This document shows positions 1 through 64,000 of a DNA stretch of 64,000 nucleotides, in pieces. Source of the stretch: Pseudomonas sp. Irchel 3E13 (lineage in GTDB: Bacteria; Pseudomonadota; Gammaproteobacteria; Pseudomonadales; Pseudomonadaceae). Location: positions 186,001-250,000 of the forward strand of contig NZ_FYDX01000009.1 of NCBI RefSeq assembly GCF_900187455.1, written 5' to 3'. The position numbers and the translations under genes were made by a program. Position 1 is the stretch's first letter. Every line of letters starts with the position of its first letter. The notes beneath the pieces were generated by a model that saw nothing but the letters and a program-made list of their open reading frames with translations, was not told where the DNA came from and ran no database searches.

Positions 1-726
1 CTCAACGACCTCACTGAAACCCGCCGCCTGCAGGATCAACTGGCCCGCCATGAGCGGTTGTCGACCCTGGGTCGTATGGTCGCTTCACTGGCCCATCAGA
101 TCCGCACGCCGCTGTCGGCGGCGCTGCTGTATGCCAGCCACCTTGCTGAACAGGCGTTGCCGCTGGAAACCCAGCAGCGTTTTGCCGGCAATCTCAAGGA
201 GCGCCTGCACGAGCTGGAGCGCCAGGTGCGCGACATGCTGGTGTTCGCGCGCGGCGAACTGCCGCTGACCGATCGCCTGACGCCCAAGGCACTGTTCCAG
301 GCGCTGCAGCAGGCCGCGCAGGTTCAAGTGCAGGGGCACAATGTGCGCTGGCAGTGCGACAGCCATCTGGGCGAACTGCTGTGCAATCGCGACACCCTGG
401 TGGGCGCCGTTCTCAATCTGGTGGAAAACGCCCTGCAGGCCAGCGAAGGTCCGGCGCGGATCAAGGTGCATCTCTATCGTCGTGATGACAGCCTGCGTTT
501 GTGTGTCAGTGATGCGGGCCCGGGGATCGACAGCGTGTTGCTCCAGCGTCTGGGCGAACCCTTCCTGACCACCAAATCCACCGGCACCGGCCTCGGCCTG
601 GCGGTGGTCAAGGCGGTTGCGCGGGCCCATCGCGGCGAGTTGCACCTGAGTTCGCGTCAGGGGCGCGGCACCTGCGCCACGATTACCTTGCCGTTGATGG
701 GTGCGTCGCCGGAGGTGTCGGCATGA
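1..726 (+). CDS. fleS: Flagellar sensor histidine kinase FleS, C-terminal part (5' end outside window)
   Basis: The frame is open from base 1, so the sensory N-terminus is missing. The visible part holds the H-box SLAHQIRTPL (His is codon 32 of the fragment) and the ATP-binding HATPase domain with an N-box (VLNLVENALQAS), G1 (DAGPGID) and G2 (GTGLGLAV). Known role: FleS autophosphorylates in the cytoplasm and passes phosphate to FleR, which switches on the middle flagellar genes. Its TGA overlaps the ATG of fleR (ATGA), which fits translational coupling. Identification rests on the kinase motifs plus the neighbouring fleR and fliE. Confidence 0.93.
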   Translation, partial: LNDLTETRRLQDQLARHERLSTLGRMVASLAHQIRTPLSAALLYASHLAEQALPLETQQRFAGNLKERLHELERQVRDMLVFARGELPLTDRLTPKALFQALQQAAQVQVQGHNVRWQCDSHLGELLCNRDTLVGAVLNLVENALQASEGPARIKVHLYRRDDSLRLCVSDAGPGIDSVLLQRLGEPFLTTKSTGTGLGLAVVKAVARAHRGELHLSSRQGRGTCATITLPLMGASPEVSA

Positions 727-2114
727 GCGGGATCAAGGTGCTACTGGTCGAGGATGACCGTTCACTGCGTCAGGCCCTGGGTGACACCCTGGAGTTGGGC
801 GGTTTCACTTATTGCGCGGTGGGTTCTGCGGAAGAGGCCCTTGAAGCGGTCTCGAAGGAAGCCTTCAGCCTGGTGGTCAGTGACGTCAACATGCCGGGCA
901 TGGACGGTCACCAGTTGCTCGCCCGCCTGCGTGCCACTCAGCCACAGTTGCCGGTATTGCTGATGACTGCTCATGCCGCGGTGGAGCGGGCGGTGGATGC
1001 CATGCGTCAGGGCGCGGCGGACTATCTGGTCAAGCCGTTCGAGCCGCGTGCCTTGCTGGAATTGGTTGCCCGCCATGCGCTGGGTGCCGCCAGCGGCGCG
1101 GATGCCGAGGGGCCTGTCGCCTGCGAGCCGGCCAGTGCGCAGTTGCTGGAGTTGGCGGCGCGGGTCGCTCGCAGCGAATCCACCGTGCTGATTTCCGGCG
1201 AGTCCGGGACCGGTAAAGAAGTGCTGGCGCGCTATATCCATCAGCAGTCGCCGCGGGCCAGCCAGCCATTCGTGGCGATCAACTGTGCGGCGATTCCAGA
1301 CAACATGCTCGAGGCCACGCTGTTCGGCCACGAAAAGGGCTCGTTCACCGGCGCCATCGCCGCCCAGGCGGGCAAGTTCGAACAGGCCGATGGCGGCACG
1401 TTGCTGCTCGACGAGATTTCCGAAATGCCGCTGGGCCTGCAGGCCAAGCTGCTGCGCGTGTTGCAAGAGCGTGAGGTGGAGCGGGTTGGTGGGCGCAAGC
1501 CGATTGCCCTGGATATCCGCGTGGTGGCCACCACCAACCGTGATCTGGCGGGCGAAGTGGCGGCGGGGCGTTTCCGCGAGGATTTGTTCTATCGTCTGTC
1601 TGTGTTTCCGTTGGCGTGGCGCCCGTTGAGAGAACGGAGCGCCGATATTCTGCCACTGGCCGAGCGTTTGCTATTGCGCCACGTCAATAAAATGAAGCAC
1701 GCACCCGTCAGACTGTCGGAGGAGGCTCGGGCCTGCCTGCAAAGCTATCCGTGGCCGGGCAATGTGCGGGAATTGGACAACGCCATCCAGCGGGCGCTGA
1801 TTTTGCAACAGGGTGGGGTCATTGCTGCTGCTGACTTTTGCCTCGCCGGCGTGCTGCCAGCCCTGACGCCACAGCCTGTGCGGGCTGCAGCGCCAGCGGT
1901 GGTGAGCGAGACGCAGGATGTGGGTGGCCTTGGAGATGACTTGCGTCGGCACGAGTTCCAGATGATCATCGACACCCTTCGCGCCGAGCGCGGCCGCCGC
2001 AAGGAAGCCGCCGAGCGACTTGGCATCAGTCCGCGGACCCTGCGCTACAAATTGGCGCAGATGCGCGATGCCGGGATGGATGTCGAGGCCAGCCTTTATG
2101 CCACGGGGCTTTGA
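723..2114 (+). CDS. fleR: Sigma-54-dependent response regulator FleR
   Basis: 463 residues, the usual length. The receiver domain has D11, D12, the phosphoacceptor D54, T82 and K104. The AAA+ domain follows, with Walker A GESGTGKE near 159-166, the sigma-54 contact loop at 206-211 and Walker B TLLLDEIS. A Fis-type helix-turn-helix (KEAAERLGISPRTLRYKL) ends the protein. The contact loop reads GSFTGA rather than GAFTGA; this Ser variant occurs in other activators and is not a defect. Phosphorylated FleR is known to activate sigma-54 RNA polymerase at basal-body and hook operons, and a matching promoter lies just downstream before fliE. Confidence 0.96.
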   Translation: MSGIKVLLVEDDRSLRQALGDTLELGGFTYCAVGSAEEALEAVSKEAFSLVVSDVNMPGMDGHQLLARLRATQPQLPVLLMTAHAAVERAVDAMRQGAADYLVKPFEPRALLELVARHALGAASGADAEGPVACEPASAQLLELAARVARSESTVLISGESGTGKEVLARYIHQQSPRASQPFVAINCAAIPDNMLEATLFGHEKGSFTGAIAAQAGKFEQADGGTLLLDEISEMPLGLQAKLLRVLQEREVERVGGRKPIALDIRVVATTNRDLAGEVAAGRFREDLFYRLSVFPLAWRPLRERSADILPLAERLLLRHVNKMKHAPVRLSEEARACLQSYPWPGNVRELDNAIQRALILQQGGVIAAADFCLAGVLPALTPQPVRAAAPAVVSETQDVGGLGDDLRRHEFQMIIDTLRAERGRRKEAAERLGISPRTLRYKLAQMRDAGMDVEASLYATGL

Positions 2115-2153
2115 GGTGCAGGATCAGCGTTTTGTCAAATTGTCGGGCGTAGC

Positions 2154-2170
2154 TGGCACTCTTGTTGCTA
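2154..2170 (+). promoter_or_regulatory. Sigma-54 promoter of fliE operon
   Basis: TGGCAC-N5-TTGCT with GG at 2155-2156 and GC at 2167-2168, ten bases apart, which is the exact RpoN (-24/-12) spacing. It lies 61 bases before the fliE ATG, between fleR and fliE. FleR encoded just upstream is the likely activator. Confidence 0.9.
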
Positions 2171-2230
2171 AGTCCTGTTCACCCGCTGCATGAGTGTCAA
2201 AAAAATGCGGGCCGTCGGAGAGAGAAGACC

Positions 2231-2557
2231 ATGAGCCAAGGTGTTGAATTCAATCGTTTGATGTTGGACATGCGGGCCATGCAAATGGACGCGATGTCGG
2301 CGCCGAAGGCTGTCCAGGCTCCTGAGCTGGGGTCGAGCAATTTTGCCGACATGCTCGGGCAGGCCATCAACAAGGTCAACGACACCCAGCAGGCCTCCAA
2401 CCAACTGGCCACAGCATTCGAAATCGGCAAGAGCGGCGTCGACCTGACCGACGTGATGATCGCGTCGCAGAAAGCCAGCGTCTCGTTCCAGGCGCTGACC
2501 CAGGTGCGCAACAAGCTGGTTCAATCGTATCAAGACATCATGCAGATGCCGGTTTAA
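2231..2557 (+). CDS. fliE: Flagellar hook-basal body protein FliE
   Basis: 108 residues. FliE joins the MS ring to the proximal rod and is the first exported rod component. The C-terminal half ([20 protein letters not shown], then a coiled-coil-forming tail ending QDIMQMPV) is the conserved FliE core. The ATG at 2231 was chosen because GGAG (2217-2220) and GAGAAG lie just upstream and because an in-frame upstream extension would run into the sigma-54 promoter. First gene of the fliEFG cluster. Confidence 0.95.
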
Positions 2558-2573
2558 GGGCGGGATTTGATTC

Positions 2574-4355
2574 ATGGCCGATGCAGTCGTCGATAACGTG
2601 CCCGCCAAGGGCGGTCCGCCAGCGCCAAAACCGCCGCTGTTCGGCCTTTCGTTCCTGGAAAACATTTCACAGATGCCCATGTTGCGTCAGGTCGGCCTGC
2701 TGGTCGGCCTGGCTGCCAGTGTGGCCATCGGCTTCGCCGTGGTGCTCTGGTCGCAACAGCCTGACTACCGTCCTCTCTACGGCAGCCTCAGTGGCATGGA
2801 CACCAAGCAGGTCATGGAAACCCTGGCCGCTGCTGACATTCCCTACAACGTCGAGCCCAATTCCGGCGCCTTGCTGGTCAAGGCCGAGGATATTTCCCGC
2901 GCCCGTCTGAAGCTCGCCGCCGCCGGGGTTGCACCGAGTGATGGCAACGTCGGTTTCGAAATCCTCGACAAGGAGCAGGGCCTGGGCACCAGTCAGTTCA
3001 TGGAGGCCACCCGTTATCGTCGCGGCCTCGAAGGCGAACTGGCGCGCACCGTCTCCAGCCTGAACAACGTCAAGGGTGCCCGTGTGCACCTGGCGATCCC
3101 GAAAAGCTCGGTTTTCGTGCGCGATGAGCGCAAGCCAAGCGCCTCGGTGCTGGTCGAGCTGTACCCCGGTCGCAACCTCGAGCCCGGCCAGGTCATGGCC
3201 ATCGTCAATCTGGTGGCGACCAGCGTTCCTGAACTGGACAAGTCCCAGGTCACCGTGGTCGACCAGAAGGGCAACCTGCTCTCCGATCAACTGCAGAACA
3301 GCGAGCTGACTGTCGCCGGCAAGCAGTTCGACTACAGCCGCCGCATGGAAGGCCTGCTCACCCAGCGTGTGCACAACATCCTGCAACCGGTGCTGGGTAA
3401 CGACCGCTACAAGGCCGAAGTGTCCGCCGACGTCGATTTCAGCGCGGTCGAGTCCACTTCCGAACAGTTCAACCCCGATCAGCCGGCGCTGCGCAGCGAG
3501 CAGTCGGTCAACGAGCAACGCTCCAGCAGCATGGGCCCGCAGGGCGTTCCCGGTGCGCTGAGCAACCAGCCACCAAGCCCGGCTTCGGCGCCGCAGACCA
3601 CCGGTGGTGCCGCGCAAGGTGCGGCTGCCGCGATCCAGCCCGGCCAGCCGCTGCTCGACGCCAACGGTCAGCAGATCATGGACCCGGCCACCGGCCAGCC
3701 GATGCTCGCGCCTTACCCTGCGGACAAGCGTCTGCAGTCCACCAAGAACTTCGAACTGGACCGCTCCATCAGCCATACCCGTCAGCAGCAGGGCCGTGTG
3801 ACCCGTCTGTCGGTGGCCGTGGTGGTTGACGACCAGGTCAAGCTCGACCCGGCCAATGGCAACGCCACCAGCGTGCCATGGAGCGCCGAGGACCTGGCCC
3901 GCTTCACGCGGCTGGTCCAGGACGCGGTGGGCTTCGATGCCAGCCGTGGTGACAGCGTCAGCGTGATCAACGTGCCGTTCGCCGCCGACCGTGGCGAGAC
4001 CATCGCCGAGATTCCGTTCTATTCGCAGCCCTGGTTCTGGGACATCGTCAAGCAAGTGCTCGGCGTCCTGTTCATCCTGGTGCTGGTGTTCGGTGTGCTG
4101 CGCCCGGTGCTCAACAACATCACCGGCAATGGCAAACAGTCGACAAGCGACGGCGACATGGAACTGGGCGGCATGTTGGGGTTGGACGGTGAACTGGCCA
4201 ACGACCGCGTGAGCCTGGGTGGTCCGCAAAGCATCCTCTTGCCTAGTCCGAGCGAGGGCTATGACGCCCAGCTCAACGCTATCAAGAGTCTGGTAGCAGA
4301 AGATCCGGGTCGTGTGGCCCAGGTCGTGAAAGAGTGGATCAACGCCGATGAGTGA
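2574..4355 (+). CDS. fliF: Flagellar MS-ring protein FliF
   Basis: 593 residues; forms the inner-membrane MS ring. Two membrane segments are visible, near residues 38-58 and 491-510. Between them is the large periplasmic region with the ring-building motifs, interrupted near 316-390 by a Ser/Pro/Gln/Ala-rich stretch of low complexity. The C-terminal cytoplasmic tail (ending VAQVVKEWINADE) is the FliG-binding segment. The stop overlaps the start of fliG by 8 bases, fitting the equimolar partnership of the two proteins. Confidence 0.97.
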   Translation: MADAVVDNVPAKGGPPAPKPPLFGLSFLENISQMPMLRQVGLLVGLAASVAIGFAVVLWSQQPDYRPLYGSLSGMDTKQVMETLAAADIPYNVEPNSGALLVKAEDISRARLKLAAAGVAPSDGNVGFEILDKEQGLGTSQFMEATRYRRGLEGELARTVSSLNNVKGARVHLAIPKSSVFVRDERKPSASVLVELYPGRNLEPGQVMAIVNLVATSVPELDKSQVTVVDQKGNLLSDQLQNSELTVAGKQFDYSRRMEGLLTQRVHNILQPVLGNDRYKAEVSADVDFSAVESTSEQFNPDQPALRSEQSVNEQRSSSMGPQGVPGALSNQPPSPASAPQTTGGAAQGAAAAIQPGQPLLDANGQQIMDPATGQPMLAPYPADKRLQSTKNFELDRSISHTRQQQGRVTRLSVAVVVDDQVKLDPANGNATSVPWSAEDLARFTRLVQDAVGFDASRGDSVSVINVPFAADRGETIAEIPFYSQPWFWDIVKQVLGVLFILVLVFGVLRPVLNNITGNGKQSTSDGDMELGGMLGLDGELANDRVSLGGPQSILLPSPSEGYDAQLNAIKSLVAEDPGRVAQVVKEWINADE

Positions 4356-5367
4356 CAATCGAGCCCTGACTGCGAAACTGACCCGTGTCGACAAGGCCGC
4401 GATCCTGCTGCTGTCGCTGGGCGAGACCGATGCCGCGCAAGTGCTGCGGCACATGGGGCCGAAAGAGGTCCAGCGTGTAGGCGTGGCCATGGCGCAGGTG
4501 GGCAACATCCACCGCGAGCAGGTCGAGCAGGTCATGAGCGAGTTCGTCGAGATCGTCGGCGACCAGACCAGCCTTGGCGTCGGCTCCGACGGCTACATTC
4601 GCAAGATGCTCACCCAGGCCCTGGGCGAGGACAAGGCCAACGGCCTGATCGACCGGATCCTGCTGGGTGGCAACACCAGCGGTCTGGACAGCCTCAAATG
4701 GATGGAGCCGCGTGCGGTTGCCGACGTTATCCGCTACGAGCACCCGCAGATTCAGGCGATCGTCGTGGCGTATCTCGACCCGGACCAGGCAGGCGAAGTC
4801 CTCGGCAATTTCGACCACAAGGTGCGCCTGGACATCATCCTGCGCGTCTCGTCGCTGAACACCGTGCAACCGGCCGCGCTCAAGGAACTCAACCAGATCC
4901 TCGAGAAGCAGTTCTCCGGCAACTCCAACGCCGCGCGCACCACCCTGGGTGGTATCAAGCGTGCTGCGGACATCATGAACTTCCTCGACAGTTCGGTCGA
5001 AGGCCAGCTCATGGATTCGATCCGCGAGATCGACGGCGATCTCTCCGAGCAGATCGAAGACCTCATGTTCGTCTTCAACAACCTGGCCGATGTCGATGAC
5101 CGCGGTATCCAGGCGCTGTTGCGGGAAGTCTCCTCCGACGTCCTGGTCGTCTCGCTCAAGGGCGCGGACGAGAAGGTCAAGGACAAGGTCTTCAAGAACA
5201 TGTCCAAGCGTGCTTCGGAACTGCTGCGCGACGACCTTGAGGCCAAGGGCCCGGTCCGTGTCAGCGACGTCGAGACCGCGCAGAAGGAAATCCTTACCAT
5301 CGCCCGCCGCATGGCCGAAGCCGGCGAAATCGTGCTGGGCGGCAAAGGTGCCGAAGAGATGATCTGA
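4348..5367 (+). CDS. fliG: Flagellar motor switch protein FliG
   Basis: 339 residues. FliG is the rotor component that meets the stator and transmits torque. The middle domain carries the EHPQ motif at 131-134, which contacts FliM. The C-terminal domain carries the charged torque helix (within IQALLREVSSDVLVVSLKGA, from about 254). The start lies inside fliF. It is followed by 124 non-coding bases with hairpin potential before fliH. Confidence 0.97.
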   Translation: MSDNRALTAKLTRVDKAAILLLSLGETDAAQVLRHMGPKEVQRVGVAMAQVGNIHREQVEQVMSEFVEIVGDQTSLGVGSDGYIRKMLTQALGEDKANGLIDRILLGGNTSGLDSLKWMEPRAVADVIRYEHPQIQAIVVAYLDPDQAGEVLGNFDHKVRLDIILRVSSLNTVQPAALKELNQILEKQFSGNSNAARTTLGGIKRAADIMNFLDSSVEGQLMDSIREIDGDLSEQIEDLMFVFNNLADVDDRGIQALLREVSSDVLVVSLKGADEKVKDKVFKNMSKRASELLRDDLEAKGPVRVSDVETAQKEILTIARRMAEAGEIVLGGKGAEEMI

Positions 5368-5382
5368 CCCGTCGGCCCGGTC

Positions 5383-5450
5383 GGTTTTCGCGCCCGCGAA
5401 ACCGCACCGGCCCCGATGGGGCTTCGTCGGGCGGCACCCGCCGCCGACGC
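5383..5450 (+). other. fliG-fliH intercistronic hairpins
   Basis: This is the largest break inside the fliEFGHIJ run. It contains an inverted repeat at 5383-5392/5395-5403 (GGTTTTCGCG against CGCGAAACC, one bulged T) and a second GC-rich one near 5425-5450. There is no T tract, so termination is unlikely. mRNA processing or stability is one inference for what it does. Confidence 0.4.
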
Positions 5451-5491
5451 TGCCTGATCATCCGTAACCCGACTTTTGAGCGCATGGAATC

Positions 5492-6289
5492 ATGTCGACC
5501 AACGAGCATTTGAGTGAACTGATCCGCGCCCGCGACGTAGAGGATTTCGACCGCTGGGCGCTGCCCAGTTTCGATCCTGAACCGGAGCCCCAGGCCGAAC
5601 CCGAGCCTGAGCCGGAACTGGTCGAAGAAGTCGAGGAAGTGCCGCTGGAAGAAGTCCAGCCGCTGACCCTCGAAGAACTCGAGAGTATCCGCCAGGAGGC
5701 CTACAACGAAGGCTTCGCCACCGGCGAGCGTGAAGGTTTCCACAGCACCCAGCTCAAGGTCCGTCAGGAAGCCGAAGTGGCGCTGACCGCCAAGCTGGCC
5801 AGCCTCGAACAACTGATGGGCAACCTGCTGGAGCCGATTGCCGAGCAGGATGCGCAGATCGAAAAGCAGTTGGTGCAACTGGTCAGCCATATCGCCCGCG
5901 AGGTGATCGGCCGCGAGCTGCAAACCGATTCCAGCCAGATCACCCATGTCCTGCGTGAAGCCCTCAAGCTGCTGCCCATGGGCGCCGAAAACATCCGCAT
6001 CCACGTCAATCCGCAAGACTTCGCCCTGGCCAAGGCCCTGCGCGAGCGTCATGAGGAAAACTGGCGCCTGCTCGAAGACGACAGTCTGCAAGCGGGCGGT
6101 TGCTGGATCGAAACGGCCCATAGCCGCATCGATGCCACGGTGGAAACCCGTATCGAAAAAGCCATGAAGCAGTTGTTCGACCAATTGCACGACCAGGGCC
6201 TGCACCCGGCCGCGCCGGACTTGCACATCGAGCTGGAGGCGCCGAGCGAGGCGCCGGTCGAAGAGACGGAAACCAGCGATGCGCCTTGA
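5492..6289 (+). CDS. fliH: Flagellar assembly protein FliH
   Basis: 265 residues. FliH is the peripheral-stalk-like regulator of the FliI ATPase in the cytoplasmic export apparatus. The N-terminus has an acidic Pro/Glu run (near 31-45), then a glycine-spaced helix ([13 protein letters not shown]) typical of FliH, then the conserved C-terminal domain ([11 protein letters not shown]). The stop lies 11 bases inside fliI. The ATG at 5492 is the first usable start, although its ribosome-binding site is weak. Confidence 0.93.
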
Positions 6290-7637
6290 GCGAACCAGTT
6301 TCGGCAAGCGCCTTGAAACCTATGTCGATGCCATCCGCCTGCCGAGCCAGCCGGTGGTCGAAGGCCGCCTGCTGCGCATGGTCGGCCTGACCCTCGAAGC
6401 CGAGGGCCTGCGCGCCGCAGTCGGCAGCCGCTGCCTGGTGATCAACGACGATAGCTATCACCCGGTCGAAGTCGAGGCCGAGGTCATGGGCTTTTCCGGC
6501 GGCAAGATCTTCCTGATGCCGGTGGGCAGTGTTGCCGGTATCGCGCCTGGCGCGCGGGTGGTGCCGCTGGATGACAGCGGTCGCCTGCCCATGGGCATGA
6601 GCATGCTCGGGCGGGTGCTGGACGGCGCTGGCCGGGCACTCGACGGCAAAGGCGGGATGAAGGCCGAAGACTGGGTGCCGATGGACGGTCCGACCATCAA
6701 CCCGCTCAACCGCGATCCCATCAGCCAGCCGCTGGATGTGGGTATCCGCAGCATCAATGGCCTGCTCACGGTCGGCCGAGGCCAGCGTCTCGGCCTGTTC
6801 GCCGGTACTGGCGTTGGTAAGAGTGTGCTGCTGGGCATGATGACCCGCTTCACCGAGGCCGACATCATCGTCGTCGGCTTGATCGGCGAGCGGGGCCGCG
6901 AGGTGAAGGAGTTCATCGAGCATATTCTTGGCACCGAGGGCCTCAAGCGCTCGGTGGTGGTGGCTTCGCCTGCGGACGACGCGCCGCTGATGCGTCTGCG
7001 CGCCGCGATGTACTGCACGCGGATCGCCGAGTATTTCCGCGACAAGGGCAAGAACGTCCTGCTGCTGATGGACTCGTTGACCCGTTTCGCCCAGGCCCAG
7101 CGGGAAATCGCCCTGGCCATCGGCGAGCCGCCAGCGACCAAGGGTTATCCGCCATCGGTGTTCGCCAAGCTGCCCAAGCTGGTGGAGCGCGCGGGTAATG
7201 GCGAGGCGGGCGGTGGTTCGATCACCGCGTTCTATACCGTGTTGTCCGAGGGTGACGACCAGCAGGACCCGATCGCCGACTCGGCGCGGGGCGTGCTCGA
7301 CGGCCACATCGTGCTGTCACGCCGCCTGGCTGAGGAAGGGCACTACCCGGCCATCGATATCGAAGCGTCCATCAGCCGGGTCATGCCGCAGGTGGTGACG
7401 CCGGAACAGATGACCCAGGCCCAGCAGTTCAAGCAGCTCTGGTCGCGGTTGTCGCAAAGTCGCGACCTGATCAGCGTCGGCGCCTATGTCGCCGGTGGCG
7501 ACAAGGAAACCGACCTGGCGATTTCCCTGCAGCCTCGCCTCGTGCACTTCTTGCGTCAGGGGCTCAACGACAACGTTGGCCTGGCCCAGAGTCGCGAACA
7601 TCTGGCGAGCGTCTTCACGCCGCTGGCTGCGGGCTGA
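6279..7637 (+). CDS. fliI: Flagellum-specific ATP synthase FliI
   Basis: 452 residues. Hexameric cytoplasmic ATPase that unloads substrates at the flagellar type III export gate. Visible are Walker [10 protein letters not shown] (174-182), the [10 protein letters not shown] motif, Walker [20 protein letters not shown] and the T3SS-type ATPase motif [14 protein letters not shown]. Translationally coupled to fliH (11-base overlap) and followed six bases later by fliJ. Confidence 0.97.
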
Positions 7638-7643
7638 TAGCGT

Positions 7644-8096
7644 ATGGCCCAGCCTAGTCGCGCCGCCCGCCTGGTCCCGGTGGTGGAAATGGCCGAGGAC
7701 GCCGAGCGCAAGGCCGCCCAGCGCCTCGGGCAATTCCAGCAGCAGGTCAATATGGCCAAGGCCAAGCTCGCCGAACTCGACCAGTTCCGTTCCGATTACC
7801 AGCAGCAGTGGATGCAGCGGGGCGGGCAGGGTGTGAGCAGCAACTGGCTGGTGGGTTTCCAGCGCTTCCTCGGCCAGCTTGACACCGCGGTGGCCCAGCA
7901 GAACCAGAGCCTGATCTGGCACCAGAACAATCTCAATAGCGCCCGCGCGACCTGGCAGGAGGCCTACGCGCGTGTCGAAGGCCTGCGCAAGCTGGTCCAG
8001 CGCTACATCGAAGAAGCCCGCCTGATCGAAGACAAACGTGAGCAGAAACTGCTCGACGAGCTGTCCCAGCGCCTCCCGCGACACGATCGTTTCTGA
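7644..8096 (+). CDS. fliJ: Flagellar export protein FliJ
   Basis: 150 residues, almost entirely charged/Gln-rich helix, as expected for the coiled-coil FliJ stalk that sits in the FliI ring and contacts FlhA. Features include EDAERKAAQRLGQFQQQV near the N-terminus and repeated Gln residues. Last gene of the fliE-J run. The following 95 bases have no clear terminator. Confidence 0.93.
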   Translation: MAQPSRAARLVPVVEMAEDAERKAAQRLGQFQQQVNMAKAKLAELDQFRSDYQQQWMQRGGQGVSSNWLVGFQRFLGQLDTAVAQQNQSLIWHQNNLNSARATWQEAYARVEGLRKLVQRYIEEARLIEDKREQKLLDELSQRLPRHDRF

Positions 8097-8191
8097 CACT
8101 GAAAGCGTTGGTCGGCCCAGGTTGCCGGGCTGCCGGTGGACTGCTAAACCTACAGGGTGTCGGTACTCGCCATCATCGAAGGAACGCCCAC

Positions 8192-8497
8192 ATGGCCGTT
8201 GAATCCGTGTACTCAAAGGACGAGAACAAACTGACGATCCGGGTCAAGGGTCGTTTCGATTTCGGCAATCACCAAGTCTTCCGTGACGCCTACGAGCGCC
8301 AGGCGGTGAAGCCTGAAAGCGTGGTCGTGGACCTTAAAGACGCCACCTACCTGGACAGCTCGGCGCTGGGTATGTTGCTGCTGCTGCGCGATCACGTTGG
8401 CGGCGATGAGCCGAGGGTCAGCGTCGTCAACACCAGCTCCGACGTGCGCAAGATCCTCGCCATTTCCAATTTCGAAAAACTCTTCGATATTAGTTGA
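8192..8497 (+). CDS. hsbA: HsbA, STAS-domain anti-anti-sigma factor
   Basis: 101 residues, a single STAS domain. The phosphorylatable serine is S56 in ATYLDSSALGMLLL, the same position reported for P. aeruginosa HsbA. Family knowledge: unphosphorylated HsbA binds FlgM and so frees FliA for flagellar genes, while phosphorylated HsbA acts in surface attachment through c-di-GMP signalling. It stands next to its switch hsbR and the phosphotransfer protein hptB. The ATG at 8192 gives the normal STAS length. Confidence 0.9.
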   Translation: MAVESVYSKDENKLTIRVKGRFDFGNHQVFRDAYERQAVKPESVVVDLKDATYLDSSALGMLLLLRDHVGGDEPRVSVVNTSSDVRKILAISNFEKLFDIS

Positions 8498-8505
8498 GCG
8501 CGACC

Positions 8506-10209
8506 ATGAGCAGTTCCCCCGCGCTTACCGTCCTGATTGCCGAGGACGGTGCGACCGACCGTCTCCTGCTGGCGACCATCGTCCGCAAGCAGGGGCACCG
8601 GGTGCTGACCGCCGAGAACGGCGAGCGGGCGGTGGCGCTGTTCGTTGAGCAGCGGCCGCAACTGGTCTTGCTCGATGCGGTGATGCCGGTGATGGACGGT
8701 TTCGAGGCGGCCCGGCGAATCAAGGCGCTGGCCGGCGAGGAGTTGGTGCCGATCATCTTCCTCACGTCGCTGACCGAGGATGAAGCGTTGGTGCGCTGCC
8801 TGGAGGCAGGCGGCGACGACTTTCTGGCCAAGCCTTACAGTCCGGTAGTGCTGGCCGCCAAGATCAAGGCCATGGATCGCCTGCGCCGTCTGCAGGCCAC
8901 GGTGCTGGAGCAGCGTGACCAGATATCCCGGCACCACAATCACCTGCTCAACGAGCAGCGGGTGGCCAAGGCAGTATTCGACCAGGTGGCCCACGCCGGC
9001 TGCCTGAGCGCGCCGAATATTCGCTACCTGCAATCGCCCTACGCGCTGTTCAACGGCGACCTGCTGCTGGCGGCGTTCACCCCGACCGGCGAAATGCACG
9101 TGCTGCTCGGCGACTTTACCGGCCACGGTTTGCCGGCGGCGGTCGGCGCGATGCCGCTGGCCGAGGTGTTCTACGGCATGACCGCCAAGGGCTACGGCCT
9201 GGCCGAGACCCTGCGGGAGATGAACGCCAAGCTCAAGCGCATCCTGCCGGTGGACATGTTCTGCTGCGCGTTGTTGCTCAACCTGAGTTTCGAGCGGCGC
9301 ATGGTGGAGGTGTGGAACGGTGGCATGCCCGACGCCTACTTGCTGCCTGCCGCCGGCGGCCAGGCGATGCCGCTGGTGTCCCGGCATTTGCCGCTGGGCA
9401 TCCTGCCGTCCGAGCAGTTTGACGAACACACCGATGTCTTGCCGTTGACGCTCGGTGACCGCTTGTTCCTGCTGTCCGATGGTGTGGTGGACACCTGCGA
9501 TGAGAGCGACCAGTTGTTTGGCGTCGAGCGTTTGCAGCAGGTGTTCGCCGACAACCGTGAGCCCGAGCACCTGTTCGAGGACGTGCTACAAGCGCTGGAG
9601 CGCTTTCGCGGACGCTCGCGGGATGACGTCAGCATGCTGGAAATCACCGTGGTCGCCCCGGGCGAGTTGGCGCCGCCGCCGGTGGTGTATTCCGACAGCG
9701 GCCAGTCCAGCCCGCTGGATTGGTCGCTGTCATTCGAATTTCGTGCCCAGACCCTCAAGCGTTTCAATCCCTTGCCTTACCTTATGCAGGTGCTGCAGGA
9801 GATTCATGGTCTGCGCGGGCAAAGCGGTGCGTTGCACAGTGTGCTCACCGAGCTGTATTCCAACGCGCTCGAGCATGGCGTGCTGGGGCTGGACTCGGCG
9901 CTCAAGCGCGACGCCGATGGCTTCGCCGCGTATTACCAGGAGCGCAACCGGCGTTTGCAGGCCCTCGACAGCGGTCATATCCGCCTTCATTTGAAGGTGG
10001 AGCCGTGGGAAGGAGGCGGGCGTCTCATTCTTGAAGTCGAGGACAGCGGCAACGGCTTCGATGTGAGTAAAGTACGCGGGCCGCCCGAAGTGGAGCAGCG
10101 TCTGTGTGGCCGGGGACTGAACCTGGTACGCCGCCTTGGCCGGCAGGCCGAGTGGGCCGATGGCGGACGCCGCGCACGCGTGGAGTTCGCGTGGGGCGCT
10201 CTGGCATAA
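8506..10209 (+). CDS. hsbR: HsbR, response regulator with PP2C phosphatase and anti-sigma kinase domains
   Basis: 567 residues from the ATG at 8506; a TTG at 8494, overlapping the hsbA stop, is an alternative. The receiver domain (phosphoacceptor D57 in LVLLDAVMP) is followed by a SpoIIE-like PP2C phosphatase (LLGDFTGHGLPAAVGAM) and a C-terminal HATPase of the RsbW type (ELYSNALEHG, EVEDSGNGF, CGRGLNLVRRL). It can therefore both phosphorylate and dephosphorylate HsbA. In P. aeruginosa, HptB feeds phosphate to the receiver and flips the balance to phosphatase. Confidence 0.92.
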   Translation: MSSSPALTVLIAEDGATDRLLLATIVRKQGHRVLTAENGERAVALFVEQRPQLVLLDAVMPVMDGFEAARRIKALAGEELVPIIFLTSLTEDEALVRCLEAGGDDFLAKPYSPVVLAAKIKAMDRLRRLQATVLEQRDQISRHHNHLLNEQRVAKAVFDQVAHAGCLSAPNIRYLQSPYALFNGDLLLAAFTPTGEMHVLLGDFTGHGLPAAVGAMPLAEVFYGMTAKGYGLAETLREMNAKLKRILPVDMFCCALLLNLSFERRMVEVWNGGMPDAYLLPAAGGQAMPLVSRHLPLGILPSEQFDEHTDVLPLTLGDRLFLLSDGVVDTCDESDQLFGVERLQQVFADNREPEHLFEDVLQALERFRGRSRDDVSMLEITVVAPGELAPPPVVYSDSGQSSPLDWSLSFEFRAQTLKRFNPLPYLMQVLQEIHGLRGQSGALHSVLTELYSNALEHGVLGLDSALKRDADGFAAYYQERNRRLQALDSGHIRLHLKVEPWEGGGRLILEVEDSGNGFDVSKVRGPPEVEQRLCGRGLNLVRRLGRQAEWADGGRRARVEFAWGALA

Positions 10210-10234
10210 TCCAACTTGATCAAGGAGTGAACAA

Positions 10235-10582
10235 GTGTCCGATATTCATATTGACCGCAAGGTGTTGAGCGACCTTCAGGAGGTCATGGAAGGTGGCTAC
10301 CTCAACCTGCTCGAAACCTTTCTCGCCGATTCCGAGGAGCGTTTGCGCCAGCTCTACAAGGCCCGTAACGCCGAGCAACTGGGTCAGGCTGCGCACAGCC
10401 TCAAGGGCAGCAGCAGCAACATGGGCGCGATCGAACTGGCCGAACTGTGCCGGCAACTCGAAGAGCGGGTCAGGCAGCAAGCGCTGTTTGGCATCGAGGA
10501 CCTGATCAACCGCATCGACCGCGAATTCATCGCGGTCCGTCAGCTCTACCGCGCCGAACGGGAACGTGTCCTGGTCGGCTGA
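10235..10582 (+). CDS. hptB: Histidine phosphotransfer protein HptB
   Basis: 115 residues, a four-helix Hpt domain with phospho-accepting H54 in QAAHSLKGSSSNMG. It relays phosphate from hybrid sensor kinases to HsbR. GTG start at 10235, supported by GGAG at 10224-10227 seven bases upstream. Last gene of the fliE-to-hptB transcription unit, closed by a strong terminator. Confidence 0.92.
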   Translation: MSDIHIDRKVLSDLQEVMEGGYLNLLETFLADSEERLRQLYKARNAEQLGQAAHSLKGSSSNMGAIELAELCRQLEERVRQQALFGIEDLINRIDREFIAVRQLYRAERERVLVG

Positions 10583-10589
10583 CCCGATG

Positions 10590-10625
10590 AAGTCGCGCCA
10601 GGTTGGCTAACCTGGCGCGACTTTT
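10590..10625 (+). terminator. Rho-independent terminator after hptB
   Basis: A perfect 15-base inverted repeat (10590-10604 / 10609-10623) with a 4-base loop runs into TTTT. It separates fliE-hptB from fliK. Confidence 0.93.
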
Positions 10626-10677
10626 GCGTAGGCTTCGCTATTCGTGATGACGAGCTTCTGTAGCGGAGACCTTTTTC

Positions 10678-11982
10678 ATGCCCGTCGCTTCAAACCCATT
10701 GCTGCAAACCGGTGTCGCGGCCAAAACCGCACGCGCCCAGGCCAGCAACCTGGACAAGGCCTCGCAAGCCCTCAACGACAAGGGCCCGGACTTCTCCAAG
10801 GTCTATGCGCAGCACTCGCGGGACAAGGTCGACGTCAAGGCTGACGCGCCCGTTCGCGACCGCGATGGCGTCGACAAGTCGGCGGCAAACACCGGCAAGG
10901 CTGACGACAAGGGCAACGGCAAGGTTGCCGATAGCGGCAACGATTTGCCTGACGACAAGGACGCCCAGGCGCAGAGCGCGGACAAGGTCGACGACGCCGC
11001 CGACACCGCGAGCGCCGATGGCCAGTCGCTGGACGCCAATCTGGTGGCCGGGCAACTCACCGACGCACCGCAGGGCGCGCAGTTGTTGCAGGCGCAGGCT
11101 CAGACCATGGCCCCGGTGATCCAGGCTGCCGCTCAGCAGCCTGCCGCGGCACTGCCGGCCACGCCGGCGGAAGACGCATTCGATCCCGACAGCGATCCCC
11201 TGGCCGACCTGCCGGTGCTGCGTCTGGCCCTGGAGCAGAATGCCCAGGCCCAAGGCACGACCTCTACCCATGCCGCCAAGCCCAACGCTCAGCCGGAGAC
11301 CGCGTCTGGTCAGCCAGCCGTCAATACACTGGCGCAGATGCTTGACCCGAGCGAGGCCGAGGGCGGGAAGTCCGAAGGCGGCGAGAAAGCCTTTGCCGGG
11401 CTGATCGACGATGGCCTTAAAGACCTCAAGGGTGCGAGCAGCGACACCCGTATCGACGACTTCGCCAACCGCCTGGCCTCCCTGACCCAGGCCGCGACAC
11501 CTAAGACCGCCAATGCCGTGGCGCCCGCGCCGCTGCACCAGCCGCTGGCCATGAACCAGGGCGGCTGGACCGAGGGCCTGGTCAACCGGGTCATGTACCT
11601 CTCCAGCCAGAGCCTCAAGTCGGCGGATATCCAGCTTGAACCTGCCGAGCTCGGTCGCCTCGACATCCGCGTCAACCTGGCGTCGGACCAGGCGGCGCAG
11701 ATCACCTTCACCAGTGGGCACGCCGGGGTGCGCGATGCCCTCGAAGGCCAAGTGCACCGTCTGCGCGAGCTGTTCAACCAGCAGGGCCTGGCCCAGCCGG
11801 ACGTCAACGTTGCCGATCAATCCCGCGAGCAGCAGAACGGCCGCCAGGATGACACGCCGAAGATGAGTGGCGTGGCAGCCCGCCGCAATGCCGACGGCGC
11901 GGACACCGATGTTGCCGCTGCCACCGCGGCCGTGGAGTCGCAGGTGGTGGTCGGTTCCAGCACGGTGGATTACTTCGCCTGA
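10678..11982 (+). CDS. fliK: Flagellar hook-length control protein FliK
   Basis: 434 residues. The long N-terminal part is Asp/Ala/Gln-rich and disordered-looking, the secreted ruler. The C-terminal FliK domain (EPAELGRLDIRVNL and VHRLRELFNQQGL, about 320-385) is the part that meets FlhB to switch export from hook to filament subunits. CGGAGA precedes the ATG. It lies between a terminator and the fliL sigma-54 promoter, so it may be transcribed alone; no convincing promoter was seen upstream. Confidence 0.92.
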   Translation: MPVASNPLLQTGVAAKTARAQASNLDKASQALNDKGPDFSKVYAQHSRDKVDVKADAPVRDRDGVDKSAANTGKADDKGNGKVADSGNDLPDDKDAQAQSADKVDDAADTASADGQSLDANLVAGQLTDAPQGAQLLQAQAQTMAPVIQAAAQQPAAALPATPAEDAFDPDSDPLADLPVLRLALEQNAQAQGTTSTHAAKPNAQPETASGQPAVNTLAQMLDPSEAEGGKSEGGEKAFAGLIDDGLKDLKGASSDTRIDDFANRLASLTQAATPKTANAVAPAPLHQPLAMNQGGWTEGLVNRVMYLSSQSLKSADIQLEPAELGRLDIRVNLASDQAAQITFTSGHAGVRDALEGQVHRLRELFNQQGLAQPDVNVADQSREQQNGRQDDTPKMSGVAARRNADGADTDVAAATAAVESQVVVGSSTVDYFA

Positions 11983-12065
11983 CCGCCTCGCGACGGTCCC
12001 GTCAGTGCCGTGTTGGCGCGGTCGGGATCGTCGGGTGATCTTGCCGCGAAGCGTGGTCCCGAATC

Positions 12066-12081
12066 TGGCATAACACTTGCT
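12066..12081 (+). promoter_or_regulatory. Sigma-54 promoter of fliL operon
   Basis: TGGCAT-N5-TTGCT, with GG at 12067-12068 and GC at 12079-12080 ten bases apart. It stands 52 bases before the fliL ATG in the fliK-fliL gap and should drive fliLMNOPQR-flhB under FleR/FleQ-type activation. Confidence 0.85.
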
Positions 12082-12132
12082 CGCCCACTCGCCATAGTGG
12101 AACAAACCTCCTGTGAGTGACGGATTATTGGC

Positions 12133-12639
12133 ATGGCGAAGAGCGAAGCAGTAAAAGACCCCGCCGCAAAAGGCAAACTCAAGCTGATCCTGTTGTTGGT
12201 GCTGGCCCTGATGCTGGCGATCGGTCTCTCGGTGGGCGCGACCTGGTTCTTCCTGCACAAGTCCGACAGCAAGCCGGAAGTCGATCCGGCCGCCGCCGCA
12301 GCGGCCGCCAACGTCAAGCAGGCGGCCATCTACGAAAGCATGGCGCCGGCCTTCGTCGTCAACTTCAACCAGAACGGCCGTCAGCGCTACATGCAGGTGA
12401 GCATCACCATGCAGGCGCGCGATCAGGCTGCGCTGGATGCCCTGAAAGTGCACATGCCGGTGATCCGCAACAACCTGGTCATGCTGTTCTCCGGTCAGGC
12501 GTTCGAATCGCTGGCGACTCCGGTCGGCCAGGAGATGCTCCGCCAGAAGGCGACCGCCAGCGTTCAGGAAGTGGCCCAGAAGGAAGTCGGCAAGCTGGTC
12601 GTGGACCAGTTGCTGTTCACCAATTTCGTATTGCAGTAG
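12133..12639 (+). CDS. fliL: Flagellar basal body-associated protein FliL
   Basis: 168 residues with one N-terminal membrane helix (about 17-38, KLILLLVLALMLAIGLSV) and a periplasmic domain that is known to ring the stator units and support torque. An Ala-rich linker follows the helix. First gene after the sigma-54 promoter; 9 bases separate it from fliM. Confidence 0.94.
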   Translation: MAKSEAVKDPAAKGKLKLILLLVLALMLAIGLSVGATWFFLHKSDSKPEVDPAAAAAAANVKQAAIYESMAPAFVVNFNQNGRQRYMQVSITMQARDQAALDALKVHMPVIRNNLVMLFSGQAFESLATPVGQEMLRQKATASVQEVAQKEVGKLVVDQLLFTNFVLQ

Positions 12640-12648
12640 GAGCCGAAG

Positions 12649-13617
12649 ATGGCCGTGCAGGACCTGCTGTCCCAGGATGAAATCGATGCCCTGTTGCACG
12701 GGGTCGACGATGGACTGGTGCAAACCGAAGCCAGTGCCGAACCCGGTAGCGTCAAGAGTTACGACCTGACGAGCCAGGACCGGATCGTCCGTGGTCGCAT
12801 GCCGACCCTGGAAATGATCAACGAACGGTTCGCCCGTTACACCCGCGTCAGCATGTTCAACTTGCTGCGCCGCTCCGCCGACGTGGCGGTGGGCGGGGTG
12901 CAGGTGATGAAGTTCGGCGAGTACGTGCATTCGCTGTACGTCCCCACCAGCCTCAACCTGGTCAAGATCAAGCCGCTGCGCGGCACCTCGCTGTTCATCC
13001 TCGACGCCAAGCTGGTGTTCAAGCTGGTGGACAACTTCTTCGGCGGTGACGGCCGTCACGCCAAGATCGAAGGCCGCGAGTTCACCCCGACCGAGCTGCG
13101 GGTGGTGCGCATGGTGCTGGAACAGGCCTTCGTCGATCTGAAGGAAGCCTGGCAGGCAATCATGCCGGTCAACTTCGAGTACATAAACTCCGAGGTCAAC
13201 CCGGCCATGGCCAACATCGTCGGCCCGAGCGAGGCGGTGGTGGTGTCGACCTTCCATATCGAACTCGACGGCGGCGGCGGCGACCTGCACGTGACCATGC
13301 CGTATTCGATGATCGAGCCGGTGCGGGAAATGCTCGATGCCGGCTTCCAGTCCGACCTGGACGACCAGGACGAGCGTTGGGTCAAGGCTCTGCGCGAAGA
13401 CGTGCTGGACGTCAGCGTGCCGCTCAGCGCCACCGTGGCCCGCCGCCAACTGAAACTGCGCGACATCCTGCACATGCAACCGGGCGACGTGATTCCCGTG
13501 GAACTGCCGGAAGACCTGATCGTGCGCGCCAACGGCGTGCCATCGTTCAAGGCTCGGCTGGGTTCGCACAAAGGTACCCTGGCTCTGCAGATCCGCGAGC
13601 CGATCGGTCGACGCTGA
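12649..13617 (+). CDS. fliM: Flagellar motor switch protein FliM
   Basis: 322 residues. FliM links phospho-CheY to motor reversal. The N-terminal CheY-binding peptide LSQDEIDALLHGV is at residues 7-19. The middle domain includes ERFARYTRVSMFNLLRRS and GREFTPTELRVVR. A C-terminal SpoA (FliN-like) domain (LEDV/VPLSATVARRQLKLRDIL) ends the protein. It works with FliG and FliN in the C-ring. Confidence 0.97.
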   Translation: MAVQDLLSQDEIDALLHGVDDGLVQTEASAEPGSVKSYDLTSQDRIVRGRMPTLEMINERFARYTRVSMFNLLRRSADVAVGGVQVMKFGEYVHSLYVPTSLNLVKIKPLRGTSLFILDAKLVFKLVDNFFGGDGRHAKIEGREFTPTELRVVRMVLEQAFVDLKEAWQAIMPVNFEYINSEVNPAMANIVGPSEAVVVSTFHIELDGGGGDLHVTMPYSMIEPVREMLDAGFQSDLDDQDERWVKALREDVLDVSVPLSATVARRQLKLRDILHMQPGDVIPVELPEDLIVRANGVPSFKARLGSHKGTLALQIREPIGRR

Positions 13618-13662
13618 GCGCCGACCCTTCATTAACCGATTTGATTGCCCGTCGAGGACAAG

Positions 13663-14124
13663 ATGGCTGACGAAAACGATATTACTTCCCTGGAAGAGCA
13701 GGCTCTGGCCGATGAGTGGGCGGCAGCCCTGAGTGAAACCGGTGATGGCCAGTCCGACATCGACGCCCTGATGGCGGGTGGCGGCGCATCTGGCGGCGCG
13801 AGCCGCCTGCCGATGGAAGAGTTCGGCAGTTCGCCGCGTTCCAACGAGGCGGTCAGCCTGGAAGGGCCGAACCTGGACGTGATCCTGGATATTCCGGTGA
13901 ACATCTCCATGGAAGTCGGCAGCACCGAGATCAACATCCGCAACCTGCTGCAGCTCAACCAGGGCTCGGTGATCGAACTCGACCGCCTGGCCGGTGAGCC
14001 GCTGGACGTGCTGGTCAACGGCACGCTGATCGCCCATGGCGAGGTGGTGGTGGTCAACGAGAAGTTCGGCATCCGCCTGACTGACGTGATCAGCCCGAGC
14101 GAACGCATCAAGAAGCTGCGCTGA
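13663..14124 (+). CDS. fliN: Flagellar motor switch protein FliN
   Basis: 153 residues. The C-terminal SpoA domain (ILDIPVNISMEVGSTEINIR and VNEKFGIRLTDVISPSERIK) builds the lower C-ring. The N-terminal extension carries DIDALMAGG (32-40), resembling the CheY-binding FliM N-terminus. The ATG at 13663 is preferred over an upstream TTG because GAGGA lies at 13654-13658. Confidence 0.95.
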   Translation: MADENDITSLEEQALADEWAAALSETGDGQSDIDALMAGGGASGGASRLPMEEFGSSPRSNEAVSLEGPNLDVILDIPVNISMEVGSTEINIRNLLQLNQGSVIELDRLAGEPLDVLVNGTLIAHGEVVVVNEKFGIRLTDVISPSERIKKLR

Positions 14125-14586
14125 GTGAAACGGCTCTTCTCCTTGGGAGTGGCCGCGGCCGGCCTGCTCTGGCTGCCGCTGGTCAGCGCTGCGCAGGTTG
14201 GCGCCACGCCGGCTGCGACCGTGGCAGTTCCAGCCGCCACTGGTAGCGTGGCGGGGCAACTGACGCAACTGGTGCTCGGCCTGCTGTTGGTGCTGGGGCT
14301 GATTTTCTTCCTCGCCTGGCTGTTGCGCCGCATGCAGAACGCCGCGCCGGCCGCCAATCAGGTGATCCAGGTGATTGGCAGTCGTCAGGTCGGTCCGCGT
14401 GACCGCCTGCTGTTGGTGCAGGTGGGCAATGAGCAGGTGCTCATCGGCCACAGCCCCGGCAGTCTGACCACCCTGCATGTGATGAACGAGCCCGTCGCGG
14501 CGCCGGCCAACGCCCGCCCGACCACGCCAGAATTCGCCCAGCGCCTGATGGAGTTGTTGGGCAAGGATCAGAAGGACAAGCCGTAA
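14125..14586 (+). CDS. fliO: Flagellar biosynthesis protein FliO
   Basis: 153 residues. The GTG start directly abuts the fliN TGA. An N-terminal hydrophobic segment resembling a signal peptide (about 5-22), an Ala-rich periplasmic spacer and a second membrane helix (about 52-70, [20 protein letters not shown]) are followed by a cytoplasmic domain. FliO helps assemble the FliP ring of the export gate. Its TAA overlaps the ATG of fliP. Confidence 0.92.
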
Positions 14587-15338
14587 TGGCCCCATTGCGA
14601 ATGATGTTGACGCTGCTGTTGCTGCTGGCAGCGCCGCTGGCGATGGCGGCCGATCCGCTGTCGATCTCGGCGATCACCCTGTCCAACGGGGCCAACGGCC
14701 AGCAGGAGTACTCGGTCAGCCTGCAGATCCTGCTGATCATGACGGCGCTGAGCTTCATCCCGGCGTTCGTCATCCTGATGACCAGCTTCACCCGGATCAT
14801 CATCGTCTTCTCGATCCTGCGTCAGGCCCTGGGTCTGCAACAGACGCCATCGAACCAGATCCTGATCGGCCTGACGCTGTTCCTGACCATGTTCATCATG
14901 GCCCCGGTGTTCGACCGGGTGAACAAGGACGCCCTGCAGCCGTACCTGGCCGAAACCCTGACCGCGCCGCAAGCCATCGAAAAGGCCCAGGTGCCGCTCA
15001 AGGACTTCATGCTCGCGCAGACCCGGCAGAGCGACCTCGACCTGTTCATGCGCCTGTCCAAGCGCACCGATATCGCCAGTCCCGAGCAGGTGCCGCTGAC
15101 CATCATGGTCCCGGCGTTCGTGACCTCGGAGCTGAAGACTGCGTTCCAGATCGGCTTCATGATCTTCATCCCGTTCCTGATCATCGACCTGGTAGTGGCC
15201 AGTGTGCTGATGGCCATGGGCATGATGATGCTGTCGCCGTTGATCATTTCCCTGCCGTTCAAGCTCATGCTGTTCGTGCTGGTGGACGGCTGGGCGCTGA
15301 TCATCGGCACCCTGGCGGGCAGCTTCGGCGGCGTATAG
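14586..15338 (+). CDS. fliP: Flagellar export gate protein FliP
   Basis: 250 residues. N-terminal signal sequence ([14 protein letters not shown]), then the four membrane segments and FliP signatures ([39 protein letters not shown]). FliP forms the pentameric core of the type III export channel with FliQ and FliR. Its start overlaps the fliO stop by one base. Confidence 0.97.
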
Positions 15339-15362
15339 CCCCCGCAGGCACTGGAGAAGAAC

Positions 15363-15632
15363 ATGACCCCTGAAGTCGCTGTCGACCTGTTCCGCGATGC
15401 GCTGTGGCTGACCACCATGATGGTCGCCGTGCTGGTCATTCCGAGTCTGGTGGTGGGCCTGCTGGTGGCGATGTTCCAGGCCGCCACCCAGATCAACGAA
15501 CAGACCCTGAGCTTCCTGCCGCGCCTGCTGGTGATGCTGACCACCCTGATCGTCGCCGGGCCGTGGCTGGTGCAGAAGTTCATGGAATACATCCTGTCGT
15601 TGTACGGCAGCATCCCGCAGTTGATCGGCTGA
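15363..15632 (+). CDS. fliQ: Flagellar export gate protein FliQ
   Basis: 89 residues with two membrane helices, the standard FliQ form (VDLFRDALWLTTMMVAVLVI; QINEQTLSFLPRLLVML). GGAGAAG sits just before the ATG. Part of the FliPQR channel; only 7 bases separate it from fliR. Confidence 0.96.
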   Translation: MTPEVAVDLFRDALWLTTMMVAVLVIPSLVVGLLVAMFQAATQINEQTLSFLPRLLVMLTTLIVAGPWLVQKFMEYILSLYGSIPQLIG

Positions 15633-15639
15633 GCGGCCC

Positions 15640-16416
15640 GTGCTCGAACTGACGGACACGCAGATCGCCACATGGGTGGCCAGCTTCATGCTGCCGCTGT
15701 TCCGTGTGGCGGCGGTGCTGATGACCATGCCGGTGTTCGGCACCACGCTGGTGCCGACGCGGGTGCGCCTGTATTTCGCCGTGGCCATTACCGTGGTCAT
15801 CGCCCCGGCCCTGCCGCCGATGCCGCCGGTGCAGGCGCTCGACCTCAGCGCGCTGCTGCTGATCGCCGAGCAGATCATCATCGGCGCGCTGTTCGGCCTG
15901 GCCCTGCAACTGCTTTTCCAGGCGTTCGTGATCGCCGGTCAGGTCGTCGCGATCCAGATGGGCCTGGCCTTCGCCTCCATGGTCGACCCGGCCAACGGCG
16001 TCAACACTACGGTGATCAGCCAGTTCCTGACCATGCTGGTGACCTTGCTGTTCCTGGCGATGAACGGGCACCTGGTGGTGCTGGAAATCCTCACCGAAAG
16101 TTTCACCACGCTGCCCGTGGGCGGCGGCCTGGTGGTCAATCACTTCTGGGACATGGCCGGTCGCCTCGGCTGGGTGTTGGGTGCGGCGCTGTTGCTGGTG
16201 CTGCCGGCGATCACCGCGCTGCTGGTGATCAACATCGCCTTCGGTGTAATGACCCGCGCCGCGCCGCAACTGAACATCTTCTCCATCGGTTTTCCCATGA
16301 CCCTGGTGCTGGGCATGGCGATTTTCTGGATCGGCCTGGCCGATATCCTTTCCCACTACCAGTCAATGGCGTCCGAGGCGCTGCAATGGCTGCGTGAACT
16401 GGCACGGGCGCGCTGA
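15640..16416 (+). CDS. fliR: Flagellar export gate protein FliR
   Basis: 258 residues, GTG start, about six hydrophobic segments. It shows FliR landmarks such as QVVAIQMGLAFASMVDPANG and NIFSIGFPMTLVLGM. Single copy in the export gate, where it closes the FliP ring. flhB begins two bases after the stop. Confidence 0.95.
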   Translation: MLELTDTQIATWVASFMLPLFRVAAVLMTMPVFGTTLVPTRVRLYFAVAITVVIAPALPPMPPVQALDLSALLLIAEQIIIGALFGLALQLLFQAFVIAGQVVAIQMGLAFASMVDPANGVNTTVISQFLTMLVTLLFLAMNGHLVVLEILTESFTTLPVGGGLVVNHFWDMAGRLGWVLGAALLLVLPAITALLVINIAFGVMTRAAPQLNIFSIGFPMTLVLGMAIFWIGLADILSHYQSMASEALQWLRELARAR

Positions 16417-16418
16417 GC

Positions 16419-17555
16419 ATGGCAGAGAGCGAAAGCGGTCAGGACAAAACAGAAGACCCCACCGAGAAGCGCAAGAACGACTCGCGGGAGAAGGGCGAGA
16501 TTGCCCGTTCCAAAGAGCTGAACACCGTGGCGGTGATGCTCGCCGGGGCGGGCGGGCTGCTGTCGTTCGGCGGTTACCTGGCCGAGGCGCTGATGGAAAT
16601 CATGCGCAGCAATTTCAGCCTGTCCCGGGAAGTGCTGATGGACGAGCGCTACATGGGCATTTTCCTGCTGGCGTCGGGCAAGCTGGCGATCCTCGCGACC
16701 CAGCCGGTGCTGCTGGTGCTGCTGCTGGCCGCCTTGCTCGGGCCAATCGCCCTCGGCGGCTGGCTGTTCGCTGCCGGCACCATGGCGCCCAAATTCAGCC
16801 GGATGAACCCGATGGCGGGGATCAAGCGGATGTTCTCCATGCACTCGCTGGCCGAGTTGCTCAAGGCCCTGGCCAAGTTCTTCGTGATCCTGTTGGTGGC
16901 GCTGGCGGTGTTGTCCTCGGACCGCGATGACCTGCTGGCGATCGCCAATGAGCCGCTGGACCAGGCGATTATCCACAGCGTTCAGGTGGTCGGCTGGAGC
17001 GCCCTGTGGATGGCCTGCGGGCTGCTGCTGATCGCGGCGGTGGACGTGCCGATCCAGCTTTGGCAGGCGAAGCAGAAGCTGATGATGACCAAGCAGGAAG
17101 TGCGCGACGAATACAAGGACACCGAGGGCAAGCCTGAGGTCAAGCAGCGTATTCGTCAGGTCCAGCGCGAGATGTCGCAGCGCCGGATGATGGCCGCCGT
17201 GCCCGAGGCCGACGTGATCATCACCAACCCGACCCACTACGCCGTGGCGCTCAAATACGACCCGGACAAGGGTTCGGCGCCGCTGTTGCTGGCCAAGGGC
17301 ACCGACTTCATTGCCTTGAAAATCCGCGAGATCGCGGTGCAGCACAACATCCAGTTGCTGGAATCGCCGGCGCTGGCGCGGTCGATCTACTACTCCACGG
17401 AGCTGGAAGAAGAGATTCCCGCCGGGCTTTACCTGGCGGTGGCCCAGGTGCTGGCCTACGTCTATCAGATCCGCCAGCACCAGGCGGGCAAGGGCAAGCC
17501 GCCGGAGCCGCTCAAGGATCTGCCGATTCCGCCGGATTTGCGGCGCGATTCCTGA
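16419..17555 (+). CDS. flhB: Flagellar export switch protein FlhB
   Basis: 378 residues. An N-terminal charged segment (DKTEDPTEKRKNDSREKG), four membrane helices and the cytoplasmic domain with the autocleavage motif NPTH at 270-273. Cleavage after Asn lets FliK switch export specificity. Last gene of the fliL operon. It is followed by 140 bases with a partial repeat and a sigma-54-like site. Confidence 0.97.
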   Translation: MAESESGQDKTEDPTEKRKNDSREKGEIARSKELNTVAVMLAGAGGLLSFGGYLAEALMEIMRSNFSLSREVLMDERYMGIFLLASGKLAILATQPVLLVLLLAALLGPIALGGWLFAAGTMAPKFSRMNPMAGIKRMFSMHSLAELLKALAKFFVILLVALAVLSSDRDDLLAIANEPLDQAIIHSVQVVGWSALWMACGLLLIAAVDVPIQLWQAKQKLMMTKQEVRDEYKDTEGKPEVKQRIRQVQREMSQRRMMAAVPEADVIITNPTHYAVALKYDPDKGSAPLLLAKGTDFIALKIREIAVQHNIQLLESPALARSIYYSTELEEEIPAGLYLAVAQVLAYVYQIRQHQAGKGKPPEPLKDLPIPPDLRRDS

Positions 17556-17574
17556 TTTTCTGTTGTCCTTCCCG

Positions 17575-17595
17575 GCCGAACCGCAGCGATGAGGC
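17575..17595 (+). repeat. Half copy of an intergenic repeat
   Basis: These 21 bases (GCCGAACCGC then AGCGATGAGGC) are identical to the right half of the element at 48760-48804 and differ by one base from that at 61246-61292. No left arm is present, so it looks like a decayed or partial copy. Confidence 0.7.
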
Positions 17596-17622
17596 CCAAC
17601 AGAACACCACCCCCTGCAAAGT

Positions 17623-17638
17623 TGGAAAGGTTCTTGCA
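17623..17638 (+). promoter_or_regulatory. Probable sigma-54 promoter of flhA
   Basis: TGGAAA-N5-TTGCAA, with GG (17624-17625) and GC (17636-17637) separated by ten bases. The -24 block is less perfect than at fliE and fliL. It lies 58 bases before the flhA GTG. Confidence 0.65.
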
Positions 17639-17695
17639 ATGAGCAGCGCCAAGCGCCTCCGTGGCGTCAAAAGTTTTGCTTGATGAGGACAACCG

Positions 17696-19825
17696 GTGGA
17701 TCGCACTCAGTTAATCAACAGCGCGCGGAGCAATCTCAGCGGCCTGGGCAAGGGCAACCTCGGGGTGCCGGTGCTGCTGCTGATCATGCTGGCAATGATG
17801 ATGTTGCCGATCCCGCCGTTCCTGCTCGACGTGTTCTTCACCTTCAACATCGCGTTGTCCATCGTCGTCCTGCTGGTCTGCGTGTACGCCCTGCGTCCAC
17901 TGGACTTCGCCGCGTTCCCGACCATCCTGCTGGTGGCGACGTTGCTGCGTCTGGCGCTGAACGTGGCGTCCACCCGGGTCGTGCTGCTCCACGGTCATGA
18001 CGGCCACGCCGCCGCCGGTAAGGTGATCCAGGCCTTCGGTGATGTGGTCATCGGCGGCAACTACGTGGTCGGTATCGTGGTCTTCGCGATCCTGATGATC
18101 ATCAACTTCGTCGTGGTGACCAAGGGTGCCGGCCGTATCTCCGAGGTGAGCGCGCGTTTCACCCTCGATGCGATGCCCGGCAAGCAGATGGCCATCGACG
18201 CCGACCTCAACGCCGGCCTGATCGACCAGAACCAGGCCAAGTCCCGTCGCGCCGAAGTGGCCCAGGAAGCCGAGTTCTACGGCTCCATGGACGGTGCGAG
18301 CAAGTTCGTCCGCGGTGACGCCATCGCCGGCCTGCTGATCCTGTTCATCAACCTGATCGGCGGCATGGCCATCGGTATGGTCCAGCACGGCATGACCTTC
18401 GGTGACGCCGGCAGGGTCTACGCCCTGCTGACCATCGGTGACGGTTTGGTGGCGCAATTGCCATCGCTGCTGCTGTCCACCGCCGCGGCAATCATGGTGA
18501 CCCGTGCTTCCGGTTCGGAAGACATGGGCAAGCAGATCAACCGGCAGATGTTCGATTCGCCGAAGGCGCTGGCGGTGTCCGCCGCGATCATGATCGTCAT
18601 GGGCCTGGTGCCGGGCATGCCGCACGTGGCCTTCCTCAGCCTCGGCGTCATGGCCGGTGGTGGCGCCTACCTGGTGTGGAAGAAGCAGAACCAGGTCAAG
18701 GTCAAGGCCGCCCAGGAAGTCCAGCGTCAGCAAGACCTGCTGCCGTCGCCACAGCGCGCCGCCGACACCAAGGAGCTGGGCTGGGACGACGTGACCCCGA
18801 TCGACATGATCGGCCTGGAAGTGGGTTACCGGCTGATTCCGCTGGTGGACCGCAACCAGGGCGGGCAATTGCTGGCGCGGATCAAGGGCGTGCGCAAGAA
18901 GCTGTCCCAGGACCTGGGCTTCCTCATGCCCACCGTGCACATCCGCGACAACCTCGACCTGGCGCCGAGCACCTACCGCCTTACCCTGATGGGGGTGATT
19001 CTGGCCGAGGCGGAGATTTACCCGGAGCGGGAAATGGCGATCAACCCGGGGCAGGTGTTCGGCACCCTCAACGGTATCGCCGCGCGCGACCCGGCGTTCG
19101 GCCTGGAGGCGGTGTGGATCGACGTCAGTCAGCGCGGCCAGGCGCAGTCGCTGGGCTACACCGTGGTGGACGCCAGCACGGTGGTCGCCACCCACCTCAA
19201 CCAGATTCTCTACAAGCATTGCCATGAGCTGATCGGCCACGAAGAGGTCCAGCAACTGTTGCAGGTGCTGGCCAAGGGCTCGCCGAAACTGGCCGAGGAA
19301 ATCGTGCCCGGCGTGCTGCCGTTGTCGGGGCTGCTCAAGGTGCTGCAGGCGCTGCTCTCGGAACAGGTTCCTGTCAGGGATATCCGTACGATCGCCGAGG
19401 CAATCGCGAACAACGCCAGCAAGAGTCAAGATACCGCCGCATTGGTCGCCGCAGTCCGCGTCGGATTGTGTCGCGCTATCGTGCAAAGCATTGTCGGGAC
19501 TGAGTCCGAGCTTCCTGTGATCACCCTTGAACCAAGGTTGGAACAGATTTTGCTCAATAGTCTGCAAAGGGCCGGGCAAGGTCAGGAAGACGGTGTTCTT
19601 CTTGAGCCAAGCATGGCTGAAAAGCTTCAGCGTTCGTTGATCGAGGCAGCCCAGCGTCAGGAGATGCAGGGGCAGCCGGCCATCCTGCTGGTTGCGGGAC
19701 CGATCCGGGCCATGCTGTCGCGCTTCGGTCGCCTGGCTGTACCGAATTTGCATGTTTTGGCGTATCAGGAAATACCTGACAACAAGCAAGTCACCATCGT
19801 TGCCACAGTAGGCCCCAACGGCTGA
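17696..19825 (+). CDS. flhA: Flagellar export protein FlhA
   Basis: 709 residues. The N-terminal half has about eight membrane helices and the FHIPEP signature region (ISEVSARFTLDAMPGKQMAI). The C-terminal cytoplasmic half forms the ring that receives chaperone-substrate complexes. GTG start supported by TGAGGA at 17683-17688. It begins the flhA-flhF-fleN-fliA unit. Confidence 0.97.
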   Translation: MDRTQLINSARSNLSGLGKGNLGVPVLLLIMLAMMMLPIPPFLLDVFFTFNIALSIVVLLVCVYALRPLDFAAFPTILLVATLLRLALNVASTRVVLLHGHDGHAAAGKVIQAFGDVVIGGNYVVGIVVFAILMIINFVVVTKGAGRISEVSARFTLDAMPGKQMAIDADLNAGLIDQNQAKSRRAEVAQEAEFYGSMDGASKFVRGDAIAGLLILFINLIGGMAIGMVQHGMTFGDAGRVYALLTIGDGLVAQLPSLLLSTAAAIMVTRASGSEDMGKQINRQMFDSPKALAVSAAIMIVMGLVPGMPHVAFLSLGVMAGGGAYLVWKKQNQVKVKAAQEVQRQQDLLPSPQRAADTKELGWDDVTPIDMIGLEVGYRLIPLVDRNQGGQLLARIKGVRKKLSQDLGFLMPTVHIRDNLDLAPSTYRLTLMGVILAEAEIYPEREMAINPGQVFGTLNGIAARDPAFGLEAVWIDVSQRGQAQSLGYTVVDASTVVATHLNQILYKHCHELIGHEEVQQLLQVLAKGSPKLAEEIVPGVLPLSGLLKVLQALLSEQVPVRDIRTIAEAIANNASKSQDTAALVAAVRVGLCRAIVQSIVGTESELPVITLEPRLEQILLNSLQRAGQGQEDGVLLEPSMAEKLQRSLIEAAQRQEMQGQPAILLVAGPIRAMLSRFGRLAVPNLHVLAYQEIPDNKQVTIVATVGPNG

Positions 19826-19836
19826 GGTAGTGGGTT

Positions 19837-21150
19837 ATGCAAGTTAAGCGTTTTTTCGCCGCCGATATGCGTCAAGCCATGAAGCTGGTTCGTGATGAGC
19901 TGGGGGCTGATGCCGCCATCATCGGCAACCGACGGATTGCTGGCGGTGTCGAGCTGACGGCTGCGCTGGACTACAAGCTGTCTGCCCTGTCGCCGCGGGT
20001 GCCGAACGTCGAGCTGGAAGACGAACTGCGCAAGACCCAATCGCGCATCGCTACCGCCCAGGCCGAGCTGACCACCCGCAACGAAAGCGACACGGGCAAC
20101 CGCCAGTTGTTCGCCGGCCTGCCGCTGACCGCCTCCGAGCCGCTGGTCGAGTCCCGCGCCGCAGAGCTGCCACCGGCGCCTGTCGCACCGGTCGCCGCGC
20201 CGATCGATCAGCGCCTGTTCGACACGATGCGTTCCGAACTGTCCGGCCTGCGCGAACTGCTGGAAGTCCAGCTCGGCTCGCTGGCCTGGACCCAACTGCA
20301 AGGCAGCAAGCCGCACCAGGCCAACCTCTGGCGCCGTCTGCAGCGGATCGGCCTGTCCGGCCCGCTGTCGCGCGACCTGCTCAACCTGACCGTCGATATC
20401 GAAGACCCGCGCCACGGCTGGCGGATGCTGCTCGCTCACCTGGCGCGCATGATCCATGTGCCGGAAGTCGAGCCGATCGAAGAGGGCGGGGTGATTGCCA
20501 TGGTCGGCCCGGCCGGCATGGGCAAGACCACCACCCTGGCCAAGCTGGCTGCGCGTTACGTGCTCAAGTACGGCGCGCAGAACCTGGCGCTGGTCAGCAT
20601 GGACAGTTTCCGTATTGGTGCCCAGGAGCAGCTCAAGACGCTCGGGCGCATCCTCAACGTTTCGGTAACCCACGTCGATCCTGGCCAGTCCCTGGCCCAG
20701 GCGCTGGAACCGTTGCTGCGCAAGCGCGTGGTGCTGATCGATACCGCCGGCCTGCAGGCCAGCGATCCGGCCCTGCGCATGCAGCTTGAAACACTGGCCG
20801 GGCGCGGTATCCACGCCCGGAACTATCTGGTGCTGGCAACGACCAGCCAGAAGCAGGTGCTGACCGCCGCCTACCACAGCTACAAACGCTGCGGCCTGGC
20901 CGGTTGCATCCTGACCAAACTCGATGAAACCGCCAGCTTGGGCGAAGTCCTGAGCCTGGCCATCAGTCACGAATTGCCAGTGGCCTATCTCACCGATGGC
21001 CCGCGCATTCCTGACGACCTGCACCTGCCGCGCCGTCACCAGTTGGTGAGCCGCGCGGTCAGTGTGCAGATGCAGGACGAGCCGAGCGAGGAGGCCATGG
21101 CCGATATGTTCGCCGACCTGTACCACAGTGACGGCAAACGCGTCGGCTGA
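19837..21150 (+). CDS. flhF: Polar flagellum placement GTPase FlhF
   Basis: 437 residues, SRP-type GTPase. The N-terminal basic region starts MQVKRFFAADMRQAMKLVR. The N and G domains carry Walker A GPAGMGKT (224-231), DSFRIGAQEQL, LIDTAGL and TKLDETASLG. FlhF sets the polar site of flagellum assembly and works against FleN, encoded next. Confidence 0.95.
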   Translation: MQVKRFFAADMRQAMKLVRDELGADAAIIGNRRIAGGVELTAALDYKLSALSPRVPNVELEDELRKTQSRIATAQAELTTRNESDTGNRQLFAGLPLTASEPLVESRAAELPPAPVAPVAAPIDQRLFDTMRSELSGLRELLEVQLGSLAWTQLQGSKPHQANLWRRLQRIGLSGPLSRDLLNLTVDIEDPRHGWRMLLAHLARMIHVPEVEPIEEGGVIAMVGPAGMGKTTTLAKLAARYVLKYGAQNLALVSMDSFRIGAQEQLKTLGRILNVSVTHVDPGQSLAQALEPLLRKRVVLIDTAGLQASDPALRMQLETLAGRGIHARNYLVLATTSQKQVLTAAYHSYKRCGLAGCILTKLDETASLGEVLSLAISHELPVAYLTDGPRIPDDLHLPRRHQLVSRAVSVQMQDEPSEEAMADMFADLYHSDGKRVG

Positions 21151-21270
21151 GGTGGATATGTTTCAGTTGCAAAGTACCTACATCACAGGGTCTGCCGGGC
21201 ATTTTTCAGTTGTTCCAGGGGCAGCCAGTCATGTGGCCTCGGTCTAAGCAAGACAAGGTAAAGAACAAAT

Positions 21271-22104
21271 ATGGGTAGCATGCATCCCGTACAGGTGATC
21301 GCCGTGACCGGCGGCAAAGGTGGCGTCGGCAAGACCAACGTGTCAGTGAATCTGTCGCTGGCGCTGGCCGAACTCGGCCGTCGCGTCATGCTGTTGGACG
21401 CCGACCTTGGCCTGGCCAATGTCGACGTACTGCTCGGGCTCACCCCCAAACGCACCCTGGCTGATGTCATCGAAGGCCGCTGCGAGCTGCGCGATGTGCT
21501 CCTGCAGGGGCCTGGCGGCGTGCGCATCGTGCCGGCCGCTTCCGGTACCCAGAGCATGGTGCACCTGGGGCCTGCCCAGCACGCCGGCCTGATCCAGGCA
21601 TTCAGCGAGATCGGCGACAACCTCGACGTGCTGGTGATCGACACCGCTGCGGGGATTGGCGAGTCGGTGGTCAGCTTTGTCCGCGCCGCCCAGGAAGTAC
21701 TCCTGGTGGTCTGCGACGAGCCGACGTCGATCACCGACGCCTACGCCCTGATCAAGCTGCTCAACCGTGATTACGGCATGAACCGTTTCCGCGTTCTGGC
21801 GAACATGGCGCAGAGCCCGCAGGAAGGTCGCAATCTGTTCGCCAAGTTGACCAAGGTCACGGATCGCTTCCTGGATGTGGCCCTACAATACGTCGGGGCC
21901 GTGCCCTACGACGAGTGTGTGCGCAAGGCTGTGCAGAAGCAGCGAGCGGTCTATGAAGCCTTTCCGCGTTCCAAGTGCGCGCTGGCGTTCAAGGCGATCG
22001 CCCAGAAGGTCGATAGCTGGCCGCTGCCAGCCAACCCGCGCGGGCACCTGGAGTTCTTTGTCGAGCGTCTGGTGCAGCCTACCAGCGCGGGTCCTGTGCT
22101 ATGA
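21271..22104 (+). CDS. fleN: Flagellar number regulator FleN (MinD-like ATPase)
   Basis: 277 residues with the deviant Walker A GGKGGVGKT (14-22) and MinD-type motifs (LLDADLGLANVD; DTAAGIG). FleN (FlhG) restrains the master activator FleQ and so keeps flagellar number low. MGSMHPVQVI at 21271 matches the known FleN N-terminus; ATG 21280 is a possible alternative. Its end overlaps fliA by 4 bases. Confidence 0.94.
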   Translation: MGSMHPVQVIAVTGGKGGVGKTNVSVNLSLALAELGRRVMLLDADLGLANVDVLLGLTPKRTLADVIEGRCELRDVLLQGPGGVRIVPAASGTQSMVHLGPAQHAGLIQAFSEIGDNLDVLVIDTAAGIGESVVSFVRAAQEVLLVVCDEPTSITDAYALIKLLNRDYGMNRFRVLANMAQSPQEGRNLFAKLTKVTDRFLDVALQYVGAVPYDECVRKAVQKQRAVYEAFPRSKCALAFKAIAQKVDSWPLPANPRGHLEFFVERLVQPTSAGPVL

Positions 22105-22841
22105 GCGCGAGCGGTTATCGGATGTACAGCAAGGCCTCGCGTGACGCCCAGTACGAACTGATCGAGCGTTATGCGCCGTTGGTCAAGCGTATCGCCTACC
22201 ACCTGCTGGCGCGGTTGCCGGCCAGCGTGCAGGTGGAAGACCTGATCCAGGCCGGGATGATCGGCCTGCTCGAAGTCTCCAACAAATACGATTCGAGCAA
22301 GGGCGCCAGTTTCGAGACCTACGCTGGCATCCGCATCCGCGGCGCCATGCTCGATGAAGTACGCAAGGGTGACTGGGCGCCGCGTTCGGTACACCGCAAT
22401 ACCCGCATGGTAAGCGACGCGATTCGCGCAATTGAGGCAAAAACCGGTCGTGACGCTAAAGATCACGAGGTTGCTGCCGAACTTCAATTGAGTCTCGATG
22501 ATTACTACGGGATTTTGAACGATACCTTGGGCAGCCGCCTGTTCAGTTTCGACGACCTGTTGCAGGACGGCGAACATGAAGGCCTGCACGAGGACGGTGC
22601 CAGTGCCCAGCTCGAGCCTTCGCGCGATCTGGAAGACGAGCGCTTTCAGGCAGCCTTGGCCGATGCCATCGCCAACCTGCCTGAACGTGAACGCCTGGTG
22701 TTGGCGCTGTACTACGACGAAGAGCTGAACCTCAAGGAAATCGGTGAGGTCCTGGGGGTCAGCGAGTCGCGCGTCAGCCAGTTGCATAGCCAGTGTGCGG
22801 CGCGTCTGCGCAGCCGGCTGGGGGAATGGCGGGCGCGTTGA
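22101..22841 (+). CDS. fliA: Flagellar sigma factor FliA (sigma-28)
   Basis: 246 residues. Region 2 (VEDLIQAGMIGLLEVSNKYD, FETYAGIRIRGAMLDEVRK), region 3 and region 4 (LKEIGEVLGVSESRVSQLHS) are all present. Directs late flagellar and chemotaxis genes and is held by FlgM until hook completion. The HsbA module at 8192-10582 acts on this same step. Starts within fleN (ATGA overlap). Confidence 0.97.
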   Translation: MSASGYRMYSKASRDAQYELIERYAPLVKRIAYHLLARLPASVQVEDLIQAGMIGLLEVSNKYDSSKGASFETYAGIRIRGAMLDEVRKGDWAPRSVHRNTRMVSDAIRAIEAKTGRDAKDHEVAAELQLSLDDYYGILNDTLGSRLFSFDDLLQDGEHEGLHEDGASAQLEPSRDLEDERFQAALADAIANLPERERLVLALYYDEELNLKEIGEVLGVSESRVSQLHSQCAARLRSRLGEWRAR

Positions 22842-22887
22842 GCACAGCTTCGATGCAGTCGTAATACCGTGGTGCCGGAATTGATTG

Positions 22888-22913
22888 AACGCGCGTTCAG
22901 CGCTGAGCGCGTT
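22888..22913 (+). other. Near-palindromic 26-base element before cheY
   Basis: Arms AACGCGC (22888-22894) and GCGCGTT (22907-22913) flank an inner perfect palindrome TCAGCGCTGA (22897-22906). There is no T run after it, so it is not a standard terminator. It lies 21 bases before the cheY start and could be an operator or an mRNA hairpin. Confidence 0.5.
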
Positions 22914-22934
22914 AAAGACTGCTTGGAGGTCTAA

Positions 22935-23321
22935 TTGAACAAAGAAATGAAAATCCTCATCGTTGACGATTTTTCGACGATGCGGCGGATCATCAAGAAC
23001 CTGTTGCGTGACCTGGGCTTCACCAACACGCATGAGGCCGACGACGGCAACACCGCGCTGCCCATGCTCGAAAGCAACAACTTCGACTTCCTGGTGACCG
23101 ACTGGAACATGCCTGGCATGTCCGGTATTGACCTGCTGCGCAAAGTCCGCGCGGACGAGCGTCTGAAACACTTGCCTGTGCTGATGGTGACCGCCGAAGC
23201 CAAGCGCGAACAGATCATCGAAGCTGCCCAGGCCGGCGTTAACGGCTATGTGGTCAAGCCTTTCACTGCCCAGGTGCTGAAAGAAAAAATCGAGAAGATC
23301 TTCGAGCGCGTCAATAGCTGA
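22935..23321 (+). CDS. cheY: Chemotaxis response regulator CheY
   Basis: 128 residues from TTG at 22935, which sits five bases after GGAGG (22925-22929). ATG at 22947 would give the 124-residue form but with 17-base spacing. Receiver residues are D11, D12, phosphoacceptor D56, T86 and K108 (TTG numbering). Phospho-CheY binds FliM/FliN to reverse the motor. First gene of the cheYZAB-mot cluster. Confidence 0.96.
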
Positions 23322-23339
23322 TGTACGCACGGGGGCGCT

Positions 23340-24128
23340 ATGGAGCATAAACATTCATCTTTGGACGACTTTGAGTCGACGCTGAAGAAACACGCCCAGG
23401 AGCTGGTGAAAAGCCTCGAACGAGGCAATTTCGGCGACGCGGTGCAACTGATCCATCAGCTGAACCAGACCCGTGACCGCGGCCTGTATCAGGAAGTCGG
23501 CAAGCTCACGCGAGAGCTGCACAGTGCGATCGTCAGTTTCCAGATCGATCCGCACATGCCGCAGGCCGAGGAAGTTTCGCAAATCACCGACGCCACCGAG
23601 CGCTTGTCCTATGTGGTCAAGCTGACCGAGGCGGCGGCGAACCGCACGATGGACCTGGTCGAGCAGGGTACGCCCGTGCTCCACGATCTCACCAACGAAG
23701 CCCGTGAACTGCACGACGACTGGCAGCGCTTCATGCGCCGCGAAGTTGCGGCGCCGGAGTTTCGTGAGCTGGTCCAGCGTGTCGACAGGTTTCTGGCGCG
23801 CAGCGCCGAGGGTACCCACACCGTAACCGGGTACCTCAACGATATTCTCCTGGCACAGGACTATCAGGATCTGACCGGCCAGGTGATCAAGCGGGTGACC
23901 TCGTTGGTCACCGAAGTCGAAAGCAATCTGCTCAAGCTCGTACTGATGGCCAGTCAGGTCGACCGCTTCGCCGGTATCGAACATGACCACCAGCAGCTTC
24001 GTGCCGAGCAAGACCAAGATAAACATCCGACCCGGGGTGAAGGACCGCAAATTCATGCCGATAAACGTGAAGATGTCGTGTCCGGCCAGGACGATGTCGA
24101 TGATCTGCTGTCCAGCCTGGGTTTTTAG
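23340..24128 (+). CDS. cheZ: CheY phosphatase CheZ
   Basis: 262 residues, mostly helical. The catalytic segment AQDYQDLTGQVI places the conserved Asp and Gln at D177 and Q181. The C-terminal peptide DDVDDLLSSLGF (251-262) is the known CheY-docking tail. Dephosphorylates CheY-P. Starts 18 bases after cheY. Confidence 0.96.
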   Translation: MEHKHSSLDDFESTLKKHAQELVKSLERGNFGDAVQLIHQLNQTRDRGLYQEVGKLTRELHSAIVSFQIDPHMPQAEEVSQITDATERLSYVVKLTEAAANRTMDLVEQGTPVLHDLTNEARELHDDWQRFMRREVAAPEFRELVQRVDRFLARSAEGTHTVTGYLNDILLAQDYQDLTGQVIKRVTSLVTEVESNLLKLVLMASQVDRFAGIEHDHQQLRAEQDQDKHPTRGEGPQIHADKREDVVSGQDDVDDLLSSLGF

Positions 24129-24140
24129 GGAGCACGTTTG

Positions 24141-26357
24141 ATGAGCTTCGGCGCCGATGAAGAAATCCTTCAGGATTTCCTGGTAGAGGCCGGCGAAATT
24201 CTTGAGCAACTGTCCGAGCAACTGGTCGAGCTGGAAAGCCGCCCGGATGATTCCGACCTGCTCAATGCGATCTTTCGCGGTTTTCACACTGTAAAAGGGG
24301 GCGCCGGCTTCCTCCAGCTCCATGAGCTGGTGGAGTGCTGCCACATCGCCGAAAACGTATTCGACATCCTGCGCAAGGGAGAGCGTCGGGTCGATTCCGA
24401 ACTGATGGACGTGGTCCTGGAGGCACTGGATACCGTCAACAGCATGTTCGGTCAGGTTCGCGAGCGTACCGACGTCACCCCGGCCACGCCTGAGCTGCTG
24501 GGCGCCCTGGCGCGTCTGGCCGAGCCGGGCGGTGCCGCTGCTCCGGCAGAGGCTGAGCCTGTGGCCGAAGCGGCGCCTGAAGTGGCCGCCGTTTCCGGTG
24601 ACATCACCGACAGTGAGTTCGAGCAACTGCTCGATTCGCTGGGTGCGGTCAAGGAAGAGGCCGAAGCGGCTGCTGCCAGCGACGAAATCACCGACGCCGA
24701 GTTCGAATCCCTGCTCGACCAGTTGCACGGTAAAGGCCAGTTCGCTGCCGACAGCCTGCCAAGCGCCGCCGCGTCAGCGCCGGTCGCCGAAGTGGCGGGT
24801 GCCGCCAGCGACGAAATCACCGATGCCGAATTCGAAGCGCTGCTCGACCAACTCCATGGCAAGGGCTCCTTCGCCGTAGACGCATTGCCAGGTGCCGTGG
24901 CCGCCGCGCCAGAAGCCAGCGAGCCCGCCGTGGCTGCCGGTGGCTCGGGCGACCACATCACCGAGCACGAATTCGAAGCACTGCTCGATGAGTTGCACGG
25001 CAAAGGCAAGTTCGTGCCTGACAGCGTGAGCGCCGCCGCGCCGGCCGTTGCAGTCGCCGCCAAGCCGGCAGCCAAACCTGCCGCCGCCGCGCCTGCCGCT
25101 GCCGCCAAACCTGCCGCGCCTGCGCCGGCACGTCAGGCCGCTCCGGCTGCTGCCCCTGCTGCCGCTGACAAGCATCCGGCCAACGAGACGGAAACCACCG
25201 TGCGGGTCGATACCGCGCGGCTGGACGAAATCATGAACATGGTGGGCGAACTGGTGCTGGTGCGTAACCGCCTGGTCCGCCTGGGCCTGAACAGCGGCGA
25301 CGAGGCCATGTCCAAGGCCGTGTCGAACCTCGACGTGGTCACCGCCGACCTGCAGACCGCGGTCATGAAGACCCGCATGCAGCCGATCAAGAAGGTCTTC
25401 GGGCGCTTCCCGCGCCTGGTTCGCGACCTTGCGCGGCAGCTGAAGAAAGACATCACCCTGGAGCTGGTCGGCGAAGAAACCGACCTCGACAAGAACCTTG
25501 TCGAGGCCCTGGCCGACCCGCTGGTCCACTTGGTGCGCAACGCCGTCGACCATGGTGTCGAAACGCCGGAAGAGCGCGAAGCCTCGGGCAAGTCCCGCGG
25601 TGGCAAGGTGGTGCTGTCGGCCGAGCAGGAAGGTGACCACATCCTTCTCTCGATCTCCGACGACGGCAAGGGCATGGACCCTGGCGTGCTGCGCGCCAAG
25701 GCCGTGGAAAAGGGCCTGATGGACAAGGACGCGGCCGACCGCCTGAGCGAGTCGGACTGCTACAACCTGATCTTCGCCCCGGGCTTCTCGACCAAGACCG
25801 AGATTTCCGACGTGTCCGGCCGCGGCGTCGGCATGGACGTGGTGAAGACCAAGATTGCCCAGCTCAACGGCTCGATCAGCATCTACTCGGCCAAGGGCCA
25901 GGGTTCGAAGATCGTCATCAAGGTGCCGCTGACCCTGGCGATCATGCCGACCCTGATGGTGATGCTGGGCAACCAGGCCTTCGCCTTCCCGCTGGTCAAC
26001 GTCAACGAGATCTTCCACCTCGACCTGTCGCGCACCAACGTGGTCGACGGTCAGGAAGTGGTGATCGTCCGCGACAAAGCGTTGCCATTGTTCTACCTCA
26101 AACGCTGGCTGGTCAGTTCTGCCGCTCATGAAGAGCAGCATGAAGGCCATGTGGTGATCCTTTCGGTGGGCACTCAGCGGATCGGCTTCGTCGTCGATCA
26201 ACTGGTTGGCCAGGAAGAAGTGGTCATCAAGCCGCTGGGCAAGATGCTCCAGGGCACCCCGGGCATGTCGGGCGCGACCATTACCGGTGACGGGCGCATT
26301 GCGCTGATCCTCGACGTCCCGAGCATGCTCAAGCGTTACGCCGCACGGCGAATTTGA
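24141..26357 (+). CDS. cheA: Chemotaxis histidine kinase CheA
   Basis: 738 residues from the ATG at 24141 (GGGAG at 24128-24132). The P1 domain has phospho-accepting H49 (FHTVKGGAGF). A long Ala/Pro-rich linker carries four repeats of the type ITDAEFEALLDQLHGKG at 154-168, 181-199, 224-242 and 271-289. P3 dimerisation (DEIMNMVGELVLVRNRL), P4 ATPase (LVRNAVDHGVE, DDGKGMD, GRGVGMD) and a CheW-like P5 follow. No classical P2 domain is apparent. Passes phosphate to CheY and CheB. Confidence 0.96.
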   Translation: MSFGADEEILQDFLVEAGEILEQLSEQLVELESRPDDSDLLNAIFRGFHTVKGGAGFLQLHELVECCHIAENVFDILRKGERRVDSELMDVVLEALDTVNSMFGQVRERTDVTPATPELLGALARLAEPGGAAAPAEAEPVAEAAPEVAAVSGDITDSEFEQLLDSLGAVKEEAEAAAASDEITDAEFESLLDQLHGKGQFAADSLPSAAASAPVAEVAGAASDEITDAEFEALLDQLHGKGSFAVDALPGAVAAAPEASEPAVAAGGSGDHITEHEFEALLDELHGKGKFVPDSVSAAAPAVAVAAKPAAKPAAAAPAAAAKPAAPAPARQAAPAAAPAAADKHPANETETTVRVDTARLDEIMNMVGELVLVRNRLVRLGLNSGDEAMSKAVSNLDVVTADLQTAVMKTRMQPIKKVFGRFPRLVRDLARQLKKDITLELVGEETDLDKNLVEALADPLVHLVRNAVDHGVETPEEREASGKSRGGKVVLSAEQEGDHILLSISDDGKGMDPGVLRAKAVEKGLMDKDAADRLSESDCYNLIFAPGFSTKTEISDVSGRGVGMDVVKTKIAQLNGSISIYSAKGQGSKIVIKVPLTLAIMPTLMVMLGNQAFAFPLVNVNEIFHLDLSRTNVVDGQEVVIVRDKALPLFYLKRWLVSSAAHEEQHEGHVVILSVGTQRIGFVVDQLVGQEEVVIKPLGKMLQGTPGMSGATITGDGRIALILDVPSMLKRYAARRI
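24600..25007 (+). repeat. Four-copy repeat in the CheA linker coding region
   Basis: Codons 154-168, 181-199, 224-242 and 271-289 of cheA encode variants of (D)ITxxEFExLLDxLHGKG, separated by Ala/Pro-rich spacers of 12 to 28 residues. Copy 1 ends LLDSLGAV, close to the CheZ tail LLSSLGF. Confidence 0.9.
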
Positions 26358-26402
26358 TCCCGGTGGCGCGGCCTCGCGGTCGCGCTACCTAATGGAGTGT
26401 TT

Positions 26403-27521
26403 ATGGCAGTCAAGGTCCTGGTGGTGGATGATTCCGGTTTCTTCCGCCGCCGTGTCTCGGAAATTCTCTCGGCGGACCCGACCATCCAGGTCGTCGGCAC
26501 CGCCACCAATGGCAAGGAAGCGATCGACCAGGCACTGTCGCTCAAACCCGATGTCATCACCATGGACTACGAGATGCCCACCATGGATGGCATCACCGCA
26601 GTTCGCCACATCATGCAGCGCTGCCCGACCCCGGTGCTGATGTTCTCCTCGCTGACCCACGAAGGTGCCCGGGTAACCCTCGATGCGCTGGATGCCGGCG
26701 CCGTCGATTACCTGCCGAAGAACTTCGAAGACATCTCGCGCAACCCGGACAAGGTCAAGCAGATGCTGTGCGAGAAGGTTCACACCATCTCCCGCAGCAA
26801 CCGTCGTTTCAGCAGCTACGCCAGCACGCTGCCGGCGGTGACCACCACTTCTTCCAGCCCGGTGTCGTCCCTCGGCGCCGCCCGCGCCAGTGCGCCGCTG
26901 CCGACCCGTCAGCCGACCCTGGCGCCGGCGGCAAGCAATTCGCCCGCGCCCAAGCGCAAGGCCTACAAACTGCTGGCTATCGGTACCTCCACCGGTGGTC
27001 CGGTCGCGCTGCAGCGGGTGCTGACCCAACTGCCAGCCAATTTCCCGGCGCCGATCGTGCTGATCCAGCACATGCCGGCGGCCTTTACCAAGGCGTTCGC
27101 CGAGCGCCTGGACAAGCTGTGCAAGATCAACGTCAAGGAAGCCGAGGACGGCGACATGCTGCGTCCGGGTCTGGCCCTGTTGGCGCCCGGCGGCAAGCAG
27201 ATGATGGTCGACGGTCGCGGCATGGTGAAAATCCTTCCGGGCGACGAGCGTCTGAACTACAAGCCGTGCGTGGATATCACCTTCGGTTCGGCGGCCAAGT
27301 CCTACGGTGACAAGGTGCTGGCGGTGGTGTTGACCGGCATGGGCGCCGACGGCCGCGAAGGCGCGCGTCTGCTCAAGCAGGGCGGCAGCCAGGTCTGGGC
27401 TCAGGATGAAGCGAGCTGCGTGATCTACGGCATGCCGATGGCGATCGTCAAAGCCAACCTGGCTGACGCGGTCTACGGTCTCGACGACATCGGTCGTCAT
27501 CTGGTTGAGGCGTGCGTCTGA
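26403..27521 (+). CDS. cheB: Chemoreceptor methylesterase CheB
   Basis: 372 residues. Receiver domain (D10, phosphoacceptor D55 in VITMDYEMP), a Ser/Pro-rich linker and the methylesterase domain. The catalytic triad is seen as Ser in [10 protein letters not shown], His in [12 protein letters not shown] and Asp in [11 protein letters not shown]. Demethylates or deamidates chemoreceptors for adaptation. ATG 26403 follows GGAG at 26394-26397; its TGA overlaps motC by one base. Confidence 0.96.
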
Positions 27522-28261
27522 TGGATGTTCTCAGCCTTCTCGGTATCATCCTCGCCTTCGTCGCAATCGTTGGCGGCAACCTGCTCGAAGGTGGTCATGT
27601 CGGCGCGCTGCTCAACGGCCCGGCAGCACTGATCGTGCTCGGTGGCACCCTGGCGGCGGCGCTGCTGCAGTCGCCGCTGAGTTCGTTCAAGCGTGCGCTG
27701 CAGATTTTCGGCTGGATCCTGTTCCCGCCACGGGTCGATCTGGCCGGCGGTATCGACCGGGTCGTCAACTGGAGCCTCACCGCACGCAAGGAAGGCTTGC
27801 TCGGCCTGGAAGGCGTGGCCGATGCCGAACCCGATCCGTATGCGCGCAAGGGCCTGCAACTGCTGGTGGATGGCGCCGAGCCGGAAGCCATCCGCAGCAT
27901 TCTCGAAGTGGATTTCCTCACCCAGGAAAGCCGCGACATCCAGGCCGCCAAAGTGTTTGAAAGCATGGGCGGCTACGCGCCGACCATCGGCATCATCGGT
28001 GCGGTCATGGGCCTGATTCACGTCATGGGCAACCTGGCCGACCCGTCGCAACTGGGTAACGGCATCGCCGTGGCGTTCGTCGCCACCATCTATGGCGTGG
28101 CCAGTGCCAACCTGATCCTCCTGCCCGTGGCCAACAAGCTCAAGGCGCAAGTCATGCGGCAATCGCGCTATCGGGAGATGCTCCTTGAGGGCCTGCTGTC
28201 GATCGCCGAAGGCGAGAACCCGCGCTCGATCGAACTGAAGCTTCAGGGCTTCATGGAGTAA
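27521..28261 (+). CDS. motC: Flagellar stator protein MotC (MotA family)
   Basis: 246 residues with four membrane helices, the MotA/TolQ/ExbB signature (GGYAPTIGIIGAVMGLIHVM) and the conserved Pro and Gly residues near the third and fourth helices. Pairs with MotD as a proton-driven stator, additional to MotAB elsewhere in these genomes; MotCD supports swarming in P. aeruginosa. ATG 27521 overlaps the cheB stop. Confidence 0.94.
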   Translation: MDVLSLLGIILAFVAIVGGNLLEGGHVGALLNGPAALIVLGGTLAAALLQSPLSSFKRALQIFGWILFPPRVDLAGGIDRVVNWSLTARKEGLLGLEGVADAEPDPYARKGLQLLVDGAEPEAIRSILEVDFLTQESRDIQAAKVFESMGGYAPTIGIIGAVMGLIHVMGNLADPSQLGNGIAVAFVATIYGVASANLILLPVANKLKAQVMRQSRYREMLLEGLLSIAEGENPRSIELKLQGFME

Positions 28262-28263
28262 CC

Positions 28264-29154
28264 ATGGCCCGTCGCCGCAAAATCGAGGAACACGAGAATC
28301 ACGAACGCTGGCTGGTGTCCTACGCGGACTTCATCACCTTGCTGTTCGCGTTTTTCGTGGTCATGTACTCGATTTCCTCGATCAACGAGGGCAAGTACAA
28401 AATCATGTCCCAGGCGCTTATCGGCGTGTTCACCGATGCCGAGCGCAGCACCAAGCCGATCCCCATTGGCGAGGAGCGACCACTGAGCGTGCGGCCGGCG
28501 CAACCCCTGATCAAGGACAGCGAGCAGGTCGATGCCGGCCTCGCCCAGACCAGCGCCGATCCGCTCAAGACCATTACCGATGAAGTGATGCAGGCCTTCG
28601 GCGACCTGATCAAATCCGACCAGATGACCGTGCGCGGCAACGAACTGTGGATCGAGATCGAGCTGAGCTCCTCGCTGCTGTTCGGCAGCGGTGACGCCAT
28701 GCCCAGTGATGTCGCGTTCAACCTGATCGAGAAAGTGGCGAATATCATCAAACCGTTCGCCAACCCGGTGCACGTCGAAGGTTTCACCGATGACCAGCCG
28801 ATCCGTACCGCGCAGTACCCGACCAACTGGGAGCTGTCGTCGGCGCGGGCGGCGAGTATCGTCCGTCTGCTGGCCATGGAAGGGGTCAATCCGGCGCGCA
28901 TGGCGTCCGTCGGCTATGGCGAGTTCCAGCCGATCGCCAGCAACACCACCCAGCAAGGGCGGGCGAAGAACCGTCGCGTCGTGCTGGTGATTTCGCGCAA
29001 CCTGGAAGTGCGCCGCAGCCTGACCGGGACCGGCACCGCCAATGCCAGCCCGGATGCGGCGCTCAAGCGCGCTGGCACACAAACTGCACCGCCCGTGGTA
29101 TCACCGACGGCCGGGAGCAATCCCGTCAATTCTCCGTCGTCGTCGACCTTTTAA
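28264..29154 (+). CDS. motD: Flagellar stator protein MotD (MotB family)
   Basis: 296 residues. One N-terminal membrane helix with the proton-binding Asp (SYADFITLLFAFFVVMYS), a periplasmic plug/linker and an OmpA-like peptidoglycan-binding domain (VEGFTDDQPI; NWELSSARAASIVRLL; GRAKNRRVVLVI). The tail after about residue 260 is Pro/Ser-rich. Two bases separate it from motC. Confidence 0.94.
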   Translation: MARRRKIEEHENHERWLVSYADFITLLFAFFVVMYSISSINEGKYKIMSQALIGVFTDAERSTKPIPIGEERPLSVRPAQPLIKDSEQVDAGLAQTSADPLKTITDEVMQAFGDLIKSDQMTVRGNELWIEIELSSSLLFGSGDAMPSDVAFNLIEKVANIIKPFANPVHVEGFTDDQPIRTAQYPTNWELSSARAASIVRLLAMEGVNPARMASVGYGEFQPIASNTTQQGRAKNRRVVLVISRNLEVRRSLTGTGTANASPDAALKRAGTQTAPPVVSPTAGSNPVNSPSSSTF

Positions 29155-29196
29155 TCGATCCCGGCTGGCTACGGTCGGACCGGGAGGAAGCAGCGC

Positions 29197-29985
29197 ATGA
29201 GAGTCTGGGCAGTAGCCAATCAAAAAGGTGGCGTCGGCAAGACCACCACGTCCATCGCCCTGGCAGGTTTGCTGGCCGATGCCGGGCGGCGCGTGGTTGT
29301 GGTCGACCTCGACCCGCATGGGTCGATGACCAGCTATTTCGGGCACAACCCCGACACCCTGGAGCACAGCAACTTCGACCTGTTCCAGCACAAGGGCACG
29401 GTGCCCGAAGGCTTGCCGGGGCAACTGCTACTGCCCACCAGCCACGAGAAGATTTCGCTGTTGCCGTCCAGTACCGCGCTGGCGGTGCTGGAGCGCCAGT
29501 CGCCCGGGCAGAACGGCCTGGGCCTGGTAATCGCCAAGAGTCTGGCGCAGCTCTGGCAGGATTTCGATTACGCCCTGATCGACAGCCCGCCGCTGCTCGG
29601 CGTGCTGATGGTCAATGCGCTGGCGGCCAGCCAGCAACTGGTGATCCCGGTGCAGACCGAATACCTGGCCGTGAAGGGCCTGGAGCGGATGGTCAGCACC
29701 CTGGCGATGGTCAACCGTTCGCGCCGCCAGGCGCTGCCGTTCCACATCGTGCCGACCCTGTTCGACCGTCGCACCCAGGCGTCCATGGGCACCCTCAAAG
29801 TGCTGCGTGACGGCTATCCGGACGACATCTGGCAAGGTTACATCCCGGTCGATACCCGCCTGCGCGATGCCAGCCGGGCGGGGGTGACACCGTCGCAATA
29901 CGACGCCAAGAGCCGCGGCGTGGTGGCTTATCGCGCCTTGCTCAAGCACCTGCTGACGCAGAAATCCGTGGCGCAGGTGGCTTGA
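29197..29985 (+). CDS. parC: ParA-like ATPase for chemotaxis array positioning (ParC)
   Basis: 262 residues, ParA/MinD family with deviant Walker A NQKGGVGKTTT at the N-terminus, DLDPHGSM (Walker A') and LIDSPPLLGVL (Walker B). The place between motD and the CheW-like gene matches the ParC of polar flagellates, which carries chemosensory arrays to the pole. The symbol is not to be confused with topoisomerase IV ParC. Overlaps the next ATG by one base. Confidence 0.87.
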   Translation: MRVWAVANQKGGVGKTTTSIALAGLLADAGRRVVVVDLDPHGSMTSYFGHNPDTLEHSNFDLFQHKGTVPEGLPGQLLLPTSHEKISLLPSSTALAVLERQSPGQNGLGLVIAKSLAQLWQDFDYALIDSPPLLGVLMVNALAASQQLVIPVQTEYLAVKGLERMVSTLAMVNRSRRQALPFHIVPTLFDRRTQASMGTLKVLRDGYPDDIWQGYIPVDTRLRDASRAGVTPSQYDAKSRGVVAYRALLKHLLTQKSVAQVA

Positions 29986-30911
29986 TGAACCGTCCGCAAA
30001 ACCTCGCCACCCGGCCACAAATGGCCTTGCAGTCGTACCTCGACGGGTTGCTGCATGAAGCCACTGAAGAACTGCCTTACGCGGAACCTGTGGTTGTACC
30101 AACGCTGCCGCCGGTAATCCCGGTGGCGGCCGAGCCGCCCGCGCCACCGGTTTCCACCCAGGTGCTGGATGAGTTCCAGGCCGCGGTGCTGGAAGAGCAG
30201 GCCCGCGATGCGCGCCGCGCAACCACCGCCGCACCGACCACCTTCGCCGAGCCTGCGCCGGCCAGGGTCGTGGTCGCGCCGCCGGTCCTGAAGGTTGCAC
30301 CGGTGGTAGAGCCGGTGGTCGAGAAGGTCGTTGCGCCGGTCATCGAACCGGTTGTCGAGGCGCCTGGGCTGATCGAGCCGCTGGTGGAGGTCCACCTGGC
30401 CCCGGATGTGCCGCAGCCGCCGAAGACGGTGGACGGTCGTCCTTCCTGGGCCGCGGAGCCGTTCGAATGCCTGCTGTTCGATGTTGCCGGGCTGACCCTG
30501 GCGGTGCCGTTGGTGTGCCTTGGGTCGATCTATTCGCTGCACGGTCACGAACTGACGCCGCTGTTCGGCCAGCCGGACTGGTTCCTCGGCATCCTGCCGA
30601 GCCAGGCGGGCAACCTCAAGGTGCTGGACACCGCGCGCTGGGTCATGCCCGAGCGCTATCGCGACGATTTCCGCGAAGGTCTGCAGTACGTGATTTCGGT
30701 GCAGGGCTATGAGTGGGGGCTGGCGGTGCATCAGGTCAGCCGCTCGTTGCGCCTTGACCCGAGCGAGATCAAGTGGCGTACCCAGCGCGGCCAGCGGCCG
30801 TGGCTGGCCGGCACGGTGATCGAACACATGTGTGCATTGCTGGACGTCGCCGAGTTGGCCGAGTTGATCGCCAGCGGCGCGGTCAAGAAGATGCAGTTGA
30901 ACCATAAATGA
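29985..30911 (+). CDS. parP: CheW-domain protein ParP
   Basis: 308 residues. Residues about 20-145 are Pro/Val/Ala-rich and probably disordered. The C-terminal CheW-like/AIF domain begins near 160 (FECLLFDVAGLTLAVPLVCL). In Vibrio and Pseudomonas, ParP binds ParC and CheA and keeps the array together at the pole; the function here is inferred from position and domain. The start overlaps the parC stop. Confidence 0.82.
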   Translation: MNRPQNLATRPQMALQSYLDGLLHEATEELPYAEPVVVPTLPPVIPVAAEPPAPPVSTQVLDEFQAAVLEEQARDARRATTAAPTTFAEPAPARVVVAPPVLKVAPVVEPVVEKVVAPVIEPVVEAPGLIEPLVEVHLAPDVPQPPKTVDGRPSWAAEPFECLLFDVAGLTLAVPLVCLGSIYSLHGHELTPLFGQPDWFLGILPSQAGNLKVLDTARWVMPERYRDDFREGLQYVISVQGYEWGLAVHQVSRSLRLDPSEIKWRTQRGQRPWLAGTVIEHMCALLDVAELAELIASGAVKKMQLNHK

Positions 30912-30945
30912 TCGGTCGCGCACCGGCGCGATCGCACTGAGCACT

Positions 30946-30963
30946 CCGCCGACGGCGGTTTTT
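30946..30963 (+). terminator. Short terminator-like hairpin between parP and cheW
   Basis: CCGCC-GAC-GGCGG is followed directly by TTTTT (30959-30963), ending 13 bases before the cheW ATG. The stem is only five G-C pairs. It could act as an attenuator lowering or uncoupling cheW expression. Confidence 0.45.
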
Positions 30964-30976
30964 GAGGGTTAGGGGA

Positions 30977-31456
30977 ATGAAAAAGACATCTGGACAGGGT
31001 TCCGAAGATCCGATCCTGCAGTGGGTAACCTTCCGCCTGGACAACGAGTCCTACGGCATCAACGTGATGCAGGTCCAGGAAGTGCTGCGCTACACCGAGA
31101 TCGCGCCGGTTCCGGGTGCACCGAGCTACGTGCTGGGCATCATCAACCTGCGCGGCAACGTGGTCACCGTGATCGACACCCGTCAGCGTTTCGGCCTGGC
31201 GCCAAGCGACGTCACTGACAACACCCGGATCGTCATCATCGAGGCAGACAAGCAAGTGGTCGGCATCCTCGTCGACAGCGTGGCCGAAGTGGTCTACCTG
31301 CGTCAGTCCGAAGTGGAAACCGCGCCGAACGTCGGTAACGAAGAGTCGGCCAAGTTCATCCAGGGCGTTTGCAACAAAAACGGCGAACTGCTGATCCTGG
31401 TCGAGCTGGACAAGATGATGACCGAGGAAGAGTGGTCCGAGCTGGAGAACATCTGA
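30977..31456 (+). CDS. cheW: Chemotaxis coupling protein CheW
   Basis: 159 residues, a single CheW domain (LQWVTFRLDNESYGINVMQV; PSYVLGIINLRGNVVTVIDT). Links chemoreceptors to CheA. The ATG at 30977 gives the conserved MKKTSGQGSEDPI N-terminus; GAGGG at 30964-30968 gives better spacing than the adjoining AGGGG. A terminator-like hairpin lies just upstream. Confidence 0.95.
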   Translation: MKKTSGQGSEDPILQWVTFRLDNESYGINVMQVQEVLRYTEIAPVPGAPSYVLGIINLRGNVVTVIDTRQRFGLAPSDVTDNTRIVIIEADKQVVGILVDSVAEVVYLRQSEVETAPNVGNEESAKFIQGVCNKNGELLILVELDKMMTEEEWSELENI

Positions 31457-31457
31457 G

Positions 31458-31850
31458 TTGATCCTGGAGGTTGCGGTTGTATTCCTGGCGATGCTCTGGG
31501 CGTTGAGCGTGTGGCTGTTCATCGGCTACAGCAAGCGCCAGCGCGAAATGGCCTCGCAGCAGGCTCAGGGCGATGCGTTGCGTGACCAGCGCATCAAGGA
31601 CCTGGGCAAGCGCCTGGACGACTACCAGAACAGCTCGGTGGCGATGGGCGAGGCGTTGCACGAACTGCGTGCGGCGGTCGCGCCCCTGCCGGAGAAGATG
31701 TTGCAACTGGAGCAGCGTGATCCCAACAGCCTGTCGTTTGCTCAGGCGGCGCGGCTGGTGGGCATGGGCGCCAGCGTCGACGAACTGACCCAGACCTGCG
31801 GTTTGACCCAGGCCGAGGCGGAGTTGATGAGCAAACTGCACAAGGGCTGA
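31458..31850 (+). CDS. DUF2802 single-pass membrane protein
   Basis: 130 residues, TTG start one base after the cheW stop. One N-terminal membrane helix (about 3-22), a coiled-coil middle (QREMASQQAQGDALRDQRIK and on) and a small C-terminal domain that looks like a winged-helix remnant (FAQAARLVGMGASVDELTQT). Genes of this kind commonly end the che/mot/par operon of Pseudomonas. Role unknown. Confidence 0.8.
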   Translation: MILEVAVVFLAMLWALSVWLFIGYSKRQREMASQQAQGDALRDQRIKDLGKRLDDYQNSSVAMGEALHELRAAVAPLPEKMLQLEQRDPNSLSFAQAARLVGMGASVDELTQTCGLTQAEAELMSKLHKG

Positions 31851-31875
31851 AGGTTTTTTGTCGCGTTTTGGGGAC

Positions 31876-31953
31876 TCATCGCCGGCAAGCCGGCTCCCAC
31901 AGGTGTTGTGTCAGCCCCGAAAATCCTGTGTGAGCTGGCTTGCCAGCGATGAG
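31876..31953. repeat. REP pair (REPIN-like)
   Basis: Left arm ATCGCCGGCAAGCCGGCTC, then CCACAG, faces a right arm CTGTGTGAGCTGGCTTGCCA, then GCGATGAG, across about 25 bases. This is the intergenic REP type of fluorescens-group Pseudomonas. It lies between the convergent DUF2802 and flhB-like genes; the remaining 31954-32091 shows nothing clear. Confidence 0.85.
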
Positions 31954-32091
31954 CATAGGCATCTAGACCTCTCGAGGGCGAGCCCAAGGCGTCAGGTCAT
32001 CGCGAACTGTGGGAGCGGATCGCAAGCGGCTGACGGTTTGCGATTGCCTGCGAGAGTTTGGATACCGATGCTGCGATGAATCCATGCCCGC

Positions 32092-32427
32092 TCATCGAGG
32101 CCCGGGCAATCGCTTCAAATCCGGTGTGATATCCCGTTCCACCGGCCCCTCGTCGTTGAACCCCACCGGCATCTTGCCCTTCAATTGCCAGGCAAACGCG
32201 ATGATCTCGGCAATGGTCAGGTACAGCGCTTCCGGAATGCTGTCGCCCAGTTCCATGCGCGCCAGCAACCTCACCAGCTCGGCATTCTCGTAGATCGGCA
32301 CTTCGTGCTCGCGGGCGATCGCCAGGATCGCTTCCGCCAGTTCGTCGTCGCCCTTGGCCGTCAGGGTCGGGGCGCGGGCGCCGTCGTAGTTCAGGGCAAT
32401 CGCCTGGCGGGGTGTTTTCTTGCTCAT
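32092..32427 (-). CDS. FlhB C-terminal domain homologue (FlhX-like)
   Basis: 111 residues. It aligns along its length with the part of FlhB after the cleavage site: RQAIALNYDGARAPTLTAKG here against AVALKYDPDKGSAPLLLAKG in FlhB. No membrane helices and no NPTH motif are present. Similar free-standing proteins can replace cleaved FlhB-C in some bacteria. The start overlaps the stop of the FliK-like gene by four bases, so the two are one unit. The role in this species is inferred. Confidence 0.85.
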   Translation of the reverse strand: MSKKTPRQAIALNYDGARAPTLTAKGDDELAEAILAIAREHEVPIYENAELVRLLARMELGDSIPEALYLTIAEIIAFAWQLKGKMPVGFNDEGPVERDITPDLKRLPGPR

Positions 32428-33992
32428 GCGTTTTCATCCACCCAGCGTTGTTCCAGATGCGTGCGCGGCCCCAGCGGCGGTACGCCCTGGTGGCAGTGCA
32501 ATTCGCTGACGTTGACGCCACGTGCCACCAATCGCGCACGCAGGTCGCCCAATTGGCTTTCGATCAGTTGCGCAGTGGCCGGCAGTTCTGCCCAGAGCTG
32601 GCTGGACAGGTTGCCCTGGGTGATCTGCGCCTGGACCTGCAAGGGCCCCAGCGGGTGCAGGTCGAACGCCAGCTCGACACGCCAGAGCATTTCCAGCGGA
32701 TCACGCCGCTCGCGTTCGGGATCGGCCTGTTGTTCCTTGGTTTCTTCGCGCTGCACCTTGACCTGCATCGGCATGAATTCCGGGCCGGTGCGCAGGGGGA
32801 TTTCCAGTTGCCAGGTGGTTTGCAGGTTGCCGTCGGCGGTGGTGCCGGTTTGTTCCAGGCTTGCCAGTTGATGGCTCTGCACCCGCGAAATGGCCGCGGC
32901 GGCGAGGCGCAACAGGTGTTGCAGGTCGCCTTCTTCTTCAAGGTTCTGCAACAGCCGGGTGGGCAGCGGGAAGCTGCCAGGGTGCGGTTTCGGGGCTACC
33001 TGGCCAAGGGCGCCGAGGGCGCTGCGCACCATGCCCGGCAGGGCCTGGGCCACGATCGCTGCCGTGCTCGGGCTGAACAGGGTGCCGCCCGGCACGTTGG
33101 GCAGCAGTTGTGCCACCAGCCGCACCATCTGCGCCTTGAGGTCGGGCGCCAATTGGCCGGTGGCGCCGTTGAACAGCCGCGCTTCAAGGAACGAGCCGCT
33201 GTTGCTGAGGGCCTGGGCCACCTGGCGGGTGTCGCTGAACTGGCGGACATCCGGCAGGCTGGCGAGCAGTTTGTCCACCGCTGTGCGCACCTGCTCCGGC
33301 TGGCCGTCGTCGCTGGCGATGCGCTGCATGGCCGCGAGCATGCCCTGCAGCGAGGCCTGGCGGTTTTGCTGGGCGCTGAGGTTCTGGGCAATCGCCATCT
33401 GATCCTGTCGCCCGCTCAGGGGCACGAAGCTCAGCGCCTGGTCGCCCTGCACCCGCGCGCTGAGCAGGCTGCCCAGCGGCAGCGGGCGAGGGGAGTCGAT
33501 GGCGAGGGTCGAGCCCGCCTGGGCGGTATTGAGCAGGCTGACCAATGAGCGGTAGACCGCTGGCAGATTGCCGGTCTGCGGCTGCAGCTGGGTGGTCAGC
33601 ACCTTGCCTTGCACCAATGTGCCTTCCGGGAATTCACGGCTGTCGAGGCGGGTGAGGGTGGCGACATTGCTGGCGATGGCCTGTTGCAGCGTCAGGCTCA
33701 ACTGGTTCGAGGTCGGCTGGCTGACCAGTAACTGGCTGCCCTGGGCCAGCGGCTGGTTGGCGGTGGTCTGCACCGTCACTTGTTGGCCGTTGGCCTGCAT
33801 CAGGCGCAGGAGCAACTGAAACTCCTGGCCTACCTGACGCAGCGACAGCACTTCGCCCTTGGTCGTTTCGCCGGCGGGCACCAGATCGGGCTGGGCTTCC
33901 ACCAGCTTTACCAGCTCGCCGGTCATTGCCGCGGCACGCACCTGCGCATTGGCGGGAACCTGTGGGCCAAGGCTGTTTATTTCGCCTGTCAT
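32424..33992 (-). CDS. Second FliK-like hook-length control family protein
   Basis: 522 residues. A long Gln/Leu/Ala-rich N-terminal region without membrane segments and a C-terminal FliK domain (about 420-500; HPLGPLQVQAQITQGNLSSQ, then LRARLVARGVNV). It is distinct from the fliK at 10678 and is coupled by ATGA overlap to the FlhB-C homologue, which makes a FliK-FlhB type interaction plausible. The real function is unknown. Confidence 0.85.
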   Translation of the reverse strand: MTGEINSLGPQVPANAQVRAAAMTGELVKLVEAQPDLVPAGETTKGEVLSLRQVGQEFQLLLRLMQANGQQVTVQTTANQPLAQGSQLLVSQPTSNQLSLTLQQAIASNVATLTRLDSREFPEGTLVQGKVLTTQLQPQTGNLPAVYRSLVSLLNTAQAGSTLAIDSPRPLPLGSLLSARVQGDQALSFVPLSGRQDQMAIAQNLSAQQNRQASLQGMLAAMQRIASDDGQPEQVRTAVDKLLASLPDVRQFSDTRQVAQALSNSGSFLEARLFNGATGQLAPDLKAQMVRLVAQLLPNVPGGTLFSPSTAAIVAQALPGMVRSALGALGQVAPKPHPGSFPLPTRLLQNLEEEGDLQHLLRLAAAAISRVQSHQLASLEQTGTTADGNLQTTWQLEIPLRTGPEFMPMQVKVQREETKEQQADPERERRDPLEMLWRVELAFDLHPLGPLQVQAQITQGNLSSQLWAELPATAQLIESQLGDLRARLVARGVNVSELHCHQGVPPLGPRTHLEQRWVDENA

Positions 33993-34021
33993 TCGCGTTG
34001 CGACCTGTTCAAATAGCCCTC

Positions 34022-34048
34022 TTTACAGTAGGACATGGCATGTATAAT
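34022..34048 (+). promoter_or_regulatory. Candidate sigma-70 promoter of the ccm operon
   Basis: A perfect -10 TATAAT (34043-34048) with TTTACA at 34022-34027 (15-base spacer) or TCTTTA at 34020-34025 (17-base spacer). It is the only obvious promoter in the divergent region before ccmA and predicts a leader of about 130 bases. Confidence 0.6.
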
Positions 34049-34065
34049 GCCGGCCGATTTCTTCC

Positions 34066-34092
34066 GCGAGCGCAGGATCCGGCGGCGCTCGC
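34066..34092 (+). other. Hairpin in the ccm leader
   Basis: Perfect 8-base arms GCGAGCGC (34066-34073) and GCGCTCGC (34085-34092) with an 11-base loop, inside the predicted ccmA leader. No T run follows. Confidence 0.45.
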
Positions 34093-34182
34093 GACCAGAC
34101 CGGTCGGCCAGGTTTTCGTTGTCACTATAACGGCCAGGCCTGTACCGACTTGAGACAGTCTGCGAAACCATAAGGCGAATCT

Positions 34183-34815
34183 GTGACTCCTCAACTCCAA
34201 GCCGTGGGCCTGGCCTGCGAGCGCGACTGGCGGATGCTCTTCGAACACCTCGAATTGCAGGTGTCGGCCGGCGACATGCTGCAGATCAGCGGTCCCAACG
34301 GCAGCGGCAAGACCAGCCTGCTGCGCCTGCTGGCCGGCCTGATGCAACCGACCCATGGCGAGGTGCTGCTCAACGGCAAGCCGCTGGCCGGGCAGGGCAC
34401 GGAACTGGCCCGCTCCCTGGTGTGGATCGGCCATGCGGCCGGGATCAAGGACCTGCTCACCCCGGAAGAAAACCTCACCTGGCTCTGCGCCCTGCACCGC
34501 CCCGCCAGCCGCGACGCCATCTGGCAGGCGCTGGAAGCGGTGGGCCTGCGCGGTTTCGAGGATGTCGCCTGTCACACCCTGTCCGCTGGTCAGCAGCGCC
34601 GTGTGGCGCTGGCCCGGCTCTACCTGGACAGCCCGTCGCTGTGGATCCTCGACGAGCCGTTCACCGCCCTCGACAAACAAGGCGTCGCGCAACTCGAAGC
34701 GCACCTGGCGCGGCACTGCGAGGAGGGCGGCATGGTCGTGCTGACCACTCACCACACGCTGGAACGCACGCCGTCCGGTTACCGTGATATCAACCTGGGG
34801 CAGTGGGCCGCATGA
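34183..34815 (+). CDS. ccmA: Cytochrome c maturation ABC transporter ATPase CcmA
   Basis: 210 residues, GTG start. Walker [12 protein letters not shown], signature [14 protein letters not shown] and Walker B LWILDEPF. With CcmB and CcmC it powers release of holo-CcmE from the inner membrane. It opens the nine-gene ccm operon and overlaps ccmB by 4 bases. Confidence 0.96.
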
Positions 34816-35480
34816 GTGTATTTGTCCTGTTGTTACGTCGCGAAGCCCGACTTCTCTGCCGCCGTCCGGCGGAGCTGGCCAATCCGCTGGTTTTTTTCGC
34901 GATCGTCATCGCATTGTTTCCACTTGCGGTCGGACCTGAGACACAATTGTTGCAAAACTTGTCTCCAGGGTTAGTCTGGGTGGCCGCGCTTTTGGCCGTC
35001 CTGCTCTCGCTGGACGGGCTGTTTCGCAGTGATTTCGAGGACGGATCGCTGGAACAGTGGGTCCTTTCGCCGCACCCGTTGCCCCTACTGGTACTGGCCA
35101 AGGTGCTGGCACACTGGGTTTTTTCCGGGCTGGCACTGGTATTGTTGTCGCCGCTTCTGGCGGTGATGCTCGGATTGCCCGTGGAATGTCTCCCGGTCCT
35201 GCTGGCATCACTCTTGCTCGGCACTCCGGTGCTGAGCCTGTTGGGTGCCGTGGGTGCGGCCCTGACCGTCGGATTGAAACGAGGTGGTCTGCTTCTGGCG
35301 CTACTGATTCTGCCGCTATATATCCCGGTGTTGATCCTGGGCAGTGGCGCCTTACAAGCAGCAGTGCAAGCTATGCCTGCAACCGGATACCTGCTCTGGC
35401 TCGGTAGTCTGGCCGCCCTGGCAATCACCCTTGCACCTTTCGCAATAGCCGCCGGCCTGAAAATCAGCGTCGGCGAATAA
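34812..35480 (+). CDS. ccmB: Heme exporter membrane subunit CcmB
   Basis: 222 residues with six hydrophobic segments, typical CcmB opening ([20 protein letters not shown]) and [20 protein letters not shown]. Membrane partner of CcmA. The ATG at 34812 overlaps the ccmA stop; about 40 bases separate it from ccmC. Confidence 0.95.
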
Positions 35481-35523
35481 TGAGGTCTGGGCCACGCCCA
35501 GCAAAGACCCTGGATGTACCGTG

Positions 35524-36294
35524 ATGAAAAGCAGCGCAATAAGCTGGACATGGTTTCACAAGCTCGGTTCTCCCAAATGGTTCTACGGCATCAGTGGCCG
35601 CATGCTGCCCTGGCTTGCCATCGCCGCGGTGCTGCTGATCGGCACCGGCGTGATCTGGGGCCTGGCGTTCGCGCCGCAGGATTACCAGCAAGGCGATAGT
35701 TTCCGGATCATCTACATCCATGTGCCGGCGGCGATGCTGGCGCAGTCCTGCTACGTCATGCTGGCGGTGGCCGGGGTGGTTGGCCTGGTCTGGAAGATGA
35801 AGATCGCCGACGTCGCCCTGCAGAGCGCCGCGCCCATCGGCGCCTGGATGACCGCGCTGGCGCTGGTCACCGGCGCCATCTGGGGCAAGCCGACCTGGGG
35901 CAGCTACTGGGTCTGGGATGCCCGCCTGACGTCCATGCTCATCCTCCTTTTCCTGTACTTCGGTCTCATTGCCCTCGGCCACGCGATCAGCAATCGTGAG
36001 AGCTCGGCCAAGGCCTGCGCGGTGCTGGCCATCGTCGGGGTGATCAACATCCCGATCATCAAGTACTCGGTGGAGTGGTGGAATACCCTGCACCAGGGCG
36101 CCACCTTCACCATCACCGAGAAACCGGCGATGCCGGTGGAAATGTGGCTGCCGCTGCTGCTGACCGTGCTCGGTTTCTACTGTTTCTTCGGCGCCGTGCT
36201 GCTGGTGCGCATGCGCCTCGAAGTGCTCAAGCGCGAAGCTCGCGCAAGCTGGGTCCGGGAAGAAGTGCTCAATAGCCTGGGGAACGCACGATGA
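35524..36294 (+). CDS. ccmC: Heme-handling protein CcmC
   Basis: 256 residues, six membrane helices. Contains the tryptophan-rich WWD motif [17 protein letters not shown] and periplasmic histidines ([20 protein letters not shown]) that hold heme for transfer to CcmE. GTG at 35521 precedes the ATG at 35524 and could also serve as start. Stop overlaps ccmD by 4 bases. Confidence 0.95.
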
Positions 36295-36467
36295 GCTTTG
36301 CATCCTTCGGCGAGTTTCTCGCCATGGGCCGTCACGGCCTTTATGTCTGGTCTGCCTATGGCATCTGCCTGCTGGTACTGGCCGTCAACGTCGCTTCGCC
36401 GCTGCTGGCACGGCGCCGTTACCTGCAAGCAGAGGCGCGCCGTCTGCGCCGGGAGAACGCCAAGTGA
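36291..36467 (+). CDS. ccmD: Small heme exporter protein CcmD
   Basis: 58 residues, read directly from the sequence: begins [20 protein letters not shown], one membrane helix (about 18-40), then a basic tail [19 protein letters not shown]. This is the standard CcmD pattern and position. It overlaps ccmC (ATGA) and the GTG of ccmE. CcmD is needed to release holo-CcmE from CcmC. Confidence 0.95.
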
Positions 36468-36916
36468 ATCCGCTACGCAAGAAGCGCCTGTTCATCATCC
36501 TCGGCCTGCTCGCCGGCCTCGGTGTCGCCGTGGGCCTGGCCCTCAGCGCGCTGCAGGAAAACATCAACCTGTTCTACACCCCGACCCAGATCGCCAACGG
36601 CGAAGCGCCGCTGGATACCCGCATCCGCGCCGGCGGCATGGTCGAAAAGGGCTCGGTGCAGCGTTCCAGCGACTCGCTGGATGTGCGTTTCGTGGTCACC
36701 GACTTCGCCAAATCCGTGCCGATCACCTACCGCGGCATCCTTCCGGACCTGTTCCGTGAAGGCCAGGGCATCGTCGCCCTGGGCAAGCTGAACGCCGACG
36801 GCGTGGTGGTGGCCGATGAAGTGCTGGCCAAGCACGACGAGAAATACATGCCGCCGGAAGTCACCAAGGCCCTCAAGGAAAGTGGTCAGACGGCCTCGGG
36901 AGCACCTGCGCAATGA
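36464..36916 (+). CDS. ccmE: Heme chaperone CcmE
   Basis: 150 residues, GTG start overlapping the ccmD stop. N-terminal membrane anchor (about 8-30) and a periplasmic beta-barrel with the covalent heme-binding histidine H124 and Y128 in [13 protein letters not shown]. Carries heme from CcmC to CcmF. Ends in a short Ser/Ala-rich tail. Confidence 0.96.
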
Positions 36917-38901
36917 ACGCTTCGCTGATCATTCCCGAACTCGGCCAGTTGTCGATGATCCTGGCCATCTGCTTCGCCTGCGTGCAGGCCAGCGTCCCGC
37001 TGCTCGGCGCCTGGCGCGGCGACAGCCTGTGGATGAGCCTGGCGCGGCCGGCGGCCTGGGGCCAGTTCGCCTTCCTCGCCTTCGCCTTCGCCTGCCTGAC
37101 CCATGCCTTCATGACCGACAACTTCTCGGTCGCCTATGTCGCCAGCAACTCCAACAGCGCCTTGCCCTGGTACTACAAGTTCAGCGCGGTGTGGGGCGCC
37201 CACGAAGGTTCGCTGCTGCTCTGGGCGCTGATCCTCGGCGGCTGGACCTTCGCCGTGTCGATCTTCTCCCGGCAATTGCCGCAAGTGATGCTCGCCCGCG
37301 TACTGGCGGTGATGGGCATGATCAGCGTCGGCTTCCTGTCGTTCCTGATCGTCACCTCCAACCCGTTCATGCGCCTGCTGCCGCAGGTGCCGGGTGATGG
37401 CCGCGACCTCAACCCGCTGTTGCAGGACATCGGCCTGATCGTTCACCCGCCGATGCTGTACATGGGCTACGTCGGTTTCTCGGTGGCCTTCGCCTTCGCC
37501 ATCGCCGCGTTGCTCGGCGGTCGTCTCGACGCCGCCTGGGCGCGCTGGTCGCGGCCGTGGACCATCGTCGCCTGGGCCTTCCTCGGCATCGGCATCACCC
37601 TCGGTTCGTGGTGGGCCTACTACGAACTCGGCTGGGGCGGCTGGTGGTTCTGGGACCCGGTGGAAAACGCCTCGTTCATGCCGTGGCTGGTGGGCACCGC
37701 GCTGATCCACTCGCTGGCGGTGACGGAAAAACGCGGGGTGTTCAAGAGCTGGACCGTGTTGCTGGCCATCGCGGCATTCTCGTTGAGCCTGCTCGGCACC
37801 TTCCTGGTCCGTTCCGGCGTGCTGACCTCGGTTCACGCCTTCGCCTCGGACCCCGAGCGCGGTGTGTTCATCCTGTTCTTCCTGCTCTTTGTGGTCGGCG
37901 GCTCGCTGACCCTGTTCGCCCTGCGCGCGCCGGTGGTCAAGAGCCAGGTCGGCTTTGCCCTGTGGTCCCGCGAGACATTGCTGCTGGCCAACAATCTGGT
38001 GCTGGTGGTGGCGGCGTCGATGATCCTGCTCGGCACCCTGTATCCGCTGGTGCTCGACGCCCTGACCGGCGCCAAGTTGTCGGTCGGCCCGCCGTACTTC
38101 GACGCACTGTTCATCCCGTTGATGGCGCTGCTGATGGTGGTCATGACGGTGGGCGTGCTGGTGCGCTGGAAAGACACCCCGGTGCGCTGGTTGGCGGGCA
38201 TGCTGACCCCGGTGCTGATCGGCAGTGCCGTGCTGGCGCCAATCTGCGGCCTGCTGGTGGATGATTTCGACTGGGCGGTGCTGACCACCTTCGCCCTGGC
38301 GGCGTGGATTGTCCTCGGCGGCGTGCGCGACATCTTCGACAAGACCCGTCACAAAGGGCTGCTCAAAGGCGTGCGTGGCTTGAACCGCAGCTATTGGGGC
38401 ATGCACGTCGCGCACCTGGGGCTGGCGGTTTGCGCCCTGGGCGTGGTGCTGTCGAGCAACAACAGTGCCGAACGTGACCTGCGCCTGGCGCCGGGCGAGT
38501 CGGTGGAACTGGCCGGCTACCAGTTCGTCTTCGAAGGTGCCAAGCACTTCGAAGGGCCGAACTTTACCTCCGACAAAGGCACCGTGCGCGTGCTCCAGGA
38601 CGGCCGCGAAATCAGCGTGCTGCACCCGGAAAAACGCCTGTACACCGTGCAGCAGTCGATGATGACCGAGGCCGGCATCGACGCCGGTTTCACCCGTGAT
38701 CTGTACGTCGCCCTCGGCGAGCCGCTGGAAAACGGTGCGTGGGCGGTGCGGGTACACGTCAAGCCGTTCGTGCGCTGGATCTGGCTGGGTGGTCTGCTGA
38801 CCGGCCTTGGCGGTTTGCTGGCGGCGCTGGACCGGCGTTATCGGATCAAGGTCAAGAGCAAGGTACGTGACGTACTCGGTCTGGAAGGAGCAACTGCATG
38901 A
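36913..38901 (+). CDS. ccmF: Cytochrome c heme lyase subunit CcmF
   Basis: 662 residues with many membrane helices. The WWD motif ([20 protein letters not shown]) and conserved histidines ([26 protein letters not shown]) are present. Joins heme to apocytochrome c together with CcmH/I. Overlaps ccmE and ccmG by 4 bases on each side. Confidence 0.97.
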
Positions 38902-39434
38902 AGCGTTGGATCATGGTGCTGCCACTGGCGGTGTTTCTGCTGGTGGCGGTGTTCCTCTACCGTGGCCTGTACCTGGACCCGGCCGAGCTGCCGTCGGCGA
39001 TGATCGACAAGCCGTTCCCGGCGTTCTCGCTGCCCAACGTGCAGGGCGACCGCACCCTGACCCAGAACGACCTGCACGGCAAGCCGGCGCTGGTCAACGT
39101 CTGGGGCACCTGGTGCGTGTCCTGCCGGGTCGAACACCCGGTGCTGAACAAACTGGCCGAGCAGGGCGTGGTGATCTACGGCGTCAACTACAAGGACGAC
39201 AATGCCGCCGCGCTGAAATGGCTGGCCGAGTTCCACAACCCCTATCAACTGGATATCCGTGACGAGCAGGGCACCCTGGGCCTGGACCTGGGTGTGTACG
39301 GCGCGCCGGAAACCTTCCTGATCGACGCCGAAGGCATCATCCGCCACAAGTTCGTCGGCGTGATCGATGAAACCGTCTGGCGTGAGCAACTGGCGCCGCT
39401 GTACCAGGGCCTGGTCGATGAGGCCCGGCCATGA
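38898..39434 (+). CDS. ccmG: Thiol-disulfide oxidoreductase CcmG (DsbE)
   Basis: 178 residues, membrane-anchored thioredoxin-fold protein. Active site WCVSC within NVWGTWCVSCRVEHP and the CcmG GVNYKDD loop. Reduces apocytochrome c or CcmH disulfides in the periplasm. Overlaps both neighbours by 4 bases. Confidence 0.95.
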   Translation: MKRWIMVLPLAVFLLVAVFLYRGLYLDPAELPSAMIDKPFPAFSLPNVQGDRTLTQNDLHGKPALVNVWGTWCVSCRVEHPVLNKLAEQGVVIYGVNYKDDNAAALKWLAEFHNPYQLDIRDEQGTLGLDLGVYGAPETFLIDAEGIIRHKFVGVIDETVWREQLAPLYQGLVDEARP

Positions 39435-39907
39435 AGCGCTGGCTGGCAGCCGCTGTCCTCGGCCTGAGCCTGTGCGGTGTGGCCAAGGCGGCAATCGACA
39501 CCTACCAGTTCGCCGACGAGGCCGAACGCGAGCGTTACCGCGAGCTGACCAAGGAACTGCGCTGCCCCAAGTGCCAGAACCAGGACATCGCCGACTCCAA
39601 CGCGCCCATCGCCGCCGACCTGCGCCGGGAAATCTTCCGCATGCTCGGCGAAGGCAAGAGCAACCAGCAGATCGTCGACTTCATGGTCGATCGCTACGGC
39701 GACTTCGTTCGCTACAAGCCGGCCCTGACCGCCCGCACCTGGCTGCTCTGGTTCGGTCCGGCGCTGCTGCTCGCCGGTGGCTTCGGCGTGCTGGTGGTGA
39801 TCGTCCGCAAACGCCGCGTACCGGCGGCCGCTGGTTCGGCCGACCTTTCTCCCGAGGAGCGTGAGCGCCTCGCCAAACTGCTGGACAAAGAACAGACCCA
39901 TGACTGA
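39431..39907 (+). CDS. ccmH: Cytochrome c maturation protein CcmH
   Basis: 158 residues. Signal peptide, redox motif [11 protein letters not shown] (CxxC), one membrane helix near 105-125 and a short cytoplasmic tail. Presents reduced apocytochrome to the heme lyase. Overlaps ccmI by 8 bases. Confidence 0.95.
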
Positions 39908-41102
39908 TTTCTGGCTCGCTTCAGGCCTGCTGCTCCTGGTAGCCCTGAGCTTTTTGCTGATTCCGGTGTTGCGTGGCCGTCGTGCGCAGCAGGAAGAAGA
40001 CCGTACCGCCCTGAACGTCGCCCTGTACCAGGAGCGTGTCGCCGAATTGCAGGCCCAGGGCGAGGAGGGCGTGCTCAACGCCGACCAACTGGCCCGTGGC
40101 CGTGACGAAGCGGCCCGCGAATTGCTGGCCGACACCGACAACGCCGAGCCGACCCGCAGTGCCCGGCTGGGCAAGGCGTTGCCGTTGGTGGCGGCGTTTC
40201 TGGTGCCGCTGATGGCGGTCGGGCTGTACCTGCATTTCGGTTCCAGCGACAAGGTGGAACTGGCCCAGGAATTCGCCCAGGCGCCGCAATCGCTCGACGA
40301 AATGACCTCGCGCCTGGAGCGCGCCGTCGCCGCCCAGCCCGAGAATGCCGAGGGCCTGTACTTCCTCGGTCGCGCCTACATGGCCCAGGAGCGTCCAGCG
40401 GACGCGGCCAAGGCCTTCGAACGCGCCGTCGGCGTGGCGGGTCGTCAGCCGGAGCTGCTTGGCCAATGGGCGCAGGCGCTGTATTTCGCCAACAACAAGC
40501 AGTGGACGCCGCAGTTCCAGGCGATCACCGATGAAGCCCTGAAAGCCGACCCGAACGAAGTCACCAGCCTCGGCCTGCTGGGCATCGCCGCCTTCGAGGG
40601 CGAGCGCTACCAGGAAGCGATCGACTACTGGAACCGCCTGCTGGTGCAACTGCCTGAAGGCGACGCCTCGCGCACCGCGCTGCTGGGCGGCATCGACAAG
40701 GCCAAGGAAAAACTGGCGGCCGGCGAAGGCAAGGCGTCCGCACCGGCCACTACGGCCAGCGGCGCCAAACTGACCGTGCGGGTCGAGCTGGCGGCGGCGC
40801 TGAAAGACAAGGTCAAGCCGGACGACACCGTGTTCATCTTCGCCCGCGCCGCCTCCGGTCCGCCGATGCCGCTGGCGGCCAAGCGGGTCACCGTCGCGCA
40901 GTTGCCCATCGAGGTGGAGCTGAGCGACAGCGACGCGATGATGCCGAACATGAAACTGTCGAGCTTCGCCGAAGTCCAACTTGTGGCGCGCATCTCACGC
41001 TCCGGCCAGCCCACCAAGGGCGAATGGATCGGCAGCGGTTCACCGCTGGCTACCAGCACCGAGGCGCCGCAACACCTGACCATCGACAGCCCGGACCCGT
41101 AA
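39900..41102 (+). CDS. ccmI: Cytochrome c maturation TPR protein CcmI
   Basis: 400 residues from the ATG at 39900. Two N-terminal membrane helices ([38 protein letters not shown]) enclose a cytoplasmic coiled coil. A periplasmic TPR region ([40 protein letters not shown]) and a C-terminal beta domain follow. Chaperones apocytochrome c. Last ccm gene. Confidence 0.94.
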
Positions 41103-41114
41103 GAGAGCGCCCTC

Positions 41115-41525
41115 ATGAACAGCACCGTACGCCTGACCCTGATTTCACTGGCCCTGGGGCTCAGCGCATGTACGGTGCATCAGCCCGAGCGCGAGCCGCT
41201 GCCGCCGATCCAGACCACACCCCCGCCAGGCCCGGTGATCAAACCGGGCCCGACCAAGCCAGTCCCGACCAAGCCGGTCACCCCATCGCAGAAACCCATG
41301 CCGCGCACCTCCGCCAGCTTCGCCCCGCCACCGGGAGGCGCCAGCCATTGGGACCCGCGCCTGGGCGTCTACGTGCTGGAGGGCAAGACCAACACCTTCT
41401 ACCGCCAGCGCACCTACTACCGCTGGAACAACGGCTGGACCTGGGCGACCAGCGCTGATGGCCCGTGGCAGGACACCGACAGCAGCGGGGTGCCTGGCGG
41501 TCTGGGACGGGCTTTTGGCCAGTGA
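41115..41525 (+). CDS. Small proline-rich lipoprotein
   Basis: 136 residues. Lipobox LSAC (Cys about 19) after a clear signal peptide, then a proline-rich stretch with PGP/KPVPTKPV repeats (about 30-65), then a Trp/Tyr-rich domain (YYRWNNGWTWATSADGPW). Begins 13 bases after ccmI, so it may be co-transcribed. No named family recognised; a cell-envelope location is inferred. Confidence 0.8.
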   Translation: MNSTVRLTLISLALGLSACTVHQPEREPLPPIQTTPPPGPVIKPGPTKPVPTKPVTPSQKPMPRTSASFAPPPGGASHWDPRLGVYVLEGKTNTFYRQRTYYRWNNGWTWATSADGPWQDTDSSGVPGGLGRAFGQ

Positions 41526-41568
41526 CCGGAGCATAATGCGGGCTCGCTGAAATGCCTGGGAGCCTGAA

Positions 41569-42507
41569 ATGACAAAGACGGTATTGGTGCTGGTCGAGAC
41601 GGTCGACGACTACCTGCCCCTGCTGGAACACCACGGTTATCACCTGATTCGCGCGCAGACCCCGGCCTTGCGCGCCGAGGCCATCGCGCGCCACGGCGGC
41701 GAAATCGACGCGGTGCTGACCCGCGGCCCGCTGGGCTTGTCTGCTGACGAAATCGCCGCCTTGCCGGCCTTGCAAATCATCTGCGTGATCGGTGCTGGCT
41801 ACGAGCAGGTCGACCTGGCCGCTGCTGCCGCGCGGGGCATCACTGTCACCAATGGCGCCGGCGCCAATGCCGCGGCGGTGGCCGATCACGCCATGGCCTT
41901 GCTGTTCGCCGCGGTGCGCAATATTCCCCAGGCCGATGCCAGCACCCGTCAGGGGCACTGGAACCGGGTGATCAGCCCGTCGATCTCGGGCAAGCGCCTG
42001 GGCATTCTCGGGCTGGGCGCGGTGGGGCTGGCAATCGCCCGGCGCGGCGCACTCGGGTTCGATATGCAGGTGAGCTATCACAACCGTTCCCGGCGAGACG
42101 ACGTGGCCTATTCGTACTGCGACAGCCCGCTGGCGCTGGCGCGGGAGTCGGACTTTCTGATCGTCGCCACGCCTGGTGGTGCCAATACCCGGCAACTGGT
42201 GGACAGCGCGGTGCTGGATGCGCTGGGGCCGGAGGGGTTCCTGGTGAACATTGCCCGGGCCAGTGTGGTGTCCACGGCGGATATGGTTGCGGCGTTGCGT
42301 GAGCGGCGGATTGCCGGCGCGGCGCTGGATGTGTTCGATGACGAGCCGAATGTGCCGGATGCACTCAAAGCGCTGCCCAACGTGGTGCTGACGCCCCATG
42401 TGGCCGGGCAGTCGCCTGAGGCGGCGCGGGATACGGTGGCGCTGGTGCTGAAGAACCTGCAGGCGTTTTTTGCCGGGGAGCCGGTGTTGACGCCGGTGAC
42501 TGCTTAG
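41569..42507 (+). CDS. D-isomer-specific 2-hydroxyacid dehydrogenase
   Basis: 312 residues. NAD(P)-binding motif GILGLGAVGLAIA, catalytic Arg in VNIARASVV, Glu in DDEPNVP and His in LTPHVAGQSPEA. This family reduces glyoxylate, hydroxypyruvate or other 2-keto acids; the substrate cannot be read from sequence. Cytoplasmic. Single gene. Confidence 0.88.
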   Translation: MTKTVLVLVETVDDYLPLLEHHGYHLIRAQTPALRAEAIARHGGEIDAVLTRGPLGLSADEIAALPALQIICVIGAGYEQVDLAAAAARGITVTNGAGANAAAVADHAMALLFAAVRNIPQADASTRQGHWNRVISPSISGKRLGILGLGAVGLAIARRGALGFDMQVSYHNRSRRDDVAYSYCDSPLALARESDFLIVATPGGANTRQLVDSAVLDALGPEGFLVNIARASVVSTADMVAALRERRIAGAALDVFDDEPNVPDALKALPNVVLTPHVAGQSPEAARDTVALVLKNLQAFFAGEPVLTPVTA

Positions 42508-42585
42508 GGAGTTCAGATCAAGCACAGCGCCGCCATCCCCACTGCTAGACTCACCCGCCACCTCATAAACGCAAGGAGCCCCGTT

Positions 42586-42990
42586 ATGCCAACCCACCAC
42601 GGCACCTGCCTCTGCGGCGCCATCCAGCTCTCCGTCACCCTCGATGAAACCCGCGTCAGCGCCTGCCATTGCAGCATGTGCCGTAAATGGAGCGGCGGTC
42701 CGCTGCTGGTGGCGCACAGCACGCAGCCCCTGCAGTTCAGCGGCGCCCAACCCGCGGTCTACGATTCTTCCGACTGGGCCCAGCGCGGTTTCTGCCCAAG
42801 CTGCGGCACCCATCTGTTCTACCGCCTCAAGGCCGGTGGCTTCGACGCGGTCCCGGTCGGCGTCCTCGATGGCGACACGGCCTGGACCTTCGACCTGCAG
42901 GTCTACGTCGATGAAAAACCGGCCTTCTACTGCTTCTCCAACCCGACCCACAACATGACCGGCGCCGAGGTCATCGCGCAGTTCAGTTGA
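42586..42990 (+). CDS. GFA-family zinc protein
   Basis: 134 residues, GFA/CENP-V fold. Zinc-binding cysteines are seen in HGTCLCGAI, SACHCSMCRKWSGG and FCPSCGTHL. The family includes a glutathione-dependent formaldehyde-activating enzyme, but most members have no assigned reaction. Stop overlaps the convergent peptidase gene by 8 bases. Confidence 0.87.
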   Translation: MPTHHGTCLCGAIQLSVTLDETRVSACHCSMCRKWSGGPLLVAHSTQPLQFSGAQPAVYDSSDWAQRGFCPSCGTHLFYRLKAGGFDAVPVGVLDGDTAWTFDLQVYVDEKPAFYCFSNPTHNMTGAEVIAQFS

Positions 42991-43492
42991 TCGCCAGCAA
43001 GGTCGTGCCGTAGCACCAGTGCCACGGCTCGAACTGATAGCCCAGCGGGTTGTTTCGCGGGTAGGACAAATGGAAGTCGAACCTGTGCGCATGGTGGGTC
43101 AGCCACTGGTAGGCGCGGCTGTGTTCGAAGTCGATGTCCAGCGAATTGATGTCGATCGCCCGGCCGGTATGGTGTTCGCTGTAGCCGGGCGGGGCGTTGA
43201 CCGCGAGGATCTGCTCCAGTGATTGGCCGCGCTTGAGCTTGGCGCGGATGAGATTGGCCTGGTAGGCGACGCTGCGGTACGCCGACATCAGCCACAGCTC
43301 GACCCCGGCGGCCGCGGCGTCAGCCTTCATCCGCTTCCAGGCCGCGGCCGCGTCTGGCTCCAGTTCGAAACGGCGCTCGTCGGCGTTGATTTCGGCAATC
43401 GCCAGCACCCGCGCTTCGGGATAGGCGACAAACCCCCGCGCCAGCAACAGGTCTTCACTGATCCCCAGCTCCTTGCATAGCTCCTTGCTCAT
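42983..43492 (-). CDS. M15-family D-alanyl-D-alanine carboxypeptidase
   Basis: 169 residues. VanY/M15 signature: MSAYRSVAYQ, then the zinc ligands in PGYSEHHTGRAIDI (HxxGxAxD) and a distal W/H region (YQWLTHHAHRFDF). No signal peptide is seen, which is unusual for an enzyme acting on peptidoglycan; it could act in the cytoplasm on recycled peptides, or the start may be misjudged. Confidence 0.83.
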   Translation of the reverse strand: MSKELCKELGISEDLLLARGFVAYPEARVLAIAEINADERRFELEPDAAAAWKRMKADAAAAGVELWLMSAYRSVAYQANLIRAKLKRGQSLEQILAVNAPPGYSEHHTGRAIDINSLDIDFEHSRAYQWLTHHAHRFDFHLSYPRNNPLGYQFEPWHWCYGTTLLAIN

Positions 43493-43636
43493 TTCGTCCC
43501 TGCCGCCTGTAGGTGGATGTCTGACTCAGGCTAGCCCGTGTCAGACCAATAGCCAATGGCCGCCTGCTCCTTGCAAATCCGCGGCAATCCTGCGAAAAGG
43601 CTGCGGCTACGATTACCGCGCTTGAACGAGGTCACT

Positions 43637-43975
43637 ATGAGCGGCGAACTGCAAATCACCGACGTCCAGTTGGGCGACGGCAAGGAAGTGGTCAAGGGCG
43701 CCCTGATCACCACCCATTACACCGGCACGCTGGCCGACGGCAGCGTGTTCGATTCGTCCCACCAGCGCGGCAAGCCGTTCCAGTGCGTGATCGGCACCGG
43801 CCGTGTGATCAAGGGCTGGGACCAGGGCCTGATGGGCATGAAAGTCGGCGGCAAGCGCACGCTGTTCGTGCCGGCGCACCTGGGTTATGGCGAACGCAGC
43901 ATGGGGTCGATCCCGCCGGGTTCCGACCTGCGGTTCGAGATCGAACTGCTGGAAGTGCTGACCCGCGACGACTGA
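43637..43975 (+). CDS. FKBP-type peptidyl-prolyl cis-trans isomerase
   Basis: 112 residues, one FKBP domain with all core motifs: HYTGTLADGSVFDSS, VIKGWDQGLMGMKVGGKR, HLGYGERSMGSIPPGSDL and FEIELLEV. No signal peptide, so cytoplasmic. Speeds proline isomerisation during folding. ATG 43637 follows GAACGAGG. Confidence 0.93.
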   Translation: MSGELQITDVQLGDGKEVVKGALITTHYTGTLADGSVFDSSHQRGKPFQCVIGTGRVIKGWDQGLMGMKVGGKRTLFVPAHLGYGERSMGSIPPGSDLRFEIELLEVLTRDD

Positions 43976-44197
43976 AGAAGTCAGATGCTTCAAAAAGCCC
44001 TCAAAACCAACCATCGGGTAGATTTCGGACGCGTGAAGCCGAAATGGTTTATCGCGGTTGAGGCATCGTCTTAATTCCGTAACAGCCAGGACCTACATTC
44101 AACCCTGCTTACGGATAAGCACCCAGGGACAGAACCAATCGGGCTTATTGCACTCTCAAAGGACGCCCGTTTCCACGGAAGGAACGACAGACAGGGA

Positions 44198-44223
44198 TGC
44201 CCCGCGGCTTCGGCCGCGGGGCA
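44198..44223 (+). other. UUCG-capped perfect hairpin in 5' region
   Basis: An 11-base perfect stem (44198-44208 / 44213-44223, TGCCCCGCGGC and its complement) closed by the tetraloop TTCG with a C-G closing pair. No T tract follows. It ends 43 bases before the phosphatase gene start. The rest of 43976-44197 holds only a 7-base inverted repeat (ATTTCGG/CCGAAAT). Confidence 0.75.
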
Positions 44224-44266
44224 GCACTGACGGGTCAATCCCGATTCTTTCCGCCAAGGGTTCATC

Positions 44267-44962
44267 ATGAAGTTGCCCGTGACGCTTCCTTTCCGCCGCC
44301 AGGTCCTGTTCTGCACCGTGCTCGCCGCTGGCGCGGCCCTTCTCGGTTTCACCACCTTCGACAGTTTCGCCAAACCGGTGGACGGCACCCAGACACTGGT
44401 CTTCCTGCGCCACGCCGAAAAGCCCGGTGAAGGTCTCGGCCAACTCAACTGCCAGGGCCTGAATCGCGCCCTCGACCTCGCCACGCTGTTACCGGAAAAA
44501 TTCGGCAAGGCCGATTACGTCTTCGCCGCCAATCCCACCCGCGAAGTGGAAGAGGGCACCAATGACGACAGCTACAGTTACCTGCGCCCGCTGATGACCA
44601 TCAGCCCCAGCGCCATCAAGCTCGGCCTGCCGGTGAACATCGAGTATGGCGCCAATGACACCAGCGCCCTGGCCAGCGAACTGCTGAGCAACAAGTACCG
44701 CAATGCCACGGTGTACACCGCCTGGTCCCACGGCTACCTGCCCGAACTGATCAACACCGTGGCCGGCAAGGCCCTGGGTGAGAAGCGGGTGATCACCGAG
44801 GACTGGGAAAACAGCGACTTCGACTCGCTGTACGTGCTGACCCTGACCTGGCGCGATGGCAAGGCGACGATGCTCAGTCGCAATGTGAAGCAGGGGCTGG
44901 ACGGTGGGGATGTGCAGTGTCCGGGGCAGGCGGTTGAGTCTTCCGGGTTGGCGGTGCGGTAG
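44267..44962 (+). CDS. Exported histidine phosphatase family protein
   Basis: 231 residues. N-terminal hydrophobic segment (about 11-28) preceded by basic residues suggests export or a membrane anchor. Histidine-phosphatase motif LVFLRHAEKPGEG and a second His in AWSHGYLPEL. Substrate not identifiable. Its 5' region carries a very stable hairpin at 44198-44223, and a REP element follows the stop. Confidence 0.82.
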   Translation: MKLPVTLPFRRQVLFCTVLAAGAALLGFTTFDSFAKPVDGTQTLVFLRHAEKPGEGLGQLNCQGLNRALDLATLLPEKFGKADYVFAANPTREVEEGTNDDSYSYLRPLMTISPSAIKLGLPVNIEYGANDTSALASELLSNKYRNATVYTAWSHGYLPELINTVAGKALGEKRVITEDWENSDFDSLYVLTLTWRDGKATMLSRNVKQGLDGGDVQCPGQAVESSGLAVR

Positions 44963-44969
44963 ATTTTTG

Positions 44970-45010
44970 GTGGGAGCGCGGTCATTCGCGAGCAAGCTCG
45001 CTCCTACGGG
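44970..45010. repeat. REP element
   Basis: GTGGGAGCGCGGTCATTCGC followed by GAGCAAGCTCGCTCCTACGG; the GGAGCG and CGCTCC arms are inverted. This is a typical fluorescens-group REP, located directly after the phosphatase gene. Confidence 0.85.
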
Positions 45011-45081
45011 TTTTGGGTTTCCTTGTTCCTGCTTGTTGCTCGCCTTACTCTGAGCCCCGTTTCGGCAAATGGATTGCGGGC

Positions 45082-46302
45082 ATGACGAGTCGGGTAACAG
45101 TCATCGGCGGCGGTGTGATCGGCCTGGCCACGGCCTACGCGTTGGTGCGCGAAGGTTTCGCGGTGGAGCTGATCGAGGCCGGTGAAGCGCTGGCCAGCGG
45201 CGCCAGCTTCGCCAACGGCGGGCAACTCTCTTATCGCTATGTCGCGCCACTCGCCGATGCCGGGGTGCCGTGGCACGCGCTCGGCTGGATGCTGCGCGGC
45301 GATTCGCCGTTGCGCCTGCGTCCGCGCATGGACCCGGCGCAGTGGCGCTGGCTGCTGGCGTTTATGGCCGCGTGCCGGGGCTCGGTCAACCGCACCAACG
45401 CCGCGCGGCTGCTGCGGCTGGCGCTGCACAGTCAAGACACCTTGACCCGCTGGCGCGAGGAAGACGGCCTGGACGGTTTTGCCTGGCGGCGCAATGGCAA
45501 GCTGGTGGTTTTCCGCGATCCCGCCAGCTTTGCCCAGGCCCGCCAGCGGTTCGATGCGGACCACCAGCAGGTGCTCGGTGCCGATGAGTTGGCTGGGCTG
45601 GAGCCGGCCTTGGCCGGTGTACCGTTCATGGGTGGCGTGTTTACGCCCAGCGAAGAAGTCGGAGATTGTCACCGCTTCTGCCTCGCCTTGGCGGCGCGCT
45701 TGCGGGCCTCGGGGCGTTGCCATTTCCGCTTGGGCCAGCGCGTCAGCAAGATCCGTCACAGCAAGGGTGTGGTCCAGGCGCTGGAGTTGGGTGACGAAGT
45801 GCTGGCGGTGGACAACCTGGTGCTCTGCGCGGGCTATCGAGCTACGCAACTGGGCCTGCCGGGGTTGCGATTGCCGGTGTATCCACTCAAGGGCTACAGC
45901 CTGACCGTGCCGGTCGGCGCGCGTGCGCCGGAGGTGAGTGTCACCGACTACGACCGCAAGATTGTCTACGCCCGCATCGACCAGCAACTGCGGGTGGCGG
46001 CCATGGTGGACATTGTCGGTTTCGATGAAACACCGGACCCACTGCGCATCGCCAGCCTGCGGCGCCAGGCCGCCGCGAGTTTTCCCGACGCCGGTTACTA
46101 CGCCCACGGGCAGGAATGGGCCGGCATGCGCCCGGCCACGCCGACCGGGGTGCCGCTGCTGGGGGCGAGCCCGTACCGCAATCTGTGGTTGAACCTCGGC
46201 CATGGCGCCCTGGGGTTCACCCTCGCCTGCGGCAGTGGACAACTGCTGGCGCGGGCCCTTGCCGGAGGACAGCCCGCGCTGGAACTGCCCGGTCTTGTCT
46301 GA
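45082..46302 (+). CDS. FAD-dependent amino acid oxidase/dehydrogenase (DadA-like)
   Basis: 406 residues. FAD-binding GxGxxG motif at the N-terminus (VIGGGVIGLATAYALVREGF) and the DAO-type C-terminal region (WAGMRPATPTGVPLLGASPY; NLGHGALGFTLACGSGQLLA). Fits D-amino acid dehydrogenase relatives. No alanine racemase lies next to it, so the substrate is open. The Lrp regulator gene is convergent and next to it, a possible amino-acid link. Confidence 0.87.
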   Translation: MTSRVTVIGGGVIGLATAYALVREGFAVELIEAGEALASGASFANGGQLSYRYVAPLADAGVPWHALGWMLRGDSPLRLRPRMDPAQWRWLLAFMAACRGSVNRTNAARLLRLALHSQDTLTRWREEDGLDGFAWRRNGKLVVFRDPASFAQARQRFDADHQQVLGADELAGLEPALAGVPFMGGVFTPSEEVGDCHRFCLALAARLRASGRCHFRLGQRVSKIRHSKGVVQALELGDEVLAVDNLVLCAGYRATQLGLPGLRLPVYPLKGYSLTVPVGARAPEVSVTDYDRKIVYARIDQQLRVAAMVDIVGFDETPDPLRIASLRRQAAASFPDAGYYAHGQEWAGMRPATPTGVPLLGASPYRNLWLNLGHGALGFTLACGSGQLLARALAGGQPALELPGLV

Positions 46303-46323
46303 TCGCCGCCGTTCGCGGAGCCC

Positions 46324-46761
46324 TCAATCCATCGGTGGCAAGCGCCGTTTTACCGGGGTCTTCTTGACGATCGCGGTGCTGGTTTCGGCGTGGCTGTTGA
46401 GCTTGTCCAGCAGGGTGTCGAGCTGCTCCATCGAGCGCACGTGCAGGCGGGCGATAAAGCAGTCGTCACCGGTGACCTTGTCGCACTCGGTGAACTCCGG
46501 GATGGCGATGATCTGCCGTTCCACTTCATGCAATTGGCCCGGCAGCGGGCGAATGCGCACGATGGCCTGCAACTGGTAGCCGAAGCTGCGTGGGTCGACT
46601 TCGACGGTGTAGCCCTTGAGCACGCCGCGTTCTTCCAGGCGGCGCAGGCGTTCGCTGACGCTGGGCGCGGACAGCCCGGTCAGGCTCGCCAGCGCCTTGA
46701 GCGAGCGCCGCGAATCCTCCATCAGGGCGTTGAGCAGCAGTTGGTCGATGGCATCGGTCAT
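46324..46761 (-). CDS. Lrp/AsnC-family transcriptional regulator
   Basis: 145 residues. N-terminal helix-turn-helix (LKALASLTGLSAPSVSERLR) and a C-terminal RAM ligand domain (CFIARLHVRSMEQLDTLLDK). Divergent from the EamA exporter at 46896, a common arrangement where the regulator controls an amino acid exporter. Its 3' end faces the DadA-like gene. Confidence 0.92.
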   Translation of the reverse strand: MTDAIDQLLLNALMEDSRRSLKALASLTGLSAPSVSERLRRLEERGVLKGYTVEVDPRSFGYQLQAIVRIRPLPGQLHEVERQIIAIPEFTECDKVTGDDCFIARLHVRSMEQLDTLLDKLNSHAETSTAIVKKTPVKRRLPPMD

Positions 46762-46895
46762 GAAAATCCCTCGTTAGGCGATTGCGGGAAATCACCTTGA
46801 TAAAAAAGGTCGGCGACGGTTTCAGCCTGATTAATCCCATGGAATGGCCTCGCGCACCCTCGGCATACTTTGTCACATATTCCCGGAGGTGAGTG

Positions 46896-47798
46896 ATGGA
46901 CAGTTCGATACGTCGCGGTTCGCTGGAAATGATTGGGGCCATGTTGATTTCCGGGACCATTGGCTGGTTTGTGCTGGTGTCCGGGCAACCGGTGCTGGAT
47001 GTGGTGTTCTGGCGTTGCGTGTTCGGCGCCGGCACTTTGTTGCTGATCTGCGCGGCCATGGGCTTTCTGCGCCCGGGCATTCTCACCCGTGCCACGTTCG
47101 CCCTGGCGGTGCTGAGCGGGGTGGCCATCGTCGGTAACTGGGTGTTGTTGTTCGCCTCCTACTCGCGGGCGTCCATCGCCATCGGCACGGCGGTGTACAA
47201 CGTCCAGCCGTTCATGCTGGTGGGGCTGGCGGCGGTGTTCCTCGGCGAGAAAATCACCGTGCCCAAGCTGTTCTGGCTAGGGGTGTCGTTTGCCGGGATG
47301 CTGGCGATCGTCAGCGCCCACGGCAGTCAGGGCGAGAGCGGCGGCGAGTACCTGCTGGGCATCGCCCTGGCGCTGGGCGCGGCCTTTCTCTATGCGGTGG
47401 CGGCGCTGGTCATCAAGCGCCTGAGCGGTACACCGCCGCACCTGATCGCGTTGATTCAGGTCACCACCGGCATCCTGCTGCTGGCGCCGTTCGCCAACCT
47501 TGGCGGGCTGCCCACCGGGCAAGCGGAACTGGGCAGTCTGGTGACCCTGGGGATCGTCCACACCGGCCTGATGTATGTGCTGCTGTACGGTGCGATCCAG
47601 AAACTGCCCACCGCGCTGACCGGCGCCTTGTCGTTCATCTACCCGATCGCCGCGATCCTGGTGGACTGGGTCGCCTTCGGTCATCGCCTGCAACCGCTGC
47701 AATGGCTGGGCGTGGCGGCGATCCTGCTGGCGGCCGCGGGGATGCAGCGTGGCTGGTGGTTCAAATCCGCCGCCCGCGAGCGCGGTGCGAGGGCGTAG
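46896..47798 (+). CDS. EamA/DMT-family transporter
   Basis: 300 residues from the ATG at 46896 (GGAGG at 46885-46889). About ten membrane helices in two EamA repeats; for example ASIAIGTAVYNVQPFMLVGL and AIQKLPTALTGALSFIYPIA. Probably exports an amino acid or other metabolite, by analogy with Lrp-linked relatives. Substrate unknown. Confidence 0.88.
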   Translation: MDSSIRRGSLEMIGAMLISGTIGWFVLVSGQPVLDVVFWRCVFGAGTLLLICAAMGFLRPGILTRATFALAVLSGVAIVGNWVLLFASYSRASIAIGTAVYNVQPFMLVGLAAVFLGEKITVPKLFWLGVSFAGMLAIVSAHGSQGESGGEYLLGIALALGAAFLYAVAALVIKRLSGTPPHLIALIQVTTGILLLAPFANLGGLPTGQAELGSLVTLGIVHTGLMYVLLYGAIQKLPTALTGALSFIYPIAAILVDWVAFGHRLQPLQWLGVAAILLAAAGMQRGWWFKSAARERGARA

Positions 47799-47830
47799 AA
47801 TACGCCGCTTTAGCTCAACGACTGCCCGCC

Positions 47831-48751
47831 ATGACCGCTGCCATCGACACCCTGCATCAACACCTGCTCACCGCCCTGAACCCGCCGCCGGCCGAGACCC
47901 GGCGGCTGTTCCACGGCCGCGGGCGCTGCTGGCCGGGGCTGGAGCAGATCACCGTGGACTGGCTACAGGGCGTGCTGCTGGTGTCGCTGTTCCGCGAGCC
48001 GCCTGAAGGTCAACTGGCTGAGCTGGAAAGCCTGTTGCGCACACTGGCCGCCAGCGCCGACTGGCCGGGCGCGGCGGTGTTGATCCAGCACCGCTATCTG
48101 CCGGAAAGCCCGGGTCAGTGGCTGTTGGGCGAAGTCTGCGAAACCCGGGTGATCGACGAAGACGGCCTGCGTTATCAACTGGACCTGGGCCTGAAGCAGA
48201 ACAGCGGCCTGTTCCTCGATATGCGTTACGGCCGGCGCTGGGTGCGCGAGCAGGCGGCGGGGAAGCGGGTGCTGAACCTGTTCGCCTACACCTGCGGTTT
48301 CTCGGTGGCGGCCATCGCTGGTGGCGCGGAGCAGGTGGTGAATCTGGATATGTCCCGGGCGGCGTTGTCGCGGGGGCGGGACAATCACCGGCTCAATGGC
48401 CATGACCTGGCGCGGGTCGGTTTTCTCGGGCATGAGCTGTTCAAGTCCTGGGGCAAGGTGCGCAAAGGCGGGCCGTACGACCTGATCATCATTGATCCGC
48501 CGACCTTCCAGAAAGGCAGCTTCGCCCTGACCCAGGACTACGCGAAGATCCTGCGGCGCCTGCCGGAGCTGTTGACCGAGGGCGGCACGGTGCTGGCGTG
48601 TGTCAATGATCCGGCAATCGGGCCGGAGTTCCTGATCCAGGGGATGGCCGAGCAGGCGCCGCAGTTGACGTTTGTCGAGCGGTTGGAGAATCCGCCGGAG
48701 TTTCCGGATGCGGATGTGGCGGGTGGGTTGAAGGCTTTGGTTTTTCGGTGA
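47831..48751 (+). CDS. Class I SAM-dependent methyltransferase, RlmI/RlmK-like
   Basis: 306 residues. SAM-binding region VLNLFAYTCGFSVAAIAGGA, acidic ribose contact NLDMSRAAL and the catalytic-type motif IIIDPPTFQKGS found in RlmI/RlmK rRNA methyltransferases. No PUA domain is obvious, so it is shorter than RlmI. An rRNA target is likely but not shown. Confidence 0.82.
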   Translation: MTAAIDTLHQHLLTALNPPPAETRRLFHGRGRCWPGLEQITVDWLQGVLLVSLFREPPEGQLAELESLLRTLAASADWPGAAVLIQHRYLPESPGQWLLGEVCETRVIDEDGLRYQLDLGLKQNSGLFLDMRYGRRWVREQAAGKRVLNLFAYTCGFSVAAIAGGAEQVVNLDMSRAALSRGRDNHRLNGHDLARVGFLGHELFKSWGKVRKGGPYDLIIIDPPTFQKGSFALTQDYAKILRRLPELLTEGGTVLACVNDPAIGPEFLIQGMAEQAPQLTFVERLENPPEFPDADVAGGLKALVFR

Positions 48752-48759
48752 CTGTCGGG

Positions 48760-48804
48760 GCCTCATCGCTGGCTTGTCGGAGTGCCGAACCGCAGCGATG
48801 AGGC
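48760..48804. repeat. Intergenic inverted repeat, family A copy
   Basis: Perfect 12-base arms GCCTCATCGCTG (48760-48771) and CAGCGATGAGGC (48793-48804) around GCTTGTCGGAGTGCCGAACC-like spacer. Lies between two convergent genes and could terminate both. Close copy at 61246; half copy at 17575. Confidence 0.85.
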
Positions 48805-48814
48805 TTCCAAAAAC

Positions 48815-50848
48815 CTACTGAGCCGGATCCCCAACCCTGGCCGGCACCGGGTTGTACTGGGCGAAACTCACATCGTCCGTCTGGTCCACCAATTTCTTCA
48901 GCCGCTCATTGAACGCCCGGTTCACCGCGTACTGCCCGCCCGAGGTGGTGCGGAATTGTGCGGTCAGGGTCATGCCGTTGAGGTTCATGCTGTCGACCCC
49001 GAACACCTGCAACGGCCCTTGCAGGCTGTGCCGCAGGATCGGGTCTTCGCTGATGGACTGGCCCACTTCGCGGATCAGTTTCAGCGCGGTGTCCACATCC
49101 GTCTCATAACTGAACTGCACCGAGAAGAACGCGTAGGCGAACTGCCGTGACTGGTTGGTGACCGCCTTGATTTGGCCGAACGGCACCGAATGCACGAACC
49201 CTTTGCCGTCGCGCAGGCGCAGGGTGCGGATGGTCAGGCTTTCCACCGTGCCGGCATGGCCCGAGTCGAGCACCACCCAGTCGCCGATGGCGATGGTGTC
49301 TTCGATCAGGATGAACAGCCCGGTGATCACGTCCTGCACCAGTTGCTGCGAACCGAAACCGATGGCCAGGCCGACCACCCCGGCACCGGCGAGGAACGGC
49401 GCGACGTTGATCCCCAGGTTGGCCATGGTGGTGATGGTGCAGATCACCACCAGCACCACTTTGATAGCGTTGCGCAGCATCGGCAGGATGGTCCGCGTGC
49501 GGGTGCTGGGCTGGCGTGTGGCGCGGCGGCCGGGTGCAGGTTTCAGCGCTTCCTGGATCGCGGTGTCGATCACCACCCAGAGCAGCCAGGTCACCAGCAG
49601 GATCAGGCCGATGCTGCTCAGCGAGTCGCTGATGGCCCGGCCGAAGCTGTTGCGCAGGGCGAAGTCCAGCACCGAGAAGCCCCAGATCCGTCCCAGCAGC
49701 TCGATGAAGATCACCGCCATGGCGATGCGCAACAAGGCGTGGGCGAGGCTGAAGAGCAATTCCTTGTAGGGCCGCAGGCGTTGTTCCGGGTTGCGCGGCG
49801 GGTTGAGGAAGTGCTGCAGGGTGATGCTCAGGAACACACTGCCGATCAACAGCACAGTGGTCAGCAGGGCTTTCTGCAAGGCGCGCTGGCTTTCTTCGCC
49901 CGCGCCGATCAGGTTGATGGCCGAGACCATGATCATCATCAGGATCGGCAAGTACCAGATGGCCGAGAAAATCCGCAGGGTTTCCTGCACGGCGCGGTGT
50001 TGCAGGCGGTCCTTGAGGCTGCGGTTGCGGATCAGGTGCGCCACCGGGCGGCGTGAGCGCAGTACCACCACCGCAAAGGCCAGGGTGGCCAGCAGGCCAG
50101 TCACCACGGCGATGCTGCTGGTCAGGTTGCCGCCCAGTTGGCGGGCGATTTGCGGGCTCGTCAGGGCGTCGCTCCAGGCGGCGAGGAAACCGATCAGAAA
50201 CAGCGGACGCGGCGCCGCCTCGCGAATGATCCGTACCGCCGTGCGTTTGTGGCCGACATCGAAGAGGGTGATCAGGCACAGGATGATGGTGGTCGAGAAA
50301 ATACCGCTGCTGGTGGCGTAGGCCAGGCTCATGCCCAGGGCGCGGCCCACCGAGGGGTCCAACTGGCGGGCGACGAACAACGCGGCGGGCAGGCTGATGA
50401 TGGCGGGCAGCGTGTAGGGCAACAGATAGCCCAGCAGCTTTTGTGGTCGGGGGCGATTGCGCAGCAGTCGGGAGCCTTGGCTGGCCCGCGCGGCGAGCCG
50501 CCCGAGGTAGCCGAGCAGGGCAAATACGGCGGCCCAGGTGGCGGTGAGCATCAGGAAATCCCAGGTCATTTCCATCAGGTCGCCGGCGTCATGGCGGGTG
50601 ACCAGTTGATCCACCTCCTTGGCCGCCCGGTCGGTGCGCAGGCGCCAGGCATCGAGCAGGTGGTGGTCGATGTTCAGTTCCTGGGAGACATCGTCCAGCC
50701 CACTGGCAAGGGTGCCGAGCAACCCACCCTGAACCACGGGTTCGGATTCGGCGGGTTTTTCTTCGGTGAGGGTGGACAGCGGTCCGGCGGCCAGCGCGGA
50801 GGAACCGAGCAGGGCGCAGAACAGCAGCATGAGTACGGATCGGAACAC
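48815..50848 (-). CDS. Large MscS-family mechanosensitive channel
   Basis: 677 residues. Signal peptide ending about ALAAG, a periplasmic N-terminal domain, then many membrane helices. The MscS pore region is VAPFLAGAGVVGLAIGFGSQ followed by DTIAIGDWVVLDSG and the C-terminal cage domain. Gated by membrane tension to release solutes on osmotic downshock. Larger than MscS (about 286 residues), like YbiO/YnaI-type members. Confidence 0.88.
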   Translation of the reverse strand: MFRSVLMLLFCALLGSSALAAGPLSTLTEEKPAESEPVVQGGLLGTLASGLDDVSQELNIDHHLLDAWRLRTDRAAKEVDQLVTRHDAGDLMEMTWDFLMLTATWAAVFALLGYLGRLAARASQGSRLLRNRPRPQKLLGYLLPYTLPAIISLPAALFVARQLDPSVGRALGMSLAYATSSGIFSTTIILCLITLFDVGHKRTAVRIIREAAPRPLFLIGFLAAWSDALTSPQIARQLGGNLTSSIAVVTGLLATLAFAVVVLRSRRPVAHLIRNRSLKDRLQHRAVQETLRIFSAIWYLPILMMIMVSAINLIGAGEESQRALQKALLTTVLLIGSVFLSITLQHFLNPPRNPEQRLRPYKELLFSLAHALLRIAMAVIFIELLGRIWGFSVLDFALRNSFGRAISDSLSSIGLILLVTWLLWVVIDTAIQEALKPAPGRRATRQPSTRTRTILPMLRNAIKVVLVVICTITTMANLGINVAPFLAGAGVVGLAIGFGSQQLVQDVITGLFILIEDTIAIGDWVVLDSGHAGTVESLTIRTLRLRDGKGFVHSVPFGQIKAVTNQSRQFAYAFFSVQFSYETDVDTALKLIREVGQSISEDPILRHSLQGPLQVFGVDSMNLNGMTLTAQFRTTSGGQYAVNRAFNERLKKLVDQTDDVSFAQYNPVPARVGDPAQ

Positions 50849-50925
50849 GGGCTACTCCTTCGGCCGGGGGGTGACGGAAAGGGTAGACAATGATCGGCGG
50901 GGGATTACTGCGAGGAATTAGGGAG

Positions 50926-50945
50926 GGGGCCTGAAGACAGGCCCC
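50926..50945 (-). terminator. Probable terminator hairpin after sbp
   Basis: Perfect 8-base stem GGGGCCTG / CAGGCCCC with a 4-base loop, 10 bases after the sbp stop on the minus strand. The T run is absent, so strength is uncertain. Confidence 0.5.
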
Positions 50946-50955
50946 TGACTACCGA

Positions 50956-51957
50956 TTACTTGCCGGTATAGATCTGGTCGAAGATGCCACCGTCATTGAA
51001 GTGGGTCTTCTGCACGGTGCGCCAGTCACCGAAGGTTTTCTCGACGGAGAGGAAGTCGACTTTCGGGAAGCGGTCGGTGTACTTGGCGAGGATCGCCGGG
51101 TCACGCGGGCGCAGGTAGTTGTTGGCGGCGATTTCCTGGGCTTCCGGCGACCACAGGTATTTCAGGTAGGCCTCGGCGGTAGCGCGGCTGCCTTTCTTGT
51201 CGACCACCTTGTCCACCACGCTCACTGGCGGCTCGGCTTCGGCGGAGACGCTCGGGTAGATCACTTCGAACTGATCACGACCGAATTCGCGGGCGATCAT
51301 CTCGGCTTCGTTCTCGAAGGTCACCAGCACGTCGCCGATCTGGTTGGTCATGAAGGTGGTGGTGGCGGCACGGCCACCGGTGTCCAGCACCGGCGCCTGC
51401 TTGAACAGCTTGCCGACGAAGTCCTTGGCCTTGTTCTCGTCGCCGCCGTTTTTCAGCACATAACCCCAGGCCGACAGGTAGGTATAGCGGCCGTTACCCG
51501 AGGTTTTCGGGTTGGGCACGATCACCTGGACGCCGTCCTTGAGCAGGTCGGGCCAGTCTTTCAGGGTCTTTGGGTTGCCCTTGCGGACGATGAACACGGT
51601 GGCCGAGGTGAACGGCGCGCTGTGGTTCGGCAGACGGGTGACCCAGTCGTTCGGCACCAGTTGGCCGTTGTCGGCGAGGGCGTTGATGTCGGTGGCCATG
51701 TTCATGGTGATGACATCGGCAGGCAGGCCGTCGATGACCGAGCGCGCTTGCTTGCTCGAACCGCCGAAGGACATCTGCACGGTGATCTTCTCTTTGTGCT
51801 CGGCTTCCCAGTGCTTCTGGAACGCGGCGTTGTAGTCCTTGTAGAAATCACGCATCACGTCGTAGGAGACGTTCAGCAGTGGGGCCGGGGCGGCCTGGGC
51901 GAAGCTGCCCACGGCCAGGCTCGCGGCCAGCAGCGAGGCACTGAAGAGTTTTTTCAC
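50956..51957 (-). CDS. sbp: Periplasmic sulfate-binding protein
   Basis: 333 residues from the GTG at 51957, which follows AAGGAA and gives a clean signal peptide (KKLFSASLLAASLAVGSFAQ, cleavage near AQA-APA). Sulfate-binding family motifs include SYDVMRDFYKDYN, SFGGSSKQARSVIDGLPADV and NPKTSGNGRYTYL. Delivers sulfate or thiosulfate to a CysTWA ABC importer. No cys transport genes are adjacent, so it must work with a distant permease. Confidence 0.93.
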   Translation of the reverse strand: MKKLFSASLLAASLAVGSFAQAAPAPLLNVSYDVMRDFYKDYNAAFQKHWEAEHKEKITVQMSFGGSSKQARSVIDGLPADVITMNMATDINALADNGQLVPNDWVTRLPNHSAPFTSATVFIVRKGNPKTLKDWPDLLKDGVQVIVPNPKTSGNGRYTYLSAWGYVLKNGGDENKAKDFVGKLFKQAPVLDTGGRAATTTFMTNQIGDVLVTFENEAEMIAREFGRDQFEVIYPSVSAEAEPPVSVVDKVVDKKGSRATAEAYLKYLWSPEAQEIAANNYLRPRDPAILAKYTDRFPKVDFLSVEKTFGDWRTVQKTHFNDGGIFDQIYTGK

Positions 51958-52000
51958 TGTGCATTCCTTGTTGGAGTTAATTGACGGCATTGTGCCAGCG

Positions 52001-52029
52001 ACTATAGCCAAAGCGCCTTAGGCACAAAA
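52001..52029 (-). promoter_or_regulatory. Possible promoter of sbp
   Basis: On the minus strand TATAGT (-10, 52001-52006) lies 17 bases after a weak -35 (TTTTGT, 52024-52029). A poor -35 fits a gene needing an activator such as CysB, which is an inference. Confidence 0.4.
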
Positions 52030-52048
52030 AGATTAAAAGCTGCTTTGC

Positions 52049-52873
52049 TTATTCCTCTTTCCTGAACAACGCATTGCCACAGCGCGAACAGAAGGCCGCG
52101 CCATGTTCGTGCTGATTCTTGCGACACACCGGGCAGTCGTGACGCAACTGCTCGCCGCGCATCGCGTTGGCCAGTTCGGCGGTAAAGATACCTGTGGGCA
52201 CGGCGATGATCGAGTAACCGGTGATCATTACCAGCGAGGAAATCACCTGGCCCAGCGGTGTCTTCGGCACGATATCGCCGAAACCCACCGTGGTCAGGGT
52301 GACGATGGCCCAGTAGATGCCCTTGGGAATGCTGGTGAAGCCGTGCTCGGGACCTTCGACGACGTACATCAGGGTGCCGAATACCGTGACCAGGGTCGAG
52401 ACGCTGACCAGGAACACGATGATCTTCTGCTTGCTGCCGCGCAGGGCGTCGAGCAGGTAATGGGCCTGCTTGAGGTATGGGCTGAGCTTGAGCACGCGGA
52501 AGATCCGCAGCATGCGGATGACCCGGATGATCAGCAGGTACTGGGCGTCGCTGTAATACAGGGCGATGATCCCCGGCACGATCGCCAGCAGGTCCACCAG
52601 CCCGTAGAAACTGAAGGCGTAGCGCAGCGGCTTGGGCGAGCAGTACAGGCGCATCAGGTATTCGACCAGGAACACGGCGGTGAAGCCCCACTCGATCCCG
52701 GCCAGCAGCCCGGCGTAGCTCTGGTGAACTTCGTCGATGCTGTCCAGGATCACGATGACCAGGCTGGCGAGGATGATCAGCAGCAGGGCGGTATCGAAGC
52801 GGCGGCCGGCGACGGTGTCGGTTTGGAAGATGATGACGTAGAGCTGCTGGCGCAGGCTCTGAGGGGTGTTCAT
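52049..52873 (-). CDS. Voltage-gated potassium channel with C-terminal zinc ribbon
   Basis: 274 residues. Six-helix ion channel: the S4 voltage sensor carries spaced arginines (IIRVIRMLRIFRVLKLS), and the pore filter is TLTTVGFGDIVP, diagnostic for K+. After S6 comes a small zinc-ribbon-like tail with CPVCRKNQ and CSRCGNALF. KvAP/Kch-like bacterial channels often lack such a tail. No RCK domain. Confidence 0.9.
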   Translation of the reverse strand: MNTPQSLRQQLYVIIFQTDTVAGRRFDTALLLIILASLVIVILDSIDEVHQSYAGLLAGIEWGFTAVFLVEYLMRLYCSPKPLRYAFSFYGLVDLLAIVPGIIALYYSDAQYLLIIRVIRMLRIFRVLKLSPYLKQAHYLLDALRGSKQKIIVFLVSVSTLVTVFGTLMYVVEGPEHGFTSIPKGIYWAIVTLTTVGFGDIVPKTPLGQVISSLVMITGYSIIAVPTGIFTAELANAMRGEQLRHDCPVCRKNQHEHGAAFCSRCGNALFRKEE

Positions 52874-52944
52874 GAGGGGATGTGTTCCAGGCGGGTGGTG
52901 CCGGGAAGCCTAGGGGGCTGGCCGGGAGTTGTGCAAGTTTTCAG

Positions 52945-52976
52945 GGCCTCATCTCGGCTTTGCCGACGATGAGGCC
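52945..52976. repeat. Intergenic inverted repeat, terminator-like
   Basis: Arms GGCCTCAT (52945-52952) and ATGAGGCC (52969-52976) with inner TCGGC/GCCGA pairing. Shares the CCTCAT...ATGAGG ends with family A. Lies just after the urea transporter stop (minus strand). Confidence 0.65.
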
Positions 52977-52983
52977 ATGAAGC

Positions 52984-53850
52984 TCAGCCCAAAGCTACTG
53001 TCTTCACCTTGCGAAACCCACCCAGCCGCACCATCCAGCACGCCACGATAAACGGCGCGGTCAGCCCCGAAATCGGCAGCAGGTTGAACAGCGGCTGCAC
53101 GGCGATCGCCAGGATGATCGCCAGCAACGGCTTCCACGGCTGGGCGCGGGTGCCGCTGAAGGCGAGGGCGGCCAGCGCTGCATTGAAGCCATAAAGGCCC
53201 ATGTAGGCCGCAGTCGCTTCACCGCCCACCAGCGCGACGCTGCCGCCAATGGCGGCTCCGGTAAAGGCCCAGGCCGCCGCGTAGCGGTCCGACAGCAATA
53301 AGCCAAGGGCAATCAGCAAGCCCGCCAACGGCTGATCCAGCAGGAAGATCTGTCCCAGCCCCCGCGCCAACGCATCCAGCGGGCTGGCCGGGACCGGCGC
53401 GTTGGCGACCGCCGCCGGATCGGCGATGACCAGCAAGGCCCAGCCGATCAGTACGAATGGCAAGGTGTAGGCCGGCAGCAATACCGAACCACCGCGCTTG
53501 AGCCACTGGTGCACCAGCATGCTGCTGAGCCCGGCCGCGGCGATGATGAGCGGCGCGAGCAGCGATGACCACGGCAGCAGGTAGCTGAACAGCACGCCGA
53601 TCAGGACGCCGTTGTAGCTGTAGAGCCCGGCTTGGCGGTCGGCGCGGTCGTAGCCGCGGCGCTGGGCCACCAGCAACCCGGAAAGGGCGCCCAGCAGCGC
53701 GCCGCCGAGCAGGTGCGGGGCGGTGAGAAGGATGGCCAGCAGGCAGCACAGGCCGCACAGCGGATTACGCTGCAGCAGCACCTGACTGAAACCGTTGAGC
53801 AAGGCGGTTGCCCAGTCGGGGCAGGGGTTGACTAGATTTTTGGTGTACAT
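52984..53850 (-). CDS. Urea transporter (UT family)
   Basis: 288 residues from the ATG at 53850. Around ten membrane segments with UT-family features: GFSQVLLQRNPLCGLCCLLA, YSYNGVLIGVLFSYLLPW and YGFNAALAALAFSG. Passive urea channel. No urease genes are in the window. A longer reading with an upstream start would enter the REP pair, so the ATG is preferred. Confidence 0.86.
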   Translation of the reverse strand: MYTKNLVNPCPDWATALLNGFSQVLLQRNPLCGLCCLLAILLTAPHLLGGALLGALSGLLVAQRRGYDRADRQAGLYSYNGVLIGVLFSYLLPWSSLLAPLIIAAAGLSSMLVHQWLKRGGSVLLPAYTLPFVLIGWALLVIADPAAVANAPVPASPLDALARGLGQIFLLDQPLAGLLIALGLLLSDRYAAAWAFTGAAIGGSVALVGGEATAAYMGLYGFNAALAALAFSGTRAQPWKPLLAIILAIAVQPLFNLLPISGLTAPFIVACWMVRLGGFRKVKTVALG

Positions 53851-53936
53851 GGCAGTAGGTCTGAGTGAAGTGGGTCGCCTCTTTGGGCGAATCTTTTCCC
53901 ACGGTTTAGGGGTGTTTCTTTTTTTAGGGCCCTGGA

Positions 53937-54002
53937 TCGCGAGGCAAGCCCGCGGCCACAGATTCACGCGGATGAATCGGCGGCCGCGGGCTTGTCCCGC
54001 GA
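53937..54002. repeat. REP pair (REPIN-like)
   Basis: Left arm TCGCGAGGCAAGCCCGCGGC and right arm GCCGCGGGCTTGTCCCGCGA are near-perfect inverted copies, separated by about 25 bases. It lies between pyk and the urea transporter gene. Confidence 0.85.
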
Positions 54003-54007
54003 AGACG

Positions 54008-55423
54008 TCAAAGCAGGGTTTCGATACGCAGCGAGTTAGTCGATCCCGGCTGGCCAAAAGGCACACCGGCGGTGATCAGCAAGGTGTCGCCACGGTTGGC
54101 CATGCCTTGGGCCTGGGCGATTTCCAGCGCGGTGGAACACACCTCGTCGACCTGGCGCAGGCGATCGTTGACCACCGAGTGCACGCCCCAGACCACGCTC
54201 AGGCGCCGCGCGGTAATCAGGTTCGGCGTCAGGTTGAGGATCGGCGCCCGTGGCCGCTCGCGGGAGGTGCGCAGGGTCGAGTTGCCCGACTCGCTGTAGT
54301 TCACCAGCACCGCCACCGGCAGGATGCCGCTGATACGGCGGATGGCGCAGCTTATGGCGTCCGACACCGTGGCTTCGGCCTTTGGCCGGCCAACGTCGAG
54401 CTGGGTCTGGTAGTCCGGGCCGCTTTCCACCTGGCGGATGATCTTGCTCATCATCTGCACCGCTTCGAGCGGGTATTCGCCGGACGCGGTTTCCGCCGAG
54501 AGCATCACCGCATCGGCGCCTTCGCCGATGGCGTTGGCGACGTCGGTGACTTCAGCGCGGGTCGGCGCCGGGGAGAAGCGCATCGATTCGAGCATCTGCG
54601 TTGCCACCACCACCGGACGGCCGAGCTGGCGGCAGGTGGCGATGATGTTTTTCTGGATCTGCGGCACGCTTTCGGCCGGCACTTCCACGCCCAGGTCACC
54701 GCGGGCAACCATGATCGCGTCGCTCAGTTCGGCGATTTCGCGCAGTTTGGTCACGGCCGAAGGCTTCTCGATCTTGGCCATGAGGAAGGCGCGGTCGCCG
54801 ATCAACTGGCGCGCTTCGATGATGTCTTCAGGGCGCTGCACGAATGACAGCGCCACCCAGTCCACGCCCAGTTCCAGGCCGAAGGTCAGGTCGCGACGGT
54901 CTTTTGGGGTCAGCGGGCTGAGGTCCAGCACCGCCTGCGGAACGTTGACGCCCTTGCGGTCGGACAGCTCGCCGCCGTTGAGCACGGTGGTGTCGATGGC
55001 GTCGACATGCTTGGCGGTCACGCGCAGGCGCAGACGCCCGTCGTCCACCAGCAGGTCCATGCCCGGCTCCAGCGCGGCGATGATTTCCGGGTGGGGCAGG
55101 TTGACGCGCTGGCCGTCACCCGGAGTCGGGTCGAGGTCCAGGCGCAGGGCTTGCCCGCGTTGCAGTTGCACCTTGCCTTCAGCCAGGCGGCCGACGCGCA
55201 GTTTCGGACCTTGCAGGTCCATGAGGATGCCCAGCGGGTAGTTGAGCTGGCTTTCCACCTCGCGGATCCACTGGTAGCGCATGGCGTGGTCGGCATGCTC
55301 ACCGTGGCTGAAGTTGAGGCGGAAGATGTTGACCCCGGCCTCGACCAGTTGGCGGATGTCGTCGATGCCTTGGGTCGCGGGGCCGAGGGTGGCGAGAATC
55401 TTGGCTTTTTTGTCAGGCGTCAT
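54008..55423 (-). CDS. pyk: Pyruvate kinase
   Basis: 471 residues from the ATG at 55423. Motifs: RLNFSHGEHADH, LMDLQGPKLRVG, catalytic Lys in LMAKIEKPSAV and signature MVARGDLGVEVP. Converts phosphoenolpyruvate and ADP to pyruvate and ATP. Here it is the last gene after gcl-hyi-glxR-glycerate kinase, so the pathway from glyoxylate can be finished to pyruvate. Its start lies 11 bases inside the kinase gene before it. Confidence 0.95.
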   Translation of the reverse strand: MTPDKKAKILATLGPATQGIDDIRQLVEAGVNIFRLNFSHGEHADHAMRYQWIREVESQLNYPLGILMDLQGPKLRVGRLAEGKVQLQRGQALRLDLDPTPGDGQRVNLPHPEIIAALEPGMDLLVDDGRLRLRVTAKHVDAIDTTVLNGGELSDRKGVNVPQAVLDLSPLTPKDRRDLTFGLELGVDWVALSFVQRPEDIIEARQLIGDRAFLMAKIEKPSAVTKLREIAELSDAIMVARGDLGVEVPAESVPQIQKNIIATCRQLGRPVVVATQMLESMRFSPAPTRAEVTDVANAIGEGADAVMLSAETASGEYPLEAVQMMSKIIRQVESGPDYQTQLDVGRPKAEATVSDAISCAIRRISGILPVAVLVNYSESGNSTLRTSRERPRAPILNLTPNLITARRLSVVWGVHSVVNDRLRQVDEVCSTALEIAQAQGMANRGDTLLITAGVPFGQPGSTNSLRIETLL

Positions 55424-56693
55424 GTTGAGCGGTCTCAAGGATGAGGATGGCGCGGAAATCGTTGACGTTGGTGCGGGTCGGTTCGGTGACGATCAACCCG
55501 TCGAGCGCGGCGAAGTAGCCGTAGCCGTTGTTGTTGTCCAGCTCGTCCGAGGCCGACAGGCCCAGCGCCTGGGCGCGGGCGTAGCTGTCCGGGGTCATGA
55601 TGGCGCCGGCGTTGTCTTCTGAGCCGTCGATGCCGTCGGTGTCGCCGGCCAGCGCGTAGACGCCGGGCAGGCCCTTGAGGCTTTCGGTGAGGCTCAGCAG
55701 GAACTCGGCGTTGCGTCCGCCACGGCCATTGCCGCGCACGGTCACGGTAGTTTCACCGCCGGAAAGGATCACGCAGGGTGCCGGCAGCGGCTGGCCATGC
55801 AGCACCACCTGGCGAGCGATGCCGGCGTGGACCTTGGCCACTTCCCGCGACTCGCCTTCCAGGTCGCCGAGGATCAGCGGGCTGAAGCCGGCCTGGCGGG
55901 CTTTCACCGCGGCGGCTTCGAGCGACTGCTGGGGCCGGGCGATCAGTTGGAAATGGCTGCGGGCCAGGGCCGGGTCATCGGCCTTGACGGTTTCCGAGGC
56001 GGGGTTGTTCAGCCAGTCGATCACCGCTTTTGGCGCCTCGATGTTGTAGCGCTTGAGGATCGCCAGCGCTTCGGCCGAGGTGCTCGGGTCGGCCACGGTG
56101 GGGCCGGAGGCGATGACCGTGGCGAGGTCGCCCGGCACATCGGAAATCGCGTAGGTGTAGACGGTGGCCGGCCAGCAGGCCTTGGCCAGGCGGCCGCCCT
56201 TGATCGCCGAGAGGTGCTTGCGCACGCAGTTCATCTCGCCGATGGTGGCGCCGGACTTGAGCAAGGCTTTGTTGATCTGTTGCTTGTCCGCCAGGGTCAG
56301 GCCCTCGGCGGGCAGGGCGAGCAGCGCGGAACCGCCGCCGGACAGCAGGAAGATCACCCGGTCGTCGGCGCTGAGGTCACTGACCATTTCCAGCACACGC
56401 TTGGCGACGGCGAGGCCGGCGGCGTCGGGGACCGGGTGGGCGGCTTCGACCACTTCGATCTTCGAGCAGCTGGCGCCGTGGCCATAACGGGTCACGACCA
56501 GGCCGCGGACTTCGCCTTGCCAGGTACGTTCGACCACTTCGGCCATGGCTGCGGCGGCCTTGCCGGCGCCAATGACGATGACGCGACCGGTGCGGTCGCT
56601 GGGCAGGTGTGCTTCAAGGACCTGACGCGGATGGGCGGCATCGATGGCCGTGGCGAACAGGTCGCGGAGAAATTGTTGCGGATCGACCGACAT
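55413..56693 (-). CDS. ttuD: Glycerate 2-kinase, MOFRL family (TtuD-like)
   Basis: 426 residues from the ATG at 56693. GckA/TtuD-type motifs: VIGAGKAAAAMAEVVE, FLLSGGGSALLALPAEG and DTDGIDGSEDNAGAI. Often annotated hydroxypyruvate reductase, but the MOFRL family is a glycerate kinase, giving 2-phosphoglycerate. Overlaps pyk by 11 bases. A terminator separates it from glxR. Confidence 0.87.
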   Translation of the reverse strand: MSVDPQQFLRDLFATAIDAAHPRQVLEAHLPSDRTGRVIVIGAGKAAAAMAEVVERTWQGEVRGLVVTRYGHGASCSKIEVVEAAHPVPDAAGLAVAKRVLEMVSDLSADDRVIFLLSGGGSALLALPAEGLTLADKQQINKALLKSGATIGEMNCVRKHLSAIKGGRLAKACWPATVYTYAISDVPGDLATVIASGPTVADPSTSAEALAILKRYNIEAPKAVIDWLNNPASETVKADDPALARSHFQLIARPQQSLEAAAVKARQAGFSPLILGDLEGESREVAKVHAGIARQVVLHGQPLPAPCVILSGGETTVTVRGNGRGGRNAEFLLSLTESLKGLPGVYALAGDTDGIDGSEDNAGAIMTPDSYARAQALGLSASDELDNNNGYGYFAALDGLIVTEPTRTNVNDFRAILILETAQHDA

Positions 56694-56722
56694 CTCAGGC
56701 TCCCAAATCTTATTGTTCTTCA

Positions 56723-56772
56723 AAATCGAAAACGCCCCTGGAACGGCCTCCGTGCAGGCTGAACCAGGGGCG
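56723..56772 (-). terminator. Terminator between glxR and glycerate kinase gene
   Basis: On the minus strand a 9-base perfect stem (56764-56772 / 56733-56741, CGCCCCTGG and its complement) with a 22-base loop is followed by TTTTCGATTTT. It may reduce read-through from glxR into the glycerate kinase-pyk pair. Confidence 0.7.
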
Positions 56773-56855
56773 GTGTTGCGCGGTTGCAACTGCCAGCCAC
56801 GAGGGTGGAAGGGAACGATGCGCGGACCCTTCGCCGCGCGGCGTGCAGCGCGTGT

Positions 56856-57749
56856 TTACTTGTCGTCGCGGATCGAGAAGTTGGCCATGTGTTCCAGGCC
56901 TTTGATCAGCGCCGAGTGGTCCCAGTTGGCACCACCGATGGCTGCGCAGGTGCTGAACACTTGCTGGGCATTGGAGGTGTTGGGCAGGTTGATGTTCAGT
57001 TCCTTGGCGCCTTGCAGGGCCAGGTTCAGGTCCTTCTGGTGCAGGCTGATGCGGAAGCCTGGATCGAAGGTGCCCTTGATCATGCGCTCGCCGTGCACTT
57101 CGAGGATCTTCGAGGAGGCGAAGCCGCCCATCAGTGCTTCGCGGACCTTGGCCGGATCGGCGCCGTTCTTGGCGGCGAACAGCAGGGCTTCGGCAACGGC
57201 CTGGATGTTCAGCGCAACGATGATCTGGTTGGCGACCTTGGCGGTCTGGCCATCACCATTGCCACCGACGCGGGTGATGTTCTTGCCCACGGCCTGGAAC
57301 AGCGGCAGGGTGCGTTCGAAGGCATTCGGGCAACCGCCGACCATGATGCTCAGGGTCGCCGCCTTGGCACCGACTTCGCCGCCGGAAACCGGTGCGTCGA
57401 GGTAGGCTGCGCCAGTGGCCTTGATCTTCTCGGCGAAGGCTTTGGTGGCGGTCGGCGAGATCGAGCTCATGTCGATCACCACTTTGTTCGGGCCAACGCC
57501 TTCGGCGACGCCGTTTTCACCGAACAGGACGGCTTCGACCTGTGGGGTATCGGGCACCATGACGATGATGAATTCGGCTTCCTGGGCCACTTCCTTCGGA
57601 TTGGCCAGGGCCACGGCACCGGCGGCGATCAGCTCGGCTGGCGCGACGTCGTGGTGGGTGGACAGGAACAGGCTGTGACCCGCTTTCTGCAGGTTCTGCG
57701 CCATTGGGCGGCCCATGATGCCGGTGCCGATGAAACCGATTTTAGCCAT
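56856..57749 (-). CDS. glxR: Tartronate semialdehyde reductase
   Basis: 297 residues. Beta-hydroxyacid dehydrogenase family: N-terminal GFIGTGIMGRPMAQNL, substrate loop APVSGGEVGAKAATLSIMVG and catalytic Lys in AKVANQIIVALN. Reduces tartronate semialdehyde to D-glycerate. Neighbours gcl and hyi make the assignment firm. Confidence 0.94.
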   Translation of the reverse strand: MAKIGFIGTGIMGRPMAQNLQKAGHSLFLSTHHDVAPAELIAAGAVALANPKEVAQEAEFIIVMVPDTPQVEAVLFGENGVAEGVGPNKVVIDMSSISPTATKAFAEKIKATGAAYLDAPVSGGEVGAKAATLSIMVGGCPNAFERTLPLFQAVGKNITRVGGNGDGQTAKVANQIIVALNIQAVAEALLFAAKNGADPAKVREALMGGFASSKILEVHGERMIKGTFDPGFRISLHQKDLNLALQGAKELNINLPNTSNAQQVFSTCAAIGGANWDHSALIKGLEHMANFSIRDDK

Positions 57750-57800
57750 GAGAATTTGCCTCTTTTATTTGTTGAGTTCTGATCGGGGGCGCCGCGCATC

Positions 57801-57889
57801 CCGTAGGAGCGAGCGTGCTCGCGAAGGCGATGAGGCCGGCGACGGTGTTGGCGCGGCTGAGGTCATCGCGAGCACGCTCGCTCCTACGG
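57801..57889. repeat. REP pair with perfect 24-base arms
   Basis: Arms at 57801-57824 and 57866-57889 are exact inverted copies (CCGTAGGAGCGAGCGTGCTC + GCGA). It sits between glxR and hyi inside a metabolic operon, where it could form an RNA hairpin. Confidence 0.93.
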
Positions 57890-57909
57890 TGATGGGGGTA
57901 TTGCCGTTT

Positions 57910-58692
57910 TCAGATAGCGTTATGCGTCTTCAGCCAGCCCAGACCTTCTTCGGTGGTGGTCTTCGGCTTGTATTCCGCGCCGACCCAGCCCTGGTAGCCG
58001 ATACGGTCCAGGTGCTCGAACAGGAAGCGGTAGTTGATCTCGCCAGTGCCCGGTTCGTGACGGCCCGGGTTGTCGGCCAACTGGATGTGGTTGATCTTGG
58101 CCAGGTTGGTTTCAACGGTACGGGCCAGGTCACCTTCCATGATTTGCATGTGGTAGATGTCGTACTGCAGGAACAGGTTGTCGCTGCCCACTTCAGCCTG
58201 GATTTCCAGGGCCTGTTTGGTGGTGTTCAGGTAGAAGCCGGGGATGTCGCGGGTGTTGATCATTTCCATGACCAGCTTGATACCGGCGGCCTTCAGCTTG
58301 TCGGCGGCGAAGCGCAGGTTTTCGACGAAGGTCTTGCGTACGGTGGCGCAGTCCGGGCCTTGCGGGCGGATGCCGGCCAGGGCGTTGACCTGGGTGTTGC
58401 CCAGCACCTTGGCGTAGGCGATGGCGAGGTCGACACCGGCGCGGAATTCCTCGACCCGGGCCGGGTCGCAGGCGATACCGCGATCACCCTTGGCCCAGTC
58501 GCCGGCCGGCAGGTTGAACAGCACCTGGGTCAGGCCGTGAGCATCGAGCAGTTGCTTGATCTCGGTCGAGCTGTAGTCGTAAGGGAAGAGGTATTCGACC
58601 CCGCTGAAACCCGCGTCGGCGGCGGCCTTGAAACGGGCCAGGAAGTCCTGTTCGGTGAACAGCATGGACAGGTTGGCGGCAAAGCGTGGCAT
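57910..58692 (-). CDS. hyi: Hydroxypyruvate isomerase
   Basis: 260 residues, TIM-barrel AP-endonuclease-2 family. N-terminal PRFAANLSMLFTEQDFLARF and metal-site regions VMEMINTRDIPGFYL and NHIQLADNPGRHEPGTGEIN. Interconverts hydroxypyruvate and tartronate semialdehyde. ATG 58692 follows AAGGAG. Confidence 0.94.
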   Translation of the reverse strand: MPRFAANLSMLFTEQDFLARFKAAADAGFSGVEYLFPYDYSSTEIKQLLDAHGLTQVLFNLPAGDWAKGDRGIACDPARVEEFRAGVDLAIAYAKVLGNTQVNALAGIRPQGPDCATVRKTFVENLRFAADKLKAAGIKLVMEMINTRDIPGFYLNTTKQALEIQAEVGSDNLFLQYDIYHMQIMEGDLARTVETNLAKINHIQLADNPGRHEPGTGEINYRFLFEHLDRIGYQGWVGAEYKPKTTTEEGLGWLKTHNAI

Positions 58693-58713
58693 GGTGGTCT
58701 CCTTGCTGGGATG

Positions 58714-58739
58714 GGCCCCGCGCCGTGAAGGGCGGGGCC
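58714..58739 (-). other. gcl-hyi intercistronic hairpin
   Basis: Perfect 8-base arms GGCCCCGC (58714-58721) and GCGGGGCC (58732-58739) with a 10-base loop in the 57-base gap. No T run; likely an mRNA stem, not a terminator. Confidence 0.5.
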
Positions 58740-58749
58740 GCACAGTCGA

Positions 58750-60525
58750 TCAGTCGAGCAGCGAAATCGCGGTTGGCGCGTCGTTGCCGACCAGTGCCAG
58801 GTCTTCGAATTCGTTGACCGCGTTGATTTCGGTGCCCATGGAAATGTTGGTGACGCGCTCGAGAATCACCTCGACCACCACCGGCACGCGGTGCTCTTCG
58901 GCCAGCTTCTGCGCCTTGAGCAGGGCAGGGGCGATTTCTTCCGGCTTGAACACGCGCAGGGCCTTGCAACCCAGGCCTTCGACCACGGCAACGTGATCGA
59001 CGCCGTAGCCGTTCAGGTCAGGCGAGTTGATGTTCTCGAACGCCAGTTGAACACAGTAATCCATCTCGAAGCCACGCTGCGCCTGGCGGATCAGGCCGAG
59101 GTAGGCGTTGTTCACCAGCACGTGGACGTATGGCAGTTTGAACTGCGCGCCCACTGCCAGTTCTTCGATCATGAACTGGAAGTCATAGTCGCCGGACAGT
59201 GCCACGACCTTGCGGGTCGGATCGGCCTTGACCACGCCCAGCGCCGCCGGAATGGTCCAGCCCAGTGGGCCGGCCTGGCCGCAGTTGATCCAGTGACGTG
59301 GTTTGTACACGTGCAGGAATTGCGCGCCGGCGATCTGCGACAGACCGATGGTGCTGACGTAGGTGGTGTCCTTGCCGAACACCTCGTTCATTTCCTGGTA
59401 AACGCGCTGTGGCTTGACCGGCACGTTGTCGAAGTTGGTCTTGCGCTGCAGGCTCGATTTGCGCGCCTGGCAGTCTTTCAGCCATTCGCCGCGGCACTTC
59501 AGCTTGCCGGCGGCTTTCCACTCGCGGGCCACTTCCAGGAACACGTCCAGCGCGGCGCCGGCGTCGGAGACGATGCCCAGGTCCGGGGTGAACACGCGGC
59601 CGATCTGGGTCGGTTCGATGTCGACGTGAATGAAGGTGCGGCCTTCGGTGTAGACGTCCACGGAACCGGTGTGACGGTTGGCCCAGCGGTTGCCGATACC
59701 GAACACCAGGTCGGATTTCAGCATCGTGGCGTTGCCGTAGCGGTGCGAGGTTTGCAGACCAACCATGCCGACCATCAGTTCGTGATCGTCAGGGATGGTG
59801 CCCCAGCCCATCAGGGTCGGAACTACAGGGACGCCGGTCAGTTCGGCGAACTCGACCAGTTTTTCGCTGGCGTCGGCGTTGATGATGCCGCCACCGGCAA
59901 CCAGCAGTGGGCGCTCGGCGTCATTCAGCAGCGCGAGGGCCTTCTCGGCCTGGACGCGGGTTGCGGCAGGCTTGTGGATTGCCAGCGGCTCGTAGGCATC
60001 GATGTCGAATTCGATTTCAGCCATCTGCACGTCGAACGGCAGGTCGATCAGCACAGGGCCTGGGCGGCCGGTGCGCATTTCATAGAAGGCTTTCTGGAAG
60101 GCGTAAGGCACTTGGCCCGGTTCCAGAACGGTGGTCGCCCACTTGGTCACCGGCTTGACGATGCTGGTGATGTCGACGGCCTGGAAATCTTCTTTATGCA
60201 GGCGAGCGCGCGGCGCTTGGCCAGTGATGCAGAGAATCGGGATGGAGTCGGCGGAGGCACTGTACAGACCGGTGACCATGTCGGTGCCGGCTGGGCCCGA
60301 GGTGCCGATGCACACGCCGATGTTGCCGGCCTTGGTGCGGGTGTAGCCCTCGGCCATGTGCGAGGCGCCTTCAACGTGGCGAGCGAGGACGTGATCGATA
60401 CCACCGACTTTCTTCAGCGCCGAGTACAGCGGGTTGATCGCTGCACCAGGAATGCCAAACGCGGTGTCCACACCTTCACGGCGCATCACCAGAACGGCTG
60501 CATCGATTGCTCTCATTTTGCTCAT
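58750..60525 (-). CDS. gcl: Glyoxylate carboligase
   Basis: 591 residues from ATG 60525 (GAGGC upstream). ThDP-dependent enzyme: N-terminal domain with valine V51 in [10 protein letters not shown] where most ThDP enzymes have a catalytic glutamate, a known mark of Gcl; GDYDFQFM...[10 protein letters not shown] forms the ThDP/Mg site. Joins two glyoxylates to tartronate semialdehyde and CO2. First gene of the minus-strand pathway operon. Confidence 0.96.
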
Positions 60526-60551
60526 GGTTTTGTGCCTCATTGATTTTGTAA

Positions 60552-60561
60552 TTGTATACAA
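60552..60561. promoter_or_regulatory. Operator-like palindrome, copy 1 (gcl-proximal)
   Basis: Perfect 10-base palindrome TTGTATACAA, 27 bases before the gcl ATG and just downstream of the predicted gcl transcription start. An identical copy is at 60691-60700. The form resembles FCD-type GntR operators; the binding protein is not known. Confidence 0.65.
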
Positions 60562-60576
60562 ACTGCTTTTTGCCAG

Positions 60577-60606
60577 AGTTTATTCATGGGACGCAGTGCT
60601 GGTCAA
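60577..60606 (-). promoter_or_regulatory. Candidate sigma-70 promoter of gcl
   Basis: On the minus strand TTGACC (60601-60606) and TAAACT (60577-60582) are separated by 18 bases. The transcript would start near 60570, so the first palindrome would lie in the initially transcribed region. Confidence 0.5.
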
Positions 60607-60690
60607 TCCATTTTCATCGGCGGTCTGTGCTTTCGTCGAAATGCCGTAAAAAAGGCTTTGGCGACGATCAGGGGCGTGATGTGGAAAATA

Positions 60691-60700
60691 TTGTATACAA
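60691..60700. promoter_or_regulatory. Operator-like palindrome, copy 2 (glcG-proximal)
   Basis: TTGTATACAA again, 80 bases before the GlcG-like gene, embedded in A/T-rich sequence (AATATTGTATACAAAAATAT). Centre-to-centre distance from copy 1 is 139 bases, allowing joint control of both divergent genes, possibly by looping. Confidence 0.65.
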
Positions 60701-60780
60701 AAATATTCTCCATTGTGTTCTATTTGTTCTATCAGTTTTCACTTGCCCGCCTGGGCTTCTAACAAAAAGAGGACCGTTTC

Positions 60781-61221
60781 ATGAATGCATTGAGCTTGAA
60801 AGTCGCTGTCAGCCTGGTGAATGGCGCGCTGGCTGCGGGTCGCAAGATTTCCGCTGCGCCGCTGACCGTGGTGGTGCTGGATGCCGGTGGCCACGTGCTG
60901 GCCTTGCAGCGCGAGGACGGCGCCAGCCTGTTGCGCCCGCAAGTGGCGATGGGCAAGGCGTGGGGCGCGATCGCCCTGGGCAAGGGCTCGCGTTTGCTGG
61001 CGCTGGACGCGCAGCAGCGCCCGGCGTTCTTTGCCGCGCTCAATGGCCTGGGTCAGAGCGCGGTGGTGCCGGCGCCGGGTGGCGTGCTGATTCGCAATGA
61101 AGCGGGCGTGGTGCTGGGGGCGATCGGGATCAGCGGCGATACGTCGGATATCGATGAGCAGTGCGCGATCAGTGCGATCGAAGAGGCGGGGTTGCGGGCT
61201 GATGCCGGGGTTGCGGCTTGA
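60781..61221 (+). CDS. GlcG/HbpS-like (DUF336) protein
   Basis: 146 residues, single GlcG/HbpS domain (LTVVVLDAGGHVLALQREDG; GGVLIRNEAGVVLGAIGISG). GlcG-like genes accompany glycolate/glyoxylate genes; the biochemical role is not settled, with heme binding known only in some relatives. Divergent from gcl. AAGAGGA lies before the ATG. Confidence 0.85.
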   Translation: MNALSLKVAVSLVNGALAAGRKISAAPLTVVVLDAGGHVLALQREDGASLLRPQVAMGKAWGAIALGKGSRLLALDAQQRPAFFAALNGLGQSAVVPAPGGVLIRNEAGVVLGAIGISGDTSDIDEQCAISAIEEAGLRADAGVAA

Positions 61222-61245
61222 TTTGATAGCTGGGTAGTGGTTGAT

Positions 61246-61292
61246 CGCCTCATCGCCGGCTTGTCGGGGTGCCGAACCGCGGCGATGAGGCG
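61246..61292. repeat. Intergenic inverted repeat, family A copy
   Basis: 13-base arms CGCCTCATCGCCG (61246-61258) and CGGCGATGAGGCG (61280-61292) around a spacer nearly identical to that at 48772-48792 (GCTTGTCGGGGTGCCGAACC). Lies between convergent glcG-like and TetR genes. Confidence 0.87.
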
Positions 61293-61305
61293 CTTGAACC
61301 GGACA

Positions 61306-61914
61306 TCAGTTGTCCGGCGCACACCCTTTCAACACCAGCCGAATGATGGTCTGCGCCGCGGCCTCGTAGTCACTGTCATCGAGCTTGGCCTTGCCGGTCA
61401 CCACCGAAATCTGCCAGTCGAAATCAGCGTAGGTCTGGGTCGCCGCCCAGATGCTGAACATCAGGTGATGCGGGTCTACCGGGGCGATCTGGCCGTGGTC
61501 GATCCAGCGCTGGATGCAGGCGATGTTGTGCCGGGCCTGGACGTTCAGTTGCTCCACCTGCCGCGCACTGAGGTGCGGCGCGCCGTGCATGATCTCGCTG
61601 GCAAATACCTTCGACGCAAACGGTAGATCCCGGGAGATCCGCACTTTGGAGCGGATATAGGCACTGAGCACTTCATCAGGATCACCCTCGGCGTTGAACG
61701 GGGTCGACGCCTGCATGATCGGCTCGATGATGCTCTCGAGCACCTCGCGGTAGAGGTTTTCCTTGGACTTGAAGTAGTAGTAGACGTTGGGCTTGGGCAA
61801 GCCGGCCTTGGCCGCGATGTCGCTGGTCTTGGTGGCGGCGAAACCCTTGTCGGCGAATTCTTCACTGGCCGCACGCAGGATCAGTTCTTTGTTGCGCTCG
61901 CGAATGCTGCTCAT
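61306..61914 (-). CDS. TetR-family regulator with RutR-like C-terminal domain
   Basis: 202 residues from ATG 61914. N-terminal helix-turn-helix ([20 protein letters not shown]), C-terminal domain of the YcdC/RutR type ([20 protein letters not shown]). Placed two genes from gcl, in the same order as in P. aeruginosa, so it may sense an intermediate of purine/glyoxylate metabolism. Target not shown. Confidence 0.85.
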
Positions 61915-62091
61915 GGTTTGGCGCTGTTCCTTGGTCTCGGCCCGCACCGCGGCAGGCCCGGGCAGGCGGTGGCGCATGGTAGCACCGGGCTCGCGCGGGG
62001 CTCAAGGCGGCGTCCCAAGCGGTTCGCAGGTGTATCGCAAGCGGCAACCGGCTATCCTTCTGTAACTATTCTTTACGCGAGATACATGCAA

Positions 62092-63000
62092 ATGGCAGGA
62101 AGCAGCCTTCTTCTACTGATCGACGATATCGCGGCAGTACTCGATGACGTTTCCTTGATGACCAAAGTGGCGGCCAAGAAAACCGCCGGTGTCCTGGGCG
62201 ACGACTTGGCGCTCAATGCCCAGCAGGTCACGGGCGTAAAGGCGGACCGGGAAATTCCGGTGGTGTGGGCGGTCGCCAAGGGCTCCTTCCTCAACAAGCT
62301 GATCCTGGTGCCGGCGGCGCTGCTGATCAGCGCATTTATTCCGTGGGCGGTCACGCCGCTGCTGATGATCGGCGGCGCCTACCTCTGTTTCGAAGGCTTC
62401 GAGAAGCTCGCCCATAAGTTCCTCCATGGCGCCGACGAAAACCACGCCGAGCACGCGGCCCTGAGCGACGCCGCGGCCAATCCGGCGGTGGACCTGGTGG
62501 CCTACGAGAAAGACAAGATCAAGGGCGCGGTCCGCACCGATTTCATCCTGTCCGCGGAGATCATCGCCATTACCCTCGGCACGGTTGCCGGCGCGCCGTT
62601 GACCCAGCAGATCATCGTGCTCTCGGGTATCGCCGTGGTGATGACTGCGGGCGTCTACGGGCTGGTGGCGGGGATCGTCAAGCTCGATGACCTGGGCCTG
62701 TGGCTGACCAACACCTCCAAGGGCATCGGCAAAACAATCGGCCGCGGCATCCTGCATTCGGCGCCGTGGCTGATGAAGATGCTGTCGGTGGTGGGTACGG
62801 CGGCGATGTTCCTGGTGGGGGGCGGGATTCTGGTGCACGGCGTCGAGCCGCTGCATCACGCGATCCAGGGTTTCAGCGAAGGCCGTGGCGGTGGTTTGAC
62901 GTCGGCGCTGCTCAGCGGTGTGGTGGGTATCGTCGCCGGTGCGGTGGTGCTGGCGGTGGTCGGTGGGGTGAGCAAGGTCTGGCGGGCGGTGAAGGCCTGA
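62092..63000 (+). CDS. DUF808 family inner membrane protein
   Basis: 302 residues from ATG 62092 ([20 protein letters not shown]); ATG 62086 is six bases upstream but too close to GAGA. About six membrane segments, among them [20 protein letters not shown] and [20 protein letters not shown]. Family of unknown function (YedI-like). Confidence 0.88.
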
Positions 63001-63003
63001 GGT

Positions 63004-63027
63004 AAAACGGCCCCGAGGGGCCGTTTT
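63004..63027. terminator. Bidirectional Rho-independent terminator
   Basis: AAAACGGCCCC (63004-63014) and GGGGCCGTTTT (63017-63027) give a 10-base stem with a CGAG tetraloop and T/A tails on both strands, between convergent genes. Confidence 0.93.
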
Positions 63028-63034
63028 CATTTCT

Positions 63035-64000
63035 TCAAGGCGTCGAGGCCGTCTGCGGTGTGTGGTTCTCCGGCACCCAGTCCAGCAGGCGCTGCTTGAA
63101 GCCGTAGCTGGCGCTTTCGTAATAGGCGATGGCCCGCTTGATCAGCGGATTGTCCGCATCGCTCGCGATTTCATGGCTTTCTCCCAGTGCCTGCTGGTGC
63201 AAGCGCAGACCGCCACGCGGGCTGAGAATCGCCAGGTCCTGGCCGTCGAACAGGCCCAGGTGCTGGTAGTTGCCGATCAGCACCCGCGGCGGCAGGTTGT
63301 CTTCAAGCAGCAGGTTGCGGCCGAAGAACGTCGAGGTGTAGCTCATGTTCAGCAACCCGAGCAAGGTCGGCGCCAGGTCGATCTGGCTGGCCAGCTTGCC
63401 TTCCTCGCGGGCCTCGATCAGCTTCGGTCCATAAATGAACAGCGGGATCTGGTAGTTCTGCACCGGCAGGTCTTCCTTGCCCGCGCTGCCGGCCGTGTGG
63501 TCGGCGACGAAGATGAACAGGGTGTTGTCGAACCACGGCTTTTTCCGCGCTTCGGCGAGGAACTGGCCGATGGCGTAGTCGGTGTATTTCACCGCGCCGT
63601 CGCGACCATTGCCTGACTTGATGTCGATCTTGCCGTCGGGATAGGTGTAGGGGCGGTGGTTGGAGGTGGTCATCAATTGCAGGAAGAACGGCACCTGGTT
63701 GGCGTGATCGGCATCGGCCAGTTTGACCGCCTGCCGGTAGAGGTCCTCGTCGGACATGCCCCAGGCGTTCTTGAAGCTGATATCGCTTTCATCGACGCTG
63801 GTCTGGTCGACGACCCGATAGCCGTTGCCGCTGAAGAAGGCGTTCATGTTGTCGAAGTAACCGCGGCCGCCATACACGAACACGCTGTCGTAACCGACCT
63901 CGCTCAGGTGCTGGCCGAGGCTGGCGAAGCCGCTTTCACGACCGATGCGTTTGACGATCGAACGCCCCGGTGTTGGTGGCATCGACAGGGTGATGGCTTC
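63035..64000 (-). CDS. LtaS-type sulfatase/phosphoethanolamine transferase family protein, C-terminal part
   Basis: The frame stays open to the right edge (reading EAITLSMPPTPGRS at the border), so the N-terminus, membrane helices and catalytic Thr are outside. The visible 321 codons include FVYGGRGYFDNMNAFFSGNG and the metal-binding FVADHTAGSAGKEDLPVQ. Members transfer phospho-groups to lipids or glycans at the periplasmic face. Substrate unknown. Confidence 0.88.
   Translation of the reverse strand, partial: EAITLSMPPTPGRSIVKRIGRESGFASLGQHLSEVGYDSVFVYGGRGYFDNMNAFFSGNGYRVVDQTSVDESDISFKNAWGMSDEDLYRQAVKLADADHANQVPFFLQLMTTSNHRPYTYPDGKIDIKSGNGRDGAVKYTDYAIGQFLAEARKKPWFDNTLFIFVADHTAGSAGKEDLPVQNYQIPLFIYGPKLIEAREEGKLASQIDLAPTLLGLLNMSYTSTFFGRNLLLEDNLPPRVLIGNYQHLGLFDGQDLAILSPRGGLRLHQQALGESHEIASDADNPLIKRAIAYYESASYGFKQRLLDWVPENHTPQTASTP

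What the first reader, a model, noticed from the sequence alone, without database searches (positions are those of the whole stretch)
32092..33992. Coupled FliK-like and autonomous FlhB-C genes
A second FliK-domain protein (522 residues) overlaps by ATGA a 111-residue protein equal to the post-cleavage half of FlhB, beginning almost exactly after where NPTH would be. FliK and FlhB-C are the interacting pair of the export switch, so finding a duplicate of both domains as a two-gene unit suggests a paralogous switch, a modulator of the main one, or a repurposed pair. They lie next to ccm on the opposite strand to the flagellar cluster.
Basis: partly seen in the sequence, partly recalled or inferred. 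Interest (0 to 1): 0.55.

Follow-up and report, generated by a model that had tools for sequence, protein, structure and literature searches.

The report
Detached spare flagellar export switch pair
Two overlapping genes encode a free-standing copy of the part of FlhB that the flagellar protein-export switch acts on, plus a FliK-like partner; the pair is old, widespread and tied to flagella, but what it does has hardly been studied.

Summary
On the minus strand a 522-residue protein with a FliK C-terminal domain (32424-33992) overlaps by ATGA a 111-residue FlhB-C protein (32092-32427). It is not a recent duplicate of the main pair: FlhB-C-only proteins (FlhX) split cleanly from FlhB-C (131 vs 60 tips). 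In a class sample, all 54 other FlhX loci have a FliK-like gene upstream; the unit tracks FlhB and is broken in one genome without FlhB. The FliK-like protein shares only its C-terminal domain and last residues with FliK; residues 34-112 are modelled as an OB-like barrel. A sigma-28-type site precedes the operon in the window and in 20 of 20 congeneric loci fetched. The likely P. putida equivalent, pp4328-4329, is in print as FleQ- and partly FliA-dependent (PMC5026340, passages). FlhX keeps the early-substrate pocket.

Best reading: an accessory switch unit. FlhX can stand in for the FlhB C-terminal domain that FliK removes, and the FliK-like partner controls it. Docking, binding and phenotype are untested; no complex was predicted. 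The kind is known (H. pylori 'spare part' FlhX, title seen only); near-obligate coupling, partner architecture and sigma-28 footprint are the additions.

The parts
32424..33992 (-). FliK-like gene, 522 aa (PF02120 at residues 435-506), upstream gene of the pair
   Evidence: model mc6d2090eb574
32092..32427 (-). FlhX-like gene: stand-alone FlhB post-cleavage domain, 111 aa, no membrane part, no NPTH site
   Evidence: fold matches FlhB CCD chains 3b1s and 3b0z, TMt 0.81-0.85
32424..32427 (-). ATGA stop/start overlap joining the two genes
   Evidence: a 4-nt overlap also in 41 of 53 other loci of the class, with start codons chosen by a rule that favours it
33657..33893 (-). OB-like small beta-barrel modelled near the N-terminus of the FliK-like protein (about residues 34-112)
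   Evidence: best Z 8.1, 60 residues, rmsd 1.7, then many other OB-fold proteins. Whether this segment or residues 118-190 is the family's conserved N-terminal domain is unresolved
32484..32930 (-). C-terminal T3S4 / substrate-specificity domain of the FliK-like protein (about residues 355-503)
   Evidence: PscP SS domain 5cuk, E 0.02, Z 6.3, 79 residues, rmsd 3.3
32427..32444 (-). C-terminal tail WVDENA, matching the loose FliK-type tail ([hydrophobic]D..[AVI] at the end), not the strict form
34128..34153 (-). sigma-28 (FliA)-type promoter TCAAG-N14-GCCGTTA pointing at the FliK-like gene; one base off the recalled consensus GCCGATA
   Evidence: only exact match in the window to TCAAG-N14-GCCGWTA, a pattern set after seeing the conserved block; present in 20 of 20 congeneric loci, 18 with GCCGTTA and 2 with GCCGCTA
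10678..11982 (+). main fliK (434 aa), for comparison
16419..17555 (+). main flhB (378 aa, with NPTH), for comparison
34183..34815 (+). ccmA (named by eye and by recall), divergent neighbour

Best explanation
The pair is an accessory unit of the flagellar export-specificity switch. [quoted passage not shown] It can take the CCD's place on the FlhB stub. The FliK-like partner, made from the same mRNA, uses a FliK-type switch domain and C-terminal tail to bind FlhX and control when it docks or leaves; its N-terminal part is unlike the FliK ruler region, so it probably acts inside the cell. Transcription is tied to the flagellar cascade, in this genus at least partly by sigma-28, so that more is made once hooks are complete. 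SHOWN HERE OR IN PRINT: gene anatomy, co-inheritance with each other and with FlhB, separate ancestry, conserved early-substrate pocket, conserved tail, OB-like barrel (prediction), sigma-28 site, and published partial FliA dependence of the likely P. putida orthologue. INFERRED: FlhX docking on the FlhB stub in this organism, FliK-like/FlhX binding, cytoplasmic action, and the effect on mode of secretion.
For: Fold of FlhX = FlhB CCD. The early-substrate pocket of FlhB (A286, P287, A341, L344 as listed in PMC13344023) maps, by my own residue count, to A19, P20, A73, I76: A 51/55 and 70/76, P 55/55 and 76/76, A 55/55 and 76/76, L or I 54/55 and 70/76 in FlhX of the class and of other phyla. 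54 of 54 fetched class loci have the FliK-like gene upstream: 53 adjoining and PF02120-positive, 1 about 430 bp away (L107; PF02120 hit). Other phyla: 52 of 71 upstream ORFs carry PF02120, with whole-length profile homology to the class partner (99.8%, 338 columns; Bacillus partner 92.9%). Link to FlhB: 53/79 vs 2/61, Fisher 4e-16. FliK-type tail in 54 FliK-like proteins of the class: 41 strict, 36 loose; background 2 and 2 of 178 frames; main FliK 11 and 18 of 21. In Salmonella the last five FliK residues are proposed to act on the CCD (PMC13344023). Distance correlation FlhX/FliK-like 0.76, partial 0.57 given FlhB, p 0.0005 in 2000 permutations, 24 genomes. Sigma-28 site in 20 of 20 congeneric loci; P. 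putida promoter 2- to 3-fold FliA- and 1.8-fold FleQ-dependent (PMC5026340).
Against: No binding, docking or phenotype was tested; no complex was predicted. FlhX lacks R35, which 59 of 60 FlhB rows have (FlhX 1/55 and 6/76; window L), and mostly lacks D28 and R53 (11/55, 1/76 and 8/55, 0/76), though the window protein keeps both; docking may differ. The OB-like barrel is not settled as a family feature: the class alignment puts the conserved N-terminal domain on residues about 118-190, the alignment used for the model puts it on about 34-112, and neither segment alone matches the other-phyla profile (1.0% and 10.2%). Outside the class only 14 of 25 genomes searched have two or more PF02120 matches, 10 have one, 1 none, and some FlhX genes have no FliK-like neighbour (L140, L141, L175, L185, L188, L191). 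Late expression is not general: in H. pylori HP1575 is listed above the Class II heading (PMC2864241, passage), and outside the genus only 8 of 47 scanned loci have a near-perfect sigma-28 site. 26 of 79 class genomes with a full-length FlhB-family protein do without FlhX.
Confidence: 0.4

Rival explanations
1. Back-up part: FlhX merely substitutes for a lost or damaged FlhB CCD and the FliK-like protein stabilises or delivers it; no regulatory role under normal conditions.
For: Title of Wand et al. [quoted passage not shown] Fold and pocket conserved.
Against: A pure back-up would hardly be kept in 79 of 79 sampled genomes of the genus with a conserved promoter-like site and a dedicated FliK-domain partner.
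Confidence: 0.24
2. Decoy or holdase: FlhX stays in the cytosol and uses its conserved pocket to hold rod/hook subunits or FliK itself away from the gate after the switch; the FliK-like protein sets how much FlhX is free.
For: Pocket conserved while R35 of FlhB is lost in nearly all FlhX; the sigma-28 site implies more expression after hook completion.
Against: The spare-part title from H. pylori points to action at the export gate; a decoy needs large amounts, and the published P. putida promoter shows only 1.8- to 3-fold regulation.
Confidence: 0.18
3. Second ruler: the FliK-like protein is exported like FliK and measures a second length, with FlhX tuning FliK/FlhB contact.
For: PF02120 domain and FliK-type tail.
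Against: Only the C-terminal 67 columns match main FliK; part of the N-terminal half is modelled as a folded barrel; the sigma-28 site suggests expression after the hook is done.
Confidence: 0.11
4. Repurposed pair with a role outside flagellar export.
For: Sits beside ccm genes, on the strand opposite to the flagellar cluster.
Against: 53 of 55 carriers in the class sample also have full-length FlhB; broken in the complete single-contig genome without it (G105/L116); sigma-28 site; FleQ/FliA dependence in P. putida.
Confidence: 0.04

Closest known systems
FlhX / FlhB-C-only proteins (H. pylori HP1575, C. jejuni Cj0848c; NCBIfam TIGR00789 'FlhB-like')
   Same: Short, FlhB-CCD fold, no membrane part, co-occurs with full FlhB; one clade with other-phyla FlhX (HP1575 and Cj0848c themselves were not compared).
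   Different: Window protein scores 73.3 bits, below the TIGR00789 cut-off of 117.35; it has about 25 residues beyond the domain; its FliK-like partner is described here.
P. [quoted passage not shown]
   Same: Same gene order and content; FleQ- and partly FliA-dependent promoter fits the site found here. PP_4328 is the first gene of a published flagellar deletion set (PMC7468518, passages).
   Different: Reported as a promoter; no function given in the passages read. Sequence identity to the window proteins was not tested.
FliK / FlhB-CCD specificity switch (Salmonella; PMC13344023, abstract, sections 3, 11, 12, 14 and passages)
   Same: C-terminal FliK domain and tail, CCD fold and early-substrate pocket.
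   Different: Here the CCD-like domain is a separate protein, not cleaved from FlhB; the FliK-like protein matches FliK only in its C-terminal domain.
flhX-fliK of Nitratiruptor (PMC9321776, passage)
   Same: FlhX and a FliK gene named together outside the main flagellar cluster.
   Different: Mentioned only as a locus in the passage read.

Membership tests
FlhX group (FlhB-C-only proteins) | Homologous to the FlhB cytoplasmic C-terminal domain, without the membrane part | tested here: met
   PF01312 positions 262-334 only; fold match to FlhB CCD
FlhX group (FlhB-C-only proteins) | Separate clade from the C-terminal domains of full-length FlhB | tested here: met
   60 FlhB vs 131 FlhX tips split without error, local support 0.885, about 80 aligned residues
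FlhX group (FlhB-C-only proteins) | Occurs with a full FlhB | tested here: met
   also 24 of 25 genomes of the other-phyla loci, one of them with a stop codon inside FlhB
FlhX group (FlhB-C-only proteins) | Can replace the FlhB CCD in export | not testable with these tools
   known to me only from the title of Wand et al. 2006
NCBIfam TIGR00789 flhB_rel | Score above the curated cut-off (117.35 bits) | tested here: not met
   73.3 bits; 0 of 199 genomes of the phylum over the cut-off, 2 of 14 control genomes over it. Not filed as a TIGR00789 member.
FliK (flagellar hook-length control protein) | PF02120 C-terminal domain over the cut-off | tested here: met
   58.6 bits, cut-off 29.8
FliK (flagellar hook-length control protein) | N-terminal export/ruler region related to that of FliK | tested here: not met
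   the profile match to 21 main FliK proteins covers only the C-terminal 67 columns. Not filed as a FliK.
FliK (flagellar hook-length control protein) | Conserved C-terminal tail | tested here: met
   strict 41 of 54, loose 36 of 54, background 2 of 178 each; the window protein meets the loose form only
FliK (flagellar hook-length control protein) | Is exported and sets hook length | not testable with these tools
   bench test needed
P. putida pp4328-4329 operon | FliK-domain gene followed by FlhB-domain gene under a FleQ/FliA-responsive promoter | tested here: inconclusive
   gene order and FliA-type site met; sequence identity to PP4328/4329 and activity not tested

The most novel reading that the evidence does not exclude
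The flagellar export switch is resettable in bacteria that carry this pair. After FliK removes the built-in CCD of FlhB, sigma-28-driven FlhX re-occupies the FlhB stub and lets early substrates dock again (repair, new growth), and the FliK-like protein removes it again, so the pair is a second, reversible switch rather than a copy of the first.
Probability: 0.2. Interest if true: 0.82.

Novelty: new member of a known kind. Interest (0 to 1): 0.46.

Why it matters
The 2026 Salmonella model (PMC13344023) calls the flagellar switch irreversible and rests it on loss of the FlhB CCD. Many flagellated bacteria carry a second, free CCD-like protein with its own FliK-domain partner. If it docks on the FlhB stub, the switch can be held, reset or repaired after hook completion, which is directly testable in P. 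putida or B. subtilis.

Tried and rejected
Fusion idea: long open frames at some FlhX hits (up to 775 aa) looked like FliK-FlhX fusions; reading them showed overlapping open frames, not fusions. Recent-duplication idea: rejected. Injectisome idea: G135 (only a 286-bit match, read by me as SctU-type) and G125 (a second full-length match) have no FlhX, so the unit follows flagella. Sigma-54 site upstream: none found with two consensus patterns in the congeneric intergenic regions. OB-like domain as a family feature: left open. Locus-tag search PA1473/PA1474/HP1575/Cj0848c/Cj0849c: 18 papers, passages of 7 opened; the PA1473 hits of one were not about this gene, PA1474 and Cj0849c were list entries. 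PP4328/PP4329: 9 papers, 2 opened (PMC5026340, and PMC7468518). ylqG/ylqH (B. subtilis names, recalled): one of 5 papers opened, a table of mutations. FlhB E230/R320: the paper opened says nothing on R320. Searches for print on this pair; among what I opened I found no functional study of the FliK-like partner, and the library lacks most subscription papers. Foldseek gave no match at E <= 0.001 for the FliK-like model; the VIA-align list is dominated by the barrel, so absence of other families there is not evidence.

Dropped rows: 7 of 54 class loci were left out of the sigma-28 scan (short upstream sequence, or L107 without an adjoining ORF). Of 80 loci, 2 are full-length FlhB (L144, L184) and 7 have no upstream ORF of 80 aa, 3 of them near contig ends. 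16 of 71 upstream ORFs were left out of structure alignment A5, and 24 of 78 FlhX loci out of A6. One FlhB locus without NPTH (L040) was left out of the tree. Congeneric promoter and synteny loci are 20 of 79 genomes, the first 20 of the 26 C-terminal-only rows listed; L240 was left out of the alignment but is counted. Main FliK proteins: 20 fetched of 76 that I count besides the window's own.

Full report
1. Observation. Minus-strand ORFs of 522 aa (32424-33992) and 111 aa (32092-32427) exist exactly as described and overlap by ATGA. The first carries PF02120, the FliK C-terminal domain (58.6 bits, cut-off 29.8); the second matches only positions 262-334 of PF01312, the FlhB family (67.8 bits, cut-off 24.4). 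The window's main FliK (10678-11982, +) and FlhB (16419-17555, +) are separate, and the whole genome has no other match to either family at E <= 0.001.

2. Conservation. In 79 genomes of the genus, total PF01312 matches minus full-length ones leave one further match in 78 and two in G034; 26 of these rows were listed and are C-terminal-only, the rest were cut from the list. In 140 genomes of the class, 79 have a full-length FlhB-family protein and 55 a C-terminal-only match (FlhX); 53 of the 55 fall among the 79 (Fisher 4e-16). The two exceptions are G116 (590 contigs, 7% contamination) and G105, a single-contig genome without full-length FlhB in which the FlhX gene is interrupted (both fragments found, about 270 bp apart, L116): the unit decays when flagella are gone.

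3. The partner is fixed in the class. I fetched all 54 other class loci with a C-terminal-only match. In 53 an upstream same-strand ORF adjoins FlhX, 41 of them with a 4-nt overlap, with start codons chosen by a rule that favours this overlap. All 53, plus the window protein, match PF02120 (54 of 54 scanned); some are cut by contig ends. In the 54th (L107) the FliK-like gene ends about 430 bp upstream and matches PF02120. Conversely, 52 of 53 genomes with FlhB and FlhX hold two PF02120 proteins (G154 one), and 0 of 26 with FlhB but no FlhX do (25 hold one, G135 none; Fisher 5e-20).

4. Beyond the class. A scan with a typed consensus returned the best 80 of 319 confirmed loci, from many phyla: 78 FlhX and 2 full-length FlhB. 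Of 71 upstream ORFs, 52 match PF02120 at E <= 0.01. Profile comparison of class partners with these gives 99.8% over 338 columns; a Bacillus partner without a PF02120 hit still aligns over 300 columns at 92.9%, so 52 may be a lower bound. Counter-examples: in several Desulfobacterota-type loci FlhX stands alone upstream of what I read by eye as flgF-flgG-flgA-flgH, and in L140 and L141 it has no FliK-like neighbour. Of 25 of these genomes searched whole, 24 have both a full-length FlhB (one with a stop inside) and FlhX, but only 14 have two or more PF02120 matches, 10 have one and 1 none.

5. What the proteins are. FlhX: AlphaFold model, mean pLDDT 78; best PDB matches are the cleaved FlhB chains 3b1s and 3b0z, TMt 0.81-0.85. 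In a tree of about 80 aligned residues, 131 FlhX and 60 FlhB-C sequences split without error, local support 0.885. FlhX keeps the early-substrate pocket. R35, present in 59 of 60 FlhB rows, is found in 1 of 55 and 6 of 76 FlhX (class, other phyla; window L). D28 and R53 (57 and 58 of 60 in FlhB) are found in 11/55 and 1/76, and 8/55 and 0/76; the window protein keeps both. FliK-like: AlphaFold model of the window protein on 55 of the 71 other-phyla sequences, mean pLDDT 68, confident at about 41-90 and 361-500. Residues about 34-112 form an OB-like barrel (best Z 8.1, near the level the tool calls middling, followed by many OB-fold proteins). Residues 401-503 match the PscP specificity-switch domain (E 0.02, prob 1.00; Z 6.3); no Foldseek match reached E 0.001. 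Against 21 main FliK proteins only 67 C-terminal columns align (96.8%). Open point: the class alignment places the conserved N-terminal domain of the family on residues about 118-190, the alignment used for the model on about 34-112; each segment alone matches the other-phyla profile only at 1.0% and 10.2%. They may be two diverged copies.

6. The tail. In Salmonella the last five residues of FliK are proposed to act on the FlhB CCD, which is lost at the switch in a FliK-dependent way, and loss of the CCD is reported to prevent early secretion (PMC13344023: abstract, sections 3, 11, 12, 14 and passages seen). In the class 41 of 54 FliK-like proteins match a strict tail motif and 36 a looser one; main FliK 11 and 18 of 21; 2 and 2 of 178 background frames, which are all stop-to-stop frames of 150 residues or more in the window, coding or not, the window's own FliK proteins included. 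The window protein meets only the loose form. In other phyla 14 and 32 of 71 upstream ORFs match. Distances of FlhX and the last 190 residues of its partner correlate (r 0.76; partial 0.57 given FlhB; p 0.0005 in 2000 permutations; 24 genomes); FlhB is an imperfect control for species history.

7. Regulation. Upstream of the FliK-like gene lies TCAAG-N14-GCCGTTA (34128-34153, minus strand), one base off the sigma-28 consensus as I recall it. It is the only exact match in the window to TCAAG-N14-GCCGWTA, a pattern set after seeing the conserved block (with one mismatch allowed 2 matches, 0.20 expected). All 20 congeneric loci fetched carry it (18 GCCGTTA, 2 GCCGCTA). In other families of the class 8 of 47 scanned upstream regions reach 11 of 12 positions, against 0.3% of shuffles (0.15 expected); 2 of 47 do so on the reverse strand. 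In print, the P. [quoted passage not shown]); PP_4328 is the first gene of a published flagellar deletion set (PMC7468518, passages). That pp4328-4329 is the orthologue is inferred from content and order. In H. pylori HP1575 is listed above the Class II heading (PMC2864241, passage), so late expression is not general.

8. Interpretation. The unit is an accessory of the flagellar export switch, not a copy of it. The most likely mechanism is that FlhX substitutes for the FlhB CCD on the FlhB stub and its FliK-like partner governs that occupancy through a FliK-type domain and tail. Docking, binding and effect are inference; the H. pylori 'spare part' result is known to me only from the title. Rivals are a plain back-up part, a cytosolic decoy for early substrates, a second ruler, or an unrelated role.

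9. Novelty. FlhX is known, and the pair is in print as a P. putida promoter and as 'flhX-fliK' in Nitratiruptor (PMC9321776, passage). In what I opened from the searches I found no study of the FliK-like partner, of the near-obligate coupling, or of the conserved sigma-28-type site beyond the P. putida promoter data; that paper's promoter alignment (S4 Fig) was not seen.

Noticed in passing
L175, L185, L188, L191 (Desulfobacterota-type loci): FlhX stands alone, without a FliK-like neighbour, upstream of genes that read by eye as flgF-flgG-flgA-flgH; a possible ancestral or alternative setting of FlhX beside rod genes.
   Followed up: partly
L116 (genome G105): Single-contig genome without full-length FlhB in which the FliK-like gene and an interrupted FlhX remain: a relic of lost flagella.
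   Followed up: partly
G034: The one genome of 79 in the genus with two FlhB-family matches beyond the full-length one.
   Followed up: no
FlhX positions 28, 35, 53 in P0001 numbering: FlhB has near-invariant D, R and R here; FlhX of other phyla almost never does. The window FlhX keeps D28 and R53 but has L35. Likely marks of FlhB-specific function.
   Followed up: partly
L121 genome G426, contig C520:3843-5759: One long open frame (1346 residues) contains three PF02120 matches in a row.
   Followed up: no
G422:C83:20036-21057: FlhB-family match with an in-frame TGA and a second piece beside it; broken gene or assembly error.
   Followed up: no
P0002 residues about 34-112 and 118-190 (window 33657-33893 and about 33423-33641): Both segments read like the same beta-rich motif; two alignments disagree on which is the family's conserved N-terminal domain, and neither alone matches the other-phyla profile well.
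   Followed up: partly
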